64,000 bases of DNA from contig NZ_CP014229.1 in assembly GCF_001553605.1 (NCBI RefSeq), positions 289,001 to 353,000 of the forward strand, read 5' to 3'. This stretch comes from Desulfovibrio fairfieldensis (GTDB taxonomy: Bacteria > Desulfobacterota > Desulfovibrionia > Desulfovibrionales > Desulfovibrionaceae). The notes under the pieces were generated by a model that did not search any database, had not been told where the DNA came from, and saw only the letters and a list, made by a program, of their open reading frames with translations. Position numbers and translations under genes: made by a program. Positions 1 through 64,000 of this stretch are shown piece by piece. Within the stretch, counting starts at the first letter, position 1; every line of letters starts with the position of its first letter.

Positions 1-303
1 TGCACGGCCCTGCTGGCCTGGCTGCTGGAGCGCAAGGACGTCAGCGGCATCCATAATGTGGGCACGGGCGCGGCCCGCGGCTTCAACGACCTGGGCCGGG
101 CGGTATTTGCCGCGCTGGGGCGGGAGTGCCGCATCGACTATGTGGATATGCCGGAAACACTGCGCGGCAAGTACCAGAATTACACCCGCGCTGAAATGGA
201 CTGGCTGGCCCGCGTGGACTGTCCTCTGGGTTTCACTTCCCTGGAAGAGGGCGTGGCCGATTACGTCTGCAATTATCTTGAGAAAGATGATTCATACCTG
301 TAA
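1..303 (+). CDS. hldD: ADP-L-glycero-D-manno-heptose 6-epimerase, C-terminal part
   Basis: The window opens inside this gene, which is read in frame 1 and stops with TAA at 301-303. The 100 residues left carry the C-terminal signature of the HldD/RfaD family: an IHNVGTG stretch, then [14 protein letters not shown], then an [14 protein letters not shown] end. HldD is a cytoplasmic SDR-fold, NADP-dependent epimerase that makes the heptose precursor of lipopolysaccharide inner core, so the organism is Gram-negative. The Rossmann and catalytic parts lie outside the window. Another extended SDR sugar epimerase is possible, but the YQNYT motif favours HldD. Confidence 0.8.
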
Positions 304-440
304 GCCAATCGGGGAAATCTGCCGATATAAGAAGAAGCTCTCCGAACATGCGGTCAGCTGGTCGCGTGCCGGAAAAACGCGCCCTATGCGCTGGACTGGG
401 TCGCCCCTTGGTCCGGGTTTTTCAGAAGTGGAGGAGAAGC

Positions 441-2468
441 ATGCGTTTGCCTATTGCGGGGAAAATCATCACGCTCGTGGTTGTGGCCGTGGCCCTGTCC
501 TGCACGGCCGTTCTTCTGACGACCATGCGCCTTCTGGAGCCTCCCCTGGATGCCAGCATCGACGCCACCACGCAACTGGCCAAGGCGACCACGGACGCCA
601 CCTACAACGCCAGCAGCGAAAAATTTCTGCAAGAAGCCCGGCTCATCGCCGGGAATCCCGCCCTGGTTGAGGCCGTGGCGCGGCGTGATCATGCCGCTGC
701 CGCCGCGCTCGGCAAAGAACTGATGGACATGGCCGGATCAGAATTCATCACCATCACCGATGAAAAAGGCATTGTGGTCGGTCGGGGCCATTCCCCGAAA
801 TACGGCGATGACGTCAACAATCAGGAAACCGTGGCCGCGGGCCGCAAAGGCGAGTCCGTGGTGGGCATCGTGGCGGGCACTGTGGTGCCCTTCACCCTGC
901 GCGCCGGTGCGCCCCTGGTCCACGAGGGCAAGGTAGTGGGCACCGTGGGTATCGGCATTTCCCTGGCCAGTGAAGCCTATGTGGACAGGCTGAAAAAGGA
1001 AACCGGCCTGGAAGCGACCATTTTCAAAGGCGACATCCGCGCCATGACCACGCTGATCCGGGACGGCAAGCGGCTGATCGGCACCAAACTGCAAAATACC
1101 GCCGTCTCCGAAGCCGTGCTGCAACGCGGCGAGACCGTCTCCGGCGAGCTGCAGTTGCTGGGCAGGCCGTATAGTGTCGTCTACTGGCCCATTCTGAACA
1201 TGGCGGGCAAGCCGGTGGGCATGTGGTTCACCGGGCAGCCGCTGGACACGGTCGTGCAGGCGCGGCGGGAAGCCCTGCGCAACGCTCTGCTGGCGGCCCT
1301 GGGCATCACCCTGGTCTTTGCGCTGGTGGCCTTTGTCATAGGCAGGATGCTGGCCTCGCCCGTCAAGCGCATCACCGCCTTTGCCGAAACCGTGGCCGGC
1401 GGCGATCTGGACGCGCCTCTCTCGGTGCGGGCGCGGGATGAAACCGGCAGGCTGGCCGGGTCTCTGCACACCATGGTGGGTACGCTCAAGGCCCGCATCG
1501 CCGAGGCCCGCGAACAGTCGGAGCTGGCCCAAAAAGAAACCGCCAGGGCCCAGGAAGCCGTGCAAATGGCGGAAGAGGCCCGCCATAAGGCCGAAAATGC
1601 CCGGCGCGAAGGCATGCTGGCAGCCGCCGGACAGCTGGAGGGCGTGGTGGGCGTGGTCGGCTCGGTGGCCGCCGGGCTCTCCGCCCAGATTGAACAATCC
1701 CAGCGCGGCGCGGCGGAACAGGCCTCCAGGGTCACGGAAACCGTCACGGCCATGGAGGAAATGAACACCACCGTGGCCGAAGTGGCCCAAAACGCGGGGG
1801 CCGCCTCGGAAGCCTCCGCGGCCACCCGGCAGAAGGCCGAGGCCGGGGCGGAAGTGGTTTCGCGGGCCGTGGACAGCATCCACCGGGTGGGTGAACAATC
1901 CCTGAAGCTCAAGGACGACATGCGCGCCCTTGCGGAACAGGCCCGGTCCATTGACCGGATCATGGGCGTGATTTCGGACATTGCGGACCAGACCAACCTT
2001 CTGGCCCTGAACGCGGCCATTGAAGCGGCCCGCGCGGGTGATGCCGGGCGCGGCTTCGCCGTGGTGGCCGACGAGGTGCGCAAGCTGGCCGAAAAAACCA
2101 TGGCCTCCACCACGGATGTGGGCGACGCCATCAAGGCCATTCAGCAGAGCGCCGGTCAGAGTGCGGAACAGGTGGATATCGCCGTGCGGATCATCGACGA
2201 GGCCACGGAGTTCGCGGGCAAGTCCGGCGAAGCCCTGCAGCGGATCGTGGAGATGGCTGATTCCACAGCCGACCAGGTGCGGGCCATTGCCACGGCCTCG
2301 GAGCAGCAGTCCGCCTCCAGCGAGGAAATCAACCGTTCCATCATTCAGGTCAACGCCATTGCAGGCGATACCGCCCAGGCCATGCAAGCGGCCTCCGAAG
2401 CCGTGACCGAGCTGGCGGAACAGACGCGGGCCCTGTCCGGACTGATCGAGAAAATGAGGAGGGAATAG
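441..2468 (+). CDS. Methyl-accepting chemotaxis protein, Cache sensor
   Basis: A transmembrane chemoreceptor of 675 residues. The open frame runs upstream to 348, but I place the start at 441 because GGAGGAG lies just before that ATG and the protein then begins directly with a transmembrane helix (about residues 7-29). A periplasmic Cache-like region follows (about 35-280), then a second helix (about 283-303), a HAMP linker (about 304-360), a coiled coil, and the MCP signalling hairpin, whose tip contains [19 protein letters not shown]. The signalling tip binds CheA/CheW in this family. There is no CheR-binding pentapeptide at the C-terminus. The second MCP begins 50 bp downstream. The ligand cannot be told from the sequence. 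Confidence 0.92.
1501..2462 (+). repeat. MCP signalling-domain repeat, copy 1
   Basis: This stretch encodes the coiled coil and signalling domain of the first MCP. It is nearly identical, base for base, to 3642-4603, with scattered substitutions and no visible gap. Confidence 0.85.
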
Positions 2469-2518
2469 ACTATCCCGTGGGAAGTTGGAGCATCTAAAAT
2501 CACACACGGGGGAGTCGT

Positions 2519-4609
2519 ATGACAATCAGAACACGATTTTTGTTGGCTTTTATTGGGACCATCCTGCTCATTGCCGGCGGGGTTATCAGCTATGTGGCCG
2601 TACAGATGCGCGACGACGCGGAAAGTTATTACATTTCCTCCTCCAGCGTGGAATTGCGCCTGATGAACGATTATATCGAGGAGTTTCTGAAGACGGCCAT
2701 CAATAATGCGGCCATAGCCGCCAAGGATGCCGAATTTGCCGGGGCCGGGGGCATTTTTCCCCGTTACGTGGAAAAGGATGTTGAAACCGTTTTTCGTGTG
2801 GCGGATCTGAGCCCGGAGGCGCGGCACCTGATGGAACCGCTGTCGCGCCTTGACAAGGATTACGACAGCTATGTGGAAGTGTACGCCGGTTTTGCCGACG
2901 GCAGTCTGGTCACGACCCTGGACGGCCTGAAGTTTCCCGCCCATTTCGACATGAGCAAGCGCCCCTGGTATGTGGCGCGCGCCGGAGCCGCCGAGGACGT
3001 GGGGCTGGCCGGAGCCTATACCTCCATGTCCGGGGAAACGGTTTTCGCCATTACGCACAAGATAAAGGATGCGCAGGGCAGGCTGGCGGGCGTGCTGGGC
3101 ATAGATGTGACCTTGAAGCTGCTTGCGGACAAGTTTGCGGAACTGAGCAAGGGCGACAACGGATATTTCGTGCTTATCGAAAACACCGGCAAGATCCTGT
3201 GCGAACCCGCGCATCCGGCTTTGGTGGGCAAGGTGCTGGGCAAAGACGTCAATGATGCGGGCATGCTGCGGGTCTTTGGCACCGACAAGGGCGTGGTGCG
3301 CCTGACCGTGGACGGCGAGGCCATCCAAGCCAACGTTATCACCAACTCTTTCGGCTGGAAGCTGGTCTCCGTGCAGAGCGATGCGGCCATCTACGCCCGC
3401 AGCAACGCCACTGTGCGGGCTGTGGCCCTGATTACCCTGACCCTGGCCCTGCTGGCCCTGGCCGGGGCGGTCTGGGTCGCCCGTTCGGTCAGCAGGCCCC
3501 TGGCGCGCATCGTCGAGACCTCCAGGGAGATTTCGGCTGGCAATCTGGACGCGCGGCTTGACCCCAAAGACTATTACGGCGAGTTGTTCCAATTGCAGGA
3601 GGTTCTGAGCGACATGGTGGCGACGCTCAAGCAGCGCCTCGCCGAGGCCCGCGAACAGTCGGATCTGGCCAAAACGGAAACCGCCAGGGCCCAGGAAGCC
3701 GTGCAAATGGCGGAAGAGGCCCGCCATAAGGCCGAAAATGCCCGGCGTGAGGGCATGCTGGCCGCCGCCGGGCAGCTGGAAGGCGTGGTGGGCGTGGTGG
3801 GCTCGGTGGTTGCCGGGCTCTCCGCCCAGATTGAACGATCCGAGCGCGGCGCGGCGGAACAGGCCTCCCGGGTGACGGAAACCGTCACCGCCATGGAGGA
3901 AATGAACGCTACTGTGACCGAAGTGGCCCGGAACGCGGGCACCGCCTCGGAAGTCTCCGCGGCCACCCGGCAGAAGGCCGAGGCCGGAGCGGAAGTGGTT
4001 TCGCGGGCCGTGGGCAGCATCCACCGGGTGGGGGAGCAGTCCCTGAAGCTCAAGGACGACATGCGCGCCCTTGCGGAACAGGCCCGGTCCATTGACCGGA
4101 TCATGGGCGTGATTTCAGATATTGCGGACCAGACCAATCTGCTGGCCCTGAACGCGGCCATTGAAGCGGCCCGCGCGGGCGATGCCGGGCGCGGCTTCGC
4201 CGTGGTGGCGGACGAGGTGCGCAAGCTGGCTGAAAAGACCATGGCCTCCACCACGGATGTGGGCAACGCCATCAAGGCCATCCAGCAGAGCGCCGGTCAG
4301 AGCGCGGAACAGGTGGATATTGCCGTGCGGATCATCGACGAGGCCACGGAGTTCGCGGGCAAGTCCGGCGAAGCCCTGCAGCAGATCGTGGAGATGGCCG
4401 ATTCCACGGCCGACCAGGTGCGGACCATTGCCACGGCCTCGGAGCAGCAGTCCGCCTCCAGTGAGGAAATCAGCCGCTCTATCAGCCATGTCAACGCCAT
4501 CGCAGGCGACACCGCCCAAGCCATGCAAGCGGCCGCCGGCGCTGTGACGGACCTGGCGGAACAGACGCGGGCCCTGAGCGGATTGATTGAAAACATGAAG
4601 AAGAGCTGA
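2519..4609 (+). CDS. Methyl-accepting chemotaxis protein, dCache sensor
   Basis: A chemoreceptor of 696 residues whose ATG follows a GGGGGAG ribosome binding site. Order: N-terminal membrane helix (about 7-28), a periplasmic double-Cache-like sensor (about 30-295, with the typical RPWYVARA and GVLGIDVTL stretches), a second helix (about 299-322), HAMP, coiled coil and MCP signalling domain. The sensor is unrelated in detail to that of the preceding MCP, yet the HAMP-distal half is nearly identical to it at the DNA level. The two genes therefore arose by tandem duplication, domain swapping or gene conversion. They are probably co-transcribed and end at a strong terminator at 4651. Confidence 0.93.
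3642..4603 (+). repeat. MCP signalling-domain repeat, copy 2
   Basis: Second copy of the repeat at 1501-2462, inside the second MCP. Upstream of it the two genes no longer resemble each other, so the similarity stops at a domain boundary. Confidence 0.85.
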
Positions 4610-4650
4610 GCGGCCGGACCGTTCCGTCCGATTTTTCAGCCGGATGACAA

Positions 4651-4680
4651 GGGGGGAGCGCCAACGGCGCTCCCCCCTTT
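4651..4680 (+). terminator. Rho-independent terminator after the tandem MCPs
   Basis: GGGGGGAGCG and CGCTCCCCCC pair around a short CAACGG-type loop and are followed by TTT. It sits 41 bp after the second MCP and faces the convergent HxlR gene. Confidence 0.85.
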
Positions 4681-4713
4681 CGCATTGCCTGACGCCGCTT
4701 GTCGCGGCCGATC

Positions 4714-5118
4714 TCAGACGCTCTTTTCCTGTGGGCTTTTGCCCTCCGCCTCCTGCTTCAGCAGGTAGCCCTTGCCCCAGGCGGACATGGCCTTCAGAAC
4801 CGGTTCCATGCTCCTGCCGAAATCCGTCAGCGAATATTCCACCCTGGGCGGGACGACGGGAAAGACTTCCCGTCGCACCAGACCGTCCCTTTCCAGTTCG
4901 CGCAGTTGCTGGGTCAGCATTTTGGGCGTTGCGCACGGTATTGCCCTGCGCAACTGTGAAAAGCGCAACGTCCCGGTAATGAGCTTGTAGAGAACCAGGG
5001 ATTTATACTTCCCGCCGATGATATCCACGGTGGCTTCCACCGGACAGTGCCGTTCCACCGGAACCGGCGTTCCCGGTTTTTTCCCGCTGCCGTGGCTGTC
5101 CGCGTCGTCTTGCGCCAT
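4714..5118 (-). CDS. HxlR-family transcriptional regulator
   Basis: A 134-residue winged-helix regulator. The HxlR core is clear: CPVEATVDIIGGKYKSLVLY around residues 25-45, then RFSQLRRAIPCATPKMLTQQL (helix-turn-helix) and VEYSLTDFGRS (wing and last helix). Cys25, before the first helix, is the position used for thiol sensing by several HxlR/DUF24 proteins such as YodB and HypR, so redox or electrophile sensing is plausible but unproven. The ATG follows AAGGAT. It is divergent from the metallo-hydrolase gene at 5253, and a GGTA-N5-TACC palindrome lies 17 bp upstream of its start. It probably controls itself and that neighbour. Confidence 0.88.
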   Translation of the reverse strand: MAQDDADSHGSGKKPGTPVPVERHCPVEATVDIIGGKYKSLVLYKLITGTLRFSQLRRAIPCATPKMLTQQLRELERDGLVRREVFPVVPPRVEYSLTDFGRSMEPVLKAMSAWGKGYLLKQEAEGKSPQEKSV

Positions 5119-5134
5119 CTTCAGTATCCTTTCA

Positions 5135-5147
5135 GGTACTATATACC
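5135..5147. promoter_or_regulatory. Candidate HxlR operator
   Basis: The sequence GGTACTATATACC is a near-perfect dyad (GGTA, five-base centre, TACC) between the divergent HxlR and hydrolase genes. Its size and AT-rich centre fit HxlR/YodB-type operators, but the assignment rests only on position and symmetry. Confidence 0.4.
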
Positions 5148-5252
5148 AAAAAAGTGCGTTCTTGCTCTAAATATACGTATGGTTCTAAAACTATCCGCAA
5201 TCAAACGGAAGGCAATTGTGTTCATGAGCCATGAAAAAGCGAGGATGAGAGC

Positions 5253-6035
5253 ATGATTTTTCAACAGGTCCGCAACGCCACAAGCATTATTACCTTTGCC
5301 GGAAAGAAGTTTCTGCTGGATCCCTTTCTGGCGGACCGGGGCGCGCTTCCACCCGTGCCGTCGCCCCACAATGAAAGTCCTAATCCCCTTGTGCCCCTGC
5401 CGCTGCCCATTGAGGCCATCGTGGCTGTGGACGCGGTCGTGGTCACCCATATGCACCACTTCGATCATTTTGACGAAGCGGCCCGCAAGGCCGTTGCCAG
5501 GGACATCCCCGTCTTTGTCCAGAGCGAAAAAGAGGCTTCGGACATGCGGGCTCTGGGCTTCACCGCTGTCGCGGCTCTTACGGAAACGGGCGTCGGTTTC
5601 GGGGAGATCACGCTGTACAGAACGGATGCCCTGCACGGCCAGGGCGAAGCCGCGGCGCGCAACTACCGGGAGCGGGGTATTCCAGCCGAGGCCTGCGGCG
5701 TGGTTTTTGCCGCTCCGGGCGAGAAAACCCTGTACGCGGCCGGGGATACCCTCTGGTATGCGGGCGTGCGAGCCGCTCTGGACCGCTATCAGCCCGATGT
5801 TGTCGTGCTTAACGCCGCCGATGCCCGTTTTCATGACGGGACGCCCATCCTCATGGACGCGGACGGCCTGTACGAAGCGGCCATGGCCGCCCCTCAGGCT
5901 ACGATCATCACCGGCCATCTGGATGCGGTCAATCATGCCCGGTTGGGCCGCGCCGGACTGCGGGAATTTGTGAAAGCCAGGGGGCTCTCGGAGCGGGTGC
6001 GCATTCCCGAGGACGGGGAGGTCTGTATACTGTAA
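5253..6035 (+). CDS. Metallo-beta-lactamase-fold hydrolase
   Basis: A 260-residue cytoplasmic protein of the metal-dependent hydrolase group related to UlaG. It starts with the MBL strand pattern (FAGKKFLLDPFLADRG), has a metal-ligand loop THMHHFDHFD at residues 65-74, a later AAGDTLWYAG stretch and a C-terminal ITGHLDAVNHARLG with a ligand histidine. The ligand loop reads H-x-H-x2-D-H, one residue longer than the usual HxHxDH. The gene is divergent from the HxlR regulator and ends at a hairpin terminator. The natural substrate is not evident; lactonase, phosphodiesterase and detoxifying hydrolase are all possible. Confidence 0.82.
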   Translation: MIFQQVRNATSIITFAGKKFLLDPFLADRGALPPVPSPHNESPNPLVPLPLPIEAIVAVDAVVVTHMHHFDHFDEAARKAVARDIPVFVQSEKEASDMRALGFTAVAALTETGVGFGEITLYRTDALHGQGEAAARNYRERGIPAEACGVVFAAPGEKTLYAAGDTLWYAGVRAALDRYQPDVVVLNAADARFHDGTPILMDADGLYEAAMAAPQATIITGHLDAVNHARLGRAGLREFVKARGLSERVRIPEDGEVCIL

Positions 6036-6040
6036 AGGAA

Positions 6041-6077
6041 AAGGGGGCACGCCATGCGGCGCGCCCCCTTGCTTTTT
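6041..6077 (+). terminator. Terminator after the MBL-fold hydrolase
   Basis: Outer arms AAGGGGGC (6041-6048) and GCCCCCTT (6063-6070) enclose a smaller CGCC/GGCG stem, followed by GCTTTTT. It separates the convergent hydrolase and glucan phosphorylase genes. Confidence 0.85.
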
Positions 6078-6091
6078 GGAGGTATCCCGGC

Positions 6092-9000
6092 TCAGCCCCA
6101 GAGCACCAGCCCGGTTTCCAGGGGCGAAGCCTGACCCTTGTGCACGGGCATGACCCGGATGCCGTAGCGGTAATGTCCGTTGTGGGTGGGAATGTAGGTG
6201 GCGGAATAGTTCATGCCGTCCTCGCCGTGGTCCGCGGCGCGGGGCTCAAGGCGCAGCACCTCGGGCTTGTTGCGGAAGTTGCCGTTGGCGTAGGCGCGGC
6301 CGATGACCAGTTGCACCAGTATTTCCTCGGGCTTCATCTGGCCCAGATGCATGTGCAGGCGCACGCTGACGGGCTCGCCGCAGGTCATGGTGTTGCCGTC
6401 CGCGCCGCTGATGATGATTTCCTCCATCTTCACCGTGCCGAAGCGCGCGGGCAGGTCCTGCTGCCAGACCGCCAGATCGCGGCAGAGCGCCCAGTCGTCC
6501 TCGGCCAGCATGTCGCGGCGTTTGGCGCCCGGCATATAGGCCAGCCGGATATAGTCGTTGAGCATGCGGTTGCTGCTGTACATGGCCGTAAGGCTTTTCA
6601 GCGAGCGCTTGGACATGGCGATCCAGTTGGCGGGCAGACCGGCGTTGTTCACGTCGAAGTAGAGCGGCAGCACGGCGTTTTCCAACAGGGTGTACAGGGC
6701 GTCGGCGTCGGCATAGTCGTTCTGTTCGTCGCTGGACAGTTCGGTGGTGACCACCGGCCCGATGGTCCAGCCGTTCTGGCGGTTGTAGCCCTCGCACCAC
6801 CAGCCGTCGGAAATGCTCAAGTTGATGCCGCCATTGACCGGCAGCTTCATGCCGCTGGTGCCCGAGGCCTCGTGCGGACGGCGCGGCGTGTTCAGCCAGA
6901 TGTCGCAGCCCTGGGCCAGCAGGCGGGAAACCGCCAGGCTGTAATCCTCCATAAAGAAGATCTTGCCCAAAAAGCGCTCATCGCGGCTCATGCGCAGCAC
7001 TTCCTGAATCAGGTTTATGCCCGCCTCGTCCGCCGGGTGGGCCTTGCCCGCGAAGACCAGGCATACGGGCCGTTCGGGATTGTTCAGGATGCGCGCCAGC
7101 CGGTCCGGGTCGGCAAAGAGCAGGGTGGCCCGTTTGTAGGGCGCGAAGCGCCGGGCGAAGCCGATGAGCAAGGTATGCGGCTTGAGCAGGTTTTCCATGC
7201 TCTTGCGCTGGCCCCGGTCGAGCTTGAACTTCTGCGCAAAGGCCGGAATGCCCGCGCGCAGGGCGTCCAGCAGGTCTTCCTTCTGGGTCATGCGGGCCGA
7301 CCAGTAGGCGTCGTCCGGAATCTCGTCCACCTTGTTCCAGATCGGGGAATCCGGCCCGGCCTGGAGCCAGTCCGGCCCCAGATACTGGTTGAGGATCTCG
7401 TGCATGTGCATGCCCACATAGGAGGGCGTGTGCACGCCGTTGGTCACGTAGTCGATGGGGGTTTCGGCCAGGGGCAGGCTTTTCCAGAGCTTGTTCCACA
7501 TATGGCGCGAAACTTCGCCGTGCAGGCGGCTCACGCCGTTGGCCTTGGAGGAAAGGCGCAGGGCCAGCACGGTCATTTCAAAGGACTGGCTGTTGCCGCC
7601 CTCCATCTGGCCGAGCTGGGCGAACTGCTGCCAGGAAAGGCCGAGCTTGGAGGCGACGCCGCCGAAATAGCGGCCCATAAGGTCCAGGGAAAAGGCCTCG
7701 TTGCCCGCAGCCACCGGCGTGTGCGTGGTGAACACGGTATTGGAGCGCACCCGCACCGTGGCCTCCGCATAGCTCATGCCCATGATCATGCATTCCTGCA
7801 GGCGTTCGATGACCATGAAGGCCGAGTGTCCCTCGTTCATGTGATACACGTGGGGAGCAAGGCCCAGAGTGCGGATCAAGCGCATGCCGCCGATGCCCAG
7901 GAGCATTTCCTGAAGCAGGCGGATCTCGCGGTTGGCCTCGTAAAGGCGGTCCGTGATCTTGCGGTCTTCCTCGGTGTTGCGGCGGGTATCCGTGTCCATG
8001 AGATAGAGGGCCACGCGTCCCACCTGCATTTTCCAGACCCGGGCGAAGAGAATCCGCCCGGGCAGCTCCAGCTGCACAAAGACGGGTTCCCCGCTGTCGT
8101 CGTAGACCAGTTTGACCGGCAGCTGCGCGAAGTTGTTCATGGGATACTGGGCTACCTGGCGGCCGTCGGCGTCGATTTCCTGCTTGAAGTAGCCGTTTTT
8201 GTAGAGCAGGCCGATGCCGAAAAGGGGCACGGCCATGTCCGAGGCGGATTTGAGATGGTCGCCGGACAACACGCCCAGGCCCCCGGAATAAATGGGCACG
8301 GACTCATTGATGCCGTATTCCGTGGAAAAATAGGCGACAGGGTGTTCCGGCGTCACATGCTCGCTGAGCACGCGCAGGGGCTCGGCCATGTAGGCGTCGA
8401 ATTCGGCCAACACCTCGTCGTAGAGGCGCATGTATTCCTCATTGTAAATGAGGTAGTTGAGGCGTTCCGGATCGGCCTCTTCCAGCACCCGGATGGGGTT
8501 GCGGCATTCGCTCCAGAGCTGGGGATTGATGGCCATGAACAGGGCTTTGGCCTTGTCGTGCCAGCACCACCAGAGATTGGTGGAAAGGTCGCGCAGGCGC
8601 GCCAGGGCCTTGGGCACTTCGGCCACGGCCATGATGGGCCGCAGAAAGGGGGTGGCCGAAGACGAGGCCGTGAGAATGCGGTTCAGGCTTTCCCGGCCGT
8701 TGCCGGAGCGGTCGATGCGCGTGTCGGCCTTTTCCAGCGCAAGCTGGAAGGCCTCGATATAGTGGGTGAAGAAATAGCGCCAGGAAGTCTGCTCGGCCAG
8801 GGCGCGGGCGTTTTTGCGCCAGACGGCCAGATTTTCCCGGGGCGCGGCCGCGGCCTGGAGCACACGCTCGTGCAGGGCCGCCGCGCCCTGTTCAAAGTTG
8901 GTGCCGCGCCGGGGCATCACGTGCACGCCGGGGCGCGCTTCGGTTTCCTTCTGGGCGAACTGGCGCGCCCACATGCCGAAACCGGAGAGGTCCGTGGTCA

Positions 9001-10351
9001 GGGTGGGCACGGCCCAGGCCGCGCATTCCTGCGGAGTGTAGCCCCAGGGCTCGTACCAGGAGGGGAAAAAGCCCACGTCGCAGGCCGAAATGACGTCCTC
9101 GTAGGGCATGTTGAAGAAGCCGTCGTTGCCGTCCAGCATGGCGGGCACAAAGATGACCTTGACGCGTTTGTCGCAGGCATTGTTCAGGCCCAGGCGGCGG
9201 CAGGCGTTGATGATGGGGTCCTGCGGGGCGTTCCAGGCGTAGTGGGTGCAGATGAAGGGCTGGCCGTTGTCCGTGGCGCTGGGATCGCCGGAGACGGCCG
9301 CCGGGTTGATGCCCGTGTGGCCGCCCATGACCAGACAGAGAACCAGGATGGAGGCGTCCGTGCCCGCCAGGTTCTGATCCGCGCGGGCCAAGGCCTCCAG
9401 AAAAATGTCGATGCCCTTGTTGTGCATCTCGTAGCGGCCGGAAATGGCGAAGATGCGGGTATTTTCCGGCAGCTTGCAGCGCAGGAAACGGTCGGCGTCC
9501 TCCAGGATTCTGGCCCGGGTGGCCAGCGGTTTTTCGCGCTCTTCCGAAAAGTCGGGGATCACTCGCAGATCCAGGCCGTTGACCGTGATGACGTCGGGCT
9601 GGCGGCCCAGAAAGACCGTGGATTCCTCGCCGGTAATCGGGCTGACCGTGGTGAAGGCGTCGGCCTCGCGCGCTGAGGCGCTTTCCAGGGACCATTTGGC
9701 CGTGATGTTCTGCGCGGCGGCCTCGGTGGCGGGATTGATGCTGCGCAGATTGCTGTAAATGTCGCGGCCGGTTCCGGCCAGAGCGCGGCCCAGCATGGTG
9801 GCGTGGGTGGTGAAGACCGTGCCCACGGCCGGAGCCAGTTTCTTCAGGGTCAGCAGGCCCGCGCCGCTCATCCATTCGTGGAAGAGGGCCACGGAACGCC
9901 CGCCCAGGGGCTGCACCAGGCTTTCATGGATGGCCGCGATCACCTCGCCGCAGGCCGTGGCGAACATGACCGGCTCAATGTAGTCCCAGCCGCCGGAAAG
10001 GGAATCCACACCGTAATTTTTCCACATTTCGTACAACAGCTGGTTGCTGGAGTAACGCTGGGAAAAATCCACCAGAATGGCCTTGGGCCGTCCCGGTATG
10101 TTCCAGCGGCCCAGGCGACACTTGAGATCCCTGGTGCTCAAGGCCAGGCGCAGCGAATCCCAGATATGTTCGTCTGTTTCTTCAAAACCGGCGTTCTGTT
10201 GCAGGGAAGGGCCCAGCAGGAAGTAATCCTCGCCGAAAGTTTCCACGGCCTGCAGCGCCTTGCTGCTGACCACGGAATAAATGCCCCCCACCTTGTTGCA
10301 AACTTCCCAGCTTACTTCAAACAGCGTGACAGGGGCGTTATTGAAATCCAT
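6092..10351 (-). CDS. Fused GT3-type glycogen synthase / GT35 alpha-glucan phosphorylase
   Basis: A 1419-residue two-domain enzyme. I chose the ATG at 10351, after AAGGAG, over a start 51 bases upstream. Residues 1 to about 560 resemble the eukaryote-like GT3 glycogen synthases: FEVSWEVCNKVGGIYSVV at the N-terminus and the donor-site stretch PSWYEPWGYTPQECA. From about residue 580 there is a DUF3417-type lead-in (RDLSTNLWWCWHDKAKALF) and a full glucan phosphorylase, with the PLP-lysine motif EASGTSGMKLPVNGG near residue 1167. One half should extend alpha-1,4-glucan from a nucleotide sugar and the other should release glucose 1-phosphate. It is the last gene of a minus-strand glycogen operon. 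No GlgC is visible nearby, so the donor sugar is uncertain (UDP-glucose is usual for GT3). Confidence 0.87.
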   Translation of the reverse strand: MDFNNAPVTLFEVSWEVCNKVGGIYSVVSSKALQAVETFGEDYFLLGPSLQQNAGFEETDEHIWDSLRLALSTRDLKCRLGRWNIPGRPKAILVDFSQRYSSNQLLYEMWKNYGVDSLSGGWDYIEPVMFATACGEVIAAIHESLVQPLGGRSVALFHEWMSGAGLLTLKKLAPAVGTVFTTHATMLGRALAGTGRDIYSNLRSINPATEAAAQNITAKWSLESASAREADAFTTVSPITGEESTVFLGRQPDVITVNGLDLRVIPDFSEEREKPLATRARILEDADRFLRCKLPENTRIFAISGRYEMHNKGIDIFLEALARADQNLAGTDASILVLCLVMGGHTGINPAAVSGDPSATDNGQPFICTHYAWNAPQDPIINACRRLGLNNACDKRVKVIFVPAMLDGNDGFFNMPYEDVISACDVGFFPSWYEPWGYTPQECAAWAVPTLTTDLSGFGMWARQFAQKETEARPGVHVMPRRGTNFEQGAAALHERVLQAAAAPRENLAVWRKNARALAEQTSWRYFFTHYIEAFQLALEKADTRIDRSGNGRESLNRILTASSSATPFLRPIMAVAEVPKALARLRDLSTNLWWCWHDKAKALFMAINPQLWSECRNPIRVLEEADPERLNYLIYNEEYMRLYDEVLAEFDAYMAEPLRVLSEHVTPEHPVAYFSTEYGINESVPIYSGGLGVLSGDHLKSASDMAVPLFGIGLLYKNGYFKQEIDADGRQVAQYPMNNFAQLPVKLVYDDSGEPVFVQLELPGRILFARVWKMQVGRVALYLMDTDTRRNTEEDRKITDRLYEANREIRLLQEMLLGIGGMRLIRTLGLAPHVYHMNEGHSAFMVIERLQECMIMGMSYAEATVRVRSNTVFTTHTPVAAGNEAFSLDLMGRYFGGVASKLGLSWQQFAQLGQMEGGNSQSFEMTVLALRLSSKANGVSRLHGEVSRHMWNKLWKSLPLAETPIDYVTNGVHTPSYVGMHMHEILNQYLGPDWLQAGPDSPIWNKVDEIPDDAYWSARMTQKEDLLDALRAGIPAFAQKFKLDRGQRKSMENLLKPHTLLIGFARRFAPYKRATLLFADPDRLARILNNPERPVCLVFAGKAHPADEAGINLIQEVLRMSRDERFLGKIFFMEDYSLAVSRLLAQGCDIWLNTPRRPHEASGTSGMKLPVNGGINLSISDGWWCEGYNRQNGWTIGPVVTTELSSDEQNDYADADALYTLLENAVLPLYFDVNNAGLPANWIAMSKRSLKSLTAMYSSNRMLNDYIRLAYMPGAKRRDMLAEDDWALCRDLAVWQQDLPARFGTVKMEEIIISGADGNTMTCGEPVSVRLHMHLGQMKPEEILVQLVIGRAYANGNFRNKPEVLRLEPRAADHGEDGMNYSATYIPTHNGHYRYGIRVMPVHKGQASPLETGLVLWG

Positions 10352-10403
10352 AGAGACTCCTTGTGGGCCCGCCCGCATATAAAGCGCCGCGTCACGGGCC
10401 ATT

Positions 10404-10435
10404 GCCCTCCGTCCGTCTCAAAAACGGCGGAGGGC
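10404..10435 (-). other. Intra-operon hairpin before the fusion gene
   Basis: GCCCTCCG (10404-10411) pairs with CGGAGGGC (10428-10435), with an extra CCGT/ACGG inner stem. It lies between the GH57 and fusion genes and has no T-tract on the coding strand, so mRNA processing or partial termination is more likely than full termination. Confidence 0.5.
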
Positions 10436-10461
10436 GACAGTTCCCGGAAGGGGCAACCTTT

Positions 10462-11772
10462 TCAGGCGGATGTTTTTTTCTTTGCGCCTCCGGCCTTGGC
10501 GGCGGGAGCGGCCCTCTTTTTTCCGGCGGTTCCCGTTGCCGTTGTCCGGGGTGTTTTTCTTGTTGTTTTTCCGGCTTCGGTCGCCGCTTCTTCCATCGCG
10601 GTCAGGCGCATCTCAAAGTCGGCCAGCACATTCATATAGGTAATGTAGGCGTCATACGGACTGTCGAAGGGATTGGGCCGGTCGGACAGGAAGTCGGCGA
10701 ACCATTTTGTTGAGATATAATGGAAATGATCCGACGTTTGCAAGCGCTCAAAGTCGCGCGCGAGATCCGGCGCCCCCACCTTACGCACGCGCGGGGCCAG
10801 GGCATAGAGCGTGTGGATGGCGTCCTTCTGCATGTCGTTGCCCAGCCAGGCCGTGAGGTCGCGCCCCTCGTCGTCCCAGGACATGAATTCGGGCACGTCC
10901 ACCTCGCCCACGGCGTCGATTTTCCTGGCCGCTTCGGCGGGCGTCACGAAGTGGAAATCCTTGTGGGCCAGCAGGGCGGCGGGCAGGGCTTCCATAAAGT
11001 CGAAAATGCCCGACTCCCGGGGATTGCGCAGGCCGAAGGAATGGTAATCGTTGAAGATGTTGATGATTTCGGACGAAGCGGCAAAGCTGTGGCACCAGGA
11101 GGCGTACTTTTCCGCCGTGAGCGGCCACTGGTCCCAGCCCTGATCATTGAAGCGCAGGCCGATGTCCGTGGACAGGGACGAGTTGCGCAGCAAAAGACGC
11201 ATCCGGGGCGTGGAAATCGGTCTGTAGACATAATTGGGGCTGCGCCAGCCCAGCACATGGTCCGCGCCCTCGGCCAGCACGGCCTTGAAACCCAACTTTT
11301 CCAGAGCCACGGGCAGGTCGTTGTTGTAGACGAACTCCGTATTGCGGAAGGTCGTGGGCTTTTTGCCGAAAAGCCGCTTGATCCGCTCGCACTGTTCCCT
11401 GACCTGGATGTCGAATTCATCCCGGGAGTAGAGAAAGGCCAGGGAGTGGGGCGCTGTTTCGGCCACAAATTCCACGTTGCCGGTATCGGCCAGGGCCTGG
11501 AAGCTCTCCACCACCTCGGGCGCGTACTGCTCGAACTGGTCCAGGGCCGTGCCCGAGATGGAAAAAGCCACCTTGAAGGCCTTGCCGTGACGGCGGATCA
11601 GCTTGAGCAGCAGGTCGTTCATGGGCAGATAGCAGGTGCGGGCCGTGAGCAGCAGGGCGTCGCAGTTGTGGTCGTCGTCCTCGTAAAGTGAGTTTTGTCC
11701 CATATCAAAAACCGTGTAACGGCAGAGCCGGTACGGTTCGTGAACTTCATAGCAAAGGCAGAGCGCTGGCAT
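10462..11772 (-). CDS. GH57 family alpha-glucanase/amylase
   Basis: A 436-residue cytoplasmic glycoside hydrolase of family 57. Two catalytic motifs are visible: RNTEFVYNN with the presumed nucleophile Glu146, and FNDYHSFG with the presumed acid Asp242. The N-terminal MPALCLCYEVHEPYRL matches the family's usual first strand. It is expected to cut or rearrange alpha-1,4-glucan. About 40 C-terminal residues form a Lys/Ala/Thr-rich tail (GKKRAAPAAKAGGAKKK) with no enzyme-like pattern. Its ATG overlaps the TGA of the upstream GT4 gene (TGATG), so translation is probably coupled. A branching enzyme activity cannot be excluded, though known GH57 branching enzymes are longer. Confidence 0.87.
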   Translation of the reverse strand: MPALCLCYEVHEPYRLCRYTVFDMGQNSLYEDDDHNCDALLLTARTCYLPMNDLLLKLIRRHGKAFKVAFSISGTALDQFEQYAPEVVESFQALADTGNVEFVAETAPHSLAFLYSRDEFDIQVREQCERIKRLFGKKPTTFRNTEFVYNNDLPVALEKLGFKAVLAEGADHVLGWRSPNYVYRPISTPRMRLLLRNSSLSTDIGLRFNDQGWDQWPLTAEKYASWCHSFAASSEIINIFNDYHSFGLRNPRESGIFDFMEALPAALLAHKDFHFVTPAEAARKIDAVGEVDVPEFMSWDDEGRDLTAWLGNDMQKDAIHTLYALAPRVRKVGAPDLARDFERLQTSDHFHYISTKWFADFLSDRPNPFDSPYDAYITYMNVLADFEMRLTAMEEAATEAGKTTRKTPRTTATGTAGKKRAAPAAKAGGAKKKTSA

Positions 11773-13091
11773 CAGTTACCTCCGGATACGTTGCGGTAAA
11801 CGGCCATCAGTTGATCCGCGGCATTTTCCCAGCGGATGGATTTCATTTCTTCCCGGCAGTTTTTTACCAATTCCGCAGCCAGGCAGGGGTAACGCAGAAC
11901 CGCGCAGATTTTGTCGGCCATGTCGCGGGTGTCCCAGAAATCGGCCTTGAGCGCGTGCTCCAGCACCTCGGACACGCCGGACTGGCGCGAGAGCAGCACG
12001 GGCACGTCGTAAAGCATGGCCTCCAGCGGCGTGATGCCGAAGGGCTCGGACACCGAGGGCATGACGTAGAGATCGCTCAAGGCGAACATGCGGTCCACTT
12101 GTTCGCCGCGCAGAAAACCGGCGAAGTGGAAACGGTGTCCGATGCGCAACTGTCCCGCGCGGCGGATGAGCTGAGGCAGCATGTCGCCGCTGCCGGCCAT
12201 GAAAAAGCGCGCGTTGGGAATTTTTTGCAGCACCAGGCGGGCCGCCTCCATGAAGTATTCCGGCCCCTTCTGGAACGTGACCCGACCCAGAAAGAGCACC
12301 CGTTTTTCATGGCGGATGCGCGGCGGAATTTCGTAGCGGCGTTCCACTTCATGCCGGGCCACGGCGTTGTAGACCACCACTACCTTTTCCGGTGGCACGC
12401 CGTAGCGTTCGATGACGGTCTTGCGGGTCAGGCGGCTCACGGCCACCACCAGGTCGGCGGCCAGCAGGCCCGCGCGCTCGATGGCCGCCACCTGCTCATT
12501 GATGTTTTCGCCGCTGCGGTCGTATTCCGTGGCGTGAATGTGGGCCACCAGGGGTTTGCCGGTCAGGGTTTGGGCCAGCATGCCCGCGGGATAGGTCATC
12601 CAGTCATGGACGTGGATCACGTCGTAGCTTTCGCGCATGGCGATGGTCGCGGCCAGACGGCTGAAGCGGCGTACTTCGCTCATCAGGTCCGGGCCGTAGC
12701 CGCCCTTGAGCTGAAAGGTGAAGGGCGCGCCGGACCAAGTGCGCAGATCCGTGCCGCCGGGCGTGCGGGTCAGCCAGTTCAGGGATTCGGCGTAGCCCTG
12801 CGGGGTGATATATGGGGTAAGCGGGCTGGACACGGCCATGAAACGGATGTTGTCCTGCCAGACGTCCTGTCCGGCACGGGTCATGCGCTCCGCCGCCTCT
12901 TCGCTGATGGGCGTGCCCGAGGCCGACTCCAGCCGCAGGAAACCGTTCTGCCCGCCCGCGCCGACACGCGGCAACACAAAGATTATCTGTGCGCCTTTTT
13001 TGGCCAGAGCCTGGGTCATGCCGTAGCAGGCCGTGCCCAGGCCGCCGCTGATATGCGGCGGAAATTCCCAGCCGAACATAAGCACTCGCAT
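11772..13091 (-). CDS. GT4 family glycosyltransferase, glycogen synthase-like
   Basis: A 439-residue GT-B enzyme. I set the start at 13091 (GAGG seven bases upstream; the protein then opens MRVLMFGWEFPPHISGG), though the frame is open to 13244. The N-terminal glycine-rich loop (SGGLGTACYGM) and the C-terminal donor-binding E-x7-E region (SEPFGITPLEAM) are intact, and DVIHVHDWMTYPAG is typical of the family. It probably elongates alpha-glucan or makes its primer or maltose 1-phosphate, in the same operon as debranching enzyme, GH57 and the GT3/GT35 fusion. Two different glucan-building transferases in one operon imply divided roles such as priming and elongation. Confidence 0.85.
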   Translation of the reverse strand: MRVLMFGWEFPPHISGGLGTACYGMTQALAKKGAQIIFVLPRVGAGGQNGFLRLESASGTPISEEAAERMTRAGQDVWQDNIRFMAVSSPLTPYITPQGYAESLNWLTRTPGGTDLRTWSGAPFTFQLKGGYGPDLMSEVRRFSRLAATIAMRESYDVIHVHDWMTYPAGMLAQTLTGKPLVAHIHATEYDRSGENINEQVAAIERAGLLAADLVVAVSRLTRKTVIERYGVPPEKVVVVYNAVARHEVERRYEIPPRIRHEKRVLFLGRVTFQKGPEYFMEAARLVLQKIPNARFFMAGSGDMLPQLIRRAGQLRIGHRFHFAGFLRGEQVDRMFALSDLYVMPSVSEPFGITPLEAMLYDVPVLLSRQSGVSEVLEHALKADFWDTRDMADKICAVLRYPCLAAELVKNCREEMKSIRWENAADQLMAVYRNVSGGN

Positions 13092-13274
13092 TGGTGATTC
13101 CTCTTTGGAAGCCCTGATTAACGTTTTTTTGTTTTCTGCCTGCGTCAGGTTCCCCCGTGCGAAACTCATGTATGTCTTGATACACGTTGTTTCGCCCGGA
13201 ATTCGCTTCCCCGGCAGAGAGCAAACATTTTCATAAATCAGCACGTTCCGATATTTCCAGGAGCGCGGGGCCGC

Positions 13275-15395
13275 TCAGCCCCGCCGGGACTCCGTTTTGT
13301 TTATGGGTTCGCCATCGTCGGCAAGGGTCATGCTTACCCGGCAGACGCCGGCCGTATCCCCGGAAATGGGATTTGCCAGACGGTAGGCCGCCAGTTTTTC
13401 CCAGGCCTTGTATACGCCGGGTGCGGCCCGCTTGAGCCGGATCAGCATGCGCAGGCACTCCGCCACGCTCCAGGCCTGGGCAATGCAGCCGTTGGGCCGG
13501 TAGGGCGGGGAGGCGTCGAAAATTTCGGAAATGCTTGCCAGGCCCGCGTCCGTGAGGTGGTCGCAGAACAACGGGGTCACCCGGTCCAGCAGGGCCTGGA
13601 CCGCGCCGTCCACATCCCAGGCCACCCGCAGCAGGGCGTCGGTGTAATGCCCCAGCAACCAGGGCCAGACCGTGCCCTGATGGTAGGCCGCGTCGCGGCT
13701 GGCCGGTCCGCCCTCGTACCGGCCCCGGTAGCCCGGATCGTCGGGCGAAAGGGTGCGCAGGCCGAAGGGCGTGAGCAGTTTGTTGCGCACGCATTCCACC
13801 ACCTGGGGCTGGTGCTGCTCTTCCAGCACGGGATAGGGCAGGGAGACGGCCAAAATCTGGTTGGGCCGCACGCTCTGGTCCAACATGCCGTCGCGCCAGA
13901 CGTCGCCCAGATAGCCGCCGCCGCGCGTGACCCAGAAGTGCTCGAAAAAGCTTGTGCGCAACGCGCGCAGGCCCTTGGCGTCCTCCCAGTCGGGCTCGCG
14001 GAAGACGCCCGCCAGATAATCCACAAAGGCCAGGGTGTTGTACCAGAGGGCGTTCAGCTCCACCGGGCAGCCGTGGCGCGGGGTCACCGGGCGGCCGTCG
14101 GCCTGGGCGTCCATCCAGGTCAGCTGGGTGTGGGCGTTGCCCGCGTGCAGCAGGCCGTTCTCGTCCACAAAGATGTCCATGCCCGGACCCTGGCGGTAGC
14201 CGCTCACAATGGCCTTGAGCGCGGGCCAGGCATGCTCGCGCACCCAGTTCAGGCCCTCGGGATTTTCCTGGAGGTAGCACTGCACGGCAAAGGCGTACCA
14301 GAGGGAGGCGTCCGCCGAGTTGTAGGCGTGGTTGCCGTCCTCGGCAAAGCAGTTGGGCGTAAGGCCGTTTTTCAGGCTGCCGGCCACCTGCTCCAGCACG
14401 CGCAGGCCGAATTCCGTGCGGTCGCCGTAAAAAGCCAGACCGGGCAGGGAAATCAGGGTGTCGCGGCCCCAGGCGTCGAACCAGTGGTACCCGGCCAGCA
14501 CCGCCGGACGGCCCGAGGGCGTTTCAATGCAGAACTGCCGCCCCATCTGGGCCAGGTGGCCGATGAGGCCGCCGCCGTTGTGGTGGGCTTTGGTCCTGGC
14601 CCGGCTTTCGGCTTCCCAGATCGCCTCCAGATCCTCCCCGTCTTCCGCGACCGGCTCGGTGCCCACGGCCATGTAGACGCTGCCTCCCTCGGGCAGGGGC
14701 GGCAGGGGAATATCCAGAATGCCGGGCTGGAACAGGTCCTCGCTGTCGGGGAAGCCGCGTTCGCGTTCCTGCATGTATTCCACATTGTGGAACCAGTCCG
14801 GCGAGGGCAGGAAGGTGAAAGGACCACGCACCTGCATATACAGGGTGGGCAGGCCTTCATAGGGCGTGATGCTGAAGCCCCGCGGCACGTCTTGGGTGCG
14901 CACGCGCAGATGGGAATTGGCCCTGGTCAGGGCATGGAAGTGCCTGTAGGCCAGCAGGGGCTTGATCCGCAGGGTCAGCGGGGGCAGCTTGGAAAGGCCC
15001 TGGATGGACCAGCGCAGCAGCAGGCGGCTTGTTCCGTGGATCAGAAACATTTCCCGGCGCAGGCGCACGTCGCCCACCCGGTAGGTGAATTCGGGCCACT
15101 GGTCCAGGCGGAAACTTTCCAGATATTCGTGCCCGTGCGGGTAGAGGGTCCTGGGATGCTGGCGGGTGGAGAGAAAGAACTCCTTGCCGCCGCCCATGAC
15201 CGATTCCTCCAGGGCGGAGAGCAGCACATGCCGTCCCAGCGGCGTGTTGACCGTGAGCAACCCGTGGTATTTGCGCGTATTGCAACACAGGATGCTGCTG
15301 CCGGCATAGTCGCCCAGCCCGTTGGTCAGCAGCCATTCCTTGCGCAATGCTCTGCGGGTGTTCTGGCAGGCGGCCTTGTCAAAACTGAACCTCAT
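13275..15395 (-). CDS. Amylo-alpha-1,6-glucosidase (glycogen debranching enzyme)
   Basis: A 706-residue protein of the archaeal/bacterial GDE type. The N-terminal domain carries EWLLTNGLGDYAGSSI and RKYHGLL, and the C-terminal (alpha/alpha)6-barrel carries YHWFDAWGRDTLISLPG and YHQGTVWPWLLGHY with the catalytic acids. It hydrolyses alpha-1,6 branch points of glycogen in the cytoplasm. It is the first gene of the glucan operon; GGAGG precedes its ATG, and 183 bp separate it from the GT4 gene. It is transcribed away from livK. Together with the downstream phosphorylase it allows complete breakdown of branched glucan. Confidence 0.92.
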   Translation of the reverse strand: MRFSFDKAACQNTRRALRKEWLLTNGLGDYAGSSILCCNTRKYHGLLTVNTPLGRHVLLSALEESVMGGGKEFFLSTRQHPRTLYPHGHEYLESFRLDQWPEFTYRVGDVRLRREMFLIHGTSRLLLRWSIQGLSKLPPLTLRIKPLLAYRHFHALTRANSHLRVRTQDVPRGFSITPYEGLPTLYMQVRGPFTFLPSPDWFHNVEYMQERERGFPDSEDLFQPGILDIPLPPLPEGGSVYMAVGTEPVAEDGEDLEAIWEAESRARTKAHHNGGGLIGHLAQMGRQFCIETPSGRPAVLAGYHWFDAWGRDTLISLPGLAFYGDRTEFGLRVLEQVAGSLKNGLTPNCFAEDGNHAYNSADASLWYAFAVQCYLQENPEGLNWVREHAWPALKAIVSGYRQGPGMDIFVDENGLLHAGNAHTQLTWMDAQADGRPVTPRHGCPVELNALWYNTLAFVDYLAGVFREPDWEDAKGLRALRTSFFEHFWVTRGGGYLGDVWRDGMLDQSVRPNQILAVSLPYPVLEEQHQPQVVECVRNKLLTPFGLRTLSPDDPGYRGRYEGGPASRDAAYHQGTVWPWLLGHYTDALLRVAWDVDGAVQALLDRVTPLFCDHLTDAGLASISEIFDASPPYRPNGCIAQAWSVAECLRMLIRLKRAAPGVYKAWEKLAAYRLANPISGDTAGVCRVSMTLADDGEPINKTESRRG

Positions 15396-15819
15396 ACGGC
15401 CTCCTTGGCGTATAGGGTTAGAATGATGGCCGGGCGGTGCTGCTGGAGATCAGAGAGGTTAGGTGCGAAAGGCAGCGCGAGACCCGTGGATTCGGTTCGG
15501 ACAGATCCGGCCGGCGGCGGAACAAAGGCGGGAAAAACGCGTTTGCAGAAAACCTGTTGCCCCCTTTCTTGTTCCGCTGGCTTTATATATCACATTCTAT
15601 AGGAAATTTTTTTAGCTGTCGAGTTTTACGGCTGTGTTACAGTGGAAAGAATTGTATGACTTTTGCAAAACAACGCCTGTTCGGGCGGCGCGCATCGCCG
15701 GCCGGTGGGCCGCTTCCGGCCCCGCGCCGCAAAGGTCCGCGCGGGGGCTTTTGCTTTCTCGCATTTTGGAGTAAGCTATTTGCTCGCTGAAACTTCGCAT
15801 ACCGGGATGGGGGTATTTC
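15396..15819. other. Divergent promoter region and livK leader
   Basis: This 424-bp gap separates the divergent glucan operon and livK. It contains an AT-rich block at 15580-15660. A possible 44-codon leader ORF lies on the plus strand at 15656-15790; it is not rich in Leu, Ile or Val codons. A GC hairpin lies within that leader at 15719-15748. I see no riboswitch that I can name. Confidence 0.5.
15719..15752 (+). terminator. Attenuator-like hairpin in the livK leader
   Basis: GCCCCGCGC at 15719-15727 pairs with GCGCGGGGGC at 15739-15748 and is followed by TTTTG. It lies 70 bp upstream of livK on the same strand, so it could act as an attenuator or end a short leader RNA. Confidence 0.5.
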
Positions 15820-16941
15820 ATGAAAGGACTGCATCTTTGGCTGGGCGCGCTGGCTCTTGCTCTGCTTCTGCCCGCGGCGGCCCTGGCCGCCGACCTCAAG
15901 GTGGGGCTGATGTGCCCGCTCACGGGGAAATGGGCTTCTGAAGGCCAGGACATGAAAAACATCGTCAGCCTGCTGGTGGATGAAGCCAACAGCAAGGGCG
16001 GCGTCAACGGTCAGAAAATCAAACTGGTGGTGGAAGACGACGCCGGGGATCCCCGCACGGCGGCCTTGGCCGCGCAAAAGCTGGCCTCGGCCGGAGTTGT
16101 GGCGGTCATCGGCACCTACGGCTCGGCCGTGACCGAGGCCAGTCAGAATATTCTGGACGAAGCCGGGCTGGTGCAGATCGGCACAGGTTCCACCAGCGTG
16201 CGCCTGACCGAAAAGGGCCTGCCTCTCTTTTTCCGCACCTGCCCGCGTGACGACGCCCAGGGCAAATCCGCCGCCGCGGCCATAGTCAAGGGCGGCTACA
16301 AGGCCGTGGCCCTGCTGCACGACAATTCTTCCTACGCCAAGGGTCTGGCCGAGGAAACCCGCACCGCCCTGGAAAAAGCCGGTGTGAAGGTGCTCTTCTA
16401 CGACGCCCTGACCCCCGGCGAGCGGGACTACACCGCCATTCTGACCAAACTCAAGGCCGCCGGTCCGGATCTGGTCTTTTTCACCGGGTATTATCCTGAA
16501 ACCGGCATGCTGCTGCGCCAGAAAAGGGAAATGGGCTGGAACGTGCCCATGATGGGCGGCGACGCTGCCAACCATCAGGATCTGGTCAAGATCGCCGGTC
16601 CCGAGGCCGCGGCCGGCTACTTCTTCATCAGCCCGCCCCTGCCCCAGGATATGGACATGCCGGAAGCCCGCAATTTCCTGACCGCCTACAAGGCCAAGTA
16701 CAACAGCGTGCCCGTGTCGGTCTGGGCCGTGCTGGCCGGGGACGCCTTCAAGGTCATTGAGGCCGCGCTGGCCGCGGGCAAGACCGAACCCGAGCAGATG
16801 GCCGCCTGGCTCAAGCAGCTCAAGGACATGCCCGGCCTGTCCGGAGCCCTGGGCTTCGACGCCAAGGGCGACCGCGTGGGCGAGTTCTACCGCACCTATG
16901 TTGTTGATGGGAAAGGGGCTTTTGTTCTGCAACCCAAGTAA
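15820..16941 (+). CDS. livK: Branched-chain amino acid ABC transporter, substrate-binding protein
   Basis: A 373-residue periplasmic binding protein. It begins with a signal peptide (MKGLHLWLGALALALLLPAAALA, cleavage near residue 23) and continues as a type I periplasmic fold of the Leu/Ile/Val-binding (Peripla_BP_6) family, seen in DLKVGLMCPLTGKWASEGQD and VVAVIGTYGSAVTEAS. It captures branched-chain amino acids, or a related amino acid or amide, for the LivHMGF membrane complex encoded next. A long terminator-like hairpin separates it from livH, which would let the binding protein be made in excess over the membrane parts. Exact substrate specificity is not visible. Confidence 0.92.
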   Translation: MKGLHLWLGALALALLLPAAALAADLKVGLMCPLTGKWASEGQDMKNIVSLLVDEANSKGGVNGQKIKLVVEDDAGDPRTAALAAQKLASAGVVAVIGTYGSAVTEASQNILDEAGLVQIGTGSTSVRLTEKGLPLFFRTCPRDDAQGKSAAAAIVKGGYKAVALLHDNSSYAKGLAEETRTALEKAGVKVLFYDALTPGERDYTAILTKLKAAGPDLVFFTGYYPETGMLLRQKREMGWNVPMMGGDAANHQDLVKIAGPEAAAGYFFISPPLPQDMDMPEARNFLTAYKAKYNSVPVSVWAVLAGDAFKVIEAALAAGKTEPEQMAAWLKQLKDMPGLSGALGFDAKGDRVGEFYRTYVVDGKGAFVLQPK

Positions 16942-16942
16942 G

Positions 16943-17084
16943 TTGCGGCTAAAAAGCGTCTTTTGCCCCCTGGGCTGCGTCAAAAAACCGGACGCGGCCC
17001 AGGGCTGTACATAAAGAGTACTATCCCTGGCCCGCGTCCGGTTTTTTCCTTGCCAGGGAACAAAATCCATCTTTTTAGCCGCAA
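16943..17084. terminator. Nested inverted repeat and bidirectional terminator between livK and livH
   Basis: An inner hairpin pairs 16982-17004 with 17025-17047 (23 bp, one mismatch) and has an A-tract on one side and a T-tract on the other, so it could terminate either strand. An outer 14-bp perfect inverted repeat (TTGCGGCTAAAAAG at 16943-16956, its complement at 17071-17084) encloses it. It probably reduces read-through from livK into livHMGF. Confidence 0.8.
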
Positions 17085-17146
17085 GCTTCCGGGGCGTTTT
17101 CAGCATGCTCCGCCAGCGGCTTGATTTGCTCCGAGCGCCGGGAAAT

Positions 17147-18052
17147 ATGGAACAATTTTTTCAACAGCTTCTGAACGGTCTTGCCGTGGGCGGCATTTAC
17201 GCGCTGGTGGCCCTGGGCTACACCATGGTCTACGGCGTGCTCAAGCTCATCAACTTCGCGCACGGCGATCTGTTCACCATCGGCGCCTATCTGGGCCTGA
17301 CCCTTCTGGTGAGCTGTAATCTCTCCGGCATGCTGCCTCTGCCCCTGGCCGTGCTGGCGGTCTTCATCATGGTGGGCCTGCTGGTGGCGCTGCTCGGCTT
17401 TCTGCTGGAGCGCGCGGCCTACCGCCCCCTGCGCAATGCCGGTCGTCTCTCGGCCGTGGTTTCGGCCTTGGGCGCGTCCATCTTTTTCCAGAACGCGGTC
17501 ATGCTGATCTACGGCGCGCGCGTTTACGTCTACCCTGATTTTCTGCGCCCGGACTTCACGGTGCATCTCTTCGGCGTCGCCGTGCCGGGCGTGCGCCTGC
17601 TGGTCATCGCGGCCAGCGTGCTGCTGATGCTCGGGCTTTCGGCCTTCATCCAGCGCACCCGCACGGGCGCGGCCATCCGCGCCGTGGCCATTGATCCGGG
17701 CGCGGCCCGGCTCATGGGCATCAACGTGGACAGGATCATTTCCCTGGTCTTTCTGATCGGGCCGGGCCTGGGCGGCGCGGCCGGTCTGATGGTCGGCATC
17801 TACTACGGCCAGATCGACTTCACCATGGGCTGGTCCTACGGGCTCAAGGCCTTTACCGCCGCCATCCTGGGCGGCATCGGCAACATTCCCGGCGCCATGA
17901 TCGGCGGCCTGCTGCTGGGCGTCATCGAGGCCCTGGCCGCCGGGTACATTGCCATCGCCTGGAAAGACGCCATCGCCTTTCTGGTGCTGATCCTGATTCT
18001 GATCATCCGGCCCACGGGCATCTTGGGCGAACGCACGGCGGACAAGCTATGA
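17147..18052 (+). CDS. livH: Branched-chain amino acid ABC transporter permease LivH
   Basis: A 301-residue inner-membrane permease with about eight hydrophobic segments. It opens with MEQFFQQLLNGLAVGGIYALVALGYT, a typical LivH N-terminus, which is why I prefer the ATG at 17147 over the in-frame ATG at 17105; the ribosome binding site is weak in both cases. The cytoplasmic loop RAVAIDPGAARLMGINVD, which contacts the ATPases in this family, is present. The stop codon overlaps the livM start as ATGA, showing translational coupling. Confidence 0.92.
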   Translation: MEQFFQQLLNGLAVGGIYALVALGYTMVYGVLKLINFAHGDLFTIGAYLGLTLLVSCNLSGMLPLPLAVLAVFIMVGLLVALLGFLLERAAYRPLRNAGRLSAVVSALGASIFFQNAVMLIYGARVYVYPDFLRPDFTVHLFGVAVPGVRLLVIAASVLLMLGLSAFIQRTRTGAAIRAVAIDPGAARLMGINVDRIISLVFLIGPGLGGAAGLMVGIYYGQIDFTMGWSYGLKAFTAAILGGIGNIPGAMIGGLLLGVIEALAAGYIAIAWKDAIAFLVLILILIIRPTGILGERTADKL

Positions 18053-19080
18053 AGCGCATGCCCCTGTACATCTTGATGGGCGCGTTGCTCTGCGGGCTGC
18101 CCCTGGTCTGCAATCCCTACTGGTTGGACGTCTGCGTGATGATCGGCCTCTACGCCCTGCTGGCCCTTTCGCTGAACGTGATTCTGGGCCAGGCGGGCAT
18201 CTTTCACATGGGGCACGCGGCCTTTTACGCCGTGGGCGCGTATGTGACGGCCATCCTGAACACCCTCTGCCACTGGCCCATCTTCTGGACCATGCCCCTG
18301 GCGGGCGCGGCCGCGGCTCTTTTCGCCCTGCTGGTGGCCCGGCCCATCATCCATCTGCGCGGCGACTATCTGCTGATCGTAACCATCGGCATTGTGGAGA
18401 TTGTGCGCATCGCCCTGATCAACGACGTCTTCGGCCTGACCGGCGGCTCTAACGGCATTTTCGGCATCAGCCGCCCGCGTTTCTTCGGCTACAAGATCGT
18501 CAAAAGCGTGCAGTTCTATTATCTGGTCTGGGGCATGGTGGGCGTGAGCCTGCTGCTCTTTTACGGGCTCTGGCGCTCGCGTTTCGGCCGGGCGCTGAAT
18601 TACATCAAGGAAGACGACGTCGCGGCCGAGGGCTGCGGGGTCAACGTCACCCGTTACAAGCTGCTGGCCTTTGTGCTGGGGGCCTTCTGGGCGGGCATGG
18701 CGGGCACGGTCTACGCCGCGAAAATGGTCACCATCGCGCCGGAATCCTTCAACTTCATGGAATCGGTGATCATTTTCGCGGTGGTCATCCTTTCCGGCGG
18801 CAGCCAATTGGGCGTGCTGGTCAGCGCTTTTCTGTTCATCGGCCTGCCGGAAGTGCTGCGCGAGTTTTCCGCCGCGCGCATGCTGATCTTCGGTCTGGCC
18901 ATGATGGTGATGATGATCTGGCGGCCGCAGGGCCTGCTGCCGCCCGGTCCGCGCCGCTACGCCGTGCCCCCGGACATTCCAGTCCTGCCGCCGGATGTGC
19001 CGCCGGGCCTTCCGCCGCGCCTCCCGGAGGATGCCGCGCGCGGGCCTGAGCCCGCCCCGGCACAGGGGAGGCCCGCATGA
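18049..19080 (+). CDS. livM: Branched-chain amino acid ABC transporter permease LivM
   Basis: A 343-residue multi-spanning permease, partner of LivH. The family stretches LALSLNVILGQAGIFHMGHAAF and the ATPase-contact loop NYIKEDDVAAEGCGVNVTRYK are clear. The last 35 or so residues form an unusual proline-rich cytoplasmic tail (PPDIPVLPPDVPPGLPPRLP) not needed for the fold. It overlaps livH upstream and livG downstream by four bases each. Confidence 0.92.
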   Translation: MKRMPLYILMGALLCGLPLVCNPYWLDVCVMIGLYALLALSLNVILGQAGIFHMGHAAFYAVGAYVTAILNTLCHWPIFWTMPLAGAAAALFALLVARPIIHLRGDYLLIVTIGIVEIVRIALINDVFGLTGGSNGIFGISRPRFFGYKIVKSVQFYYLVWGMVGVSLLLFYGLWRSRFGRALNYIKEDDVAAEGCGVNVTRYKLLAFVLGAFWAGMAGTVYAAKMVTIAPESFNFMESVIIFAVVILSGGSQLGVLVSAFLFIGLPEVLREFSAARMLIFGLAMMVMMIWRPQGLLPPGPRRYAVPPDIPVLPPDVPPGLPPRLPEDAARGPEPAPAQGRPA

Positions 19081-19847
19081 AGCTGCTTTCCCTGCAGGAA
19101 GTGACCAAGATTTTCGGCGGGCTCATTGCGGTCAACGATCTTTCCTTTTCGGTGGATGCGGGCAGCATCGTGGGCCTGATCGGGCCCAACGGCGCGGGCA
19201 AGACCACGGTTTTCAACTGCATTACCGGCAATTACACGCCGGAGCGGGGCCGGATCTTTTTTGACGGCGAGCCCATTACCGGCCTGAAGCCCCACCGGGT
19301 GGTGGAACTGGGCATTGCGCGTACCTTTCAGAGCATCCGCCTGTTCGGAAAGCTGCCCGTGCTGGAAAACGTGCTGGCCGGACGGCATTGCCGGATGAAG
19401 GCCGGTCTGTTCGCCTGCATGCTGCACACGCCGGGCCAGCGCCGCGAGGAAAAGGCCGCCGTGGCCCGCTGCATGGAGGAATTGCGCTTCGTGGGCCTGG
19501 CCGACCGCCGCGCGGAAGCCGCCGGAGGCCTGTCCTACGGCAATCAACGACTGCTGGAAATCGCGCGCGCTCTGGCTTCGGACCCGCGCCTGCTGATCCT
19601 GGACGAACCCGCCGGGGGCATGAACGACCAGGAAACCGCAGCTCTGGTGGACATCATCGGCGCCATCCGGGAGCGGGGGATCACCGTGCTGCTTATTGAG
19701 CACGACATGCGCCTGGTCATGCGGATCTGTGAAAAACTGGTGGTGCTGGAGCACGGCACCTTGATCGCCGAGGGCGCGCCCGAGGCCATGCGCCGCCATC
19801 CGGCGGTGATTGAAGCCTATCTGGGCGCCGACGACGAGAAGTGGTGA
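19077..19847 (+). CDS. livG: Branched-chain amino acid ABC transporter ATPase LivG
   Basis: A 256-residue ABC ATPase with Walker A GPNGAGKTT near residues 38-46, signature LSYGNQRLLEIARAL, Walker B LLILDEPAGGMN and switch histidine in IEHDM. The C-terminal extension (IAEGAPEAMRRHPAVIEAYLG) marks it as LivG. It energises the LivHM channel from the cytoplasmic side. It overlaps livM by four bases (ATGA). Confidence 0.93.
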   Translation: MKLLSLQEVTKIFGGLIAVNDLSFSVDAGSIVGLIGPNGAGKTTVFNCITGNYTPERGRIFFDGEPITGLKPHRVVELGIARTFQSIRLFGKLPVLENVLAGRHCRMKAGLFACMLHTPGQRREEKAAVARCMEELRFVGLADRRAEAAGGLSYGNQRLLEIARALASDPRLLILDEPAGGMNDQETAALVDIIGAIRERGITVLLIEHDMRLVMRICEKLVVLEHGTLIAEGAPEAMRRHPAVIEAYLGADDEKW

Positions 19848-19849
19848 AT

Positions 19850-20560
<711 letters not shown>

Positions 20561-20644
20561 CGGGACGCATCTGTCACAACCGGATCGGCATAGAGGGATG
20601 ATGACCAGGTCCGGCTGTAACAGCGCTGTAACAATCTTGTTGGG

Positions 20645-22662
20645 TTACCCCTCTTTCATTTCATGAATCAGTTCCGAAAGCTCCTGAGCCTCCCGGGCCA
20701 GACCGGACACGGCCTTGGCAGCCTCGGCCATGGCGTCGGCGATCTGTCTGCTCATGTCGTTGCACAGGAGGATGGAGTGGTTGATCTCCTCGCTGGCGGC
20801 GGATTGTTCCTCGCTGGCCGTGGCAATGGCGTTGACCTGATCGGCCGTGGTTTCCGCTGTGGTCACGATCTCTTCCAGCGCGCGGCCTGATTCATTGGCC
20901 AGGCCCGTGGCTTCCTCGATCTGGGCCACGGCATTGTCCACCGAAGCCGTGCTCTTGGCCGTGCTTTCCTGAATGGCCTTGATGGCGTTGCCCACGTCAT
21001 TGGTGGAGGCCATGGTCTTTTCGGCCAGTTTGCGCACTTCGTCGGCCACCACGGCGAAACCGCGCCCGGCCTCGCCCGCGCGGGCGGCCTCAATGGCGGC
21101 GTTCAGGGCCAGAAGGTTGGTCTGGTCCGCGATGTCCGAGATCACGCCCATGATCCGGGTGATGTCCTGGGCGTGCTCATTGAGCTGGGTCATGTCGTCC
21201 TTGAGTTCCAGCGAAACCTGATGCACGGACTCTATGCGTCGCAAGGAGCGTTCCACCACCTGCGCGCCGGCGGTGGCCTTGTCCTTGGTGTCGGCTGAAG
21301 CGGCGGAAGCGGCTGAGGCGTTTCTGGCCACTTCCTGCACGGTGGCGTTCATTTCGTTCATGGCTGTGGCGGCCTCGGAAAGACGCTGGGCCGCTTCGCC
21401 CGCGCCCCGGTCGGACTGTTCGATCTGGGCGGAAAGCTGCGTGGACGCCGAAGAAACCACACTGCCCACTTCCTCCAGCCTGCCCGCGACGTTCAGCAGG
21501 GCTTCAGCCTTGGCTTTGGCCTCCTGGCCGGCCGCTTCAGCCTTTTTCATGGCTTCCTCGGCGTTTTTGGATTCAAGCTCGGCCTTCTTGATGTTCCTTT
21601 CCAGAGCGCCCACCATCTTCACAATGGCCCCGTATACGCCCTGCTTCTTGCCGCCGTCGTCCACATTGTAGTCGCCGCCCACCACGCGGTGGGCAATGAC
21701 GCTCAGTTGGCCGGGGTCTTTGCCCAGTTGCGCGTTCACGTTACGGGTGAGGAAGACGGTGATGAAGATGCCGCAGAGCAATGCCGCCCCGCAGAAGCCG
21801 AGGATGACGAAATTGGCGTCGCGATTGCTTTCCTGCACCTGAGAAACGCCGAAGGTGGACAGCTCCGTCGCGCTTTGGTCAACGTTGCGGAACAGCACGG
21901 CCAGGGAGCGCAAGTCCACTCCCATCTGGTGCGTGAACTCTATAGAGGCCTGCGCGCTGGGAAGGTATTTGTCCATCTCCCTTATGATGGCCGCCATCGC
22001 TGCCTTATTGCTGGGCGTCCGAAACCGGTTCGCCTGTTCGGCCATGGCATCCCGCATGTTTTTCAGGGCGGTCGAAACGGAGTTAAGCTCCTCTTGCGTG
22101 GACCTGAGGGAGAGGCTGCGAAGCTCGGTCCGCAATCGGTTGAATTCGATGCGCAGTTCCAACACCTTTGTCTGGTTGTCGATGCTGGTCGCGTCAACGC
22201 CCTGAGCGAGCATTACCTCGCGAATCATGGCCTCCATGGCATCAAAGGCCTTTGTCAGACCCACGCGGGCTTCATCGGCTTGAGTCAGCAGACGTATGCT
22301 TTTTTCTGGTCGTCAATACATTTCTGTAAAACCGGCAGAATGGCCTCCAATTGCTTGATGCAACCCGACATTTTCTGCCTGTTTTCGGGGCTCGCAACCA
22401 TGGGGAGACACAATTCGAACTGCTTTTTGGCTTCCGCCAGTTGTTCCCGGGCACGCTGGGCAAAGCTGTCGCTCCCATAAACGATATAACGCAGATAGGC
22501 GGCCTGTGTGTTCAGCAGGGCTGTTTTACTGTTCTCGATATGCGCTGCCTGGCCGGAAAACCGGCTCATCTCATCCGTCAGGTAATAAGAGGCTCCTCCC
22601 AGCGCCAGAGTCATAAAAAGAACTAATGAAAAGCCAAGAATCAATTTTGTCTGCAATTTCAT
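20645..22662 (-). pseudogene. Methyl-accepting chemotaxis protein split by a one-base frameshift
   Basis: The N-terminal part (22662 to a TGA at 22285-22287) encodes a membrane helix (MKLQTKLILGFSLVLFMTLALGG) and the start of a helical-bundle sensor. The rest, from about 22300 down to 20645 in another frame, encodes the remaining sensor, a second helix ([19 protein letters not shown]), HAMP-like region, coiled coil and a complete signalling domain ([19 protein letters not shown]). The frames meet at a run of six A on the coding strand (22300-22305). One added A gives an uninterrupted 672-residue receptor through [18 protein letters not shown]. So the gene is mutated, phase-variable, corrected by slippage, or contains a sequencing error. 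It is convergent with livF. Confidence 0.8.
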
Positions 22663-23393
22663 AATTCACCTAGCAACCTTTGACAGTAGTTTCTGACATT
22701 CTTCTCCATGATGCCATTTGTTTCACATGAAATTGAGAAGGAGCTCCAGAACATATAGCGGCCTTGACCTGAAGCCTCCCGGTGCCGTTTGAAACAGGCA
22801 CATGCCATATTTACAAGTTGTGCTTCATTTTTTTCTCCTCAGAAATTTATAAAAGCAGTTGCCCTCTTTTTATAATGATATGTGTATTTGGTTATAAAAA
22901 GCATAATTCAGAATGTAAGATATGAAGAATAATGTCTTTATAAAATAAAATATAGGCTTGCTAAATTTTTATTATTAGGAAATATTATTGGAATACATCA
23001 TTCTGTATGTTTTTGTATGCTTACTGCTGTCATCCACTGGAATAAAAGTGACAGGTTAACGCCAATTACCGCTCATATCGGCATGAACTCAATTTGCTTT
23101 AGGTTTTTAAATGTCTTTTTCCCTCCCGCCGCTCATGCGAAAACATACTTTCCACCTGTCGTTCGGAAGAATGGCTGCCTCTCTCCACCCGAAGTCTCCG
23201 GCCATCGTACTTACGGTCTGCGGAGGATTCGGTTTATATGCGTCCCACAGGCAGGCATATTTCCGGGCACTCCCCAAACAGCTCCGGAACGGCAACAGAA
23301 AAACCTCTTGAAGCTCCAGCTTCAAGAGGTTTTTCGTTTTGGCCCAAAACAGACGAGCGTCCCTCTCCCATTGCTTTAGCAAGGAGTGCGACA
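22663..23393. other. Long AT-rich intergenic region
   Basis: Apart from one hairpin (23299-23334) I see no convincing gene in these 731 bp. 22840-23010 is strongly AT-rich compared with the flanks and probably includes the promoter of the minus-strand chemoreceptor. 23100-23290 could be a short non-coding transcript ending at the hairpin, but I recognise no RNA family. ORFs here lack ribosome binding sites and coding character. Confidence 0.4.
23299..23334 (+). terminator. Perfect inverted repeat with flanking A and T tracts
   Basis: The arms at 23299-23315 (AAAAACCTCTTGAAGCT) and 23318-23334 are exact complements with a two-base centre, ending in TTTTT. It can work as a terminator on either strand. 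No obvious gene lies directly upstream, so it may end a small RNA. Confidence 0.7.
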
Positions 23394-23669
23394 ATGGACG
23401 CCGCCTTTTCTGATGCTTGTGTCCGAATCCTGAACGTCACCGGCTGCGCGGGACAAGCGGAACCGGCCCGGAGGATGGGAGCCCGCCAAGCCGCCATTTC
23501 CGACAGTCGTCGCCGTGGGCAAACCGGATCGGAAATTCTTCCGGCGCTGCTGAAACGGCTCGGCTTGGCCCCGCAATATGGGAGAAGCGCCCACGCCCTG
23601 ACAAGCAAGCGGCCCGGAACCCCGATGGTTCCGGGCCTTTCTCATGGCAGCTGCTTGGCCGGTTTCTGA
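23394..23669 (+). CDS. Small CI-repressor-like helix-turn-helix protein, possibly frameshifted
   Basis: This 91-codon ORF starts at an ATG seven bases after AAGGAG, a strong ribosome binding site. Its first 60 residues resemble the phage CI repressor helix-turn-helix domain (Bac_CI_repr): RILNVTGCAGQAEPARRMG, then RQAAISDSRRRGQ, then LPALLKRLGLAP. Several family positions look eroded (for example P where L is usual in the Q-AE-AR segment). A terminator hairpin lies inside the 3' end (23611-23640). A one-base shift near residue 63 would stop translation at 23599-23601, just before the hairpin, so the true end is doubtful. It could be a small DNA-binding regulator or a prophage relic. Confidence 0.45.
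   Translation: MDAAFSDACVRILNVTGCAGQAEPARRMGARQAAISDSRRRGQTGSEILPALLKRLGLAPQYGRSAHALTSKRPGTPMVPGLSHGSCLAGF
23611..23640 (+). terminator. Terminator after the CI-like ORF
   Basis: GGCCCGGAACC (23611-23621) and GGTTCCGGGCC (23627-23637) pair perfectly around CCGAT and are followed by TTT. It is oriented for a plus-strand transcript and lies between the HTH ORF and the convergent flavodoxin gene. Confidence 0.8.
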
Positions 23670-23705
23670 CCGGCGTTCGCGTTCAGGAGGGCTGTATGAG
23701 GAGGA

Positions 23706-24326
<621 letters not shown>

Positions 24327-24361
24327 CTATGGAAGGGGCAAAGCCAATCAAGGAGGATGAG

Positions 24362-24751
24362 ATGCAAAAGGAGCTGTTTGACTGCTTTGCCAAGGGGCGT
24401 TTGACTGTTGCCGGTCGGCTACCGGCGCTCGCGGTGGAACCCTGGAAGGAGCATAAGGATTTTCCCGGCGTGTTTCTGAAAAATCTGGTCATGCCTGAGC
24501 TGACGGAGGGCTTGCTGAGCTGCCACCTGGTCAGGATTGAAGCCCGGCGCGGGATCGGCAGGCACGCCCACGGCACGAGCCTGGAACTGCATGAAGTTGT
24601 CGGGGGAAGCGGCGTGTGCCTGACGCCGGAGGGAGAGATCGCCTATCTGCCGGGCAGCATGGCGATCCTGCCCGCCAAGACGCCGCATGAAGTCCGCGCG
24701 GGCGAAAACGGCCTCTGGTTGTTCGCCAAATTCATCACGCTTCCAGCCTGA
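24362..24751 (+). CDS. Cupin-domain protein
   Basis: A 129-residue single-domain cupin. The ATG at 24362 follows an excellent AAGGAGG, in preference to the in-frame ATG at 24329. Cupin motif 1 is represented by RRGIGRHAHGTSLELHEVVGGSG and motif 2 by YLPGSMAILPAKTPHEVRAGENG, giving His/Glu metal ligands. Its last 17 bases overlap the convergent AraC-family regulator. Such small cupins often sense or bind a small molecule; no substrate can be assigned. A functional link with the AraC gene is possible but inferred only from position. Confidence 0.75.
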   Translation: MQKELFDCFAKGRLTVAGRLPALAVEPWKEHKDFPGVFLKNLVMPELTEGLLSCHLVRIEARRGIGRHAHGTSLELHEVVGGSGVCLTPEGEIAYLPGSMAILPAKTPHEVRAGENGLWLFAKFITLPA

Positions 24752-25460
24752 GGCTTGCCCGCCGGAACTGCCCCGGCGTCATGCCGTGCTGCCGCTTGAA
24801 CAGCTTGTGCAGATGGCTCTGGTCCGTAAAACCGGCGGATACGGCGGCCTCGGCCGCTGCCGTATCCGCCCGCAACAGGGCGCGCGCCAGGCGCAGGCGG
24901 CAGAGCAGATGAAAGGCGTGGGGCGTCAGGCCGGTCTCCCGGCGGAAACGACGGAGAAAATGCCAGGGGCTGTAACCCGCCAGGGCGGCCAGCCGCTTGA
25001 GGGGCCAGGGCGTGGCGGGGTCGTCCAGCAGCAGGCGGCATACGGTTTGTATCGGTGGTTCCGCAGTGCTTTCTTCCGGCGGTTGCGCGTGGAGGAGATG
25101 TCGGGCCAGGTGCTCTGCTCGCGCGCCCAGAGCGAGAGGCGCGCAGGCTTTGCGTACCAGCCCGGCAAGCCGGGCGTCATACGGGAGGATGGAGGAATTC
25201 GTCGGCAGACAGGCCGCCAGCAGAGTTGTTCCGGGTTCGAGAAACAGCCTGTGGGCGCACAGTCGGGGAATCCTGAAATAACCGCCGGTCCGCAGGTAAC
25301 GCGCCTCGGCGCGGGTTTCCAGCACAAGGCCGCCGGACAGCACGACGCCGCTTACCCAATGCGCCGCATGCAGATGCCAGGGATACCTTTGCGCGGCATT
25401 CCGGGAAGTCACAAATTCAACCTCGCCGGAAGCCGTATATCGGTATGTGATAGAGGCCAT
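24735..25460 (-). CDS. AraC-family transcriptional regulator
   Basis: A 241-residue regulator with an N-terminal cupin-like AraC ligand domain (YPWHLHAAHWVSGVVLSGGLVLET; FRIPRLCAHRL) and a C-terminal double helix-turn-helix (about residues 145-235): LAALAGYSPWHFLRRFRRETGLTPHAF and AAVSAGFTDQSHLHKLFKRQHGMTPGQFR. The organisation matches the short AraC regulators found beside exporters or small-molecule genes. Its 3' end overlaps the cupin gene. The radical SAM gene ends 18 bp upstream of its start on the same strand, so they may share a transcript. Confidence 0.88.
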   Translation of the reverse strand: MASITYRYTASGEVEFVTSRNAAQRYPWHLHAAHWVSGVVLSGGLVLETRAEARYLRTGGYFRIPRLCAHRLFLEPGTTLLAACLPTNSSILPYDARLAGLVRKACAPLALGARAEHLARHLLHAQPPEESTAEPPIQTVCRLLLDDPATPWPLKRLAALAGYSPWHFLRRFRRETGLTPHAFHLLCRLRLARALLRADTAAAEAAVSAGFTDQSHLHKLFKRQHGMTPGQFRRASLRLEA

Positions 25461-25478
25461 GCTTCCCTGCCGGAGCGC

Positions 25479-26879
25479 CTATTCCTCGGCCCCCGCGGCG
25501 CCGAGGGCGCTCCTGGCCTCGGGCTCGGGCATGCGCCATGCGCCGGGCAGGGGGGCCGTGATTTCCGCTCTGTCGCCCAGATAGGGATTGAAGTAGCCGT
25601 AGCGCAGCCAGGGACAGAGCTTTTTGAGCCGCTTCATGAACACGGTCAGGCCCATGCTCGGCGCCGTGTCCAGCGCTGCGTCCGGAACCGCGGGGGAGGT
25701 GCTTCCCTCCCGGCCGCTCATCAGCCGGAAATACCATTCCGGGTCGATGTTCAGATTGCGCCACTGGATCATGCTCACGCCGTTTTCGCCCGCCAGGCGG
25801 GCCAGGGCCTCCAGTTCCTCTTCGGTATCCGTGACGCCGGGGAAGAACAGCAGGTTGAGCGAGACGAAGATGCCGCGTTGCCGCGCCTCGCGGATGGAAG
25901 CGCGCACGTCGGCGAAGCTGTAATCGGCGGGCCGGTAGTAACGCTGGTAGAGCGCCTCGCGGGCGCTGTTGCAGCTCACCCGCATACTGGTCAGCCCGGC
26001 CTCGGCCAGACGGGCCACAGCCCCGGGATTGGAGGCATTGGTATTGCAGTTGACCGTACCCCGGCCGCCGCCGGTGCGGAACAGGCGCACGCTTTCCACC
26101 AGCAGGCCCGCATTGGTCAGGGGGTCGCCCTCACAGCCCTGGCCGAAGGAATAGATGGGCGTGGCCGTCTCCCGGCTCTGGTGCAGGCGCATGACCTCCA
26201 CGATTTCGGCGGCTTCGGGAGTGAAGGCCAGACGGCACTGGGGCGTCACGGCCACGGGCGAATCCTTGTCCTGGGCCGAGATGCAGCCCACGCAACGCGC
26301 GTTGCAGGCGCGCGAGGTGGGCAGCGGCGCTTCATAGCGGCCCAGAGCGAAGTTGCGCGCCGCCGGACAGTCGTAGCGCAGCACGCAATTGTCCAGAATA
26401 TGGCGGATCAGGCGATTGTCCGGGTGCTCGCGCAACAGGCGCCGCACGTTCTGCTCAATACGGCCGCGCGGGATGCGCTGGAACCGCTGGCGCGGGTCTT
26501 GGTCCACCTTGCGGGCGCAGACGTAAAAGCGGCCGTGCGCGAAGCCCACCGCGCCGTAAGCGAAGAGGGGCAGCAGGGGCGCGTCGGTTTCGCTTTCATA
26601 GGCCGGGTGGGCCGAAAGGGTGTGCGCGGGCGCGGCAAAGGCGGCTACTGCCAGCTGGTCCAGAACCTCGGTTTCGCCGCTTTCCGGATTCAGGCCCACG
26701 GCCCGGCGGCCCGGCAGAAGAAAAAGCTCGCTTTCCTCGGGCAGGGGCATGAGTTCGTCGGGACGCGGCAGGCCCCACTGGGCACCCCGGCGACAGACCA
26801 TCAGCAATTGCGGATCGTCATAGATGTTGCCGCTCTGGTCGGCCATGACCAGATGCGGCTCAAGACGCGGAGCGGCCAT
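25479..26879 (-). CDS. Radical SAM protein of unknown function
   Basis: A 466-residue protein with the radical SAM cluster motif CNARCVGC (C-x3-C-x2-C) near residues 190-197, preceded by an unusual N-terminal region of about 180 residues. The following barrel has GQGCEGDPL (SAM-binding GGE-like strand), GTVNCNTNASNP and MIQWRNLNIDPEWY. There is no SPASM-type cysteine cluster at the C-terminus. The enzyme should cleave SAM to a 5'-deoxyadenosyl radical; the substrate is unknown. The ATG has GGAGGA upstream. The N-terminal extension, ending with VLRYDCPAARNFALGRYE, may recognise a partner protein. Confidence 0.82.
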   Translation of the reverse strand: MAAPRLEPHLVMADQSGNIYDDPQLLMVCRRGAQWGLPRPDELMPLPEESELFLLPGRRAVGLNPESGETEVLDQLAVAAFAAPAHTLSAHPAYESETDAPLLPLFAYGAVGFAHGRFYVCARKVDQDPRQRFQRIPRGRIEQNVRRLLREHPDNRLIRHILDNCVLRYDCPAARNFALGRYEAPLPTSRACNARCVGCISAQDKDSPVAVTPQCRLAFTPEAAEIVEVMRLHQSRETATPIYSFGQGCEGDPLTNAGLLVESVRLFRTGGGRGTVNCNTNASNPGAVARLAEAGLTSMRVSCNSAREALYQRYYRPADYSFADVRASIREARQRGIFVSLNLLFFPGVTDTEEELEALARLAGENGVSMIQWRNLNIDPEWYFRLMSGREGSTSPAVPDAALDTAPSMGLTVFMKRLKKLCPWLRYGYFNPYLGDRAEITAPLPGAWRMPEPEARSALGAAGAEE

Positions 26880-26986
26880 AAATCCTCCTTGCCCAAGCCG
26901 GGGCTAACGTATATAAGCGGGAAGGCGCGACGCGGACGGGCTTTTCCGGCCCGCCCGGCGCGCACAGCGCTTTTGTGAGGCCCGCC

Positions 26987-27355
26987 ATGTTTTCCATCAT
27001 GTTGTTCATCTTTCTCTGCTTTCTGGGCATGCTGGCCGTGCTGTTCTATATGCTGCGCAGCCAGGAACGCCTCTGCCAGGTTCTGCGTGACGAACACGCC
27101 CAGATGCGCGTCCTGTTACGGGCCATGGAATCGCGCCTGGACGCTTTGGACGGCAGCGCCGGTTCCGAACCCCGGCCCGCCGAAACCCTTCCGGCCCGCG
27201 ATCCCCTGCTGCATCTGAGCTTTGAGGACCCGGCCCCGTCCGCCCCCCGGACTGATCGGTTCGGCCGTGAGGGCAATCCCGCCCCTGATCCGGCCCTGGA
27301 CCTGCATTTTGATCCGCTTGCGGACGCGGGCGCCGACCCTGCGGGCCGCCGCTGA
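26987..27355 (+). CDS. Small membrane-anchored protein
   Basis: A 122-residue protein with one N-terminal membrane helix (MFSIMLFIFLCFLGMLAVLFYML), a short amphipathic or coiled segment (QVLRDEHAQMRVLLRAMESRLDAL) and a charged, proline-rich, probably disordered C-terminus. GAGG lies before the ATG at 26987; a GTG at 26975 is the alternative. No family recognised. It stands alone between divergent and convergent neighbours. Confidence 0.6.
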   Translation: MFSIMLFIFLCFLGMLAVLFYMLRSQERLCQVLRDEHAQMRVLLRAMESRLDALDGSAGSEPRPAETLPARDPLLHLSFEDPAPSAPRTDRFGREGNPAPDPALDLHFDPLADAGADPAGRR

Positions 27356-27392
27356 ATCGTTCCGCCGGATGTATGTGATCCGCCAGAACAAA

Positions 27393-28442
27393 TTACGCTT
27401 GAGATTTTCGCTTATTGTGAAAATGCTCTAATCCCGCCAGCCCGTAATTTCCTCTGGCCGCGGCCAGATAGGCGGCCTTGAGATCAGGTTCCGCCAGCTC
27501 CTCGGCCCAGAGCAGATAGGGCATTTTCAGGCATTCCTCGCGGATGGCCTCGGCTCTGGCTTGGCGCGCGGCGATCAGCGCGGCGGCATCCTGCATCCAG
27601 AGATCGCAGAGATGGTCCGTGAAGGCCTGTGCCCGGTGCCTGGCCCGGTGCCTGGCGTCAGTCTCGGCCAGGGCGGTTTCCCCGATATAGGTCACCAGCT
27701 CGGGATTCTTGAGCAGAAGTTCGATGCGGAACAGCGCGTCTCCCGCATCGTCCGGCGTGTAGCCCACCAGATGTTCGCCGTCCACGAAAAGTTTGGCCAG
27801 GCCGTGGCCCACGCGCGGCGTCACCAGGCAGCCGCCGCAGCCCATGGCTTCAAAGACCCGGAAATTCAGGTCCCCGTGCTCGCAATGGTTGAGCAGCACG
27901 CGTCCCTGCGGAAAGAGCTCGCGGTAGTTGCCGCGCGTCTGGCGCAGGCCCGGCAGGCGACTCGCCAGTTCCCGCAGAAAGGCGGCGCGCCGGGGCGTGT
28001 TTTCGTTGACCGTGCCCACGAACAGGCAGTCCCAGAGCTTGGGCGTGCCGGGGCGGGGCTGGTCGTCGTCCTGTGCGAAGGGCGGCGACCACCAGACGCG
28101 CTCGGGCGGCAGAAAGGGGCCGGAAAAAAGCTCCAGATCGTCGCGCAGGGAAACCAGGCAGGCGTCGAAGCCCTGGGCGTACAGGGGCTGCCAGCTGTGG
28201 ATGTGCGAATCCACGCTGTAAAAAACCGTCAAACAGGGAAAGCTCTCCATGCCCAGCACAAAGGGCGGGCGGCTTTTGTCGGCCACCACCAATACGTCCG
28301 GGATGAACCCGGCCAGGCGCACCAGTTCTTCCCAGCAGAATACGCGGGCGTCTTCAAAATTGTGCAGGGCCACATCCTGCCAGCCGCAGGAGCGCAGAGA
28401 CTGGCAGAAAAAAGGGCTGCCGATCCATAACAGACGTTGCAT
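27393..28442 (-). CDS. CgeB-like glycosyltransferase
   Basis: A 349-residue GT-B type protein. The start at 28442 follows GGGGGG and gives MQRLLWIGSPFFCQSL; the frame is open to 28550. The C-terminal half carries the CgeB/DUF3880-associated pattern GRVLLNHCEHGDLNFRVFEAMGCGG and DGEHLVGYTPDDAG, a nucleotide-sugar binding site. The N-terminal half (PDVLVVADKSRPPFVLGMESFP, CLTVFYSVDSHIHSWQ) fits the same family. It probably glycosylates a surface structure or protein. It is convergent with the small membrane protein and divergent from the AsmA gene. Confidence 0.8.
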   Translation of the reverse strand: MQRLLWIGSPFFCQSLRSCGWQDVALHNFEDARVFCWEELVRLAGFIPDVLVVADKSRPPFVLGMESFPCLTVFYSVDSHIHSWQPLYAQGFDACLVSLRDDLELFSGPFLPPERVWWSPPFAQDDDQPRPGTPKLWDCLFVGTVNENTPRRAAFLRELASRLPGLRQTRGNYRELFPQGRVLLNHCEHGDLNFRVFEAMGCGGCLVTPRVGHGLAKLFVDGEHLVGYTPDDAGDALFRIELLLKNPELVTYIGETALAETDARHRARHRAQAFTDHLCDLWMQDAAALIAARQARAEAIREECLKMPYLLWAEELAEPDLKAAYLAAARGNYGLAGLEHFHNKRKSQA

Positions 28443-28610
28443 AGCCCCCCGGAACGGACTGGCGGCGCGACCGCCGGACTGTTGCCAAATACGGCAAGAT
28501 AAAATACTTTTTCCTGAGGAAACGCCGGTTAATGGGAACAACAAGGCCATTAACCGCGTTTTCCTAACTAGCCCCGACGCCCCATGGCGTCAAGGCGTGG
28601 AATAACAACC

Positions 28611-31600
28611 ATGTTTTTGACTGCCCGCCGCTTACGTCTTCTTCTGCGCATTTTCCTGGCGCTGCTGCTTGTGCTGTCGGTTCTGCTGGCGACGGCCTTC
28701 TATCTTTTGCAGCGTAATCCCGAGGCTCTCACCCGCCACTATCTGGACGGGATTTCCGCGCGCACGGGCCTGATCTTCTGTGTGGAAGCCGTGGACGTGG
28801 TGCTTTTGCCCGTGCCTTCCATCGCGGTGAGCAACGCCTCGGTGCGGGGAAAGGACCTGCATTTCTCCGTGGCCTATGCCACGCTGCGGCCTGATTTTCT
28901 GGCTCTGCTGCGCGGGGAATTCGTGCCGCGCAACATTTCCCTGCTGCGGCCCAAGCTGGGCGGCGCGCTGCCCCTGCCCCTGGGGGACATGGACGCGCTG
29001 GCGGCCCGCCTGCGCGGGAACGGCGGCGGCCTGCCCGATTTGCCCGACGGCTGCCGCATGACCATTGTCCAGGGAGAAGCCGAGCTCATCGGCACAGACG
29101 GCGCGCACCTGCAATTGAGCGGCCTGCAATGCCGCCTGGACACGGAAGCCCCGGCCGCTGTCAGCGGCAGGGTGCATCTGGGCGCGGTTCTGCTGCGGCG
29201 GCAGGGAGCGCCCCTGATCCGTCTGGACAATTTTCTGGCCGAGGGGGAAAGCGACCTGCGGACGCCGCTCACGGCCACGCCCAAGCTGCGGCTCAGCGGC
29301 TCGCTGCGCTGGCCGCCTTTTCTTGAGCGCTTCAACATGGCCCTGGATCTGCAGGGCGGGGCCACGGGCTGGACGGCGCGCGCGGATCTGCGCGGGGAAC
29401 TGGCCAAGGACCGGGAGTCGCTGCCGTTCTCCGTGGCGGGCACGGCGGCCATGCGCGGCAGCGAGCCGATTGTCAACCTGGAGCGACTCCGGCTGGAGCT
29501 CGGGCCGGACAGCGGGGAGCTCAGCGGGACCTTGCGCCTGCCCGGCGCGCTGCAAAACAAGGAACAGGGCTTCAGCCTGGACGGGCGCCTGCTGCTGCAC
29601 CGCGCGAGCCTGACCCAGTGGCTGGGCTTTGCCCGCAATCTCGCGCCCGGCCTGCAACTGGCCCTGGACAACCTTACCGACGGCAGCCTGGATTTTCATC
29701 TGGACGGCCTGGGCCTGACGGTGCCGCGCATTGCGGTGCGCTGCGCCGGGGCGCGTTTTACCGGTTCGGGCGGGGTTGCCAGCTGGGTCAAGCCGGAGGT
29801 GGCTCTGGATCTCAGGGCCGAGCGCCTCAACCTGGGACTGGCGATTCCCGAGTCCGTGGGCAAGCCGCCCCTGGGGCCCCGTTTTTTTCACGATTCGTTG
29901 ACGCCTCTGCCCGGCGAGCCTCTCAAACCCGGCGAAACCGGCGTGGACTACGACATCCGGCTGGCCGCCGCGAAAGTGGATTACGGCCCTCTGCTCATTG
30001 AGGACGCCAAGGTGGTCATCAGCCCCGGCAAGATGGACAAAAACGGCCTGGAAGACACCCTGCTCACGGCGGAGGGGCGGCTCTACGGCGGCAGCGTGCG
30101 CGGAGAGTGCATTCTGGGCGGCGGTCCCGAGCTTCCCTATGCCATCAAGATGCGCTTCCGCGACGTGAACGGCGCTCCCCTGGGCAAGGCGATGCCCGTG
30201 CTGCCCATCAAAAGCGGCCGCCTGCGGGCCGATGTGGACATCATGAGTCAGGGCCGAGAACTGGACGTCTTTCTGGGCAAACTGCGGGGTACGGTGAGCG
30301 CGCGCGGCGAGCAGGGGGCCCTGCGCCTGCCCGGCGCGTCCGGAAGCCTGGCCTTCACGGGCATGGATGTGGAACTCAAGGCCCGTTCCGCCGCCTGGGA
30401 AAAGGGCCGTCTGGGCCTGGACGGCCAGTGGAGCGGCGCGCTGGACAGCGTGGACCTGAACGGCCGGGCGGATCTGAACGGTCGACTTTGGTTCAGCGGC
30501 GACGGCGGCGGCAACGGCAATCTGGACTTTCAGAACCTGCCCGGCAGCCTGGCGCTGCGCCTGAGTCCGGCGCTCAGCGCTCTGCCCGAGGGCCTGCAGG
30601 CGGACTTGAGCGGCGAATTTTCCTGCCAGGGCGCGCGCAACCAGCTCGCTGTCGGCAAGGCCCATGCCAATGCGCTGGGCGTGGAGCTGCGGGGCCAGGC
30701 CCAGGTCAACAGCGGCAAGGGCGGCCTTGCCTGGCAGGGCTCGGTTTCCGCGTTCAGCCGGGACCTGGGCCGTACCCTGCGGCAGGCTTTCAGCACGGCG
30801 GCCAAGCTGCCGCCCGACCTGAACACGCTCTCTCTGGAGACGGATTTCAAGGGCACTTCGGAGACGCTCTCTCTCAGCAACATCCGCGCCCGCGTGGACC
30901 AGAGCACGGTCAGCGGCTCGCTGAGCGCCTCCATGCGCAAGTCGCAGCCGGTTCTGGATTTCAATCTCAGCGTGGACAAGTTAGACCTGAATCGCTACCT
31001 GGACGACAAAAGGGACGCTTCCGCCAAAAAGGCCGCGCCCAGGGCGGCGGGCGGCAAATGGGACTTCCGCTTCCTGCGGGCCTTCAACGCCAAAGGCGAA
31101 CTGCGCGTCAAGGAACTGTCCGGCTGGCGTTTCAAGGTGCAGGATCTCAAGCTGCCGCTCAGCCTGGAAAACGGGCGGTTGAGCTGCGGGCCCAACACTG
31201 GCCGTTTTTACGGCGCGCCCCTGCAAAGCCAAGCCGCCATCGACTTCACAAAGGGTCTGCGTTTTGAGAGTTCCCTCTCCGTGACGGACTTCGACCTGAC
31301 CGCCGCCAGCCGGGACAGGGGCGGCAGCGCGGCCCTGGGAGGCCGGGGCAGCATCAGTTCCGAGGTCCGGGGCGCCCTGACCGGACCGGGCCAGCTGCCC
31401 GCCGCCCTGAACGGCCTCTGGCGTTTTAGCGTGCGCGACGGTTCCTACCAGAAACGCGGCACTGACGGCCGACTCAAGGGCAAGCCCACGCGTTTTGATC
31501 TGGCCTCGGCCTCGGGCGATATCGCGTCCGGGGTGGTCCACAGCGGCGACTTCAGCCTGCAGGGACCGGGACTCAAGGTTCACGGCGGCGGCTGGATAGA

Positions 31601-31808
31601 TCTCAACAAGGAAACCCTGGACTGCAATTTTACCGTGAATATGAAAAATCTGCCCGATTTTCCCCTGCGCCTCTACGGCAGCCTGCACGACAGCAAAACT
31701 TCCATCGGCGCGGGCAAGCTGATCCTGAACACCATCGGCGGCATCACCTCGGGCTTTGTGGACGTGCTGGGCGGCATTGTGGAGGGAACCTGGAAGTTGT
31801 TCCGATAA
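28611..31808 (+). CDS. AsmA-family protein
   Basis: A very large envelope protein of 1065 residues (ATG at 28611; an in-frame ATG at 28584 would add nine residues). One N-terminal signal-anchor helix (LLLRIFLALLLVLSVLLATAFYLL) is followed by a long periplasmic beta-rich body of repeating amphipathic strands. The C-terminal AsmA_2-like region has GNLDFQNLPGSL-type repeats and ends DFPLRLYGSLHDSKTSIGAGKLILNTIGG. AsmA/TamB-type proteins bridge inner and outer membranes and are linked to phospholipid transport and outer-membrane assembly. No operon partner is evident. Confidence 0.85.
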   Translation: MFLTARRLRLLLRIFLALLLVLSVLLATAFYLLQRNPEALTRHYLDGISARTGLIFCVEAVDVVLLPVPSIAVSNASVRGKDLHFSVAYATLRPDFLALLRGEFVPRNISLLRPKLGGALPLPLGDMDALAARLRGNGGGLPDLPDGCRMTIVQGEAELIGTDGAHLQLSGLQCRLDTEAPAAVSGRVHLGAVLLRRQGAPLIRLDNFLAEGESDLRTPLTATPKLRLSGSLRWPPFLERFNMALDLQGGATGWTARADLRGELAKDRESLPFSVAGTAAMRGSEPIVNLERLRLELGPDSGELSGTLRLPGALQNKEQGFSLDGRLLLHRASLTQWLGFARNLAPGLQLALDNLTDGSLDFHLDGLGLTVPRIAVRCAGARFTGSGGVASWVKPEVALDLRAERLNLGLAIPESVGKPPLGPRFFHDSLTPLPGEPLKPGETGVDYDIRLAAAKVDYGPLLIEDAKVVISPGKMDKNGLEDTLLTAEGRLYGGSVRGECILGGGPELPYAIKMRFRDVNGAPLGKAMPVLPIKSGRLRADVDIMSQGRELDVFLGKLRGTVSARGEQGALRLPGASGSLAFTGMDVELKARSAAWEKGRLGLDGQWSGALDSVDLNGRADLNGRLWFSGDGGGNGNLDFQNLPGSLALRLSPALSALPEGLQADLSGEFSCQGARNQLAVGKAHANALGVELRGQAQVNSGKGGLAWQGSVSAFSRDLGRTLRQAFSTAAKLPPDLNTLSLETDFKGTSETLSLSNIRARVDQSTVSGSLSASMRKSQPVLDFNLSVDKLDLNRYLDDKRDASAKKAAPRAAGGKWDFRFLRAFNAKGELRVKELSGWRFKVQDLKLPLSLENGRLSCGPNTGRFYGAPLQSQAAIDFTKGLRFESSLSVTDFDLTAASRDRGGSAALGGRGSISSEVRGALTGPGQLPAALNGLWRFSVRDGSYQKRGTDGRLKGKPTRFDLASASGDIASGVVHSGDFSLQGPGLKVHGGGWIDLNKETLDCNFTVNMKNLPDFPLRLYGSLHDSKTSIGAGKLILNTIGGITSGFVDVLGGIVEGTWKLFR

Positions 31809-32123
31809 AATTTTTTAGAGTAGTTTGCTCTTGAAAATATCCAGGCGCACGGCGTGGGCTTTCGCGGAAAATCCGTATCGCGACGCCTTGCAAGGCGAGT
31901 TCACTTCGCCGTTAGGCGATATTTGCAGGCGCGACATGCCCTGTTTGGCGGTTTAGCAACGCAGGGGGAAAATCGTTACCTTTTATCTGACATAACTGAC
32001 ATGGTTTTAGCATCTTTCGAGGTCTATTTAGAATATATTGAATTTATTTAACAATATAAGACAGTTATATTTTTGCCTTTTCCATTATGTAAAGAGTCTT
32101 CTTAATAAAAAAGGTGCAATGTC
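31809..32123. other. Intergenic region upstream of the AraC regulator
   Basis: These 315 bp hold no convincing gene. The second half (31980-32110) is AT-rich and probably carries the promoter of the following AraC gene. A short GC-rich stretch (31875-31930) contains repeated AAGGCGA/TTCGCC half-palindromes. Confidence 0.4.
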
Positions 32124-33038
32124 ATGGCAGAGGATTCGCAACGGATAGCTCAATTGAATGTGGAACTGAAACAAAAACTGTTGCGGTATCTGGATTCCCC
32201 CTGCATCTATCCAACTGCCATCGAAGGTTTCAATCTGGTTCGCCGTGAGGATGTGGGGACGCCGGAGCAATGTTTTGAAAAGCCGCTAGTGGGGCTTGTG
32301 GTCCAGGGAACCAAACATTCCCTTATGGGCGGCCGGGAATTTGTCTATACGGAAAACCAGTGCATTGTGGCCGGGATAGATATGCCTATCTCTTCCTATG
32401 TTATCAACCCCACGCATGAGACACCCTTTCTCTTCCTCTATCTCTATTTAGACAGACATTTGCTTTCATCCTTGACATTGGAGATGAAACACAATTTTCC
32501 AGAAACTTCTGAAGATTGCACCAGTGTTTCCATTGCCGATGCCGGTTCAGATATTTTGGAAATGTTTCTCCGCCTTGTAGATCTTCTTGAAAAACCTGAA
32601 CAAATATCGATTCGTGCCCCGATGATGCTGCGTGAACTCCATTATCTCCTGCTTATAAGCCCGCATGGCAACATCTTGCGGCAATTGAACACACCGGGCA
32701 CGCAGAATAATCAGGTTGCTCAAGCCATAACCTGGATACGAGAAAATTATAAAATTCCGATGCGTGTGGAATCGCTGGCACGACAGGTCAGCATGTCAAC
32801 GGCGAATCTGCACCGGCATTTCAAGCTGCTTACGGGACTCAGTCCCTTACAATATCAGAAACAACTGCGCTTGTATGAAGCTCAACGTCTCATGTTGGTG
32901 GAGAACGAACGCGCTTCCAGCGCGGCTTTCGCTGTAGGTTACGAAAGCATGACGCAATTCAACCGGGAATATAAAAGAGTTTTTGGTGAACCGCCGCTCA
33001 GGGATCTGAATCGTCGCCGCGTCGTTTCCACACTGTGA
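32124..33038 (+). CDS. AraC-family regulator with AraC_N domain (YqhC-like)
   Basis: A 304-residue regulator. The N-terminal half is an AraC_N type sensor (CFEKPLVGLVVQGTKHSLMGGREFVY, CIVAGIDMPISSYVI, TPFLFLYLYLD). The C-terminal double helix-turn-helix (about 210-300) reads VESLARQVSMSTANLHRHFKLLTGLSPLQYQKQLRL and AAFAVGYESMTQFNREYKRVFGEPP. AraC_N regulators such as E. coli YqhC activate aldehyde-reductase genes (yqhD, dkgA); here the convergent neighbours are an alcohol dehydrogenase and an aldo/keto reductase, so the same logic is likely. The gene is less GC-rich than its surroundings, a hint of transfer. Confidence 0.85.
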   Translation: MAEDSQRIAQLNVELKQKLLRYLDSPCIYPTAIEGFNLVRREDVGTPEQCFEKPLVGLVVQGTKHSLMGGREFVYTENQCIVAGIDMPISSYVINPTHETPFLFLYLYLDRHLLSSLTLEMKHNFPETSEDCTSVSIADAGSDILEMFLRLVDLLEKPEQISIRAPMMLRELHYLLLISPHGNILRQLNTPGTQNNQVAQAITWIRENYKIPMRVESLARQVSMSTANLHRHFKLLTGLSPLQYQKQLRLYEAQRLMLVENERASSAAFAVGYESMTQFNREYKRVFGEPPLRDLNRRRVVSTL

Positions 33039-33123
33039 ATAAGCGGAGGTGGTTCCCGCATCCGACGAAAGCGATTTCAAAACGCAACGCCGAGGGCCTC
33101 ATGCGCAAGCGTAGCAGCGGCTT

Positions 33124-34173
33124 TTACAGCCTGATGACGGTCTTCAAAACGGATTCGGCCGGGGAAATCTGTTTCTCGAAAGCGTGCTGAAGCTGATCCA
33201 GCGGCAGAATGCCGGTCACATACTTTTCAGCGTCGATGATGCCTTTGGCGATGAGGTCAATGGTTTCCGTAAATTCCTTTCGGGTGCAGGAAACGCTCCC
33301 GGTCAGGCGGACTTCATGCAGCACGGCGCGGTTCAGTTCAAAAGGAACCGTAGGCGTCATCGAGTTGCCGATCATCACTATTTCGCCGCCGGGTTTCACG
33401 CCGTCCATGCAGGCGGCAAGGGATTCTCCCGCGCCGACAGCCTCGAAAACAACATCGAAGCCGCCTTCGGAAGCCTCCTGCATCTTTGCGGCACGATCGG
33501 GATCGTTCCCGTCAAAATAAGCGTCGAAATCGCCTATTTCCCGTGCCTTGCCCGTTTGCCTCTCATCAATCCTGGACATGGCCAGAGCGGAGGCTCCCGC
33601 CTTCTTGGCCAGTCCGCCGATAAGCTGCGCGATAATGCCGCTGCCGACCACCAGCACCTTGTCGTGCAGTTTCAGACTGGACTGCCTGACCGCATGATAA
33701 GCAACCATCAGAGGGTCAATCAGCCCGGCGGCGACGTCCGACACCGTATCCGGCAGCTTGTAGGCATTCCCGGCCTTGCCGACAAAGTATTCCGCATAGC
33801 CGCCGTTGCATACGAAACCGATGTAATTCGTGCCGTGCACATCCCGGCAAAGATGTTCCTTGCCCGCCCGGCACATATCGCATTTGCCACAGTACAGGTT
33901 GGCCCAGAACGTCACGCGGTCGCCGATTTGAAAACCGCTGTCGCCGGGATCGACCACCACGCCGCAAAATTCATGTCCCATATGGAAATTGTCGAGGGGT
34001 TCCGGGCTCCAGCCTTTTCCGGCCTTCCACATGTGGATGTCGCTGCCGCACACCCCGCAGGCGGAAATCCGTATCTTCAACATGCCCGGAGCCATTTCCG
34101 GAACGGGCACCCGCCTGATTTCAATCCGCTGCGGCCCGGTCAGCACTCCAGCTTTCATCATTTCCTGTTTCAT
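33124..34173 (-). CDS. Zinc-dependent medium-chain alcohol dehydrogenase
   Basis: A 349-residue MDR-family dehydrogenase. The start at 34173 follows AAGGAT; the open frame extends much further but would run into the upstream gene. The catalytic zinc site (CGVCGSDIHMW, HMGHEFCGVV), the structural zinc site (CGKCDMCRAGKEHLC) and a VLVVGSGIIAQLIGGLAKKAGAS Rossmann motif are intact. It resembles sorbitol/threonine dehydrogenases and should oxidise a polyol or secondary alcohol with NAD(P), or do the reverse. It is 88 bp downstream of the aldo/keto reductase on the same strand, probably one operon controlled by the AraC_N regulator. Confidence 0.88.
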   Translation of the reverse strand: MKQEMMKAGVLTGPQRIEIRRVPVPEMAPGMLKIRISACGVCGSDIHMWKAGKGWSPEPLDNFHMGHEFCGVVVDPGDSGFQIGDRVTFWANLYCGKCDMCRAGKEHLCRDVHGTNYIGFVCNGGYAEYFVGKAGNAYKLPDTVSDVAAGLIDPLMVAYHAVRQSSLKLHDKVLVVGSGIIAQLIGGLAKKAGASALAMSRIDERQTGKAREIGDFDAYFDGNDPDRAAKMQEASEGGFDVVFEAVGAGESLAACMDGVKPGGEIVMIGNSMTPTVPFELNRAVLHEVRLTGSVSCTRKEFTETIDLIAKGIIDAEKYVTGILPLDQLQHAFEKQISPAESVLKTVIRL

Positions 34174-34261
34174 GTCGATTATCCTTTTCCATGGCTCGGA
34201 ATTCGCCCGGCGGACACACCCCTGCTCATTATTGTGTGTCCGCCGGAATCGGCGAACGTTA

Positions 34262-35648
<1,387 letters not shown>

Positions 35649-35943
35649 CTATGATACTCGCATCTTTTTGCCTATTTCTACAGGAAACGCCTTGGCCGTA
35701 TCCTTCCTTGCATAAGCTGCTGGCCTGCACAGCCGGAACGTGGGCAAGGAGCTTTCCATAACATCCTCCCGGAAGCGGTCTGGGGCGGCAATCTGCCCCG
35801 GAACATCCCCGCGCTGCGGGGCCTTATGGCGACCCTGCGTAAAAAAACGGAAAGTACGGTATGATCCGCCTTTGGCCGTGCCCGCACCGGCGCGTCTCTC
35901 TTTCCCGCCGCTCCCACGAGCCGCCTGTTCTTCGCCGCCCCCG

Positions 35944-35972
35944 TTGACAGAGTGGTTTTTCCAGGCTAGAAC
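35944..35972 (+). promoter_or_regulatory. Sigma-70 promoter of adk
   Basis: TTGACA at 35944-35949, a 17-base spacer and TAGAAC at 35967-35972 form a near-consensus housekeeping promoter about 60 bp upstream of the adk GTG start. Confidence 0.65.
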
Positions 35973-36032
35973 CGCAAAGAGCGTGTTCTTTTTTGCACAA
36001 ATCAACATCCGGTTCCGTCAAGGAGAGCAACG

Positions 36033-36704
36033 GTGAATATCCTGATTTTCGGACCCAACGGCAGCGGCAAGGGCACCCAGGGCAATCTGATCAAACAAAA
36101 GTACAATCTTGCCCACATCGAATCCGGCGCCATCTTCCGCGAACATATCGGCGGCGGCACGGAACTGGGCAAAAAAGCCAAGGCCTATATTGACCGCGGC
36201 GACCTGGTGCCCGACGACATCACCATTCCCATGGTGCTGGAAACCCTGAAGACCAAGGGCAAGGACGGCTGGCTGCTGGACGGCTTCCCCCGCAATATGG
36301 TCCAGGCCCAGAAGCTCTGGGAAGCCCTGCGGAAAGAAGGCCTCAAGCTCGACTACGTGGTGGAAATTCTGCTGCCGCGCGAAGTGGCGAAAAACCGGAT
36401 CATGGGCCGCCGCCTCTGCAAGGAAAACAACAATCACCCCAACAATATCTTCATTGACGCCATCAAGCCCGACGGCGACAAATGCCGCGTCTGCGGGGCC
36501 GAACTTTCCGCGCGCAGCGACGACCAGGACGAGAACGCCATCAACAAGCGCCACGACATTTATTACAATACCACCGACGGCACCCTGGCCGCCGCCTACT
36601 TCTTCAAGAAGCTGGCCGACGAGGGCAAGACCAAATACATTGAACTCAACGGCGAAGGCAGCATCGACTCCATCAAGGAGACCCTGCTCTCCAAATTGAG
36701 CTGA
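36033..36704 (+). CDS. adk: Adenylate kinase with metal-binding LID
   Basis: A 223-residue long-form adenylate kinase that interconverts AMP, ADP and ATP. Translation starts at GTG after AAGGAG. The P-loop is FGPNGSGKGTQ (6-16), the AMP-binding DGFPRN is at 83-88 and the LID spans about 125-165. The LID holds Cys129, His135, Cys151 and Cys154 (C-x5-H-x15-C-x2-C), exactly the residues and numbers described for the zinc/cobalt/iron adenylate kinase of Desulfovibrio gigas, in place of the four-cysteine zinc finger of Gram-positive enzymes. A sigma-70 promoter precedes the gene and a strong terminator follows, so it is monocistronic. Confidence 0.96.
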   Translation: MNILIFGPNGSGKGTQGNLIKQKYNLAHIESGAIFREHIGGGTELGKKAKAYIDRGDLVPDDITIPMVLETLKTKGKDGWLLDGFPRNMVQAQKLWEALRKEGLKLDYVVEILLPREVAKNRIMGRRLCKENNNHPNNIFIDAIKPDGDKCRVCGAELSARSDDQDENAINKRHDIYYNTTDGTLAAAYFFKKLADEGKTKYIELNGEGSIDSIKETLLSKLS

Positions 36705-36734
36705 ATTCCGGCCGCGTTCTGACCGTATGTCGTA

Positions 36735-36760
36735 AGTGCCCCGCATGGGGCACTTTTTTT
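36735..36760 (+). terminator. adk terminator
   Basis: AGTGCCCC (36735-36742) and GGGGCACT (36747-36754) pair around GCAT, followed by a run of T. It is about 30 bp after the adk stop. Confidence 0.92.
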
Positions 36761-36947
36761 ATATTTACCCCGGTTCCGGCAGCTTCCCTTTTGATAATAA
36801 TGCGTCTATGCTTTCGGCCACAATCTCAGCCTGCCCGCAAAAATGCCCGTGCCGGAGCCCTCCTGTTGTAAGGGCGGGAATGCCGGCCGCGTCCGGGAAG
36901 ACCGGCACGTCGTTTGCGGGTGCCGCACCGCAGCGGAAGATTACCGG

Positions 36948-39293
36948 ATGGCAATGTCTGCAACGGATGATCACATGTCCAAATTGTCCACCGCCATAGT
37001 TTCCGCGCTCTTCCTCGCCGCGCTGCTCGGGGGCTTGCTTTATTCCATCCGGGACTACAACGCCAGCACCAAACAGGACATTACCTCCAATCTGACCCAG
37101 CGCCTGCAGGAATCCACACACTACGCGGCGGAGAACTTTCAGCGCCAGCTCAGGGAACGCTTCCGCGATCTGGAGGGAACGGCCCGTCTGCTTTCTTCCC
37201 GCGAAAATCCTGTCACCCAGGAAAATGCCAGGAATTTCGGCCTGATGCTGGAGCCGAGCATCCGTAATTTCGGCATTCTGTCGCCGGACGGCAGAGGATT
37301 TTCCGCCTTGGGCAAAGAGCTCGACCTCAGCGCGGACGCCTATTTCCAGCGTGCCCTGCGCGGCGAGGCGAGCATCTCCTCCGGCATTGTTTCCACTGAC
37401 GACCACAGCCGGGTGCTTGCCCTGGCCGTGCCTGTAACGCGCGAGGACAAGGTCCTGGCCGTGCTGGTGGCGGGCATCAATATTGACGCCTTGCGGGCCA
37501 GCATAGAAACCAGGGCCTTTGACGGCCGGACCTCCAACCTGGTTTTCGACAGCCAGGATCGCGTGCTTTTCGGCGCGTTGCCGCAAGGGCGGGATCTGGA
37601 CGTCCTGATCAGGCACTTCAAGCAGACGCAACCGCCGCATACGGCCTCCCAGGTGCGGGATTTTTTCAAGGGCATGCGTCAGAGCGGCGACAAGGTGCTG
37701 CACTTCAAAGGTGCCGGCTATTCCTTTTACATGAACCGCGTGCCTCTGACGCAAAACGACTGGCAACTGGTTTCCATTCTGCCGCAAAGCGTTCTGAATG
37801 AACGTATCGACCAGCAGAATGCCGTTACCCGCACGCTGATGCTGCGCGTGACGGTCATCACCGTTTTGCTGCTGCTCTATCTTTTGTACAGCCAGCGCCG
37901 CTCCCACCGCAAGATACGCAGCCAGCAGGAAGAATACAGCGCCATTATCGCCAATATCTCCGGCGGAATACAGAAGTTCAGCGGTGTGGACGGCAGCTTT
38001 CTGTTTCTCAGCCAGAATTATCTGGATCTGCTGGGGTACAGCCGGGAAGAGTTCGAGCGCATTTACGAAAACACTTTTGCCAACACCATTTACGAGGAAG
38101 ACCGCGACGAGGTTCTGCTGACCATTTCCCGGCAACTGGAAAAGAGCAAAGCCATTGATGTGGAATACCGCACCCGGGCCAAAAACGGCAATCTGGTCTG
38201 GCTCTACAACAAGGGCACCCTGACCTACGACGAACGGCGGCAGCCCTATATCGCAAGCATTGTCTTCGACATCACACACAGCAAGGAAATGCAGCAGGCC
38301 CAGCGCATTTCCGATGAACGCTACCATTTCATTCTTGAGCAGCACGATATCATTATTTTTGAACAGGACCTGCTCAACGGCGATTTTTATTGCAGCACGC
38401 GTTGGATGCAGTTGTTCGGCTCGGCCTTCAATATTCTGGAACCGGACCCGGACGGCAGCCAGATTCCGGTGCATCCGGACGACCGGGACGCGCTGCGGGA
38501 CTTTCAGGACGCCCTGCAGCAGACAAAGCGCGTGGCGGAAATGCGCCTGTGCGATGTGGACGGCCTGTACCGCTGGTACAGGATCGAAGCCTCCAACATC
38601 ATGGACGACAGCGGCTGGCCCATCTATGTCATCGGAATCATCACGGACATCGACAACCAGAAGAACCTGGAGCTCACCCTGCGCAATCAGGCCGCGCGCG
38701 ACAGCGCCACCGGCATGTACAACAAGCTGGCGACGGAACAGGCCATCGCCCGTTTCCTTGACCGGCACAACCTGGACGGGGCGGGCGGCTATGCGCTGTT
38801 CATGATCGATTTCGACAACTTTAAGAACATCAACGACCGTCTGGGCCACGCCGTGGGCGATCAGGCCATCTGCGCCATGGCCCGGATCATCCGCCAGAAT
38901 TTCCGCTCCGCGGATATTGTGGGGCGCATCGGCGGCGACGAATTTCTGGTCTTCTGTACCGAGCGGCTGAGCATGCTCCGGATCCGTGAGCGGGCCGCCA
39001 AACTGGGCGGCGAGCTGCACACGGAATGGGGCGAGGGCGAAAGCCGTTGCGTGCTGACCGCCAGCATGGGCGTGGCCTGCGCCCCCTGCGACGGACGCAG
39101 CTTTGCGGAGCTCTACCAGCATGCCGACGAGGCCACCTACCAGGCCAAGCATATGGGCAAAAACGGCTGCGTCTTCTATGCGGAGATGCGCGAGGCGGGC
39201 GCGCTGCCGCCTCCGGCCGGAGCCAGCGTGGTCAATACGAATATCGACGCCGCGCCGGATGTTGAAAACGGCGGGGACGTCTCCGAAGCATAG
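36948..39293 (+). CDS. Membrane diguanylate cyclase (dCache-PAS-PAS-GGDEF)
   Basis: A 781-residue signalling protein; the start is uncertain between 36948 and 36975. One membrane helix (LSTAIVSALFLAALLGGLLY), a periplasmic Cache-type sensor (about 45-285), a second helix (TVITVLLLLYLLYS), a PAS domain (SAIIANISGGIQKFSGVDGS onwards), a second PAS-like domain, and a GGDEF cyclase at the C-terminus follow in order. The active site GGDEF is intact, and an RSAD motif five residues before it is the product-inhibition I-site (RxxD). It should make cyclic di-GMP from two GTP in response to a periplasmic signal. There is no EAL domain. Confidence 0.92.
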   Translation: MAMSATDDHMSKLSTAIVSALFLAALLGGLLYSIRDYNASTKQDITSNLTQRLQESTHYAAENFQRQLRERFRDLEGTARLLSSRENPVTQENARNFGLMLEPSIRNFGILSPDGRGFSALGKELDLSADAYFQRALRGEASISSGIVSTDDHSRVLALAVPVTREDKVLAVLVAGINIDALRASIETRAFDGRTSNLVFDSQDRVLFGALPQGRDLDVLIRHFKQTQPPHTASQVRDFFKGMRQSGDKVLHFKGAGYSFYMNRVPLTQNDWQLVSILPQSVLNERIDQQNAVTRTLMLRVTVITVLLLLYLLYSQRRSHRKIRSQQEEYSAIIANISGGIQKFSGVDGSFLFLSQNYLDLLGYSREEFERIYENTFANTIYEEDRDEVLLTISRQLEKSKAIDVEYRTRAKNGNLVWLYNKGTLTYDERRQPYIASIVFDITHSKEMQQAQRISDERYHFILEQHDIIIFEQDLLNGDFYCSTRWMQLFGSAFNILEPDPDGSQIPVHPDDRDALRDFQDALQQTKRVAEMRLCDVDGLYRWYRIEASNIMDDSGWPIYVIGIITDIDNQKNLELTLRNQAARDSATGMYNKLATEQAIARFLDRHNLDGAGGYALFMIDFDNFKNINDRLGHAVGDQAICAMARIIRQNFRSADIVGRIGGDEFLVFCTERLSMLRIRERAAKLGGELHTEWGEGESRCVLTASMGVACAPCDGRSFAELYQHADEATYQAKHMGKNGCVFYAEMREAGALPPPAGASVVNTNIDAAPDVENGGDVSEA

Positions 39294-39644
39294 GGCCGGA
39301 CGGTGCTACAGGGGCGCGGATTCCGGTTGCCTGCCATCCCAAAAACACAGCGGATTTTTCATTGGCGTCATATCCGCCTGTCTTTGACGCGGCCTGTGGT
39401 CACGCCGATAGCGGCGTTTACACTGTGGGCCGCCCCCCTTGTTTCGACACGCCGTGTTCCATCTCACGCTCCGTCTTGCCAAAGACGACGTTACGGGCCA
39501 AAATTGCAGCGGGTCCCGCACGGCGCGGCGGACGCGCGCATGAGCGAGGGCCCGCAGCGGCCTTCAGCGGGATTTTTATGGGGTGGATTGTTTGACGACA
39601 GCGCGCGGCAACTGACGCGAGCCTGATAAAGAGGGAGAAGAAGC
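39294..39644. other. Intergenic region upstream of galE
   Basis: A 351-bp gap of GC-rich DNA without a convincing ORF or repeat. The galE ribosome binding site (GAGGGAG) is at its end. I see no clear promoter or terminator. Confidence 0.35.
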
Positions 39645-40631
39645 ATGGCGATTCTGGTCTGCGGCGGAGCCGGGTACATCGGTTCGCATAATGTACGCGC
39701 CCTGCTGGCCCGCGGCGAGGAAGCCGTGGTCATCGACAATTTCCTGACCGGCCATCGCCGGGCCGTGCCTGCGGGCGTGCGCCTTCATGAAGGCGACATT
39801 CGCGATCCCGAGGCTCTGGACAGGGTCTTCAGCGAAAACCGCATCGACGCGGTGCTCCACTTCGCGGCCAGTTCTCTGGTGGGCGAGAGCATGGAAAAGC
39901 CGCTGGCCTATTTCAACAACAATGTCCACGGCATGCAGATGCTGCTGGAAGCCATGCGGCGGCATGGCGTGGACAAGATCGTCTTTTCCTCCACGGCGGC
40001 GGTCTACGGCGAGCCGCGGCGCGTGCCCATCGAGGAGAGCGACCCCACCCGGCCCGCCAACCCCTACGGCGAAAGCAAGCTGATGATGGAAAACATCATG
40101 CGCTGGGTGGGGTTGGCGCACGGCATGCGCTCCGTGATACTGCGCTATTTCAATGTGGCCGGGGCGCTGCCCGGCGGAGCCATCGGCGAGGACCACCGGC
40201 CGGAAAGCCATCTCATTCCCCTGATCCTCCAGGTGCCCCTGGGCCTGCGCGAACATATCACGGTGTTCGGCGAGGACTATCCCACGCCCGACGGCACCTG
40301 CATTCGGGACTACCTGGACGTCATGGACCTGGCCGACGCCCATATGCGCGCCCTGGATTACCTGCGGCGCGGCGGCGAGAGCGTCATCTGCAATCTGGGC
40401 AACGGCCGGGGCTTTTCCGTGCGGGAGATGATTGAGGCCGCGCGGCGGGTCACGGGCCACGCTGTTCCGGTGCGCGCGGGGGCGCGCCGGGCGGGCGATC
40501 CGGCCCGGCTGGTGGCCTCGGCGCAGCGCGCGCGGGAGATACTGGGCTGGGAGCCCAGGGTGGACATCGAGGGCATCATCGCCTCGGCCTGGGAATGGCA
40601 TCGCGCGCATCCCCACGGCTTCGACGATTGA
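39645..40631 (+). CDS. galE: UDP-glucose 4-epimerase
   Basis: A 328-residue extended SDR enzyme. GGAGYIGS (residues 7-14) binds NAD, and the catalytic Tyr141-x3-Lys145 pair lies in NPYGESKLMMEN. FSSTAAVYGEP and the C-terminal DGTCIRDYLDVMDLADAH are typical of GalE. It interconverts UDP-glucose and UDP-galactose for envelope polysaccharide. It ends one base before the convergent hydF, leaving no room for a separate terminator. Confidence 0.93.
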   Translation: MAILVCGGAGYIGSHNVRALLARGEEAVVIDNFLTGHRRAVPAGVRLHEGDIRDPEALDRVFSENRIDAVLHFAASSLVGESMEKPLAYFNNNVHGMQMLLEAMRRHGVDKIVFSSTAAVYGEPRRVPIEESDPTRPANPYGESKLMMENIMRWVGLAHGMRSVILRYFNVAGALPGGAIGEDHRPESHLIPLILQVPLGLREHITVFGEDYPTPDGTCIRDYLDVMDLADAHMRALDYLRRGGESVICNLGNGRGFSVREMIEAARRVTGHAVPVRAGARRAGDPARLVASAQRAREILGWEPRVDIEGIIASAWEWHRAHPHGFDD

Positions 40632-40632
40632 G

Positions 40633-41883
40633 TCAGGCTTGCGCGCGGGCCTTCCGGTAAGCGCGCAAGGCGTCCGGAAAGGGGGAAAGCACTCTGGCCA
40701 GCACGCCTTGCGCCAGGGAAATGGCCAGGCCGTAATTGGTCATGGGGCAGCCCGCCTCGGTCGCGGCGCGCAGCCGGGCCAGCATCTGCCCGCGCGTGAT
40801 GACGCAGCCGCCGCAGTGCACGACGGCCGCGCAGTCTCCGGCGGAGTCCGGAAATTCCTTGCCCGCGGCCATCCTGAAATGCAGCTCGCCCCCGGCCAGC
40901 CCGCGCAACAGGCGCGGCAGCTTGACGCGACCTATATCGTCGTGCTGCGGATGGTGGGAGCAGGCCTCCTGAATCAGCACGCTGTCACCGGGGTGAAGCC
41001 GTCCGAGTGCGGCGGCCCCACGGGCCAGAGCGGGCAGATCCCCCTTGAAACGGGCCATGAGCACGGAAAAGGTGGTCATGGGGATGTCCGAAGGCGTCTC
41101 CCGGTCCACCGTATGGACCACCTGGGAATCGCAGACCACAAGATCCGGGGCTTCTTTAAGGCGCCGCAGCGCTGCGGGCAGGTCTTTGTCCGTCGTCGCC
41201 AGGCAGATCTTGCGTCCGTCCAGGCTGTCGCGAATGGCCTGCACCTGGGGCAGAATGAGCCGCCCCCGAGGCGCGCCCGTATCAAGCGGCACGACGAGCA
41301 GCAGAACGCCCTGTTCCGGCAGCAGATCGCTGAGCAGCGGGGGCTGGCGCAGGGCGCTTTCCGGCGCGATGCGTTCGATGGCCGCGCGTATCTCGCCCAG
41401 GCCGAGACCGCTGCGGGCCGAGGCGCGTATGACGGGCACGGCGGCGTCCAGGCCTTCCGGCCTGTCGGGGGCATCCGTTGTTTCCTTCGCGCCGGAATCG
41501 GCGTCCGCCTTGTTCCGCACCACCACAAAGGGAATCTCCAGGGAACGCAGCCGGGCGGCCGCAGCCGCCTCGGTTCGCCCCCAGATCCGCCCGTCCGTCA
41601 CCAGCAGGGCCACGTCGGTCCGGCGCATGATCTCCAGGCTGCGCTCCGCGCGCAATCTGCCCAATTCGCCGTCGTCGTCCAGACCGGCGGTGTCCAGAAA
41701 GACCACCGGCCCCAGCGGGGCCATTTCCAGCGTTTTTTCAACAGGGTCTGTCGTTGTGCCGGGCGTATCCGAAACAATGGACACCGGCTGCCCGGACAGT
41801 GCGTTGAGCAATGAGGACTTGCCCGCATTGCGGCGTCCGAAAAGCGCGATGTGCAGGCGAAGGCCCTTGGGCGCTTCGGTCAT
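40633..41883 (-). CDS. hydF: [FeFe]-hydrogenase maturation GTPase HydF
   Basis: A 416-residue scaffold protein on which the 2Fe subcluster is built before transfer to HydA. The N-terminal GTPase domain has GRRNAGKSSLLNAL (P-loop), TTTDPVEK (switch), DTAGLDDDG and RNKAD. The C-terminal cluster-binding domain has EACSHHPQHDDIGR and VVHCGGC, the CxH and HCxxC ligands of the HydF iron-sulfur cluster. The ATG follows AAGGAG. It is the last gene of the hyd cluster, 147 bp after hydB, with a GC hairpin in between. Confidence 0.95.
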   Translation of the reverse strand: MTEAPKGLRLHIALFGRRNAGKSSLLNALSGQPVSIVSDTPGTTTDPVEKTLEMAPLGPVVFLDTAGLDDDGELGRLRAERSLEIMRRTDVALLVTDGRIWGRTEAAAAARLRSLEIPFVVVRNKADADSGAKETTDAPDRPEGLDAAVPVIRASARSGLGLGEIRAAIERIAPESALRQPPLLSDLLPEQGVLLLVVPLDTGAPRGRLILPQVQAIRDSLDGRKICLATTDKDLPAALRRLKEAPDLVVCDSQVVHTVDRETPSDIPMTTFSVLMARFKGDLPALARGAAALGRLHPGDSVLIQEACSHHPQHDDIGRVKLPRLLRGLAGGELHFRMAAGKEFPDSAGDCAAVVHCGGCVITRGQMLARLRAATEAGCPMTNYGLAISLAQGVLARVLSPFPDALRAYRKARAQA

Positions 41884-41946
41884 GGGTGGACTCCTTGCGA
41901 AAAGGGGCCGGTTGCGCGGCGGCGCAGCGACCGGGAAAATCGGGAC

Positions 41947-41978
41947 GGCCGGCGCGATTGGGCAAAACCGCGCCGGCC
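41947..41978 (-). other. Hairpin between hydB and hydF
   Basis: A perfect 10-bp stem (GGCCGGCGCG at 41947-41956, complement at 41969-41978) with a 12-base loop and no T-tract. It may stabilise the hydAB mRNA or reduce read-through into hydF. Confidence 0.55.
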
Positions 41979-42030
41979 GGGGTCTGGGTGGGGCTGTGCG
42001 TATCAGCCCTTGGGCGGAAGAGCCCGGCGC

Positions 42031-42405
42031 TTATTCATACGGATAGGCGTTGCCCGCGAAATCCTTGTGGCGAGGATTGGGATACGCGCCTGAAGCCGTA
42101 AGCTTCTTGAGGCCTTCCGATTTGTCGAACCATTTGGTGTGAAGCAGTTCTTCCGATTTATGGCCCAGCGGCTTGCCGAGCCAGGAATCATAAAGGGCCT
42201 TGACCTGTGCGTTGTCCTGGGAGGCCCGCTTGGGAAAGGTCTTGTCGGCGCCGTACACGGCGTTGACGCGGTCGCGCATGTAGTCCTTGATTTCCCTGGC
42301 TCCCGCATAGGCCTTGTTGACCATGCGCACGCCCAGCAAGAGGCCGCCGGAGAGAATGCACGCGCCTTTTAAAAATCCCCGTCTTGTGCTCGTCAGTATG
42401 GACAT
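42031..42405 (-). CDS. hydB: Periplasmic [FeFe] hydrogenase small subunit
   Basis: A 124-residue subunit with a twin-arginine signal (STRRGFLKGACILSGGLLLG, arginines at 8-9). The mature part (AREIKDYMRDRVNAVYG, WLGKPLGHKSEELLHTKWF) is the Desulfovibrio HydB fold, which wraps round HydA. Its Tat signal carries the folded HydAB complex to the periplasm, since HydA has no signal. It starts 9 bp after hydA. Confidence 0.95.
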   Translation of the reverse strand: MSILTSTRRGFLKGACILSGGLLLGVRMVNKAYAGAREIKDYMRDRVNAVYGADKTFPKRASQDNAQVKALYDSWLGKPLGHKSEELLHTKWFDKSEGLKKLTASGAYPNPRHKDFAGNAYPYE

Positions 42406-42414
42406 ATGGCCCCC

Positions 42415-43671
42415 TTAGGCGTTGGCGTTCATATCGGCAAGGCGTTTTTTGAGACTGCCGTACAGGCTGGAGGCCTTGCGCTCCGCGTATTCCAGCAGGG
42501 TCGGCATCAAGGGCTGGCCGCCGCCGCAGACGCAGCCGCCGGGACAGGCCATGAACTCGATGAAATGATACGGGGACTTCCCGGCGCGGACTTCCTCACA
42601 GACCGCGTCAAAGCGTTTGGCCCCATGCACAACGGCCAGACGCAGCTCAATGCCGTTGATGGTCACCGTGTATTCCTTCATCCCCTTGAGGCCGCGCACC
42701 TGTTTAAAATCCCAGGATTCCGGACGCTGGCCGGTCACCGCCTGGTAGGCGAAGCGCAAAGCCGCTTCCATGACGCCCCCGGACACCCCGAAAATAGTAG
42801 CGCCGCCGGAGGATTCTCCCATCAGGCTGTCGCGCTGCCCCTCAGGCAGCTTGCTGAAGTCTATGCCCGCCTGCCGGATCATGTAGGCCAGTTCGCGGGT
42901 GGTCAGCGTGGCGTCGATGTCGCGCAGGCCGTCGGCGGCCAGCTCGGGACGCAGGCCTTCATATTTTTTGGCAATGCAGGGCATGATGGACACGGTGTAG
43001 ATCTGTTCGGGAGCATAGTTCAGCTTTTCCGCGCCGTAGGTTTTGGCCAGCCTGCCGTTCATGCCCACGGGCGATTTGCAGGAGGAAAAGTGCGGCAGCA
43101 GGTCGGGGTGAAAGGTTTCCGCATGCTTCTGCCAGCCCGGACAGCAGGAGGTGAATTGGGGCAGATGTTTTTTTTCGCCCAGGCGTTGTACAAATTCCGA
43201 GGCTTCTTCCCAGATGGTCACGTCGGCGGTGAATTCAGTGTCCCAGCAATGGGCGAATCCCAGGGCTTTGAGGGCCGAGAGCATCTTGCCGGTGGTCACG
43301 CTGCCGGGCGCGAGCCCGAAAGCCTCGCCCAAGGCGTAGCGCACCGACGGAGCGGGCATGGCAATGCACTTGACGCTCTTGTCCTGAAGCTTCTTTTGCA
43401 GTTCCGGCACCCAGGTCTGCACTTCATAAACGGCGAATTCCGGACAATGGGTCAGGCACTGCCCGCAGTTGATGCAGGCTTCGGGGTAGGCGACCTTGTG
43501 CGCCGCGCCGGTTTCCCCGTAGATCGCCCCTGAGGGGCAATATTCCTGACAGGTGTCGCAGCCGATGCATTTTTCCGCATCAATCTGCACAAAAAACATC
43601 TTGTCGCCGTCGGCCCCCTGTGGCGGCACATTGGGCTCATACTGGATATGCTCCATGACGATACGCGGCAT
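42415..43671 (-). CDS. hydA: Periplasmic [FeFe] hydrogenase large subunit
   Basis: A 418-residue catalytic subunit, the size of the Desulfovibrio enzyme. Two [4Fe-4S] ferredoxin clusters are bound by Cys35/38/41/45 and Cys66/69/72/76. H-cluster motifs L1 TSCCPGW (Cys176 proton relay, Cys177 ligand), L2 MPCIAKK (Cys232) and L3 [12 protein letters not shown] (Cys376, Cys380) are all intact, so it should be active. It oxidises H2 in the periplasm, feeding electrons to cytochrome c3, or makes H2. It has no signal peptide; HydB supplies it. AGGAGG precedes the ATG. It lies between hydE and hydB. Confidence 0.97.
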
Positions 43672-43698
43672 TCCAACCTCCTGGCGGTAACAGGTGAA

Positions 43699-44757
43699 TC
43701 AGACTCCATCCGTCAGTCGCGCCCGCACGGGCGGCGATGAACAGTTCATGCTTCTTCCGGCGGCCGCCGGGTGTTCCTCGCTTTCCGGCGGCGATGCGAG
43801 CGTATGCGTGCGCCCGGCGGCCTCGACGGCCATGCGTGCGGCTGCCGTATCCACGCGGTTTTTATTATCGTAAATGCGGTAGTGTTCACGGTATCCCGGC
43901 GGCGTGAAGCCGGGCATGAGCACATTGCCCCCGGCCAGCAGGCCTTCCTTCTGGCCCGCGACCGTATCCACCGTAGCCAGGGCCGTGGTGGCGGGAATGT
44001 TGGCCCAGGGCAGCGCGATGCGCAGCACGGCCATGACCCGCAGGGTCAGTGCCGCCGTGCCTCCGGGCCGGGTGCCCAAAGGCGTATCCGCCTGGGGGAT
44101 GAACGGCCCGACCCCGCACATGGACACGCGCAACTTCCGCGCCAGCAGAATGTCGTCGGCCAGGGATTCGGGCTTTTGCCCCGGCAGGCCCACCATGAAA
44201 CCCGAACCCGTTTCATAGCCCAGCTCCCGCAGCATACGCAGGCTTGCGAGGCGTTCCGCCAGCGTGTGGCCCGGATGCAGGCGCGCATACAGCCGTGGGT
44301 CGGCGGTCTCATGCTTGAGCAGAAAGCGCGCGGCACCGGCTTCCTTCCACAGGGCGCAGGCCGTCCGGGGCTGTTCCCCCACGCTGAGGGTCACCGGCAC
44401 GCGCAGGTCGCGGCGTATGGCGTCCACCACCCCGGCCAGCCATTGCGGCGGCACCGCATATTCGCCCGCTTGCAGCACAATGGTGTCCGCGCCCGCGGTC
44501 ACGGCTTCGGTTGCGGTCTCCATTATTTCGTCTTTGGAAAGCGTATAGCGCACGAGTTGCCTGTTGGCCGCCCGCAGGCCGCAGTAGCGGCAATTGCGAC
44601 GGCAGACGTTGGAGAACTCCACAAGTCCGCGCACGAAAACATGCGAGCCTTTTTCCCGTGCCGTTATCCGCGCGGCGCGGCGCCGCAATTCGGCATAGGG
44701 CGTTGCAAACAGGAGCTTGAGAATGTCCTCGCGGCGCACAGACGCATCCTTGTCCAT
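43699..44757 (-). CDS. hydE: [FeFe]-hydrogenase maturation radical SAM enzyme HydE
   Basis: A 352-residue radical SAM enzyme with the cluster motif CRRNCRYCG (Cys52, Cys56, Cys59). I place its start at 44757, two bases after the hydG stop; the frame is open further upstream but would overlap hydG. HVFVRGLVEFSNVC, VTLSVGEQP and TGSGFMVGLPGQ match HydE. It acts on the HydG-derived iron-cyanide-carbonyl complex in assembly of the 2Fe subcluster. The last 30 residues are a serine/proline-rich tail. Confidence 0.94.
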   Translation of the reverse strand: MDKDASVRREDILKLLFATPYAELRRRAARITAREKGSHVFVRGLVEFSNVCRRNCRYCGLRAANRQLVRYTLSKDEIMETATEAVTAGADTIVLQAGEYAVPPQWLAGVVDAIRRDLRVPVTLSVGEQPRTACALWKEAGAARFLLKHETADPRLYARLHPGHTLAERLASLRMLRELGYETGSGFMVGLPGQKPESLADDILLARKLRVSMCGVGPFIPQADTPLGTRPGGTAALTLRVMAVLRIALPWANIPATTALATVDTVAGQKEGLLAGGNVLMPGFTPPGYREHYRIYDNKNRVDTAAARMAVEAAGRTHTLASPPESEEHPAAAGRSMNCSSPPVRARLTDGV

Positions 44758-44759
44758 GC

Positions 44760-46169
44760 TCAGCAGTAGACGTCCCGCTGGCCGGAACGCACCTTGGAAA
44801 GCAGCTTTTCCGAGACGCGGCGGGTGCGCTCCTCCATGCCGTCGAGAGAGGCGGCAATGGCGCATTCACCGGCCAGGCGCTCTTCCTCCCCCGCGTAGTC
44901 CAGCAGATATTCCTCAAAGGTGGAGAGGGCGTTGGGCGCGCACTTGGCCTTGATGAGGCCGGGTTTGGCGAGATCCATGAAATCCTTGCCCGTGCGCCCC
45001 AGGCGGTAACAGCCCGTGCAGAAGGAGGGGATGAAACCGTGGTCCCCGAGATCCTTCACCACCTCGGCCAGGCTTCTGTGGTCGCCGAGCTGAAACTGGG
45101 CCGCCTCAAATTGACTGTCTTCCTTGTAGCCGCCGGGATTGGTGCGGCTGCCCGCCGAGATCTGCGAAACGCCGAGTTCCAAGGTGAGGCCGCGTATGGC
45201 GGCATTTTCGCGCGTGGACATGATCAGGCCCGTATAGGGAACCGCCAGGCGCAGAATCGCCACCAGCTTCAGGAAATCCTCATCGCTGACGGCATGCGGC
45301 GGCCGGGACGCAAGGTCGGAACCGACGGCGGGCTCGATGCGCGGCACGCTGATGGTATGGCAGCCCACACCGAAGCGCTCTTCCAGATGGGCGATGTGCA
45401 TCATCAGAGCCAGGGTTTCGTAACGCCAGTCATAGAGACCGTAGAGCAGCCCCATGCCCACGTCGTCGATGCCCGCCAGCATGGCGCGGTCAAAGGAAGA
45501 GGCCCGCCAGTCCAGGTCGCGCTTGGGGCCCGCCAGGTGCACGCTTTCGTAGGTGGGCCGGTGATAGGTCTCCTGGAAAAGCTGGAAGGTTCCGATATGC
45601 CGTTCCTTGAGACGGCGGAAGTCCTCCACCGAAAGCGGGGCGAGATTGACATTGACCCGGCGGATATTGCCGCCGCCCTCGCGCGCCTCGTAAATGGCGT
45701 CAATGGCGTCCAGCACATAGTCGATGCCGCTGCCGGGATAGGCCTCGCCCGCCACCATCAGAACCCGCTTGTGCCCCTGGCGCAGGATGATCCTGGTTTC
45801 CTCAAGTATCTCGTCCCGGCTCAGGGCGCGGCGGATCACTTCGGTATTGGATTTCCGGAAGGCGCAGTACAGGCACTCGTTGGAGCAGAGATTGGAGATA
45901 TACAGCGGAGCGAACAGCACGATGCGGTTGCCGTAAATTTCTTCCTTGACCGCCTTGGCGGTGTGGTACAGCTCCGCCGTCAATTCCGGAGAGGAAAGGC
46001 CCATCAGCACGGCCACGTCCGTAAGCGAGAGCCCCTTCAGTTCCCTGGCCTTGGCAAGGACCTCGCGCGCCCGCGCCGGGTCCTCGCGGCTACAGGAGGA
46101 GGCAAGCACGCGTTCTATTGTAGCGTCGTCCAACCATGTGGCCCTGGTATCCGCAATATTCCCCGTCAT
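44760..46169 (-). CDS. hydG: [FeFe]-hydrogenase maturation radical SAM enzyme HydG
   Basis: A 469-residue tyrosine lyase that makes the CO and CN ligands of the H-cluster. The radical SAM motif CSNECLYC (Cys95, Cys99, Cys102) and the C-terminal auxiliary cluster motif CTGC with a third cysteine in IKAKC are both present. The sequence HTISVPRIEPAVGSD and QISAGSRTNPGGY is typical. AAGGGG precedes its ATG. It is the first gene of the operon hydG-E-A-B-F, and its upstream region carries three GTGTTAC half-site pairs. Confidence 0.96.
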   Translation of the reverse strand: MTGNIADTRATWLDDATIERVLASSCSREDPARAREVLAKARELKGLSLTDVAVLMGLSSPELTAELYHTAKAVKEEIYGNRIVLFAPLYISNLCSNECLYCAFRKSNTEVIRRALSRDEILEETRIILRQGHKRVLMVAGEAYPGSGIDYVLDAIDAIYEAREGGGNIRRVNVNLAPLSVEDFRRLKERHIGTFQLFQETYHRPTYESVHLAGPKRDLDWRASSFDRAMLAGIDDVGMGLLYGLYDWRYETLALMMHIAHLEERFGVGCHTISVPRIEPAVGSDLASRPPHAVSDEDFLKLVAILRLAVPYTGLIMSTRENAAIRGLTLELGVSQISAGSRTNPGGYKEDSQFEAAQFQLGDHRSLAEVVKDLGDHGFIPSFCTGCYRLGRTGKDFMDLAKPGLIKAKCAPNALSTFEEYLLDYAGEEERLAGECAIAASLDGMEERTRRVSEKLLSKVRSGQRDVYC

Positions 46170-46256
46170 GGCATCCCCTTGCTGGCAGCGGTCGCTGAAC
46201 CGCCGATTAGTGGGTTTCAGGACAAGCGGCCTGACGTTCAGGCTGTTTGTTTTTTT

Positions 46257-46283
46257 GTATTACATTTTTAAATTTCGTGTTAC
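46257..46283. promoter_or_regulatory. GTGTTAC-like half-site pair 1 upstream of hydG
   Basis: GTATTAC (46257-46263) and GTGTTAC (46277-46283) are 13 bases apart with an AT-rich spacer. The pair is 88-114 bp upstream of the hydG start, where a promoter is expected. Against GTGTTAC-N13-GTAACAC one half fits 6 of 7, the other 4 of 7. Confidence 0.45.
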
Positions 46284-46408
46284 GATATGCGAGCAGCCGC
46301 CGTTACGCTCACGCCCCCCGCGAAAGCGACGTCTCGCAATACCCGGAAAGATGCTGTGCGGAACCTGCCGTCAAATACCGGACAGGCGACAGGGGCCCTT
46401 ACACTATT

Positions 46409-46435
46409 GTGTTATCTTTTTTAAAAAAGTAACAC
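46409..46435. promoter_or_regulatory. Candidate NikR box upstream of hydG
   Basis: GTGTTAT-N13-GTAACAC matches 13 of 14 positions of the palindrome I recall as the predicted NikR signal of Desulfovibrio (GTGTTAC-N13/14-GTAACAC). The spacer is a run of T followed by a run of A. NikR is a nickel-responsive repressor; binding here would lower [FeFe] hydrogenase when nickel is plentiful. Confidence 0.65.
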
Positions 46436-46522
46436 CACCAGTTTAAAAAAATTCTCTGCGGGCAGGCCGCCTCCGGGCGGCGGGGCATGTATACGGTCGC
46501 TCCCTTGCGGATATGCCATCTC

Positions 46523-46549
46523 GTGTTACTTTTGTCAATTACGTGTTAC
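46523..46549. promoter_or_regulatory. GTGTTAC direct half-site pair 3 upstream of hydG
   Basis: Two identical GTGTTAC copies (46523-46529, 46543-46549) are separated by 13 bases, the same spacing as pairs 1 and 2 but in direct orientation. Confidence 0.45.
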
Positions 46550-46610
46550 AAATTTTATGCTTCCCACGTCCGATTACGATATGGGCCGGGGAAATTATGG
46601 GGAAGTATTG

Positions 46611-46648
46611 CCCGGAGCGGGCATGCGCAGGCTCATGCCTGCTCCGGG
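46611..46648 (-). terminator. Hairpin after the chemoreceptor gene
   Basis: CCCGGAGCGGGCATG (46611-46625) pairs with CATGCCTGCTCCGGG (46634-46648) with one mismatch. It is 30-67 bp past the chemoreceptor stop. The minus-strand side lacks a clear T run, so termination may be weak. Confidence 0.55.
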
Positions 46649-46677
46649 CCGGAGGGTGTCAGGGAACAGGGGGATGG

Positions 46678-48750
46678 CTACTGCTGTTGCATCCGGGCCA
46701 CCAGAGCCCGCAAGCCCTCGGTCTGGGCCGCGAGCCCGGCCACGGCCCCGGCGGCTTCCGCCATGCTTTCGGCGGTCTGGCCGACCATGTTGTTGACCCG
46801 TTCGATATTGGCGTTGATCTCCTCCGAGGCGGCGGACTGCTGCTCGCTGGCCGCGGCAATGGCCTGAATCTGGTCGGCCGTGGCCTCTGCGGTGCTTACG
46901 ATGTCGGTCAGGGCGTGGCCGGAGTCATTGGCAAAGCCCGTGGCCTTGTCAATCTGGAGCACGGCGTTTTCCACCGAGGCCATGCTTTTGTTGGTGCTTT
47001 CCTGAATGGCCTGGATGGCGCTGCTCACGTCGTGGGTGGAAGCCATGGTTTTTTCGGCCAGTTTGCGCACCTCGTCAGCCACCACGGCAAAGCCGCGCCC
47101 GGCGTCGCCCGCGCGGGCGGCCTCAATGGCCGCATTCAGGGCCAGCAGGTTGGTCTGGTCCGCAATGTCGGAAATCACGGTCATGATCCGGCTGATGGCC
47201 CCGGCATGCTCGTTGAGTCGTTCCATGTCCGTGCGCAATTCCAGCGAAACCGCATGCACCCGCTCAATGCTTTGCAGCGACTGATGCACGACCTGCGCGC
47301 CGCTTTCGGCCTTGGCCCTGGTCTCGCCGGAGAACCGGGACGTGGTGGAGACATTGCGGGCCACTTCCTGCACTGTGGCGTTCATCTCATTGATGGCCGT
47401 GGCGGCTTCGGTCAGGCTTCGGGCCGATTCGGAGGCGATCCGGTCGGATTGCTCGATCTGGACCGAAAGCGCGCCGGAAGCGTCGGAAATGACCCGGATG
47501 GCCTTATCCAGGCTTTCGGCCACGCCCAGCATGGCTGTGGTCTTGGCCTGGGCCGCCGCGCCCGCCTCTTCCGCCCGCAACATGGAGGCGCGGGCCTTTT
47601 CTTCCTCACGGTGGGCTTTTTGTTCGCTTTCCTGGGAACGGCGCAGAGTCTCGTTGATATGGGCGAGCATTTTCGCAAAACTTTCGTACAGACTCAGCAG
47701 TTCGCCGGAAAACAGCACCCTGTCGGGCAGCGCGGCCTGTATGTCGCCGTCGGCAATGGTTTCGGAAGTGCTGCTGAGCAGTCCCAGGGGGCGGTTGATG
47801 CTGCGCAGGATGAGCGCGCCCAGAATGAAGACCGCCACGGCCATGACCAGGGAGAAGATCACGCTGATCCGCAGCATGGCGTAGGTGCCTGCAAAAACCT
47901 CGTCCGCGTCGATGGCGTAGACGTATTTCCAGCCGCGCTGGTCGCTGAAGATGTTGACCAGTACGTCCCGGCCGTTGACCTTGGCCATGTGCACGCCGTT
48001 GGGCATGGCGTAGATCGTGTCGAGGCCGGGCATTTTTTTGTCCGCCACCTTGCTGAACAGAGCTTCGGCGTTGCGGGTCGCCACGATGATGCCGCTGGGA
48101 TCAATAAGGGTCAGGCGGCCGGTGCGGCCGATCTCCATGGCGGAAATGCTTTTTGAAAGCGTGGCGAGGCTTACCTCGATGTAGGAGACGCCCGCCGTCC
48201 TGCCCCCGTCCTTGACCGTATGCACAAAGGAACACACGGGCGTGCCCGCCGCGTTCAGATAAACGGAATGGGCCGCGCCCGTGCCGCTGTCCTCGGCGGA
48301 CTGGTACCAGGGACGTTTGCGCGGATCGAAACCGGCGGGATAGGCAATGGGAGGGTACTCCAGAAAACCCCCGTCCGTGGAGCCCAGGCCCACGGCCAGG
48401 TAGGAAGCGCTGGATTCGGCAAGCTGTTCCAGTATCTTGTCCAGCTCCAGGGCCTGAGGGCTCATTTCCCGGCGCGTGTGGGTCTTGGACGCGCCCAGTC
48501 CGACATGGGAGGGAAGGTACCCGGCCGCTTCGGCCGTCTGCGGCAGCCCGGCCAGAAAGGCGCTGTTGTCCTCGGCGGTGTTGAAGAAGAGCGAAACATA
48601 GTTTGTGACGCTCTGGACGGTCGTTTTTGAGCCGCTTACCGCGATCTGGTAACTGTCCTTATAGGCGTAGTAGGCCATGAAGGACACCACGAGCACGATG
48701 GCCGCGATGAAGGAAGCCATAAGGCTGATGAGTTTGGCGCGTATGGTCAC
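46678..48750 (-). CDS. Methyl-accepting chemotaxis protein, dCache sensor
   Basis: A 690-residue chemoreceptor. I choose a GTG start at 48750, after GGAGCAG, which gives an N-terminus like the MCP at 2519 ([21 protein letters not shown]); the frame is open to 48951 but that extension is proline/arginine-rich and lacks a start signal. Order: membrane helix (about 8-30), periplasmic double Cache (about 35-285, with [13 protein letters not shown] and [11 protein letters not shown]), second helix (about 290-312), HAMP, coiled coil, signalling domain with [19 protein letters not shown]. It lies upstream of the hydrogenase operon on the same strand, but the long gap argues against one transcript. 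Confidence 0.9.
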
Positions 48751-49262
48751 TGTCTGCTCCTGTAAGGCGCTGTCGCCGGGGCGTCGTAATGACGTCGGCC
48801 CGGCGCGCGGGGGCTGGCACGGACTTGTTCCGGCTTCTGATGTCGGGATGAAAAAAATGCGGGAACCGGGCGCCTCCCGGCGGCTCAGGCGCGCCGCGCA
48901 TTGCGCGGGCCCGTGCCGGGGGGGTGTCCCGCAGCATAGGTATATGTACATTATGTACGTTTATGAAACGTATAAGAAAATATGTGTTGTTGCAAGATGA
49001 ATCTGAAAAATGTATCAATCGTTATCTGTAAATATATCAATCGCGCTGCATATGGTATACGTAATTTTCTATATCGCTGAAAGATAATCTTGAGTTCATT
49101 TTTCTGGCTTTCAATATATCGCACATTTTATGTGTAGTATTCTTTGTGCTGGTATCCTGACAATACTGCGCATATATGTATAGATTTATCTACGGAAATG
49201 CGCAGCCGCCGCCCTGATCCACGCCCCTGCGGGTGAAGCGGGCCGCGCGGAGGCGACCCGTC
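48751..49262. other. AT-rich intergenic region with palindromes
   Basis: 512 bp with no convincing gene. Two adjacent palindromes lie at 48946-48958 (GTACATTATGTAC) and 48957-48971 (ACGTTTATGAAACGT), about 200 bp upstream of the chemoreceptor start; they may be an operator. 49000-49190 is strongly AT-rich. Confidence 0.45.
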
Positions 49263-49964
49263 TCAGCGGCTTGCCAGGGAGAGCAGCAGATTCCAGTCGC
49301 TGATCTGGACTTTGCGGGCGGTAAAGGAGGAGATCACGCCGTGCTGTTTGAGGCGTTGCAGGGCGCGGGCCAGGGTGGCCCGGTGGATGCCCAGCAGATC
49401 GGCCACTTCCTGCTGGGTCATGTGGCAGGGAAAGGCGCTTTGGCTGTTGTTTTTGCGGGCCAGGCTGAGGATGAAGCGGCAGAGGTGGATTTCGTGGCGG
49501 CCGGTGCCCATGTCCGCCAGAAAGGTATAGTGGATGAGCATCTTGATGCCCATGGAGCGCAGCAGGTTGGCGATCTGGACCGGGTGCTCGCGGATAAAGG
49601 CGGCGTCCTCCAGCAGATTTTCCGGAAAGCGCCAGATTTCGGACTCCGAGGTGCAGACAAAGCGTCCCTCGGGATTGTATCCGGCCAGGGTGCGCGCTTC
49701 ATTGAACAGGCAGCCCGGTTCGATGCACAGGGTGAGCCGTTCGCGGCCGCAGGAAGAGGTGTAGAAAATGCCCACCGAGCCACGGGACAGGTAGTACATG
49801 CCCCTGGTCTTCTGGTGTGGAATAACGGCGTCCTTGGGATAGACGGATCTGACGGCGTAGCGCAGCACGTCCTCCCAGGGCTTGTTGAGGTCGGCCACAT
49901 GCCCGATGCGGGCCATTTCCCCATCGGTCGAGTCGACGGGCGGGGTCTGAGCGGGGATTGTCAT
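49263..49964 (-). CDS. Crp/Fnr-family transcriptional regulator
   Basis: A 233-residue regulator starting at the ATG at 49964, after GGAG. The N-terminal cyclic-nucleotide-like beta barrel (KTRGMYYLSRGSVGIFYTSSCGRERLTLCIEPG) leads by a long helix to a winged helix-turn-helix (CHMTQQEVADLLGIHRATLARALQRLKQHGVI). It lacks the N-terminal cysteine cluster of FNR, so it probably senses something other than oxygen through an Fe-S cluster. It is downstream of the aldehyde and alcohol dehydrogenase genes on the same strand. The 16-bp sequence upstream of the alcohol dehydrogenase and dctP has Crp/Fnr geometry and is a good candidate target. Confidence 0.87.
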   Translation of the reverse strand: MTIPAQTPPVDSTDGEMARIGHVADLNKPWEDVLRYAVRSVYPKDAVIPHQKTRGMYYLSRGSVGIFYTSSCGRERLTLCIEPGCLFNEARTLAGYNPEGRFVCTSESEIWRFPENLLEDAAFIREHPVQIANLLRSMGIKMLIHYTFLADMGTGRHEIHLCRFILSLARKNNSQSAFPCHMTQQEVADLLGIHRATLARALQRLKQHGVISSFTARKVQISDWNLLLSLASR

Positions 49965-49978
49965 AGACTGCTCCGGAA

Positions 49979-50006
49979 CGGCGGGAGGGGAAAACCCCTC
50001 CCGCCG
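49979..50006 (-). other. Perfect hairpin upstream of the Crp/Fnr gene
   Basis: A 12-bp perfect GC stem (CGGCGGGAGGGG at 49979-49990, complement at 49995-50006) with a four-base loop, 15 bp before the regulator's ATG. It could terminate the upstream operon weakly or affect translation of the regulator. Confidence 0.55.
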
Positions 50007-50196
50007 CGTATGGCGCGGCCTGAAGCGTTCGGGTTCTGGGAATGTCCCGTCGCTCCGCGCGGATTCCCCATCGAATCCGCGCCGTGAACCTGTCGCGGGG
50101 TGCATTGCCGTCAACTTCCGGTTGCCGGGAAGACCGGCGGCTGACGGCCGGCGGTGTGCCGCGCCGTCAGGCGACAGGTGTAAGCGCGATGCGCTG

Positions 50197-51729
50197 TTAC
50201 GATGCCACGCAGGATCGTATTGATGTATTGGCGGCGGGCTTGGGCGCCTGCCCCTTGGGATGATGTGTGCGCACGGTGGTGACTTTGTTCTGGGTGAAGA
50301 AGTTCAGGCCGTCCTTGCCCTGAACCTTGTCCGTGCCCAGCAGCGAGCCCTTGATGCCGCCGAAGGGCACATAGGGATGCGGCGCGCAGATGCCCACGTT
50401 CACGCCCACCATGCCCACGTCGGCCAGACGGCTGAAGCGCTCGATGTAATAGGCGTTCTGGGTGAAGATGCACGCGCCGTTGCCGAATTCCGAAGCCCGG
50501 ATCAGGTTGAGGGCGTCGTCCATGTCCGCCACCTTGATGGTGGCTACCAGCGGCCCGAAGACTTCGGTGGTGAACAGGGGGTTGCAGGGGGTCACGTCCC
50601 TGATGATGGTGGGCCCCACGAAGAAGCCGTTTTTGTTCTTTTCGGGCAGGACGGGATTGCGCCCATCAAGAATAAGTTCGCAATTGCCGTGGGCAAGGGC
50701 GATGTCCACGTACTTGGCGACATTGTCGGCGGCTGCGCGGGAGATCAGCGGTCCCATGTAGACGTCGGGATCAAAGGCGTCGCCCACCTTGACGGTTTTG
50801 GAGGCTTCCAGAATGCGCTCCATGACCGTGTCGTAGATTTCGGGCACGGCGGCCACGATGGACCCGGCCAGGCAGCGCTGCCCGGCCGAGCCGTAGCAGG
50901 AGTTGAGGAAGTTGTTCACAAAGATGTCCAGATTGGCGTCTTCCATGACCAGAAGCATGTTCTTGGCCCCGCCCAGGAGCATGGAACGCTTGGCCCCTCT
51001 GGCGCAGCCCTCGGCCATTTTTTTGGCCGTGGGCGTGGAACCCACTAGGCAGACTCCGGCCATGCGCGGGTCTTCATACCAGGTGCCGGGAATGGAGCGG
51101 TCGCCGTGGATCACGTTGACCACGCCCGCGGGCAGGCCGATTTCCTGGAAGAGCTCGCAGATGAGCTGCATAAAGTAGGGCGACTGGGTGGAAGGCTTGA
51201 AGATGAAGGTATTGCCCGCCGCGATGGCGTAGGGGATGAACCAGCCGAAGACCAGGGCCGGGAAGTTGAAGGGGGCCACGCCGCCGAACACGCCCAGGGA
51301 CTGCCGCACGACCTTGACGGAAATGCTGCTTGAGATCTGGTCCAGAATGTCGCCCTGGATCAGGGAAGGCGTGCCGCAGGCGGATTCCAGAATCTCGATG
51401 ACGCGCTGCACTTCGCCGCGCGCTTCGGAGATGTGCTTGGCCTGGTCCCAGGCAATGCCCTGGGCCAGTTTTTCGTGATTGCGGATCATGGCCTCGCGCA
51501 GCTTGAAGATATAGGCCACGCGCTTGGCCACCGGGACTTCGCGCCAGGTCTGGTAGGCCTCCCAGGCCGTGGCGATGGCCGCTTCGCAGGCATCCGCCCC
51601 GGACATGGGCACTTCGCCGATCTGTTCGCCGGTGGAGGGGTTGTACAAAGGCTTGACCGGCGTGCCTGCTTCTTCACGCCACTGGCCGTTGATGAAGTTT
51701 TTGATCTTGACGTAGGGAAAGTCGGACAT
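50197..51729 (-). CDS. Aldehyde dehydrogenase, CoA-acylating (methylmalonate-semialdehyde type)
   Basis: A 510-residue ALDH-superfamily enzyme closest in pattern to methylmalonate-semialdehyde dehydrogenases: FINGQWREEAG, GGVAPFNFPALVFGWFIPYA, FKPSTQSP and catalytic Cys in GSAGQRCLAGS. The position of the general-base Glu of hydrolytic ALDHs is replaced (LLGGAKNMLLVME), as in CoA-dependent acylating members, so the likely product is an acyl-CoA. It lies 69 bp after the iron-type alcohol dehydrogenase, suggesting alcohol to aldehyde to acyl-CoA. The C-terminal 20 residues are a weakly conserved tail. The physiological aldehyde is not visible. Confidence 0.85.
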   Translation of the reverse strand: MSDFPYVKIKNFINGQWREEAGTPVKPLYNPSTGEQIGEVPMSGADACEAAIATAWEAYQTWREVPVAKRVAYIFKLREAMIRNHEKLAQGIAWDQAKHISEARGEVQRVIEILESACGTPSLIQGDILDQISSSISVKVVRQSLGVFGGVAPFNFPALVFGWFIPYAIAAGNTFIFKPSTQSPYFMQLICELFQEIGLPAGVVNVIHGDRSIPGTWYEDPRMAGVCLVGSTPTAKKMAEGCARGAKRSMLLGGAKNMLLVMEDANLDIFVNNFLNSCYGSAGQRCLAGSIVAAVPEIYDTVMERILEASKTVKVGDAFDPDVYMGPLISRAAADNVAKYVDIALAHGNCELILDGRNPVLPEKNKNGFFVGPTIIRDVTPCNPLFTTEVFGPLVATIKVADMDDALNLIRASEFGNGACIFTQNAYYIERFSRLADVGMVGVNVGICAPHPYVPFGGIKGSLLGTDKVQGKDGLNFFTQNKVTTVRTHHPKGQAPKPAANTSIRSCVAS

Positions 51730-51798
51730 GGTCTGCTCCTGTGCCCCTGAGGGCGGTTGCGTGTTGCGCGCGGAGAGGGTGTGCCGCGTCGGGTGTTC

Positions 51799-52950
51799 TC
51801 AGTAAAATTGCTCCAGCAGCTTCTCCAGCACGTCGGCGGTGCCCTTGCGCGGATTGCTGTCCATCAGCCGTTTGTAGGCCGCGCCCAGTTCGGCCACGCC
51901 GCGCAGTTCTTCCCGGTGGATGCCGTAGTTGGACAGGCCCTGCTTGATGCCCAGGTCGTCCATGAGGCTTACGAAGCCCGCGGCGGCGCTTTTGGCTTTT
52001 TCGCGCACCGAGGCCCCGGCCGGGGCGCTGCCCAGGATTTCGGCGATGACCGCGAATTTTTCGGGAGCGGCCAGGGCGTTGAAGCTCATGCCCATGGGCG
52101 CGCACACCGCCATCATCAGGCCGTGGGGGATGTGGTGCTCCGAGGGCACGGACATGCCCAGGGCGTGGATGATGCCGTTCTGGGTGTTGGAAAATCCCAT
52201 GCCGCTGATGGCCGCGCCGTAGAGCATCTGCTCGCGCGCTTCCATATTGCCGCCGTTGGCGTAGACTTTGCGGATATTGTCGGAGATCATGCGCATGGCC
52301 TGGAGGTTCAGGGCGTCCGTGAAGGGCGTGGCGTGCAGGCTCACGTAGGACTCGATGCAGTGCACCAGGGCGTCCAGGCCGGTGATGGCCGTGTAAAAGG
52401 GCGGCAGGCCCGCGGTCAGCTCGGGGTCCAGCAGAACCACCTTGGCGTAGAGATAGTCGCTGACCGTGCCTTGCTTGGAATCGGTGATCGGGTCATTGAG
52501 CACCGCGTTGGAGGTCATTTCGCTGCCCGTGCCCGCCGTGGTGGGAATCAGGATGGTGGGCATGCAGGCCGAGGGCACCTTGTGCAGGCCGAAATAGCGG
52601 CTCATGGGGCCTTCGTGCACGGCCAGCAGGGCCGTGGCCTTGGTGCTGTCCAGGGCGCTGCCCCCGCCCAGGCCCACCAGCAGTTCCACCTTGTTCTGCC
52701 TGACCCAGGCGGCGGCCTTTTCAATGGACGCCGGGGTGGGGTCCAGCTCGGCCTGGTCATAGAGCAGGGCTTCCACGCCCGCGCCCTTGAGGGAAGCCAT
52801 CAGAGGCGTATGGATGCCCGCGTCCACCAAGCCTTTGTCCGTGATCACGGCCACCGTGCGGCAGCCGAGGCGCAGAACCTCGTCACCCAGTTTCGCCGCG
52901 ACGCCCCGGCCGTACACCACCCGCTCAACAGTTTGGAAACTCGAAAACAT
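51799..52950 (-). CDS. Iron-type (group III) alcohol dehydrogenase
   Basis: A 383-residue Fe-ADH family enzyme, cytoplasmic and NAD-dependent. I start it at the ATG at 52950 after AGGAGG. The cofactor loop GLGGGSALDSTKA and TTAGTGSEMTSNAV, and the metal ligands in GLDALVHCIESYVS and HALGMSVPSEHHIPHG, are intact. It would oxidise a short alcohol, or reduce the aldehyde, alongside the ALDH. Family members include lactaldehyde reductase, 4-hydroxybutyrate dehydrogenase and the sulfoacetaldehyde reductase SarD of Bilophila, so several substrates are possible. An operator-like palindrome lies about 100 bp upstream. Confidence 0.9.
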   Translation of the reverse strand: MFSSFQTVERVVYGRGVAAKLGDEVLRLGCRTVAVITDKGLVDAGIHTPLMASLKGAGVEALLYDQAELDPTPASIEKAAAWVRQNKVELLVGLGGGSALDSTKATALLAVHEGPMSRYFGLHKVPSACMPTILIPTTAGTGSEMTSNAVLNDPITDSKQGTVSDYLYAKVVLLDPELTAGLPPFYTAITGLDALVHCIESYVSLHATPFTDALNLQAMRMISDNIRKVYANGGNMEAREQMLYGAAISGMGFSNTQNGIIHALGMSVPSEHHIPHGLMMAVCAPMGMSFNALAAPEKFAVIAEILGSAPAGASVREKAKSAAAGFVSLMDDLGIKQGLSNYGIHREELRGVAELGAAYKRLMDSNPRKGTADVLEKLLEQFY

Positions 52951-53047
52951 AGTCTTGCTCTCCTCCTGATACTGAAGTGATCCCGGCGGCAGGCTTTCCA
53001 CCTTCCGGCGGTTTCCATCATGTTTTTGCTTTTTGGGTCCGTTTTTC

Positions 53048-53063
53048 TATCGCAAATGCGACA
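53048..53063. promoter_or_regulatory. Shared operator, copy 1 (upstream of alcohol dehydrogenase)
   Basis: TATCGCAAATGCGACA contains the dyad TCGCA-AA-TGCGA and reads as TATCG-N6-CGACA, the 5-6-5 geometry of Crp/Fnr sites. An identical 16-mer is at 57388-57403. It lies 98-113 bp before the alcohol dehydrogenase ATG. Confidence 0.65.
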
Positions 53064-53123
53064 CGCGTCTTTTTTTCGGAGAAAAGGTCGGAAACTGGCC
53101 ATTAGAATAATTTCAAAAAGAAA

Positions 53124-53156
53124 GAGGCCCGCCCGGTCAGTTGCCGGGCGGGCCTC
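53124..53156 (-). terminator. Terminator of the TRAP operon
   Basis: GAGGCCCGCCCGG (53124-53136) and its exact complement (53144-53156) flank a seven-base loop; on the minus strand the stem is followed by TTTCTTTTTG. It ends transcription coming from dctP-dctQ-dctM and the small secreted protein gene. Confidence 0.9.
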
Positions 53157-53214
53157 TCAGCCACTATAAAAACGGGTCTGCTTGGAGCGGTTTACCTTGG
53201 AAAATGACTCCGCT

Positions 53215-53934
53215 CTAATGGTTATAGGTCTGCAGCTCCAGCACCGGCAGGCTGAAATCCACCAGTATATTGGCAACACCGCCCTTGCCGTCGCCCAGCA
53301 GGGTCACTTCCGCTTCACGCGTTTCAGCCGCCACCACCTGCAGGAGTTCGGAGAGATTACGCGCCGTGACTTTTGTTTCGCGGCTTATCTTTCGGGTGTC
53401 GAACCAGGCGTAACTCATTCGATTCGGATTTTCCTTTTTATGCAGTTTTTCGATGCGGCCTTGCAGGCCTTGGGGACCATCAACCTTGAGGGCGGCCACG
53501 AAGTCAAGACGGACGCCGTCCGCCAGCATGGCCAGCATTTCAAATCCCATATCCCGCAAACTGTTGTTGACCGCCTCCAGTCGTTTGCCGGTATAGGCTT
53601 CCACGAGGCTTACGCGCACCAGAGCATCCCGGCGGAATTCCAGGCGCACGCTCCAGGGCAGTCCGGCAAAGTCGGCCTCAGGCAGCAGGACGTCCCCGGC
53701 GAAGTCGCCCTTGCCCGGCGCTGCTCCCGGCAGTTTCATGGCCTGCGCCCGTGGCAGGCCGAAGGTGTAGGAAGCGAAAAGCTTGGGCGCGGTCTGCTGC
53801 GGGGCGGCGCATTCCGATGCCGTGGCGCAGGTCCGGGCGGCGCTTGGCGCGGCATGGGCGCCCGCTGGCCGGAAGAGCATTCCGGCCAGAAGCAGGCAGC
53901 AGAGAATCGGCAGAATGGTGGTAACGCGCATGGG
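53215..53934 (-). CDS. Secreted protein of unknown function, TRAP-associated
   Basis: A 239-residue protein with a signal peptide (MRVTTILPILCCLLLAGMLFRPAGAHA). The start at 53934 has GGAG upstream; 53958 is the alternative. The mature part shows no family I recognise. It includes KLFASYTFGLPRAQAMKL, LPWSVRLEFRRDALVRVSLV and a C-terminal beta-rich segment ANILVDFSLPVLELQ. It follows dctM by 56 bp on the same strand and precedes the operon terminator, so it may be a periplasmic accessory of the transporter. Confidence 0.65.
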   Translation of the reverse strand, partial: PMRVTTILPILCCLLLAGMLFRPAGAHAAPSAARTCATASECAAPQQTAPKLFASYTFGLPRAQAMKLPGAAPGKGDFAGDVLLPEADFAGLPWSVRLEFRRDALVRVSLVEAYTGKRLEAVNNSLRDMGFEMLAMLADGVRLDFVAALKVDGPQGLQGRIEKLHKKENPNRMSYAWFDTRKISRETKVTARNLSELLQVVAAETREAEVTLLGDGKGGVANILVDFSLPVLELQTYNH

Positions 53935-53990
53935 CACTCCGTGCGTTGCGGCGTGCACGGCGGAAATTTTCCACCGCGCACGGTATCTGC

Positions 53991-55313
53991 TTATTGTTTT
54001 AGATAATTGGGCAGCCAGGTCACGATGGCCGGGAACAGAATGATCAGGATAAGCCCCACCAACTGGCAGCCGATATACTGGAACATGCCCTTATAGATGT
54101 CATTCAGCGGCCAGTGCGGCAGGCTGCCCTTGATGAAGTAACAGGAAAGGGCCACAGGCGGCGAGAGCCAGGATGTCTGCAGGGTCACGGCCACCACCAG
54201 GCAGAACCAGAGCTTGTCGAACTGCATGGCTTCCACCACAGGGATAAGCAGCGGCACCAGAATAAGCACGATAGGCACCCACTCCATGGCCCAGCCCATG
54301 AAGAAGATGATGGCCATGATCAGAAACAGCATGAACATGGGGGCGATGTCCATGCCCAGCAGGGCGTTGGAAAGGGCCACGGCACCGCCCAGACGGGAAA
54401 AGACGGAACCGAAGAAGTTGCAGGAGGCGATCATGATCAGGATCATGGACGAAAGCAGGATGGTGCTGTGCAGGGCCTTGGCCAGCCCTTTCCAGGTGAA
54501 CTTGCGGTAGACGATGACCAGAGCCAACGCGCCGAATGCGCCGCAGGCCGAAGCCTCGGTGGGCGTGGCGATGCCGCAGAGGATGCTGCCCAGGGTGGAG
54601 AAAATGAGGATGGCCAGGGGCACCGCGCCGATGAGCAGCTCCTTGAGTACGAGGGCCATGCTGGCGGCGCGTTCTTCTTTGGGCAGGGGCGGCCCGTACT
54701 GGGGCCAGATGGCGCACTTGATCAGCGAATAGGCGACGTAGATACCGGCCAGCAGAAGGCCGGGCAGGATGGCGGCGGCAAAAAGGTCCGTGATGGGCAG
54801 GCCCATGATGGGACCGAGCACCACCAGCATGATGCTGGGCGGAATGAGGATGCCCAGTGTTCCGGCGGCGGCTATGCAGCCCGCGCCCATGCGGATGTCG
54901 TAGCCGCTGCGGCGCATGGAGGGTTCGGCCATGATGCAGAGCAGGTTGACCGAAGAGCCCACAATACCCGTGGCCGCGGCAAAAATAGTGCCCGTCAGGC
55001 TGATGGCTCCATATAGGGAGCCGGGCAGGCGGGCCAGCAACAGTTGGAATGATCGGAACAGTCTGTCCATGAGCCCCGCGCCTTCCAGGAGATAACCCAT
55101 GAGCAGAAAGAAGGGGATCGCACCCATGACCGGGTCGCTCATGACCTGCCAGAACTGGATGGTCAGCAAATGGAAGACCAATTTGCCGAAGCCGAGAAAA
55201 CCGAACAGCAGTCCGCTGAAAATCATGGTGTAGGAAATGGGGAAGCCCGTGCAGAACAGGCCGAACATGGAGATGATGGACAGGACCGCCAGCATTTCAT
55301 TTGATATATCCAT
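53991..55313 (-). CDS. dctM: TRAP transporter large permease DctM
   Basis: A 440-residue inner-membrane protein with about a dozen hydrophobic helices. Family stretches include FPISYTMIFSGLLFGFLGFG, a GYLLEGAGLMDRLF segment, a FAAATGIVGSSVNLLCIMAEPSM segment and AAGTLGILIPPSIMLVVLG. It forms the Na+-coupled channel of a tripartite ATP-independent periplasmic transporter with DctQ and DctP. It begins 34 bp after dctQ. Confidence 0.93.
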   Translation of the reverse strand: MDISNEMLAVLSIISMFGLFCTGFPISYTMIFSGLLFGFLGFGKLVFHLLTIQFWQVMSDPVMGAIPFFLLMGYLLEGAGLMDRLFRSFQLLLARLPGSLYGAISLTGTIFAAATGIVGSSVNLLCIMAEPSMRRSGYDIRMGAGCIAAAGTLGILIPPSIMLVVLGPIMGLPITDLFAAAILPGLLLAGIYVAYSLIKCAIWPQYGPPLPKEERAASMALVLKELLIGAVPLAILIFSTLGSILCGIATPTEASACGAFGALALVIVYRKFTWKGLAKALHSTILLSSMILIMIASCNFFGSVFSRLGGAVALSNALLGMDIAPMFMLFLIMAIIFFMGWAMEWVPIVLILVPLLIPVVEAMQFDKLWFCLVVAVTLQTSWLSPPVALSCYFIKGSLPHWPLNDIYKGMFQYIGCQLVGLILIILFPAIVTWLPNYLKQ

Positions 55314-55347
55314 GAGGGTGATCTCCTTCAGATGCCCTGACCGGCGG

Positions 55348-55932
55348 CTAGTCCTTGGCCTCGCCGAGTTGTTCGCTGTTCCAGAGGTTTTGGCCGGTTT
55401 TCCAGCGGTAATAACATTTGATCGCCTCAGAGATGCCCTGCAGCAGGGTCAGCGCCACACATACCGGAATAGCCATTTTGGCGGGCCAGATGACGGGCAT
55501 CCACGGACTGGTGACGGAAACCTCGTTCTGGATGAAAGACTTCCAGGCATACGCGGTGGCGATATACAAAAAGACCAAATGCGCGGGGAAGAAGAAAATG
55601 ATGTAGTTGGCCAGGTCCACGGCGGCTTTGGTTCTGACCGACCAGGAATGGTAGAAAAAATCCGTGCGGATGTGGTTGCCGGTCAGCAGGCAGTAGGGGG
55701 AGCCGAGCATGAAGTGGATGGCGTAGAGTATCATGGCCATGTCCATGGCCCAGATGGACGGCGCGGTGAAGACGTTGCGCATGATCACTTCGTACATCAC
55801 GGAAAGCATCATGGGGATGGCCAGCCATGAGGTCAGCTTACCCACGCCGGTGTTGAACCTGTCCACGGCGGCGACGATTCTTTTGGGGCCCGGCGCTACC
55901 CGCGCCATGGCCAGTTCAAGCGATTGAGACAT
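55348..55932 (-). CDS. dctQ: TRAP transporter small permease DctQ
   Basis: A 194-residue membrane protein with four predicted helices; the start at 55932 follows AGGAGG (the open frame continues to 56085). The segment SVMYEVIMRNVFTAPSIWAMDMA and GNHIRTDFFYHSW are typical of DctQ. It pairs with DctM. A 124-bp gap with a GC hairpin (around 56014-56047) separates it from dctP and would favour more binding protein than permease. Confidence 0.92.
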   Translation of the reverse strand: MSQSLELAMARVAPGPKRIVAAVDRFNTGVGKLTSWLAIPMMLSVMYEVIMRNVFTAPSIWAMDMAMILYAIHFMLGSPYCLLTGNHIRTDFFYHSWSVRTKAAVDLANYIIFFFPAHLVFLYIATAYAWKSFIQNEVSVTSPWMPVIWPAKMAIPVCVALTLLQGISEAIKCYYRWKTGQNLWNSEQLGEAKD

Positions 55933-56056
55933 TGCGTCCTCCTGAAACAGTCCGGCATGCGCTTTTTCGCGCGGCGTCGGGTCGGGCTGAAGAGCTGACG
56001 ACGCGTGCCGTCGGGCGCGCGCGGGGGCATGGGCTCCCGCGCGCCGGGCATGCGGT

Positions 56057-57172
56057 TTACTTGTAGTCGGTGATGATACCTTCATCCATGGCGGTTTTGC
56101 CCATCATGTAATACAGGCCGTTGGAGCGCACCTGGAAGGGCACGGTGAGCTTTGCCCAGGCGATCTGGGAGTCGTGCACCTTTTTGAAGAAAGGATCCTT
56201 GGTGTACTTGGCTATGACTGTGCGGGCCGCCTTCATGAAAGCGGGATAGTAGTCGGCCGGAGTTTCCTCGATGACCACGCCGTTTTCGCGTACCATCTTT
56301 TCCAGGGCCTCGGAGTTGACCTTGATGCCGTTGAGCAGCTGATCGGTGACGCAGGCCTTCATGGCCACGTTGACCACCATCTGGAGGTGTTTGGGCAGCG
56401 CTTCGAACCATGTCTTGTTGATATATACGTCGCCGATGGAAATGGCCTGGTGCAGGCCCTGCAGATAATAGTGCTTCCAGATTTCGGGGAAGCCCATCAC
56501 AATATCTTCGCCGGGAGCGATCCATTCGGCCGCGTCAATGGCGCCGCGCTGGGCGGCGGGAATGATGTCGCCGCCGGCCATGGACACGACGGGCATGCCC
56601 ATTTCCTTAAAAGCTTCCGCGGGCACGCCTGGAGGGGCGCGGAAGGTCAGCTTGTTGATCTGGGTGTGGGACGTGTATTTTTCATGGAACCAGCCGAAAC
56701 ATTCGGGGCCCATGGGCAATACGGGCCAGGACATCATGTCCAGCTTCAGGATGTCCTGATAATATTCGTTGAGCAGCTTGATGCCGTCGCCTTCGAACAT
56801 CCAGGAAAGCTGCGCCATCTGGTCAAGGCCGTAGCCCAGACCGCCGATGGGGGCTGAAAAGAGCGTGCCCGCGGGATGCTTGCCCGAGGCCCAGTGCGTC
56901 CAGCACATGCCGCCGTTGACCAGGCCTTCGCTCACGGCGTCGAATATTTCGAAGTTTTTGACGATTGCGCCGTCGGCATACAGTTCGACCTTGATCTGGC
57001 CCTGAGAGAGTTCCTCAATGTTTTTCTTCAGACGTTCCAGCGTCTTGAAGTACATACTTGAGGTCGCCAGAGAGGTCTGGATTTTCAACTCGTAGGTCTT
57101 GGCCGATGCCGTGGAAAACCCGCAGGAAACCACCAGAGCCATGGCTAACAATACTAAATACAGCTTCTTCAT
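56057..57172 (-). CDS. dctP: TRAP transporter solute-binding protein DctP
   Basis: A 371-residue periplasmic binding protein with a signal peptide (MKKLYLVLLAMALVVSCGFSTASA). The pattern YELKIQTSLATSSMYFKTLERLKK, FRAPPGVPAEAFKEMGMPVVSM, GGDIIPAAQRGAIDAAEWIAPGED and HYYLQGLHQAISIGDVYINKTW resembles the TakP/2-oxoacid and 'mannitol/chloroaromatic' class, where an Arg in the RAPPG region binds the carboxylate. An organic acid ligand, possibly a 2-oxo- or hydroxy-acid or a sulfonate, is therefore likely. First gene of the TRAP operon; the shared 16-bp operator is 216-231 bp upstream. Confidence 0.92.
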   Translation of the reverse strand: MKKLYLVLLAMALVVSCGFSTASAKTYELKIQTSLATSSMYFKTLERLKKNIEELSQGQIKVELYADGAIVKNFEIFDAVSEGLVNGGMCWTHWASGKHPAGTLFSAPIGGLGYGLDQMAQLSWMFEGDGIKLLNEYYQDILKLDMMSWPVLPMGPECFGWFHEKYTSHTQINKLTFRAPPGVPAEAFKEMGMPVVSMAGGDIIPAAQRGAIDAAEWIAPGEDIVMGFPEIWKHYYLQGLHQAISIGDVYINKTWFEALPKHLQMVVNVAMKACVTDQLLNGIKVNSEALEKMVRENGVVIEETPADYYPAFMKAARTVIAKYTKDPFFKKVHDSQIAWAKLTVPFQVRSNGLYYMMGKTAMDEGIITDYK

Positions 57173-57387
57173 GACAACTCCTCGTTTATGGGTTGATGGG
57201 CTAAATTATACAGTCTGCTTTGTTCCTCCTTTCGCGGGGCTTACCGCGTGGAATCCGGCCTTTTGCATTGTTGTTGAAGAAGAACAGCGTCCCTCCGTGG
57301 ACTGTTATGATATGCGCCCATTAGGTGCGGTACAAACGAGACAAGGGAATCTTTAACGGTAAAATAGCTTTTCCCGAGTGCGCGCGA

Positions 57388-57403
57388 TATCGCAAATGCG
57401 ACA
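57388..57403. promoter_or_regulatory. Shared operator, copy 2 (upstream of dctP)
   Basis: An identical TATCGCAAATGCGACA to that at 53048-53063. The core dyad is at 57390-57401. Confidence 0.65.
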
Positions 57404-57496
57404 TTGCAGGATTTTTTTTAGATGGAGGACGTGTAGACCTATGAATTTTCAAGCAATAACTATATATTATAATTGATCATATATAGATATGTATTT

Positions 57497-57646
57497 CTAG
57501 AGCGCTTTCATTGATTGCGGAATGTGGTTTGCTGTTTCACGGGCTATGGCGCGGGTCGCATCCGCGTCGCTGCCGACAAATAATCCCCGCATGGTATAGT
57601 GTTTATTGGGGTTGAAGACAGGCAATTGAATGAATGCCTCAATCAT
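57497..57646 (-). CDS. Doubtful 49-residue ORF or gene remnant
   Basis: A minus-strand ORF whose product (with FNPNKHYTMRGLFVGSDADA and ARETANHIP) looks protein-like, but the ATG lacks a ribosome binding site and no family is recognised. It may be the tail of a lost gene. Confidence 0.2.
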   Translation of the reverse strand: MIEAFIQLPVFNPNKHYTMRGLFVGSDADATRAIARETANHIPQSMKAL

Positions 57647-57801
57647 CGGATATTCATTCGATTGCCTTGGGGGTGAAGCCAGGGGCATTGCCTCGCTGCC
57701 GGAGCGGATATATTCTGTGATACATGGACGGCGCATTGCGCCGTCCGGACGAGACCTTCTATGCGCGGCCTGGCAGACTGCCAAAGCCGCAAGGAAAACA
57801 C

Positions 57802-58842
57802 ATGCCCTATCTCATCTTCAGCATATCCCGGCGCGCGCCCACGCTTTTTCTGCTGCTCTGGCTGGTTGTTCCGGCTATGGCGGCCGCAGCGGCCGCGTCC
57901 GACGAGGCAGCCATGAATACCGGACATCCCATGCCCCCGCTCAGCGAGCGGGAGGCTGACGTTTTGTTGCGCAAGGCCACAGAGGCCCCCTATACGGGCC
58001 GTTATCTCAACAATCACGCGGCGGGCACCTATATCTGCCGCCAGTGCGGCATGCCGCTCTACCACTCCGAGGACAAATTTGAATCCGGCTGCGGCTGGCC
58101 CAGTTTTGACGACGCCGTGCCCGGCGCGGTGCGCCGCGTGCCCGATGCCGACGGGCAGCGGGTGGAAATTCTCTGCGCGCATTGCGGCGGGCATCTGGGG
58201 CATGTTTTTGAAGGCGAAGGCTTCACGGACAAGAATACCCGCCATTGCGTCAATTCCCTGTCCATGAGTTTCGCGCCCGCGGGCAGCGAGGAGGAAAAGG
58301 CGGCCTTTGCCCGCGCCAAGGCCGTTGCGGCCTGCACGGGCACGGCCATTGTGGCCGGGGGGTGCTTCTGGGGGGTGGAGGATGCCTTCCACAAACTGCC
58401 CGGCGTCTGTGAGGCGGTTTCCGGCTATACGGGCGGACATGTCCCGGCGCCCGGCTATGAGGACGTCAGCCGGGGCGACACCGGGCACGCCGAGGCCGTG
58501 CGGGTGACCTTCGACCCGTCGAAAGTCACCTATGAGCAGGTTCTGCGCCGTTTTTTCGAGATCCACGATCCCACCCAGCTCAACCGCCAGGGTCCGGATG
58601 TGGGCGAGCAATACCGCTCGGCCGTTTTTTATCTGGATGAGGAACAGAAGGCCGTGGCCGAAAAGCTCATGGCCCGGCTCAGGGAGCTGGGCTACAAGGT
58701 GGTGACGCAATTACGCCCGGCCGGGGCTTTTTATGAGGCTGAAGCCTACCACCAGCGCTTCGCGGAGCGCACCGGCCGAGGAGCCTGCCATCTGGCGGTG
58801 CCGCGTTTCGAGCGCCGTGCCGACGGCAGTCCGGTGGAATAG
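57802..58842 (+). CDS. msrBA: Secreted MsrB-MsrA fusion, methionine sulfoxide reductase
   Basis: A 346-residue bifunctional repair enzyme with a signal peptide (about residues 1-31), so it acts in the periplasm or is membrane-anchored. The MsrB domain is N-terminal (about 50-158): zinc cysteines 79, 82, 125 and 128, GCGWPSF, and catalytic Cys149 in RHCVNS. The MsrA domain is C-terminal (about 180-340) with catalytic Cys188 in GGCFWG, then GYTGGHVPAPGYEDVSRGDTGHAEA. The two reduce R- and S-methionine sulfoxide. AAGGAA precedes the ATG at 57802. It stands alone with its own terminator. Electron supply in the periplasm is not encoded nearby. Confidence 0.92.
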   Translation: MPYLIFSISRRAPTLFLLLWLVVPAMAAAAAASDEAAMNTGHPMPPLSEREADVLLRKATEAPYTGRYLNNHAAGTYICRQCGMPLYHSEDKFESGCGWPSFDDAVPGAVRRVPDADGQRVEILCAHCGGHLGHVFEGEGFTDKNTRHCVNSLSMSFAPAGSEEEKAAFARAKAVAACTGTAIVAGGCFWGVEDAFHKLPGVCEAVSGYTGGHVPAPGYEDVSRGDTGHAEAVRVTFDPSKVTYEQVLRRFFEIHDPTQLNRQGPDVGEQYRSAVFYLDEEQKAVAEKLMARLRELGYKVVTQLRPAGAFYEAEAYHQRFAERTGRGACHLAVPRFERRADGSPVE

Positions 58843-58854
58843 CTGAAACATTGA

Positions 58855-58888
58855 AGCCCTCGCGATCCGTCATCGCGAGGGCTTTTTT
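58855..58888 (+). terminator. msrBA terminator
   Basis: AGCCCTCGCGAT (58855-58866) pairs exactly with ATCGCGAGGGCT (58872-58883) and is followed by a T run. Confidence 0.92.
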
Positions 58889-58929
58889 GACATGAAGATA
58901 TAGTGGCACCAAAAGAGATCGGGAGCTGA

Positions 58930-59382
58930 TTACCGGCTGACCCTTTCCATCCTGTCGTAGACATTCCGCATTCGCAACACCAGATTGGACGCCTGCTCAA
59001 GGAGGCAGCCCAGGCTGGCAATGACATAGCCTTTTACGCGCACGTCATGGTGCGTGCTTTTCATTATTTTGACCACGCCCACCAGGAGCATATAGGTTTC
59101 CGCCAGCAGGTCGCGAAAATCTTTCGCGCTGTATTGTTTCAAAAGGTTACGCTCGTGCTGCACCGCTCCCGCTGAAAGGTAGTAGCAGCGGGTTTCGCCG
59201 TCCGAATCCGGGCCGGGACGCGGGGTGAGCCCGCTGCCCTGTACTGCCGGTTCATACATGGCAAACAGGTCCTGGGCGGCGGTCTGGAATCTTGCGATCC
59301 GTTCCGCCAGTTCGGAATGGCTCTGAGAAGGGGGCGTTGGCGACTGCGGCTGCGGAGCAGCGCTCGAGAAATGATGGGGCAT
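58930..59382 (-). CDS. Hypothetical helical protein
   Basis: A 150-residue protein of unknown function. The first 25 residues are Ser/Pro/Gln-rich. The rest is helical: ELAERIARFQTAAQDLFAMYE, ERNLLKQYSAKDFRDLLAETY, and a final hydrophobic-patterned ASLGCLLEQASNLVLRMRNVY, which could be a small four-helix bundle. No ribosome binding site is clear before the ATG. It sits at the edge of a repeat-rich region that may be a mobile-element remnant. Confidence 0.5.
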   Translation of the reverse strand: MPHHFSSAAPQPQSPTPPSQSHSELAERIARFQTAAQDLFAMYEPAVQGSGLTPRPGPDSDGETRCYYLSAGAVQHERNLLKQYSAKDFRDLLAETYMLLVGVVKIMKSTHHDVRVKGYVIASLGCLLEQASNLVLRMRNVYDRMERVSR

Positions 59383-59612
59383 AAGGCAGCTCGTGGGGTT
59401 TCACGTTGGCGTTGCCTTACGATGAGCAACGCCGGGTGGTCGTAACCGCCCACGAGCGGCTTGTGGTTTTTAGCCTTTCGGCCTGGACATGACCACAACA
59501 CCCGGCAATAGATAGCCAGTAGCGCCAACCAAAGGGCGCAAAAAAGCCATACTGTCGGGATGGTAACCGTCGTGAGAGGTGTTACGACACACCTTGAACC
59601 CAGCTTAGACAT
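59139..59612 (-). CDS. Possible small membrane protein in an accessory region
   Basis: An ORF starting MSKLGSRCVVTPLTTVTIP with one clear membrane helix (VWLFCALWLALLAIYC), followed by a basic stretch GRKAKNHKPLVGGYDHPALL. Its 3' half overlaps the hypothetical gene at 58930-59382 in another frame, so the true end is doubtful. The pattern of a small leader-like ORF running into a second one recalls satellite-phage or prophage early regions, but I cannot confirm a family. Confidence 0.25.
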   Translation of the reverse strand: MSKLGSRCVVTPLTTVTIPTVWLFCALWLALLAIYCRVLWSCPGRKAKNHKPLVGGYDHPALLIVRQRQRETPRAALCPIISRALLRSRSRQRPLLRAIPNWRNGSQDSRPPPRTCLPCMNRQYRAAGSPRVPARIRTAKPAATTFQRERCSTSVTF

Positions 59613-60190
59613 AGAAAAAATAGCCGTCAAGTGCATAGCCCCCCAAGGGCATTCTGTTCTCCATCCGTTGTTTTATTTTGCCCTCCGGGCACGGAGACGT
59701 TACGCCTCCCGGCGTTAGGGCCGCCTCCGGCGTGGCAGGGGCCGGGGGCGGCCCCCCCAGGCCCCTTGCAACCCCTGCCCCCGCGTGATTGCCGTAACAC
59801 GCTGACGCGGAGTCCCACGGGTCTTGCTCGCGTGGCTCGCTGCGCCCCGAAATCGCCGCGTGCCAATATCCAACGGCTGAACATCTCCTTCTCAACGACC
59901 GTCAGTAGATGGTATTGCGCGGCGCGGAGGGAGATCGCCTGAGCGTTGCGAAGGAAGCTCCCGCAGCAAATGCCGCGCAGCCTCATGCTCCAGCCGTTGC
60001 GACGCAGGAGCTTGATCCGTAACACGGCTTCGCCGTGAACGGCTCAAGCAAGCCGCTGACGCGGCAACGGCTTGCGTAACCCGCCCCCCGCCCGCGCCGG
60101 AGGCGGCCCAAGCCGGAGCGAAGCGAGAAGCCCTCATGCCCGCAGGGCGCGCTAAACCCATCAGGGCGACAAGCCCACTGTTGGAAATAA
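59613..60190. other. Repeat-rich region, probable mobile-element remnant
   Basis: About 580 bp without a gene I can support. It contains a GC-extreme palindromic block (59735-59785), inverted repeats based on GGCTTCGCCG/CGGCGAAGCC and GCCGCTGACGCGGCAACGGC (around 60025-60080), and repeated GTAACAC/CGTAAC words. A minus-strand open segment ending near 59892 with RLEHEAARHLLRELP looks like the tail of a lost protein. The composition differs from the neighbours. Confidence 0.4.
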
Positions 60191-60196
60191 AAAAGC

Positions 60197-60224
60197 GAGG
60201 CCTTCTTCCGGGGAAGAAGGCCTC
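60197..60224 (-). terminator. Terminator of the ABC importer operon
   Basis: GAGGCCTTCTTCC (60197-60209) and its complement (60212-60224) form a perfect stem; on the minus strand it is followed by GCTTTTTTATTT. It lies 37-64 bp past the binding-protein stop. Confidence 0.9.
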
Positions 60225-60260
60225 TTTGATCATCCGCAACAGCGGATTACGGCGTTTCGT

Positions 60261-61340
60261 TTACTTGTAGGAAGGGATGGGGGTCTGAACCATCTTCAGG
60301 AACTTGTTGGTGGCGTACTTGCCGTCGTGAACCTTCTTGGCTTCCTCGGGGGTGATGCGGCCCACGGTGGTGAAGAATTCGGCGATTTCGCCCTGCCACT
60401 TCTGAGCCGGGCTCTGGCCCTTGGAGTCGTCAAACATGACCAGCTGTTCTTCCAGGTTGTACACGGGGTGCTTCTGGATGTCCTTCAGGGCCAGCTCCTT
60501 GGCATAGTCCTTGCCGGCCCATTCCAGGAAGAAACGACGGTATTCGGGCACCAGGCTCTCGGCGCTTTCCTTCTGGAGCATGTTCACGGCGCGCAGGTAA
60601 ATGCCCAGGAATTTGGCGGTGATCTCAGGATGGGCATTGGCATACTTGGCATCGGCGATCAGCACGATGGGGTTGCCCTTTTTGCACATCTTGAGGTCGG
60701 CGGCCAGCACGCCGCCCTTGTCCATGGCCAGGAAGAGGTGCGGCGCCCACAGGGCCACGCCGTCGCCGATGTTGTTTTCAAACGCGCCCACGGCCTGGGC
60801 CTGGTCCATGTTCTTGATGACCACGTCGCTGTCCTTGAGGCCCAGCACGTTCAGCCAGGAGGAAAGGGCGTAGTGGGCGGAGCTCACGGTGGTGACCAGG
60901 AAGGTCTTGCCCTTCACGGTCTCGGGGCTGCCCAGCACGTCGGGGTAGTCTTTGTTCCAGCCCTTGACTTTGGAGATGGGGCTGTCCTTGCGGACAACCA
61001 CGCCGTTGGTCATGGATTCATCGTTGCCGTTGGCAATGATGATGGTGTCGTAACGCAGGTTGCCCAGCATGGCGGGCACGGCGCCCATGCCCGCGAAGAC
61101 CCATTCGCCGGAGGGCAGAGCGTTCAGAATGTCGGCGCCGGAGTTGAAGTATTTGATTTCAACGTCCAGACCGGCTTCTTTATCCCAGCCTTTTTCCTTG
61201 GCATACCACATCAGGAAGGTTTCGTGCTCGTCCATCCACGCGGTGGGCACTTTCACCAGTTTCCCGGCGGCCATGGCGGCGCCGGAGATGCTCAGAACAA
61301 ACACGGCGGCCATTGCCAGGGCAATCCATTTTTTCAACAT
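60261..61340 (-). CDS. ABC importer substrate-binding protein, nitrate/sulfonate/taurine family
   Basis: A 359-residue periplasmic protein with a signal peptide (MLKKWIALAMAAVFVLSISGAAMA). The mature part begins KLVKVPTAWMDEHETFLMWY and has YFNSGADILNALPSGEWVFAGMG and VKGKTFLVTTVSSAHYALSSWL, the pattern of the NMT1/SsuA/TauA type II binding proteins. It is the last gene of the operon, after a small membrane protein, an ATPase and two permeases. The ligand could be a sulfonate, nitrate-like anion or pyrimidine/thiamine precursor; the window does not decide. GGAGG precedes the ATG. Confidence 0.9.
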   Translation of the reverse strand: MLKKWIALAMAAVFVLSISGAAMAAGKLVKVPTAWMDEHETFLMWYAKEKGWDKEAGLDVEIKYFNSGADILNALPSGEWVFAGMGAVPAMLGNLRYDTIIIANGNDESMTNGVVVRKDSPISKVKGWNKDYPDVLGSPETVKGKTFLVTTVSSAHYALSSWLNVLGLKDSDVVIKNMDQAQAVGAFENNIGDGVALWAPHLFLAMDKGGVLAADLKMCKKGNPIVLIADAKYANAHPEITAKFLGIYLRAVNMLQKESAESLVPEYRRFFLEWAGKDYAKELALKDIQKHPVYNLEEQLVMFDDSKGQSPAQKWQGEIAEFFTTVGRITPEEAKKVHDGKYATNKFLKMVQTPIPSYK

Positions 61341-61427
61341 ACTCGTCCTCCAGAATAACGGTTAATCCGGGTGGTCGCGCTTGCGCGCGTTCCGTACAGT
61401 CCGGACGCGGGCCGTCTACGGCTACGG

Positions 61428-61958
61428 CTATAACCCTTTACCCATGTTATGTAGCAGCTCCGAAGAGCTTCCGTCCGTAAGGCGTGCTGTTTTCTGGTCG
61501 GGCCGGGGCGCGTTTTCGCTTTCGCCGTCCGCCGGGACATGCCCCAGAGCCTGTTCCGCGGCGACCTGCCTCTGTCTGGTTATGGCTAAAGCATAGCAGG
61601 TGCGCAGGCGGTAGGCAAGATATTGCAGCAGGCAGCCGGCTCCGGCCAGAAGCAGGCTCACAATCCAGTGGGTTCCGGCCAGCCACGCGCCGAAAGCCGC
61701 CAGGCAGAGCAGCAGGCCGCCCAGCCGCCGCGCAAGCACGCGGCGGTAGATGCTTGCGACGGCTTCGGGGCTGTCCGCCTGTGCATCCGTCTGCCCGTCC
61801 ATCTGCTTGTCCATCCGCCCGCCCGTCCGGGCCGGGCCCGAGGCTGGCGGTTCGCCGCGTCCGGCGAGCCGCCCGCAGAGCGCGCGCACCGCCAGCCAGA
61901 CGGCAACGGCGCCCACAGTGCCCGCCAGCAGATTGAACATCAGGGTGGCTGTGCTCAT
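61428..61958 (-). CDS. Small membrane protein within the ABC operon
   Basis: A 176-residue protein with an N-terminal helix (LMFNLLAGTVGAVAVWLAVRAL), a hydrophilic repeat-like linker (DKQMDGQTDAQADS), and two further hydrophobic segments (LGGLLLCLAAFGAWLAG, VSLLLAGAGCLLQYLAYRL). No family recognised. It lies 10 bp after the ATPase gene and before the binding-protein gene, so it is probably part of the transporter operon, perhaps an accessory membrane subunit. Confidence 0.6.
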   Translation of the reverse strand: MSTATLMFNLLAGTVGAVAVWLAVRALCGRLAGRGEPPASGPARTGGRMDKQMDGQTDAQADSPEAVASIYRRVLARRLGGLLLCLAAFGAWLAGTHWIVSLLLAGAGCLLQYLAYRLRTCYALAITRQRQVAAEQALGHVPADGESENAPRPDQKTARLTDGSSSELLHNMGKGL

Positions 61959-61968
61959 GCCTGTTTCC

Positions 61969-62754
61969 TCAGAGAATCAGTTCGGTGTTGGCGATGATCT
62001 CTTCGCGCAGTTCCAGCAGTTCCATGGAAGTGTGCTCGCGCGGACGGGGCAGATTGATGGTGTACTCCGTCTTGATGGTGCCGGGCAGCTTGCCTTCCAT
62101 CAGCACGATGCGGTCGCCCAGGAAGAGCGCTTCGTCGATGTTGTTGGTGACGAAGAGCACCGTGCGTTTGTCCTGTTCCCAGATGCGGGCGGTTTCCACC
62201 TGCATGTACATGCGGGTCTGGGCGTCGAGCTGGCCGAAGGGTTCGTCCAGAAGCATGACCTTGGGCGAGTTGGCATAGGCCCGTGCGATGCCCACGCGCT
62301 GCTTCATGCCGCCCGACAACTGGTGGGGGTAGTGGTTTTCAAAACCTTCCAGGCCCACCATCTTGATGTAATGGTTCGCGATGTTGTGACGCTCGGCCGC
62401 GGGCACATTGCGCAGCTTGAGGCCCAGCTCCACGTTGTCGCGCACGGTTTTCCAGGCGAAGAGCATGTAGCTCTGGAAGACGATGCCGCGGTCCGGCCCG
62501 GGGCCGGTGATCGGCTCGCCGTCCAGGGTGACGTAGCCCTTGTCCGGGATTTCCAGGCCCGCGATGATCTTCAGCAGGGTGGACTTGCCGCTCTGGCCGG
62601 GGCCGAGCACCACCAGGAACTCGTTTTCATAGACGTCCAGGGTAATGTCCTTGATGACCGGCACTTCCTGGTTGCCCTTCTGGATGAAGGTCTTGCTGAT
62701 GTCCTCGCAGTGGATTTTCAGAACCGGAGGACATTTGGCGTTCTGTTGGCTCAT
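61969..62754 (-). CDS. ABC importer ATPase, nitrate/sulfonate/taurine family
   Basis: A 261-residue ABC ATPase with Walker A GPGQSGKST, signature LSGGMKQRVGIARA, Walker B VMLLDEPFGQLDAQTR and switch FVTNNIDEA. FQSYMLFAWKTVRDNVELGL is typical of SsuB/TauB/NrtD proteins. It drives the two permeases encoded just upstream. AAGGAT precedes the ATG. Confidence 0.93.
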   Translation of the reverse strand: MSQQNAKCPPVLKIHCEDISKTFIQKGNQEVPVIKDITLDVYENEFLVVLGPGQSGKSTLLKIIAGLEIPDKGYVTLDGEPITGPGPDRGIVFQSYMLFAWKTVRDNVELGLKLRNVPAAERHNIANHYIKMVGLEGFENHYPHQLSGGMKQRVGIARAYANSPKVMLLDEPFGQLDAQTRMYMQVETARIWEQDKRTVLFVTNNIDEALFLGDRIVLMEGKLPGTIKTEYTINLPRPREHTSMELLELREEIIANTELIL

Positions 62755-62773
62755 GTGTCTATCCTTCTGTCGC

Positions 62774-63619
62774 TTAGACGTTGTCGATGCTGCGCTTCCA
62801 GGGGCAGAGCTTGCGCTCGAGAAGGGAGACGCCCAGAGAGCTGATCCAGGCCGCCGCCGCGATGAGCAGCATGCCGCTGAGGACCAGGGAGGGATTGTGC
62901 GTGTCCATGCCGCGCTTGATCAGGAAGCCCAGACCGTCGCGGGAGTTCATCAGTTCGGCGGCCAGCACGCAGGTCCAGGCCGCGCTGAGCGAGATCTGCA
63001 GGCCCGCGAAAACCGCCGGAAAGGAGGCCGGGAAGCAGACGTGGAAGATTTCGTCCCGGCGCTTGCCGCCGAGCACGCGGATGACGTCGTACAGGTCCGG
63101 GTCCACCAGGCGCACGCCGTTGTAAGCGTTCAGCAGGCAGGGCACGAAGGTGCCGATGATGATGATGAAGACCTTGGAGAATTCGCCGATGCCGAACCAC
63201 AAAATGGCGATGGACACCCAGGCGATGGGCGGCATGGGCTTGAACAGGTCGAAGAGCGGCTTGACGATGCCGTGGACTGTTTTGTTCAAAGCCATGAACA
63301 GGCCCAAGGGCACGGCCACGACGCTGGCCAGGATAAAGCCGATGATGACGCGCTGGAAGCTGGCCCAGATGTGGCCCCAGAGGTTGGTGCCCGCGAATTT
63401 CATGCCGGTCAGGCGGATCATCTGATCCAGCACCTGGGCGGGCGTGGCCAGGGAGTCGCGGAAGATTTTTTCAGCCGCGGTCCAGTGCCAGAGCGAGAAA
63501 AAGGCCACAATGGACACGCAATACAGGAAGTACGTGTTAGTAATCAGTTTATAGAGCGTAAACCGTCCGCGTTCAGCCGCATGGTCGACGGTTTCGTTGG
63601 CAATGGATGAAGACGCCAT
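62774..63619 (-). CDS. ABC importer permease, nitrate/sulfonate/taurine family
   Basis: A 281-residue membrane protein with six helices of the SsuC/TauC type. The EAA-like cytoplasmic loop is DVIRVLGGKRRDEIFHVCFPASFPAVFAGL. AGGAGG precedes the ATG, three bases after the upstream permease gene. It should pair with the second permease as a heterodimer. Confidence 0.92.
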   Translation of the reverse strand: MASSSIANETVDHAAERGRFTLYKLITNTYFLYCVSIVAFFSLWHWTAAEKIFRDSLATPAQVLDQMIRLTGMKFAGTNLWGHIWASFQRVIIGFILASVVAVPLGLFMALNKTVHGIVKPLFDLFKPMPPIAWVSIAILWFGIGEFSKVFIIIIGTFVPCLLNAYNGVRLVDPDLYDVIRVLGGKRRDEIFHVCFPASFPAVFAGLQISLSAAWTCVLAAELMNSRDGLGFLIKRGMDTHNPSLVLSGMLLIAAAAWISSLGVSLLERKLCPWKRSIDNV

Positions 63620-63622
63620 GAA

Positions 63623-64000
63623 TTACCTCCTGATGCCGGCCAGCAGCCTCTTTTCGATATAGTCGATGATGATCCCGATGATGGCGCCGGAAACGCCCAC
63701 GCAGATCATGCCGAGCACGATCAGGTCAGGCCGGGCCACGCGTCCGCCCATGGTGATGAGGAAGCCCAGGCCGGAGTCGGCGGCCAGCAGTTCCGCGCCC
63801 ACCAGGTTGGTCCAGCAGTAGGCCAGAGCAAGCTGGAGCGCGCCGAAAACCATGGGCAGCGAGGACGGGATGCACAACTGGGTGAAAATCTGCCAGTCAT
63901 TGGCCCCGTAGGTTCTGGCCATCTGGATCAGCACCGGGCTGGTCATGCGCACGCCCACGTAGGCGTTGATCACGCAGGGCACAATGCCCGCGATCCAGAT
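63623..64000 (-). CDS. Second ABC importer permease, truncated by the window edge
   Basis: The last 125 residues of another TauC-type permease; the reading frame is open to the window end. The EAA loop is visible (MARTYGANDWQIFTQLCIPSSLPMVFGAL), followed by NLVGAELLAADSGLGFLI. Different sequence but same family as the next permease, so the transporter uses two permease proteins instead of a homodimer. Its start lies beyond 64000. Confidence 0.9.
   Translation of the reverse strand: MWIAGIVPCVINAYVGVRMTSPVLIQMARTYGANDWQIFTQLCIPSSLPMVFGALQLALAYCWTNLVGAELLAADSGLGFLITMGGRVARPDLIVLGMICVGVSGAIIGIIIDYIEKRLLAGIRR

Follow-up and report, generated by a model that had tools for sequence, protein, structure and literature searches.

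Repression of a nickel-independent [Fe] hydrogenase by nickel, via NikR, was predicted by Rodionov et al. (2004; PMC545781), who, in the portions of that paper considered here, place a site GTaTTAC-[N13]-GTAACAC at -83 of hydAB in 'Desulfovibrio desulfuricans' (their Table 4), give GTGTTAC-[N13/14]-GTAACAC as the delta-proteobacterial NikR consensus and GTATGAT-N13/14-ATCATAC as the enterobacterial one, and describe reversed (everted) half-sites in Desulfotalea psychrophila and at nikK of D. vulgaris. Within the literature on NikR in Desulfovibrio that was covered, which takes in later work incompletely, only this paper bore on the question; PMC11247825, in the part considered, was of no help. 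Given that prediction, the locus described here builds on a known idea. The proposed nickel switch was largely expected and its operator layout is unusual; it goes beyond the 2004 prediction in taking in the whole maturation operon, in a two- or three-operator layout with a -35 box in a spacer, and in the varying orientation of its half-sites.

The window, i.e. the whole stretch of DNA that was analysed, comprises 64,000 nt of Desulfovibrio fairfieldensis contig NZ_CP014229.1 (genome 3.70 Mb; coded G000 in the comparisons below). Open reading frames and profile matches place hydG, hydE, hydA, hydB and hydF on its minus strand, all in one direction (Table 1), in agreement with the initial annotation, which had read a complete [FeFe] hydrogenase operon from the same gene content: HydA belongs to group A, HydG, HydE, HydA and HydF all pass the cut-offs of curated models, and a separate small subunit carries a Tat signal, as in a periplasmic HydAB operon. 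HydB also matches the C-terminal part of a group A6 hydrogenase, below the cut-off. Upstream of hydG on the same strand lies a chemotaxis-receptor-like gene (46678-48951), leaving an intervening gap of 508 bp (46170-46677). A [NiFe] hydrogenase to switch to is available elsewhere in the genome, which holds two full-length matches to the [NiFe(Se)] large subunit family PF00374 and two partial ones; no NikR-like site was found in the 8-9 kb surrounding each full-length large subunit gene. A second HydG-like gene (363022-364401 of this genome, locus L309; 42% identity) lies 28 kb from hydG, on the side away from the remaining operon, and the 17 kb read around it held no NikR-like site.

Table 1. 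Hydrogenase genes and predicted regulatory features, in positions of the window.
Feature	Position	Strand	Remarks
-35 hexamer TTGACA of predicted promoter P1	46533..46538	-	Inside the distal operator; same offset in nine relatives
Candidate -10 hexamer CATATC of P1	46510..46515	-	17-bp spacing, weak match; second-ranked in the gap
Distal NikR operator (predicted)	46523..46549	-	GTGTTAC-N13-GTGTTAC, 0 mismatches, direct repeat; layout shared with the hyd upstream regions of nine relatives
Middle NikR operator (predicted)	46409..46435	-	GTGTTAT-N13-GTAACAC, inverted repeat, 13/14 to the palindrome
Proximal NikR operator (predicted)	46257..46283	-	GTATTAC-N13-GTGTTAC, 1 mismatch, direct repeat
hydG, H-cluster maturase	44760..46169	-	TIGR03955, 502 bits (cut-off 312)
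hydE, H-cluster maturase	43699..44865	-	TIGR03956, 291 bits (cut-off 255)
hydA, [FeFe] hydrogenase large subunit, group A	42415..43671	-	TIGR02512, 485 bits (cut-off 406)
hydB, small subunit, twin-arginine signal	42031..42405	-	TIGR01409 over cut-off; 124-aa ORF
hydF, maturation GTPase	40633..41883	-	TIGR03918, 506 bits (cut-off 326)

Six half-sites lie in the gap before hydG, none differing from GTGTTAC/GTAACAC at more than one base (starts 46257, 46277, 46409, 46429, 46523 and 46543), and they form three pairs that each have a 13-bp spacer (20-bp offset) and 0-1 mismatches. Across the whole window, 62 half-sites were found at this threshold, and the only pairs at a 20-bp offset were those three. 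When the gap was shuffled 2000 times with dinucleotides preserved, the mean was 0.0025 pairs and the maximum one; a single pair arose in five shuffles and three pairs in none. The middle pair is exactly as first described; the two outer pairs, which the initial annotation had listed alongside it, are present with the same spacer length, but as direct repeats, not inverted ones. Textbook NikR operators are inverted repeats, a form taken here by the middle site only, whose spacer consists of a T-tract followed by an A-tract. Read in the direction of the genes, the distal site is GTAACAC-GTAATTGACAAAA-GTAACAC, enclosing the -35 hexamer, and the proximal site is GTAACAC-GAAATTTAAAAAT-GTAATAC. Successive sites lie 114 and 152 bp apart, all three within 293 bp. 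A further pair in the window, with two mismatches and a poorer spacer (15634-15660), lies ahead of an ABC transporter judged by inspection to be of branched-chain amino-acid type, and was taken as chance.

The genome encodes one NikR (139 aa; PF08753, 118 bits; RHH_1 and NikR_C domains), so that the absence of nikR, which had been named as grounds for rejecting the proposal, does not apply. The protein aligns with solved NikR proteins, including that of E. coli, with the HVH..C stretch in place. Its ribbon strand, whose residues presumably contact DNA, reads R-F-G-V-S, and R-x-G-x-S was found in it and in 28 of 29 relatives with loci at hand (of 71 genomes with a match), by a search expression that itself favoured such a motif and missed L155. 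In Geobacter, a NikR of this R-G-S type reportedly has an inverted-repeat operator and binds cooperatively. Among genus genomes, nikR was found in 71 of 79; the eight in which it was not found are 63-81% complete, except G032 (92%), and five of them, 63-80% complete, keep the nikK operator. Co-occurrence of nikR and operator was therefore set aside as an uninformative test, as the nikR-negative genomes are mostly incomplete and five still carry the nikK pair.

The nickel transporter operon of this genome runs nikK-M-L-Q (nikM by PF01891, the remaining genes named from inspection and their order) and is preceded by TTGCTAC-TTTTTCAAAATTT-GTGTTAC, a direct repeat with a 13-bp spacer and two mismatches. 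Such a pair (≤3 mismatches, A+T-rich 13-bp spacer, within 300 bp) precedes nikK at 54 of 67 loci in the genus (55 of 68 entries before removal of one locus entered twice; two entries had truncated upstream DNA of 4 and 84 bp), compared with 1.2% in a Markov-resampled control. Forty-two of these 54 sites are direct repeats (41 in one sense, one in the other), ten are everted, one is inverted and one undecided; inversion is therefore no marker of operators in this genus.

Of 79 genus genomes, 24 have a relative of hydA at E ≤ 1e-100, and 23 of these were examined. At least one site (≤2 mismatches; range 600 bp from the first gene of the operon, as assigned in this analysis) was found at 15 of the 23 hydAB operons, against 3 of 2300 resampled controls. 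In three genomes (G075, G095 and G006) it stands 558 bp upstream of hydA. The eight operons without a site belong to G072, G014, G092, G064, G032, G083, G078 and G024; the contig of G072 ends after 233 bp, the G092 region spans 495 bp, and only G032 is without a nikR match. As a negative control, HydG orthologues in genomes without a close hydA had a site in none of ten cases, even at three mismatches, and seven of those ten genomes have nikR. Outside the genus, a scan made before hydA rather than before the operon's first gene found a site in 7 of 34 upstream regions (≤700 bp, ≤3 mismatches; control 9 of 680; four further regions could not be placed), and at two Nitratidesulfovibrio loci a site with TTGACA in its spacer stands before hydG. 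The hydG match of G029 falls into two overlapping pieces (L205 4607-6000), as from a frame change or insertion.

Because nikR is present, the motif recurs at nikK and at hydAB, and the negative control is empty, the three sites in the gap are very probably NikR operators, as judged from sequence comparison. The same counts lend good support to two parts of the original proposal, namely NikR as the probable factor and the whole maturation operon as its probable target.

The distal site is distinguished by what it encloses. Eleven hyd operons have two or more sites, counting the distal site of G013, which has three mismatches and came to light only through a search for TTGACA. In ten of the eleven (G000, G029, G082, G021, G066, G013, G088, G085, G086 and G076), TTGACA lies in the distal spacer at the same offset; the remaining operon, that of G063, has two sites 112 bp apart without TTGACA. 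A second, inverted site with an A+T-rich spacer, mostly T-tract/A-tract, follows 101 to 150 bp downstream in all ten; helical phase between the distal and middle sites is not constant, and a third, proximal site at a similar place was found only in this genome and G029. The candidate -10 hexamers 17 bp from TTGACA (CATATC, TACTTC, TACTTG, TAGGTT or, in six operons, CAATCT) are all weak. A weight scan with assumed frequencies ranked the putative promoter P1 first in three of the ten operons, tied first in three and lower in four, including this genome, where it was second. A consensus promoter scan of the gap gave none on the minus strand and a single one on the other, so the case for P1 comes from its conservation and not from how well it fits the consensus. 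A second candidate, P2, has its -10 element in the middle site; examples such as TTGCTT-N17-TAAATT or TTGGCA-N17-TAAATT give good scores in G085, G086, G076 and G088, and its role as a second promoter is speculative.

A search of the leader RNA gave no Rfam match near gathering score and two chance-level microRNA matches, and the DNA downstream of the distal site folds differently from one relative to another. In G082 and G021 (L206, L207), a terminator-like hairpin with seven consecutive T behind it separates P1 from the middle operator; G029 has T-runs too, as does the window near 46448. Sites with TTGACA in the spacer also occur before some nikK genes (G024, G064) and in G012 (L251, L254, L255, L052); the design of framing a -35 box is therefore not limited to hyd.

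The half-sites around the anchored TTGACA vary in sense while their spacing does not: GTAACAC/GTAACAC in G000, GTAGCAC/GTAACAC in G021, GTGACAC/ATAACAC in G029, GTATTAC/GTAACAC in G082, TTGCTAC/GTGTTAC in G066 and G088, TTGCTAC/GTGCTAC in G013, and TTGTTAC/GTGTTAC in G085, G086 and G076. The corresponding distal position thus falls into three orientation classes, among related genomes, so that independent changes may be few. We lean, by a little, towards describing a NikR operator of this lineage not as an inverted repeat but as two near-palindromic GTRNYAC 7-mers with centres 20 bp apart around an A+T-rich spacer, often a T-tract and an A-tract, with spacing fixed and orientation free and drifting over evolution. 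Orientation could be free because each RHH dimer is itself two-fold symmetric, and from this symmetry we infer, as the simplest reading, that such a dimer reads GTRNYAC either way. If so, free orientation would allow the -35 box of a promoter to stay between the two half-sites, and searches for palindromes would overlook a large part of what NikR controls, including the operator at nikK.

A palindrome-only scan of this genome (≤2 mismatches) gave nine matches at seven places, compared with 61 for the reversed-pattern control; the middle hyd site alone was near-perfect, and the nikK operator was missed. This result led to orientation-free scans. The exact pattern GTRWYAC-N13-GTRWYAC occurred at 25 places over 61 genus genomes, compared with 33 for the control, with 12 of these falling in one genome. 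No recognised nickel-related gene was seen by inspection near two of these loci (L044, L045), and a further locus (L058) matched none of the hyd and nik queries. The signal is separable only by spacer composition and gene context. In this genome, the orientation-free scan returned 17 matches at 15 places, compared with 10 matches in the control. Of these places, seven are upstream of hyd, nikK or likely transport genes: two at hyd, one at nikK, one at each of two copies of a FecCD permease, one at a TonB plug receptor and one at an outer-membrane-protein-like gene. The remaining eight have poorer half-sites.

The FecCD permease and, by inspection, a receptor-like gene occur in two copies, near 1.842 and 3.615 Mb (L263, L265, L307, L308), as 4360-bp clusters that are 99.5% identical and run in opposite directions; in both, two NikR-like sites of three mismatches lie side by side. 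Just past the end of this cluster in L307 (4539-5249, near 3.6155 Mb) lies a HydF-like remnant, in pieces, with 41% identity to HydF residues 124-364. NikR-like sites also stand before the outer-membrane-protein-like gene (L264 1501-1527; identified by inspection, no Pfam match) and before the TonB plug receptor (L267 1501-1527), and we regard the products of both genes as candidate nickel entry routes. Elsewhere in the genus, a direct-repeat NikR-like site in L048 precedes an FmdE/zinc-finger gene (family scan) followed by a receptor-like gene (inspection), with direct-repeat sites in similar context at L053 and L055 (by inspection); other sites precede a family-5 binding protein (L057) and a permease (L056, with L046 alike).

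Taken together, we consider the gap to be a nickel-responsive control region through which NikR represses the hyd operon, and place the probability of this reading at roughly 85%, with binding, repression by nickel and promoter positions all predicted from the DNA. That the distal operator encloses TTGACA, as in nine relatives, points to repression. Counting against the reading are the eight hydAB operons of the genus that show no site, the small share of hydA regions with one outside the genus, the nikK operators kept in five genomes where nikR was not found, the weak -10 boxes and uneven ranking of P1, whole-genome motif counts no higher than their controls, and the non-inverted form of two of the three sites. 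In the presence of nickel, Ni-NikR, a tetramer with two RHH dimers, would occupy the half-site pairs, whose centres are 20 bp apart. The main step would be NikR on the distal operator covering TTGACA, such that RNA polymerase could not use P1. NikR on the middle operator probably prevents use of a second start, P2, or forms a second barrier, and in this species and one relative the proximal operator may add to the blockade. The operon for the nickel-free periplasmic hydrogenase and its three maturases would thereby be shut, and nickel would go to the [NiFe] hydrogenases.

An alternative account of the array is that the three operators act as one unit, with NikR tetramers that touch, loop or cooperatively coat the DNA, so that repression comes from the array and not from a single site. 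Three sites within 293 bp, together with the two-site arrays of nine relatives and of G063, are consistent with this, and cooperative binding is reported for a Geobacter NikR; against it, the distances vary among operons, those in this genome misfit whole helical turns of 10.5 bp, and the third site is confined to this genome and G029. We regard action as one unit as possible but doubtful, and looping between the operators as possible but unsupported. Helicobacter pylori NikR activates some promoters, and several sites at varied positions could likewise suggest that Ni-NikR is an activator or fine-tuner at some of them and no off-switch. This is unlikely, as the distal site encloses a -35 box, a position typical of repression, and nickel-dependent activation of a nickel-free enzyme would make little physiological sense.

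That the motif is a chance product, or merely what an A+T-rich promoter looks like, draws on the A+T-rich spacers, which are common in promoters, and on genome counts of the bare pattern that do not exceed controls, but it is contradicted by the absence of any triple among the shuffles and by the excess over resampled controls across relatives, and we give it hardly any weight. A different regulator with the same DNA preference could read the sites instead of NikR, as might be suggested by the five incomplete genomes that keep the nikK motif though nikR was not found. Against such a regulator stand the frequency of the motif before nikK, the presence of nikR in most genus genomes, and half-sites and spacing equal to the published delta-proteobacterial NikR consensus (PMC545781, in the portions considered), and we consider its involvement quite improbable. 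Repression by NikR itself, with the distal operator as the main point of control, remains our preferred reading.

A prediction made in 2004 for one species thus becomes a pattern observed in 15 of the 23 examined operons of the genus, with a negative control. The layout is also concrete, with a -35 box framed by two NikR half-sites and a second operator 101-150 bp downstream, and free half-site orientation would alter the way in which nickel regulons are sought. Physiologically, the proposed switch gives a simple rule for when sulfate reducers could swap nickel-free for nickel hydrogenases.

Compared with hydAB of 'D. desulfuricans', as given in the portions of PMC545781 considered here, this locus shares the half-site consensus, the 13-bp spacer, the nickel transporter as a further target, the enzyme and the proposed logic. 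It differs in having three sites, two of them direct repeats, where that species has one inverted site, in an operon that also holds hydG, hydE and hydF, and in the -35 box inside one spacer. The regulator belongs by sequence to the same family as E. coli NikR (PDB 1q5v, 2hza, 2hzv), with 124 residues aligned including HVH..C, but the alignment sets R-G-S here against R-T-T in the ribbon strand of the E. coli protein. Like the everted sites of D. psychrophila and D. vulgaris in the same portions of PMC545781, the operators described here combine a non-canonical relative orientation with unchanged spacing; unlike them, they depart from the canonical form most often as direct repeats, and corresponding sites in related species are not all oriented alike.
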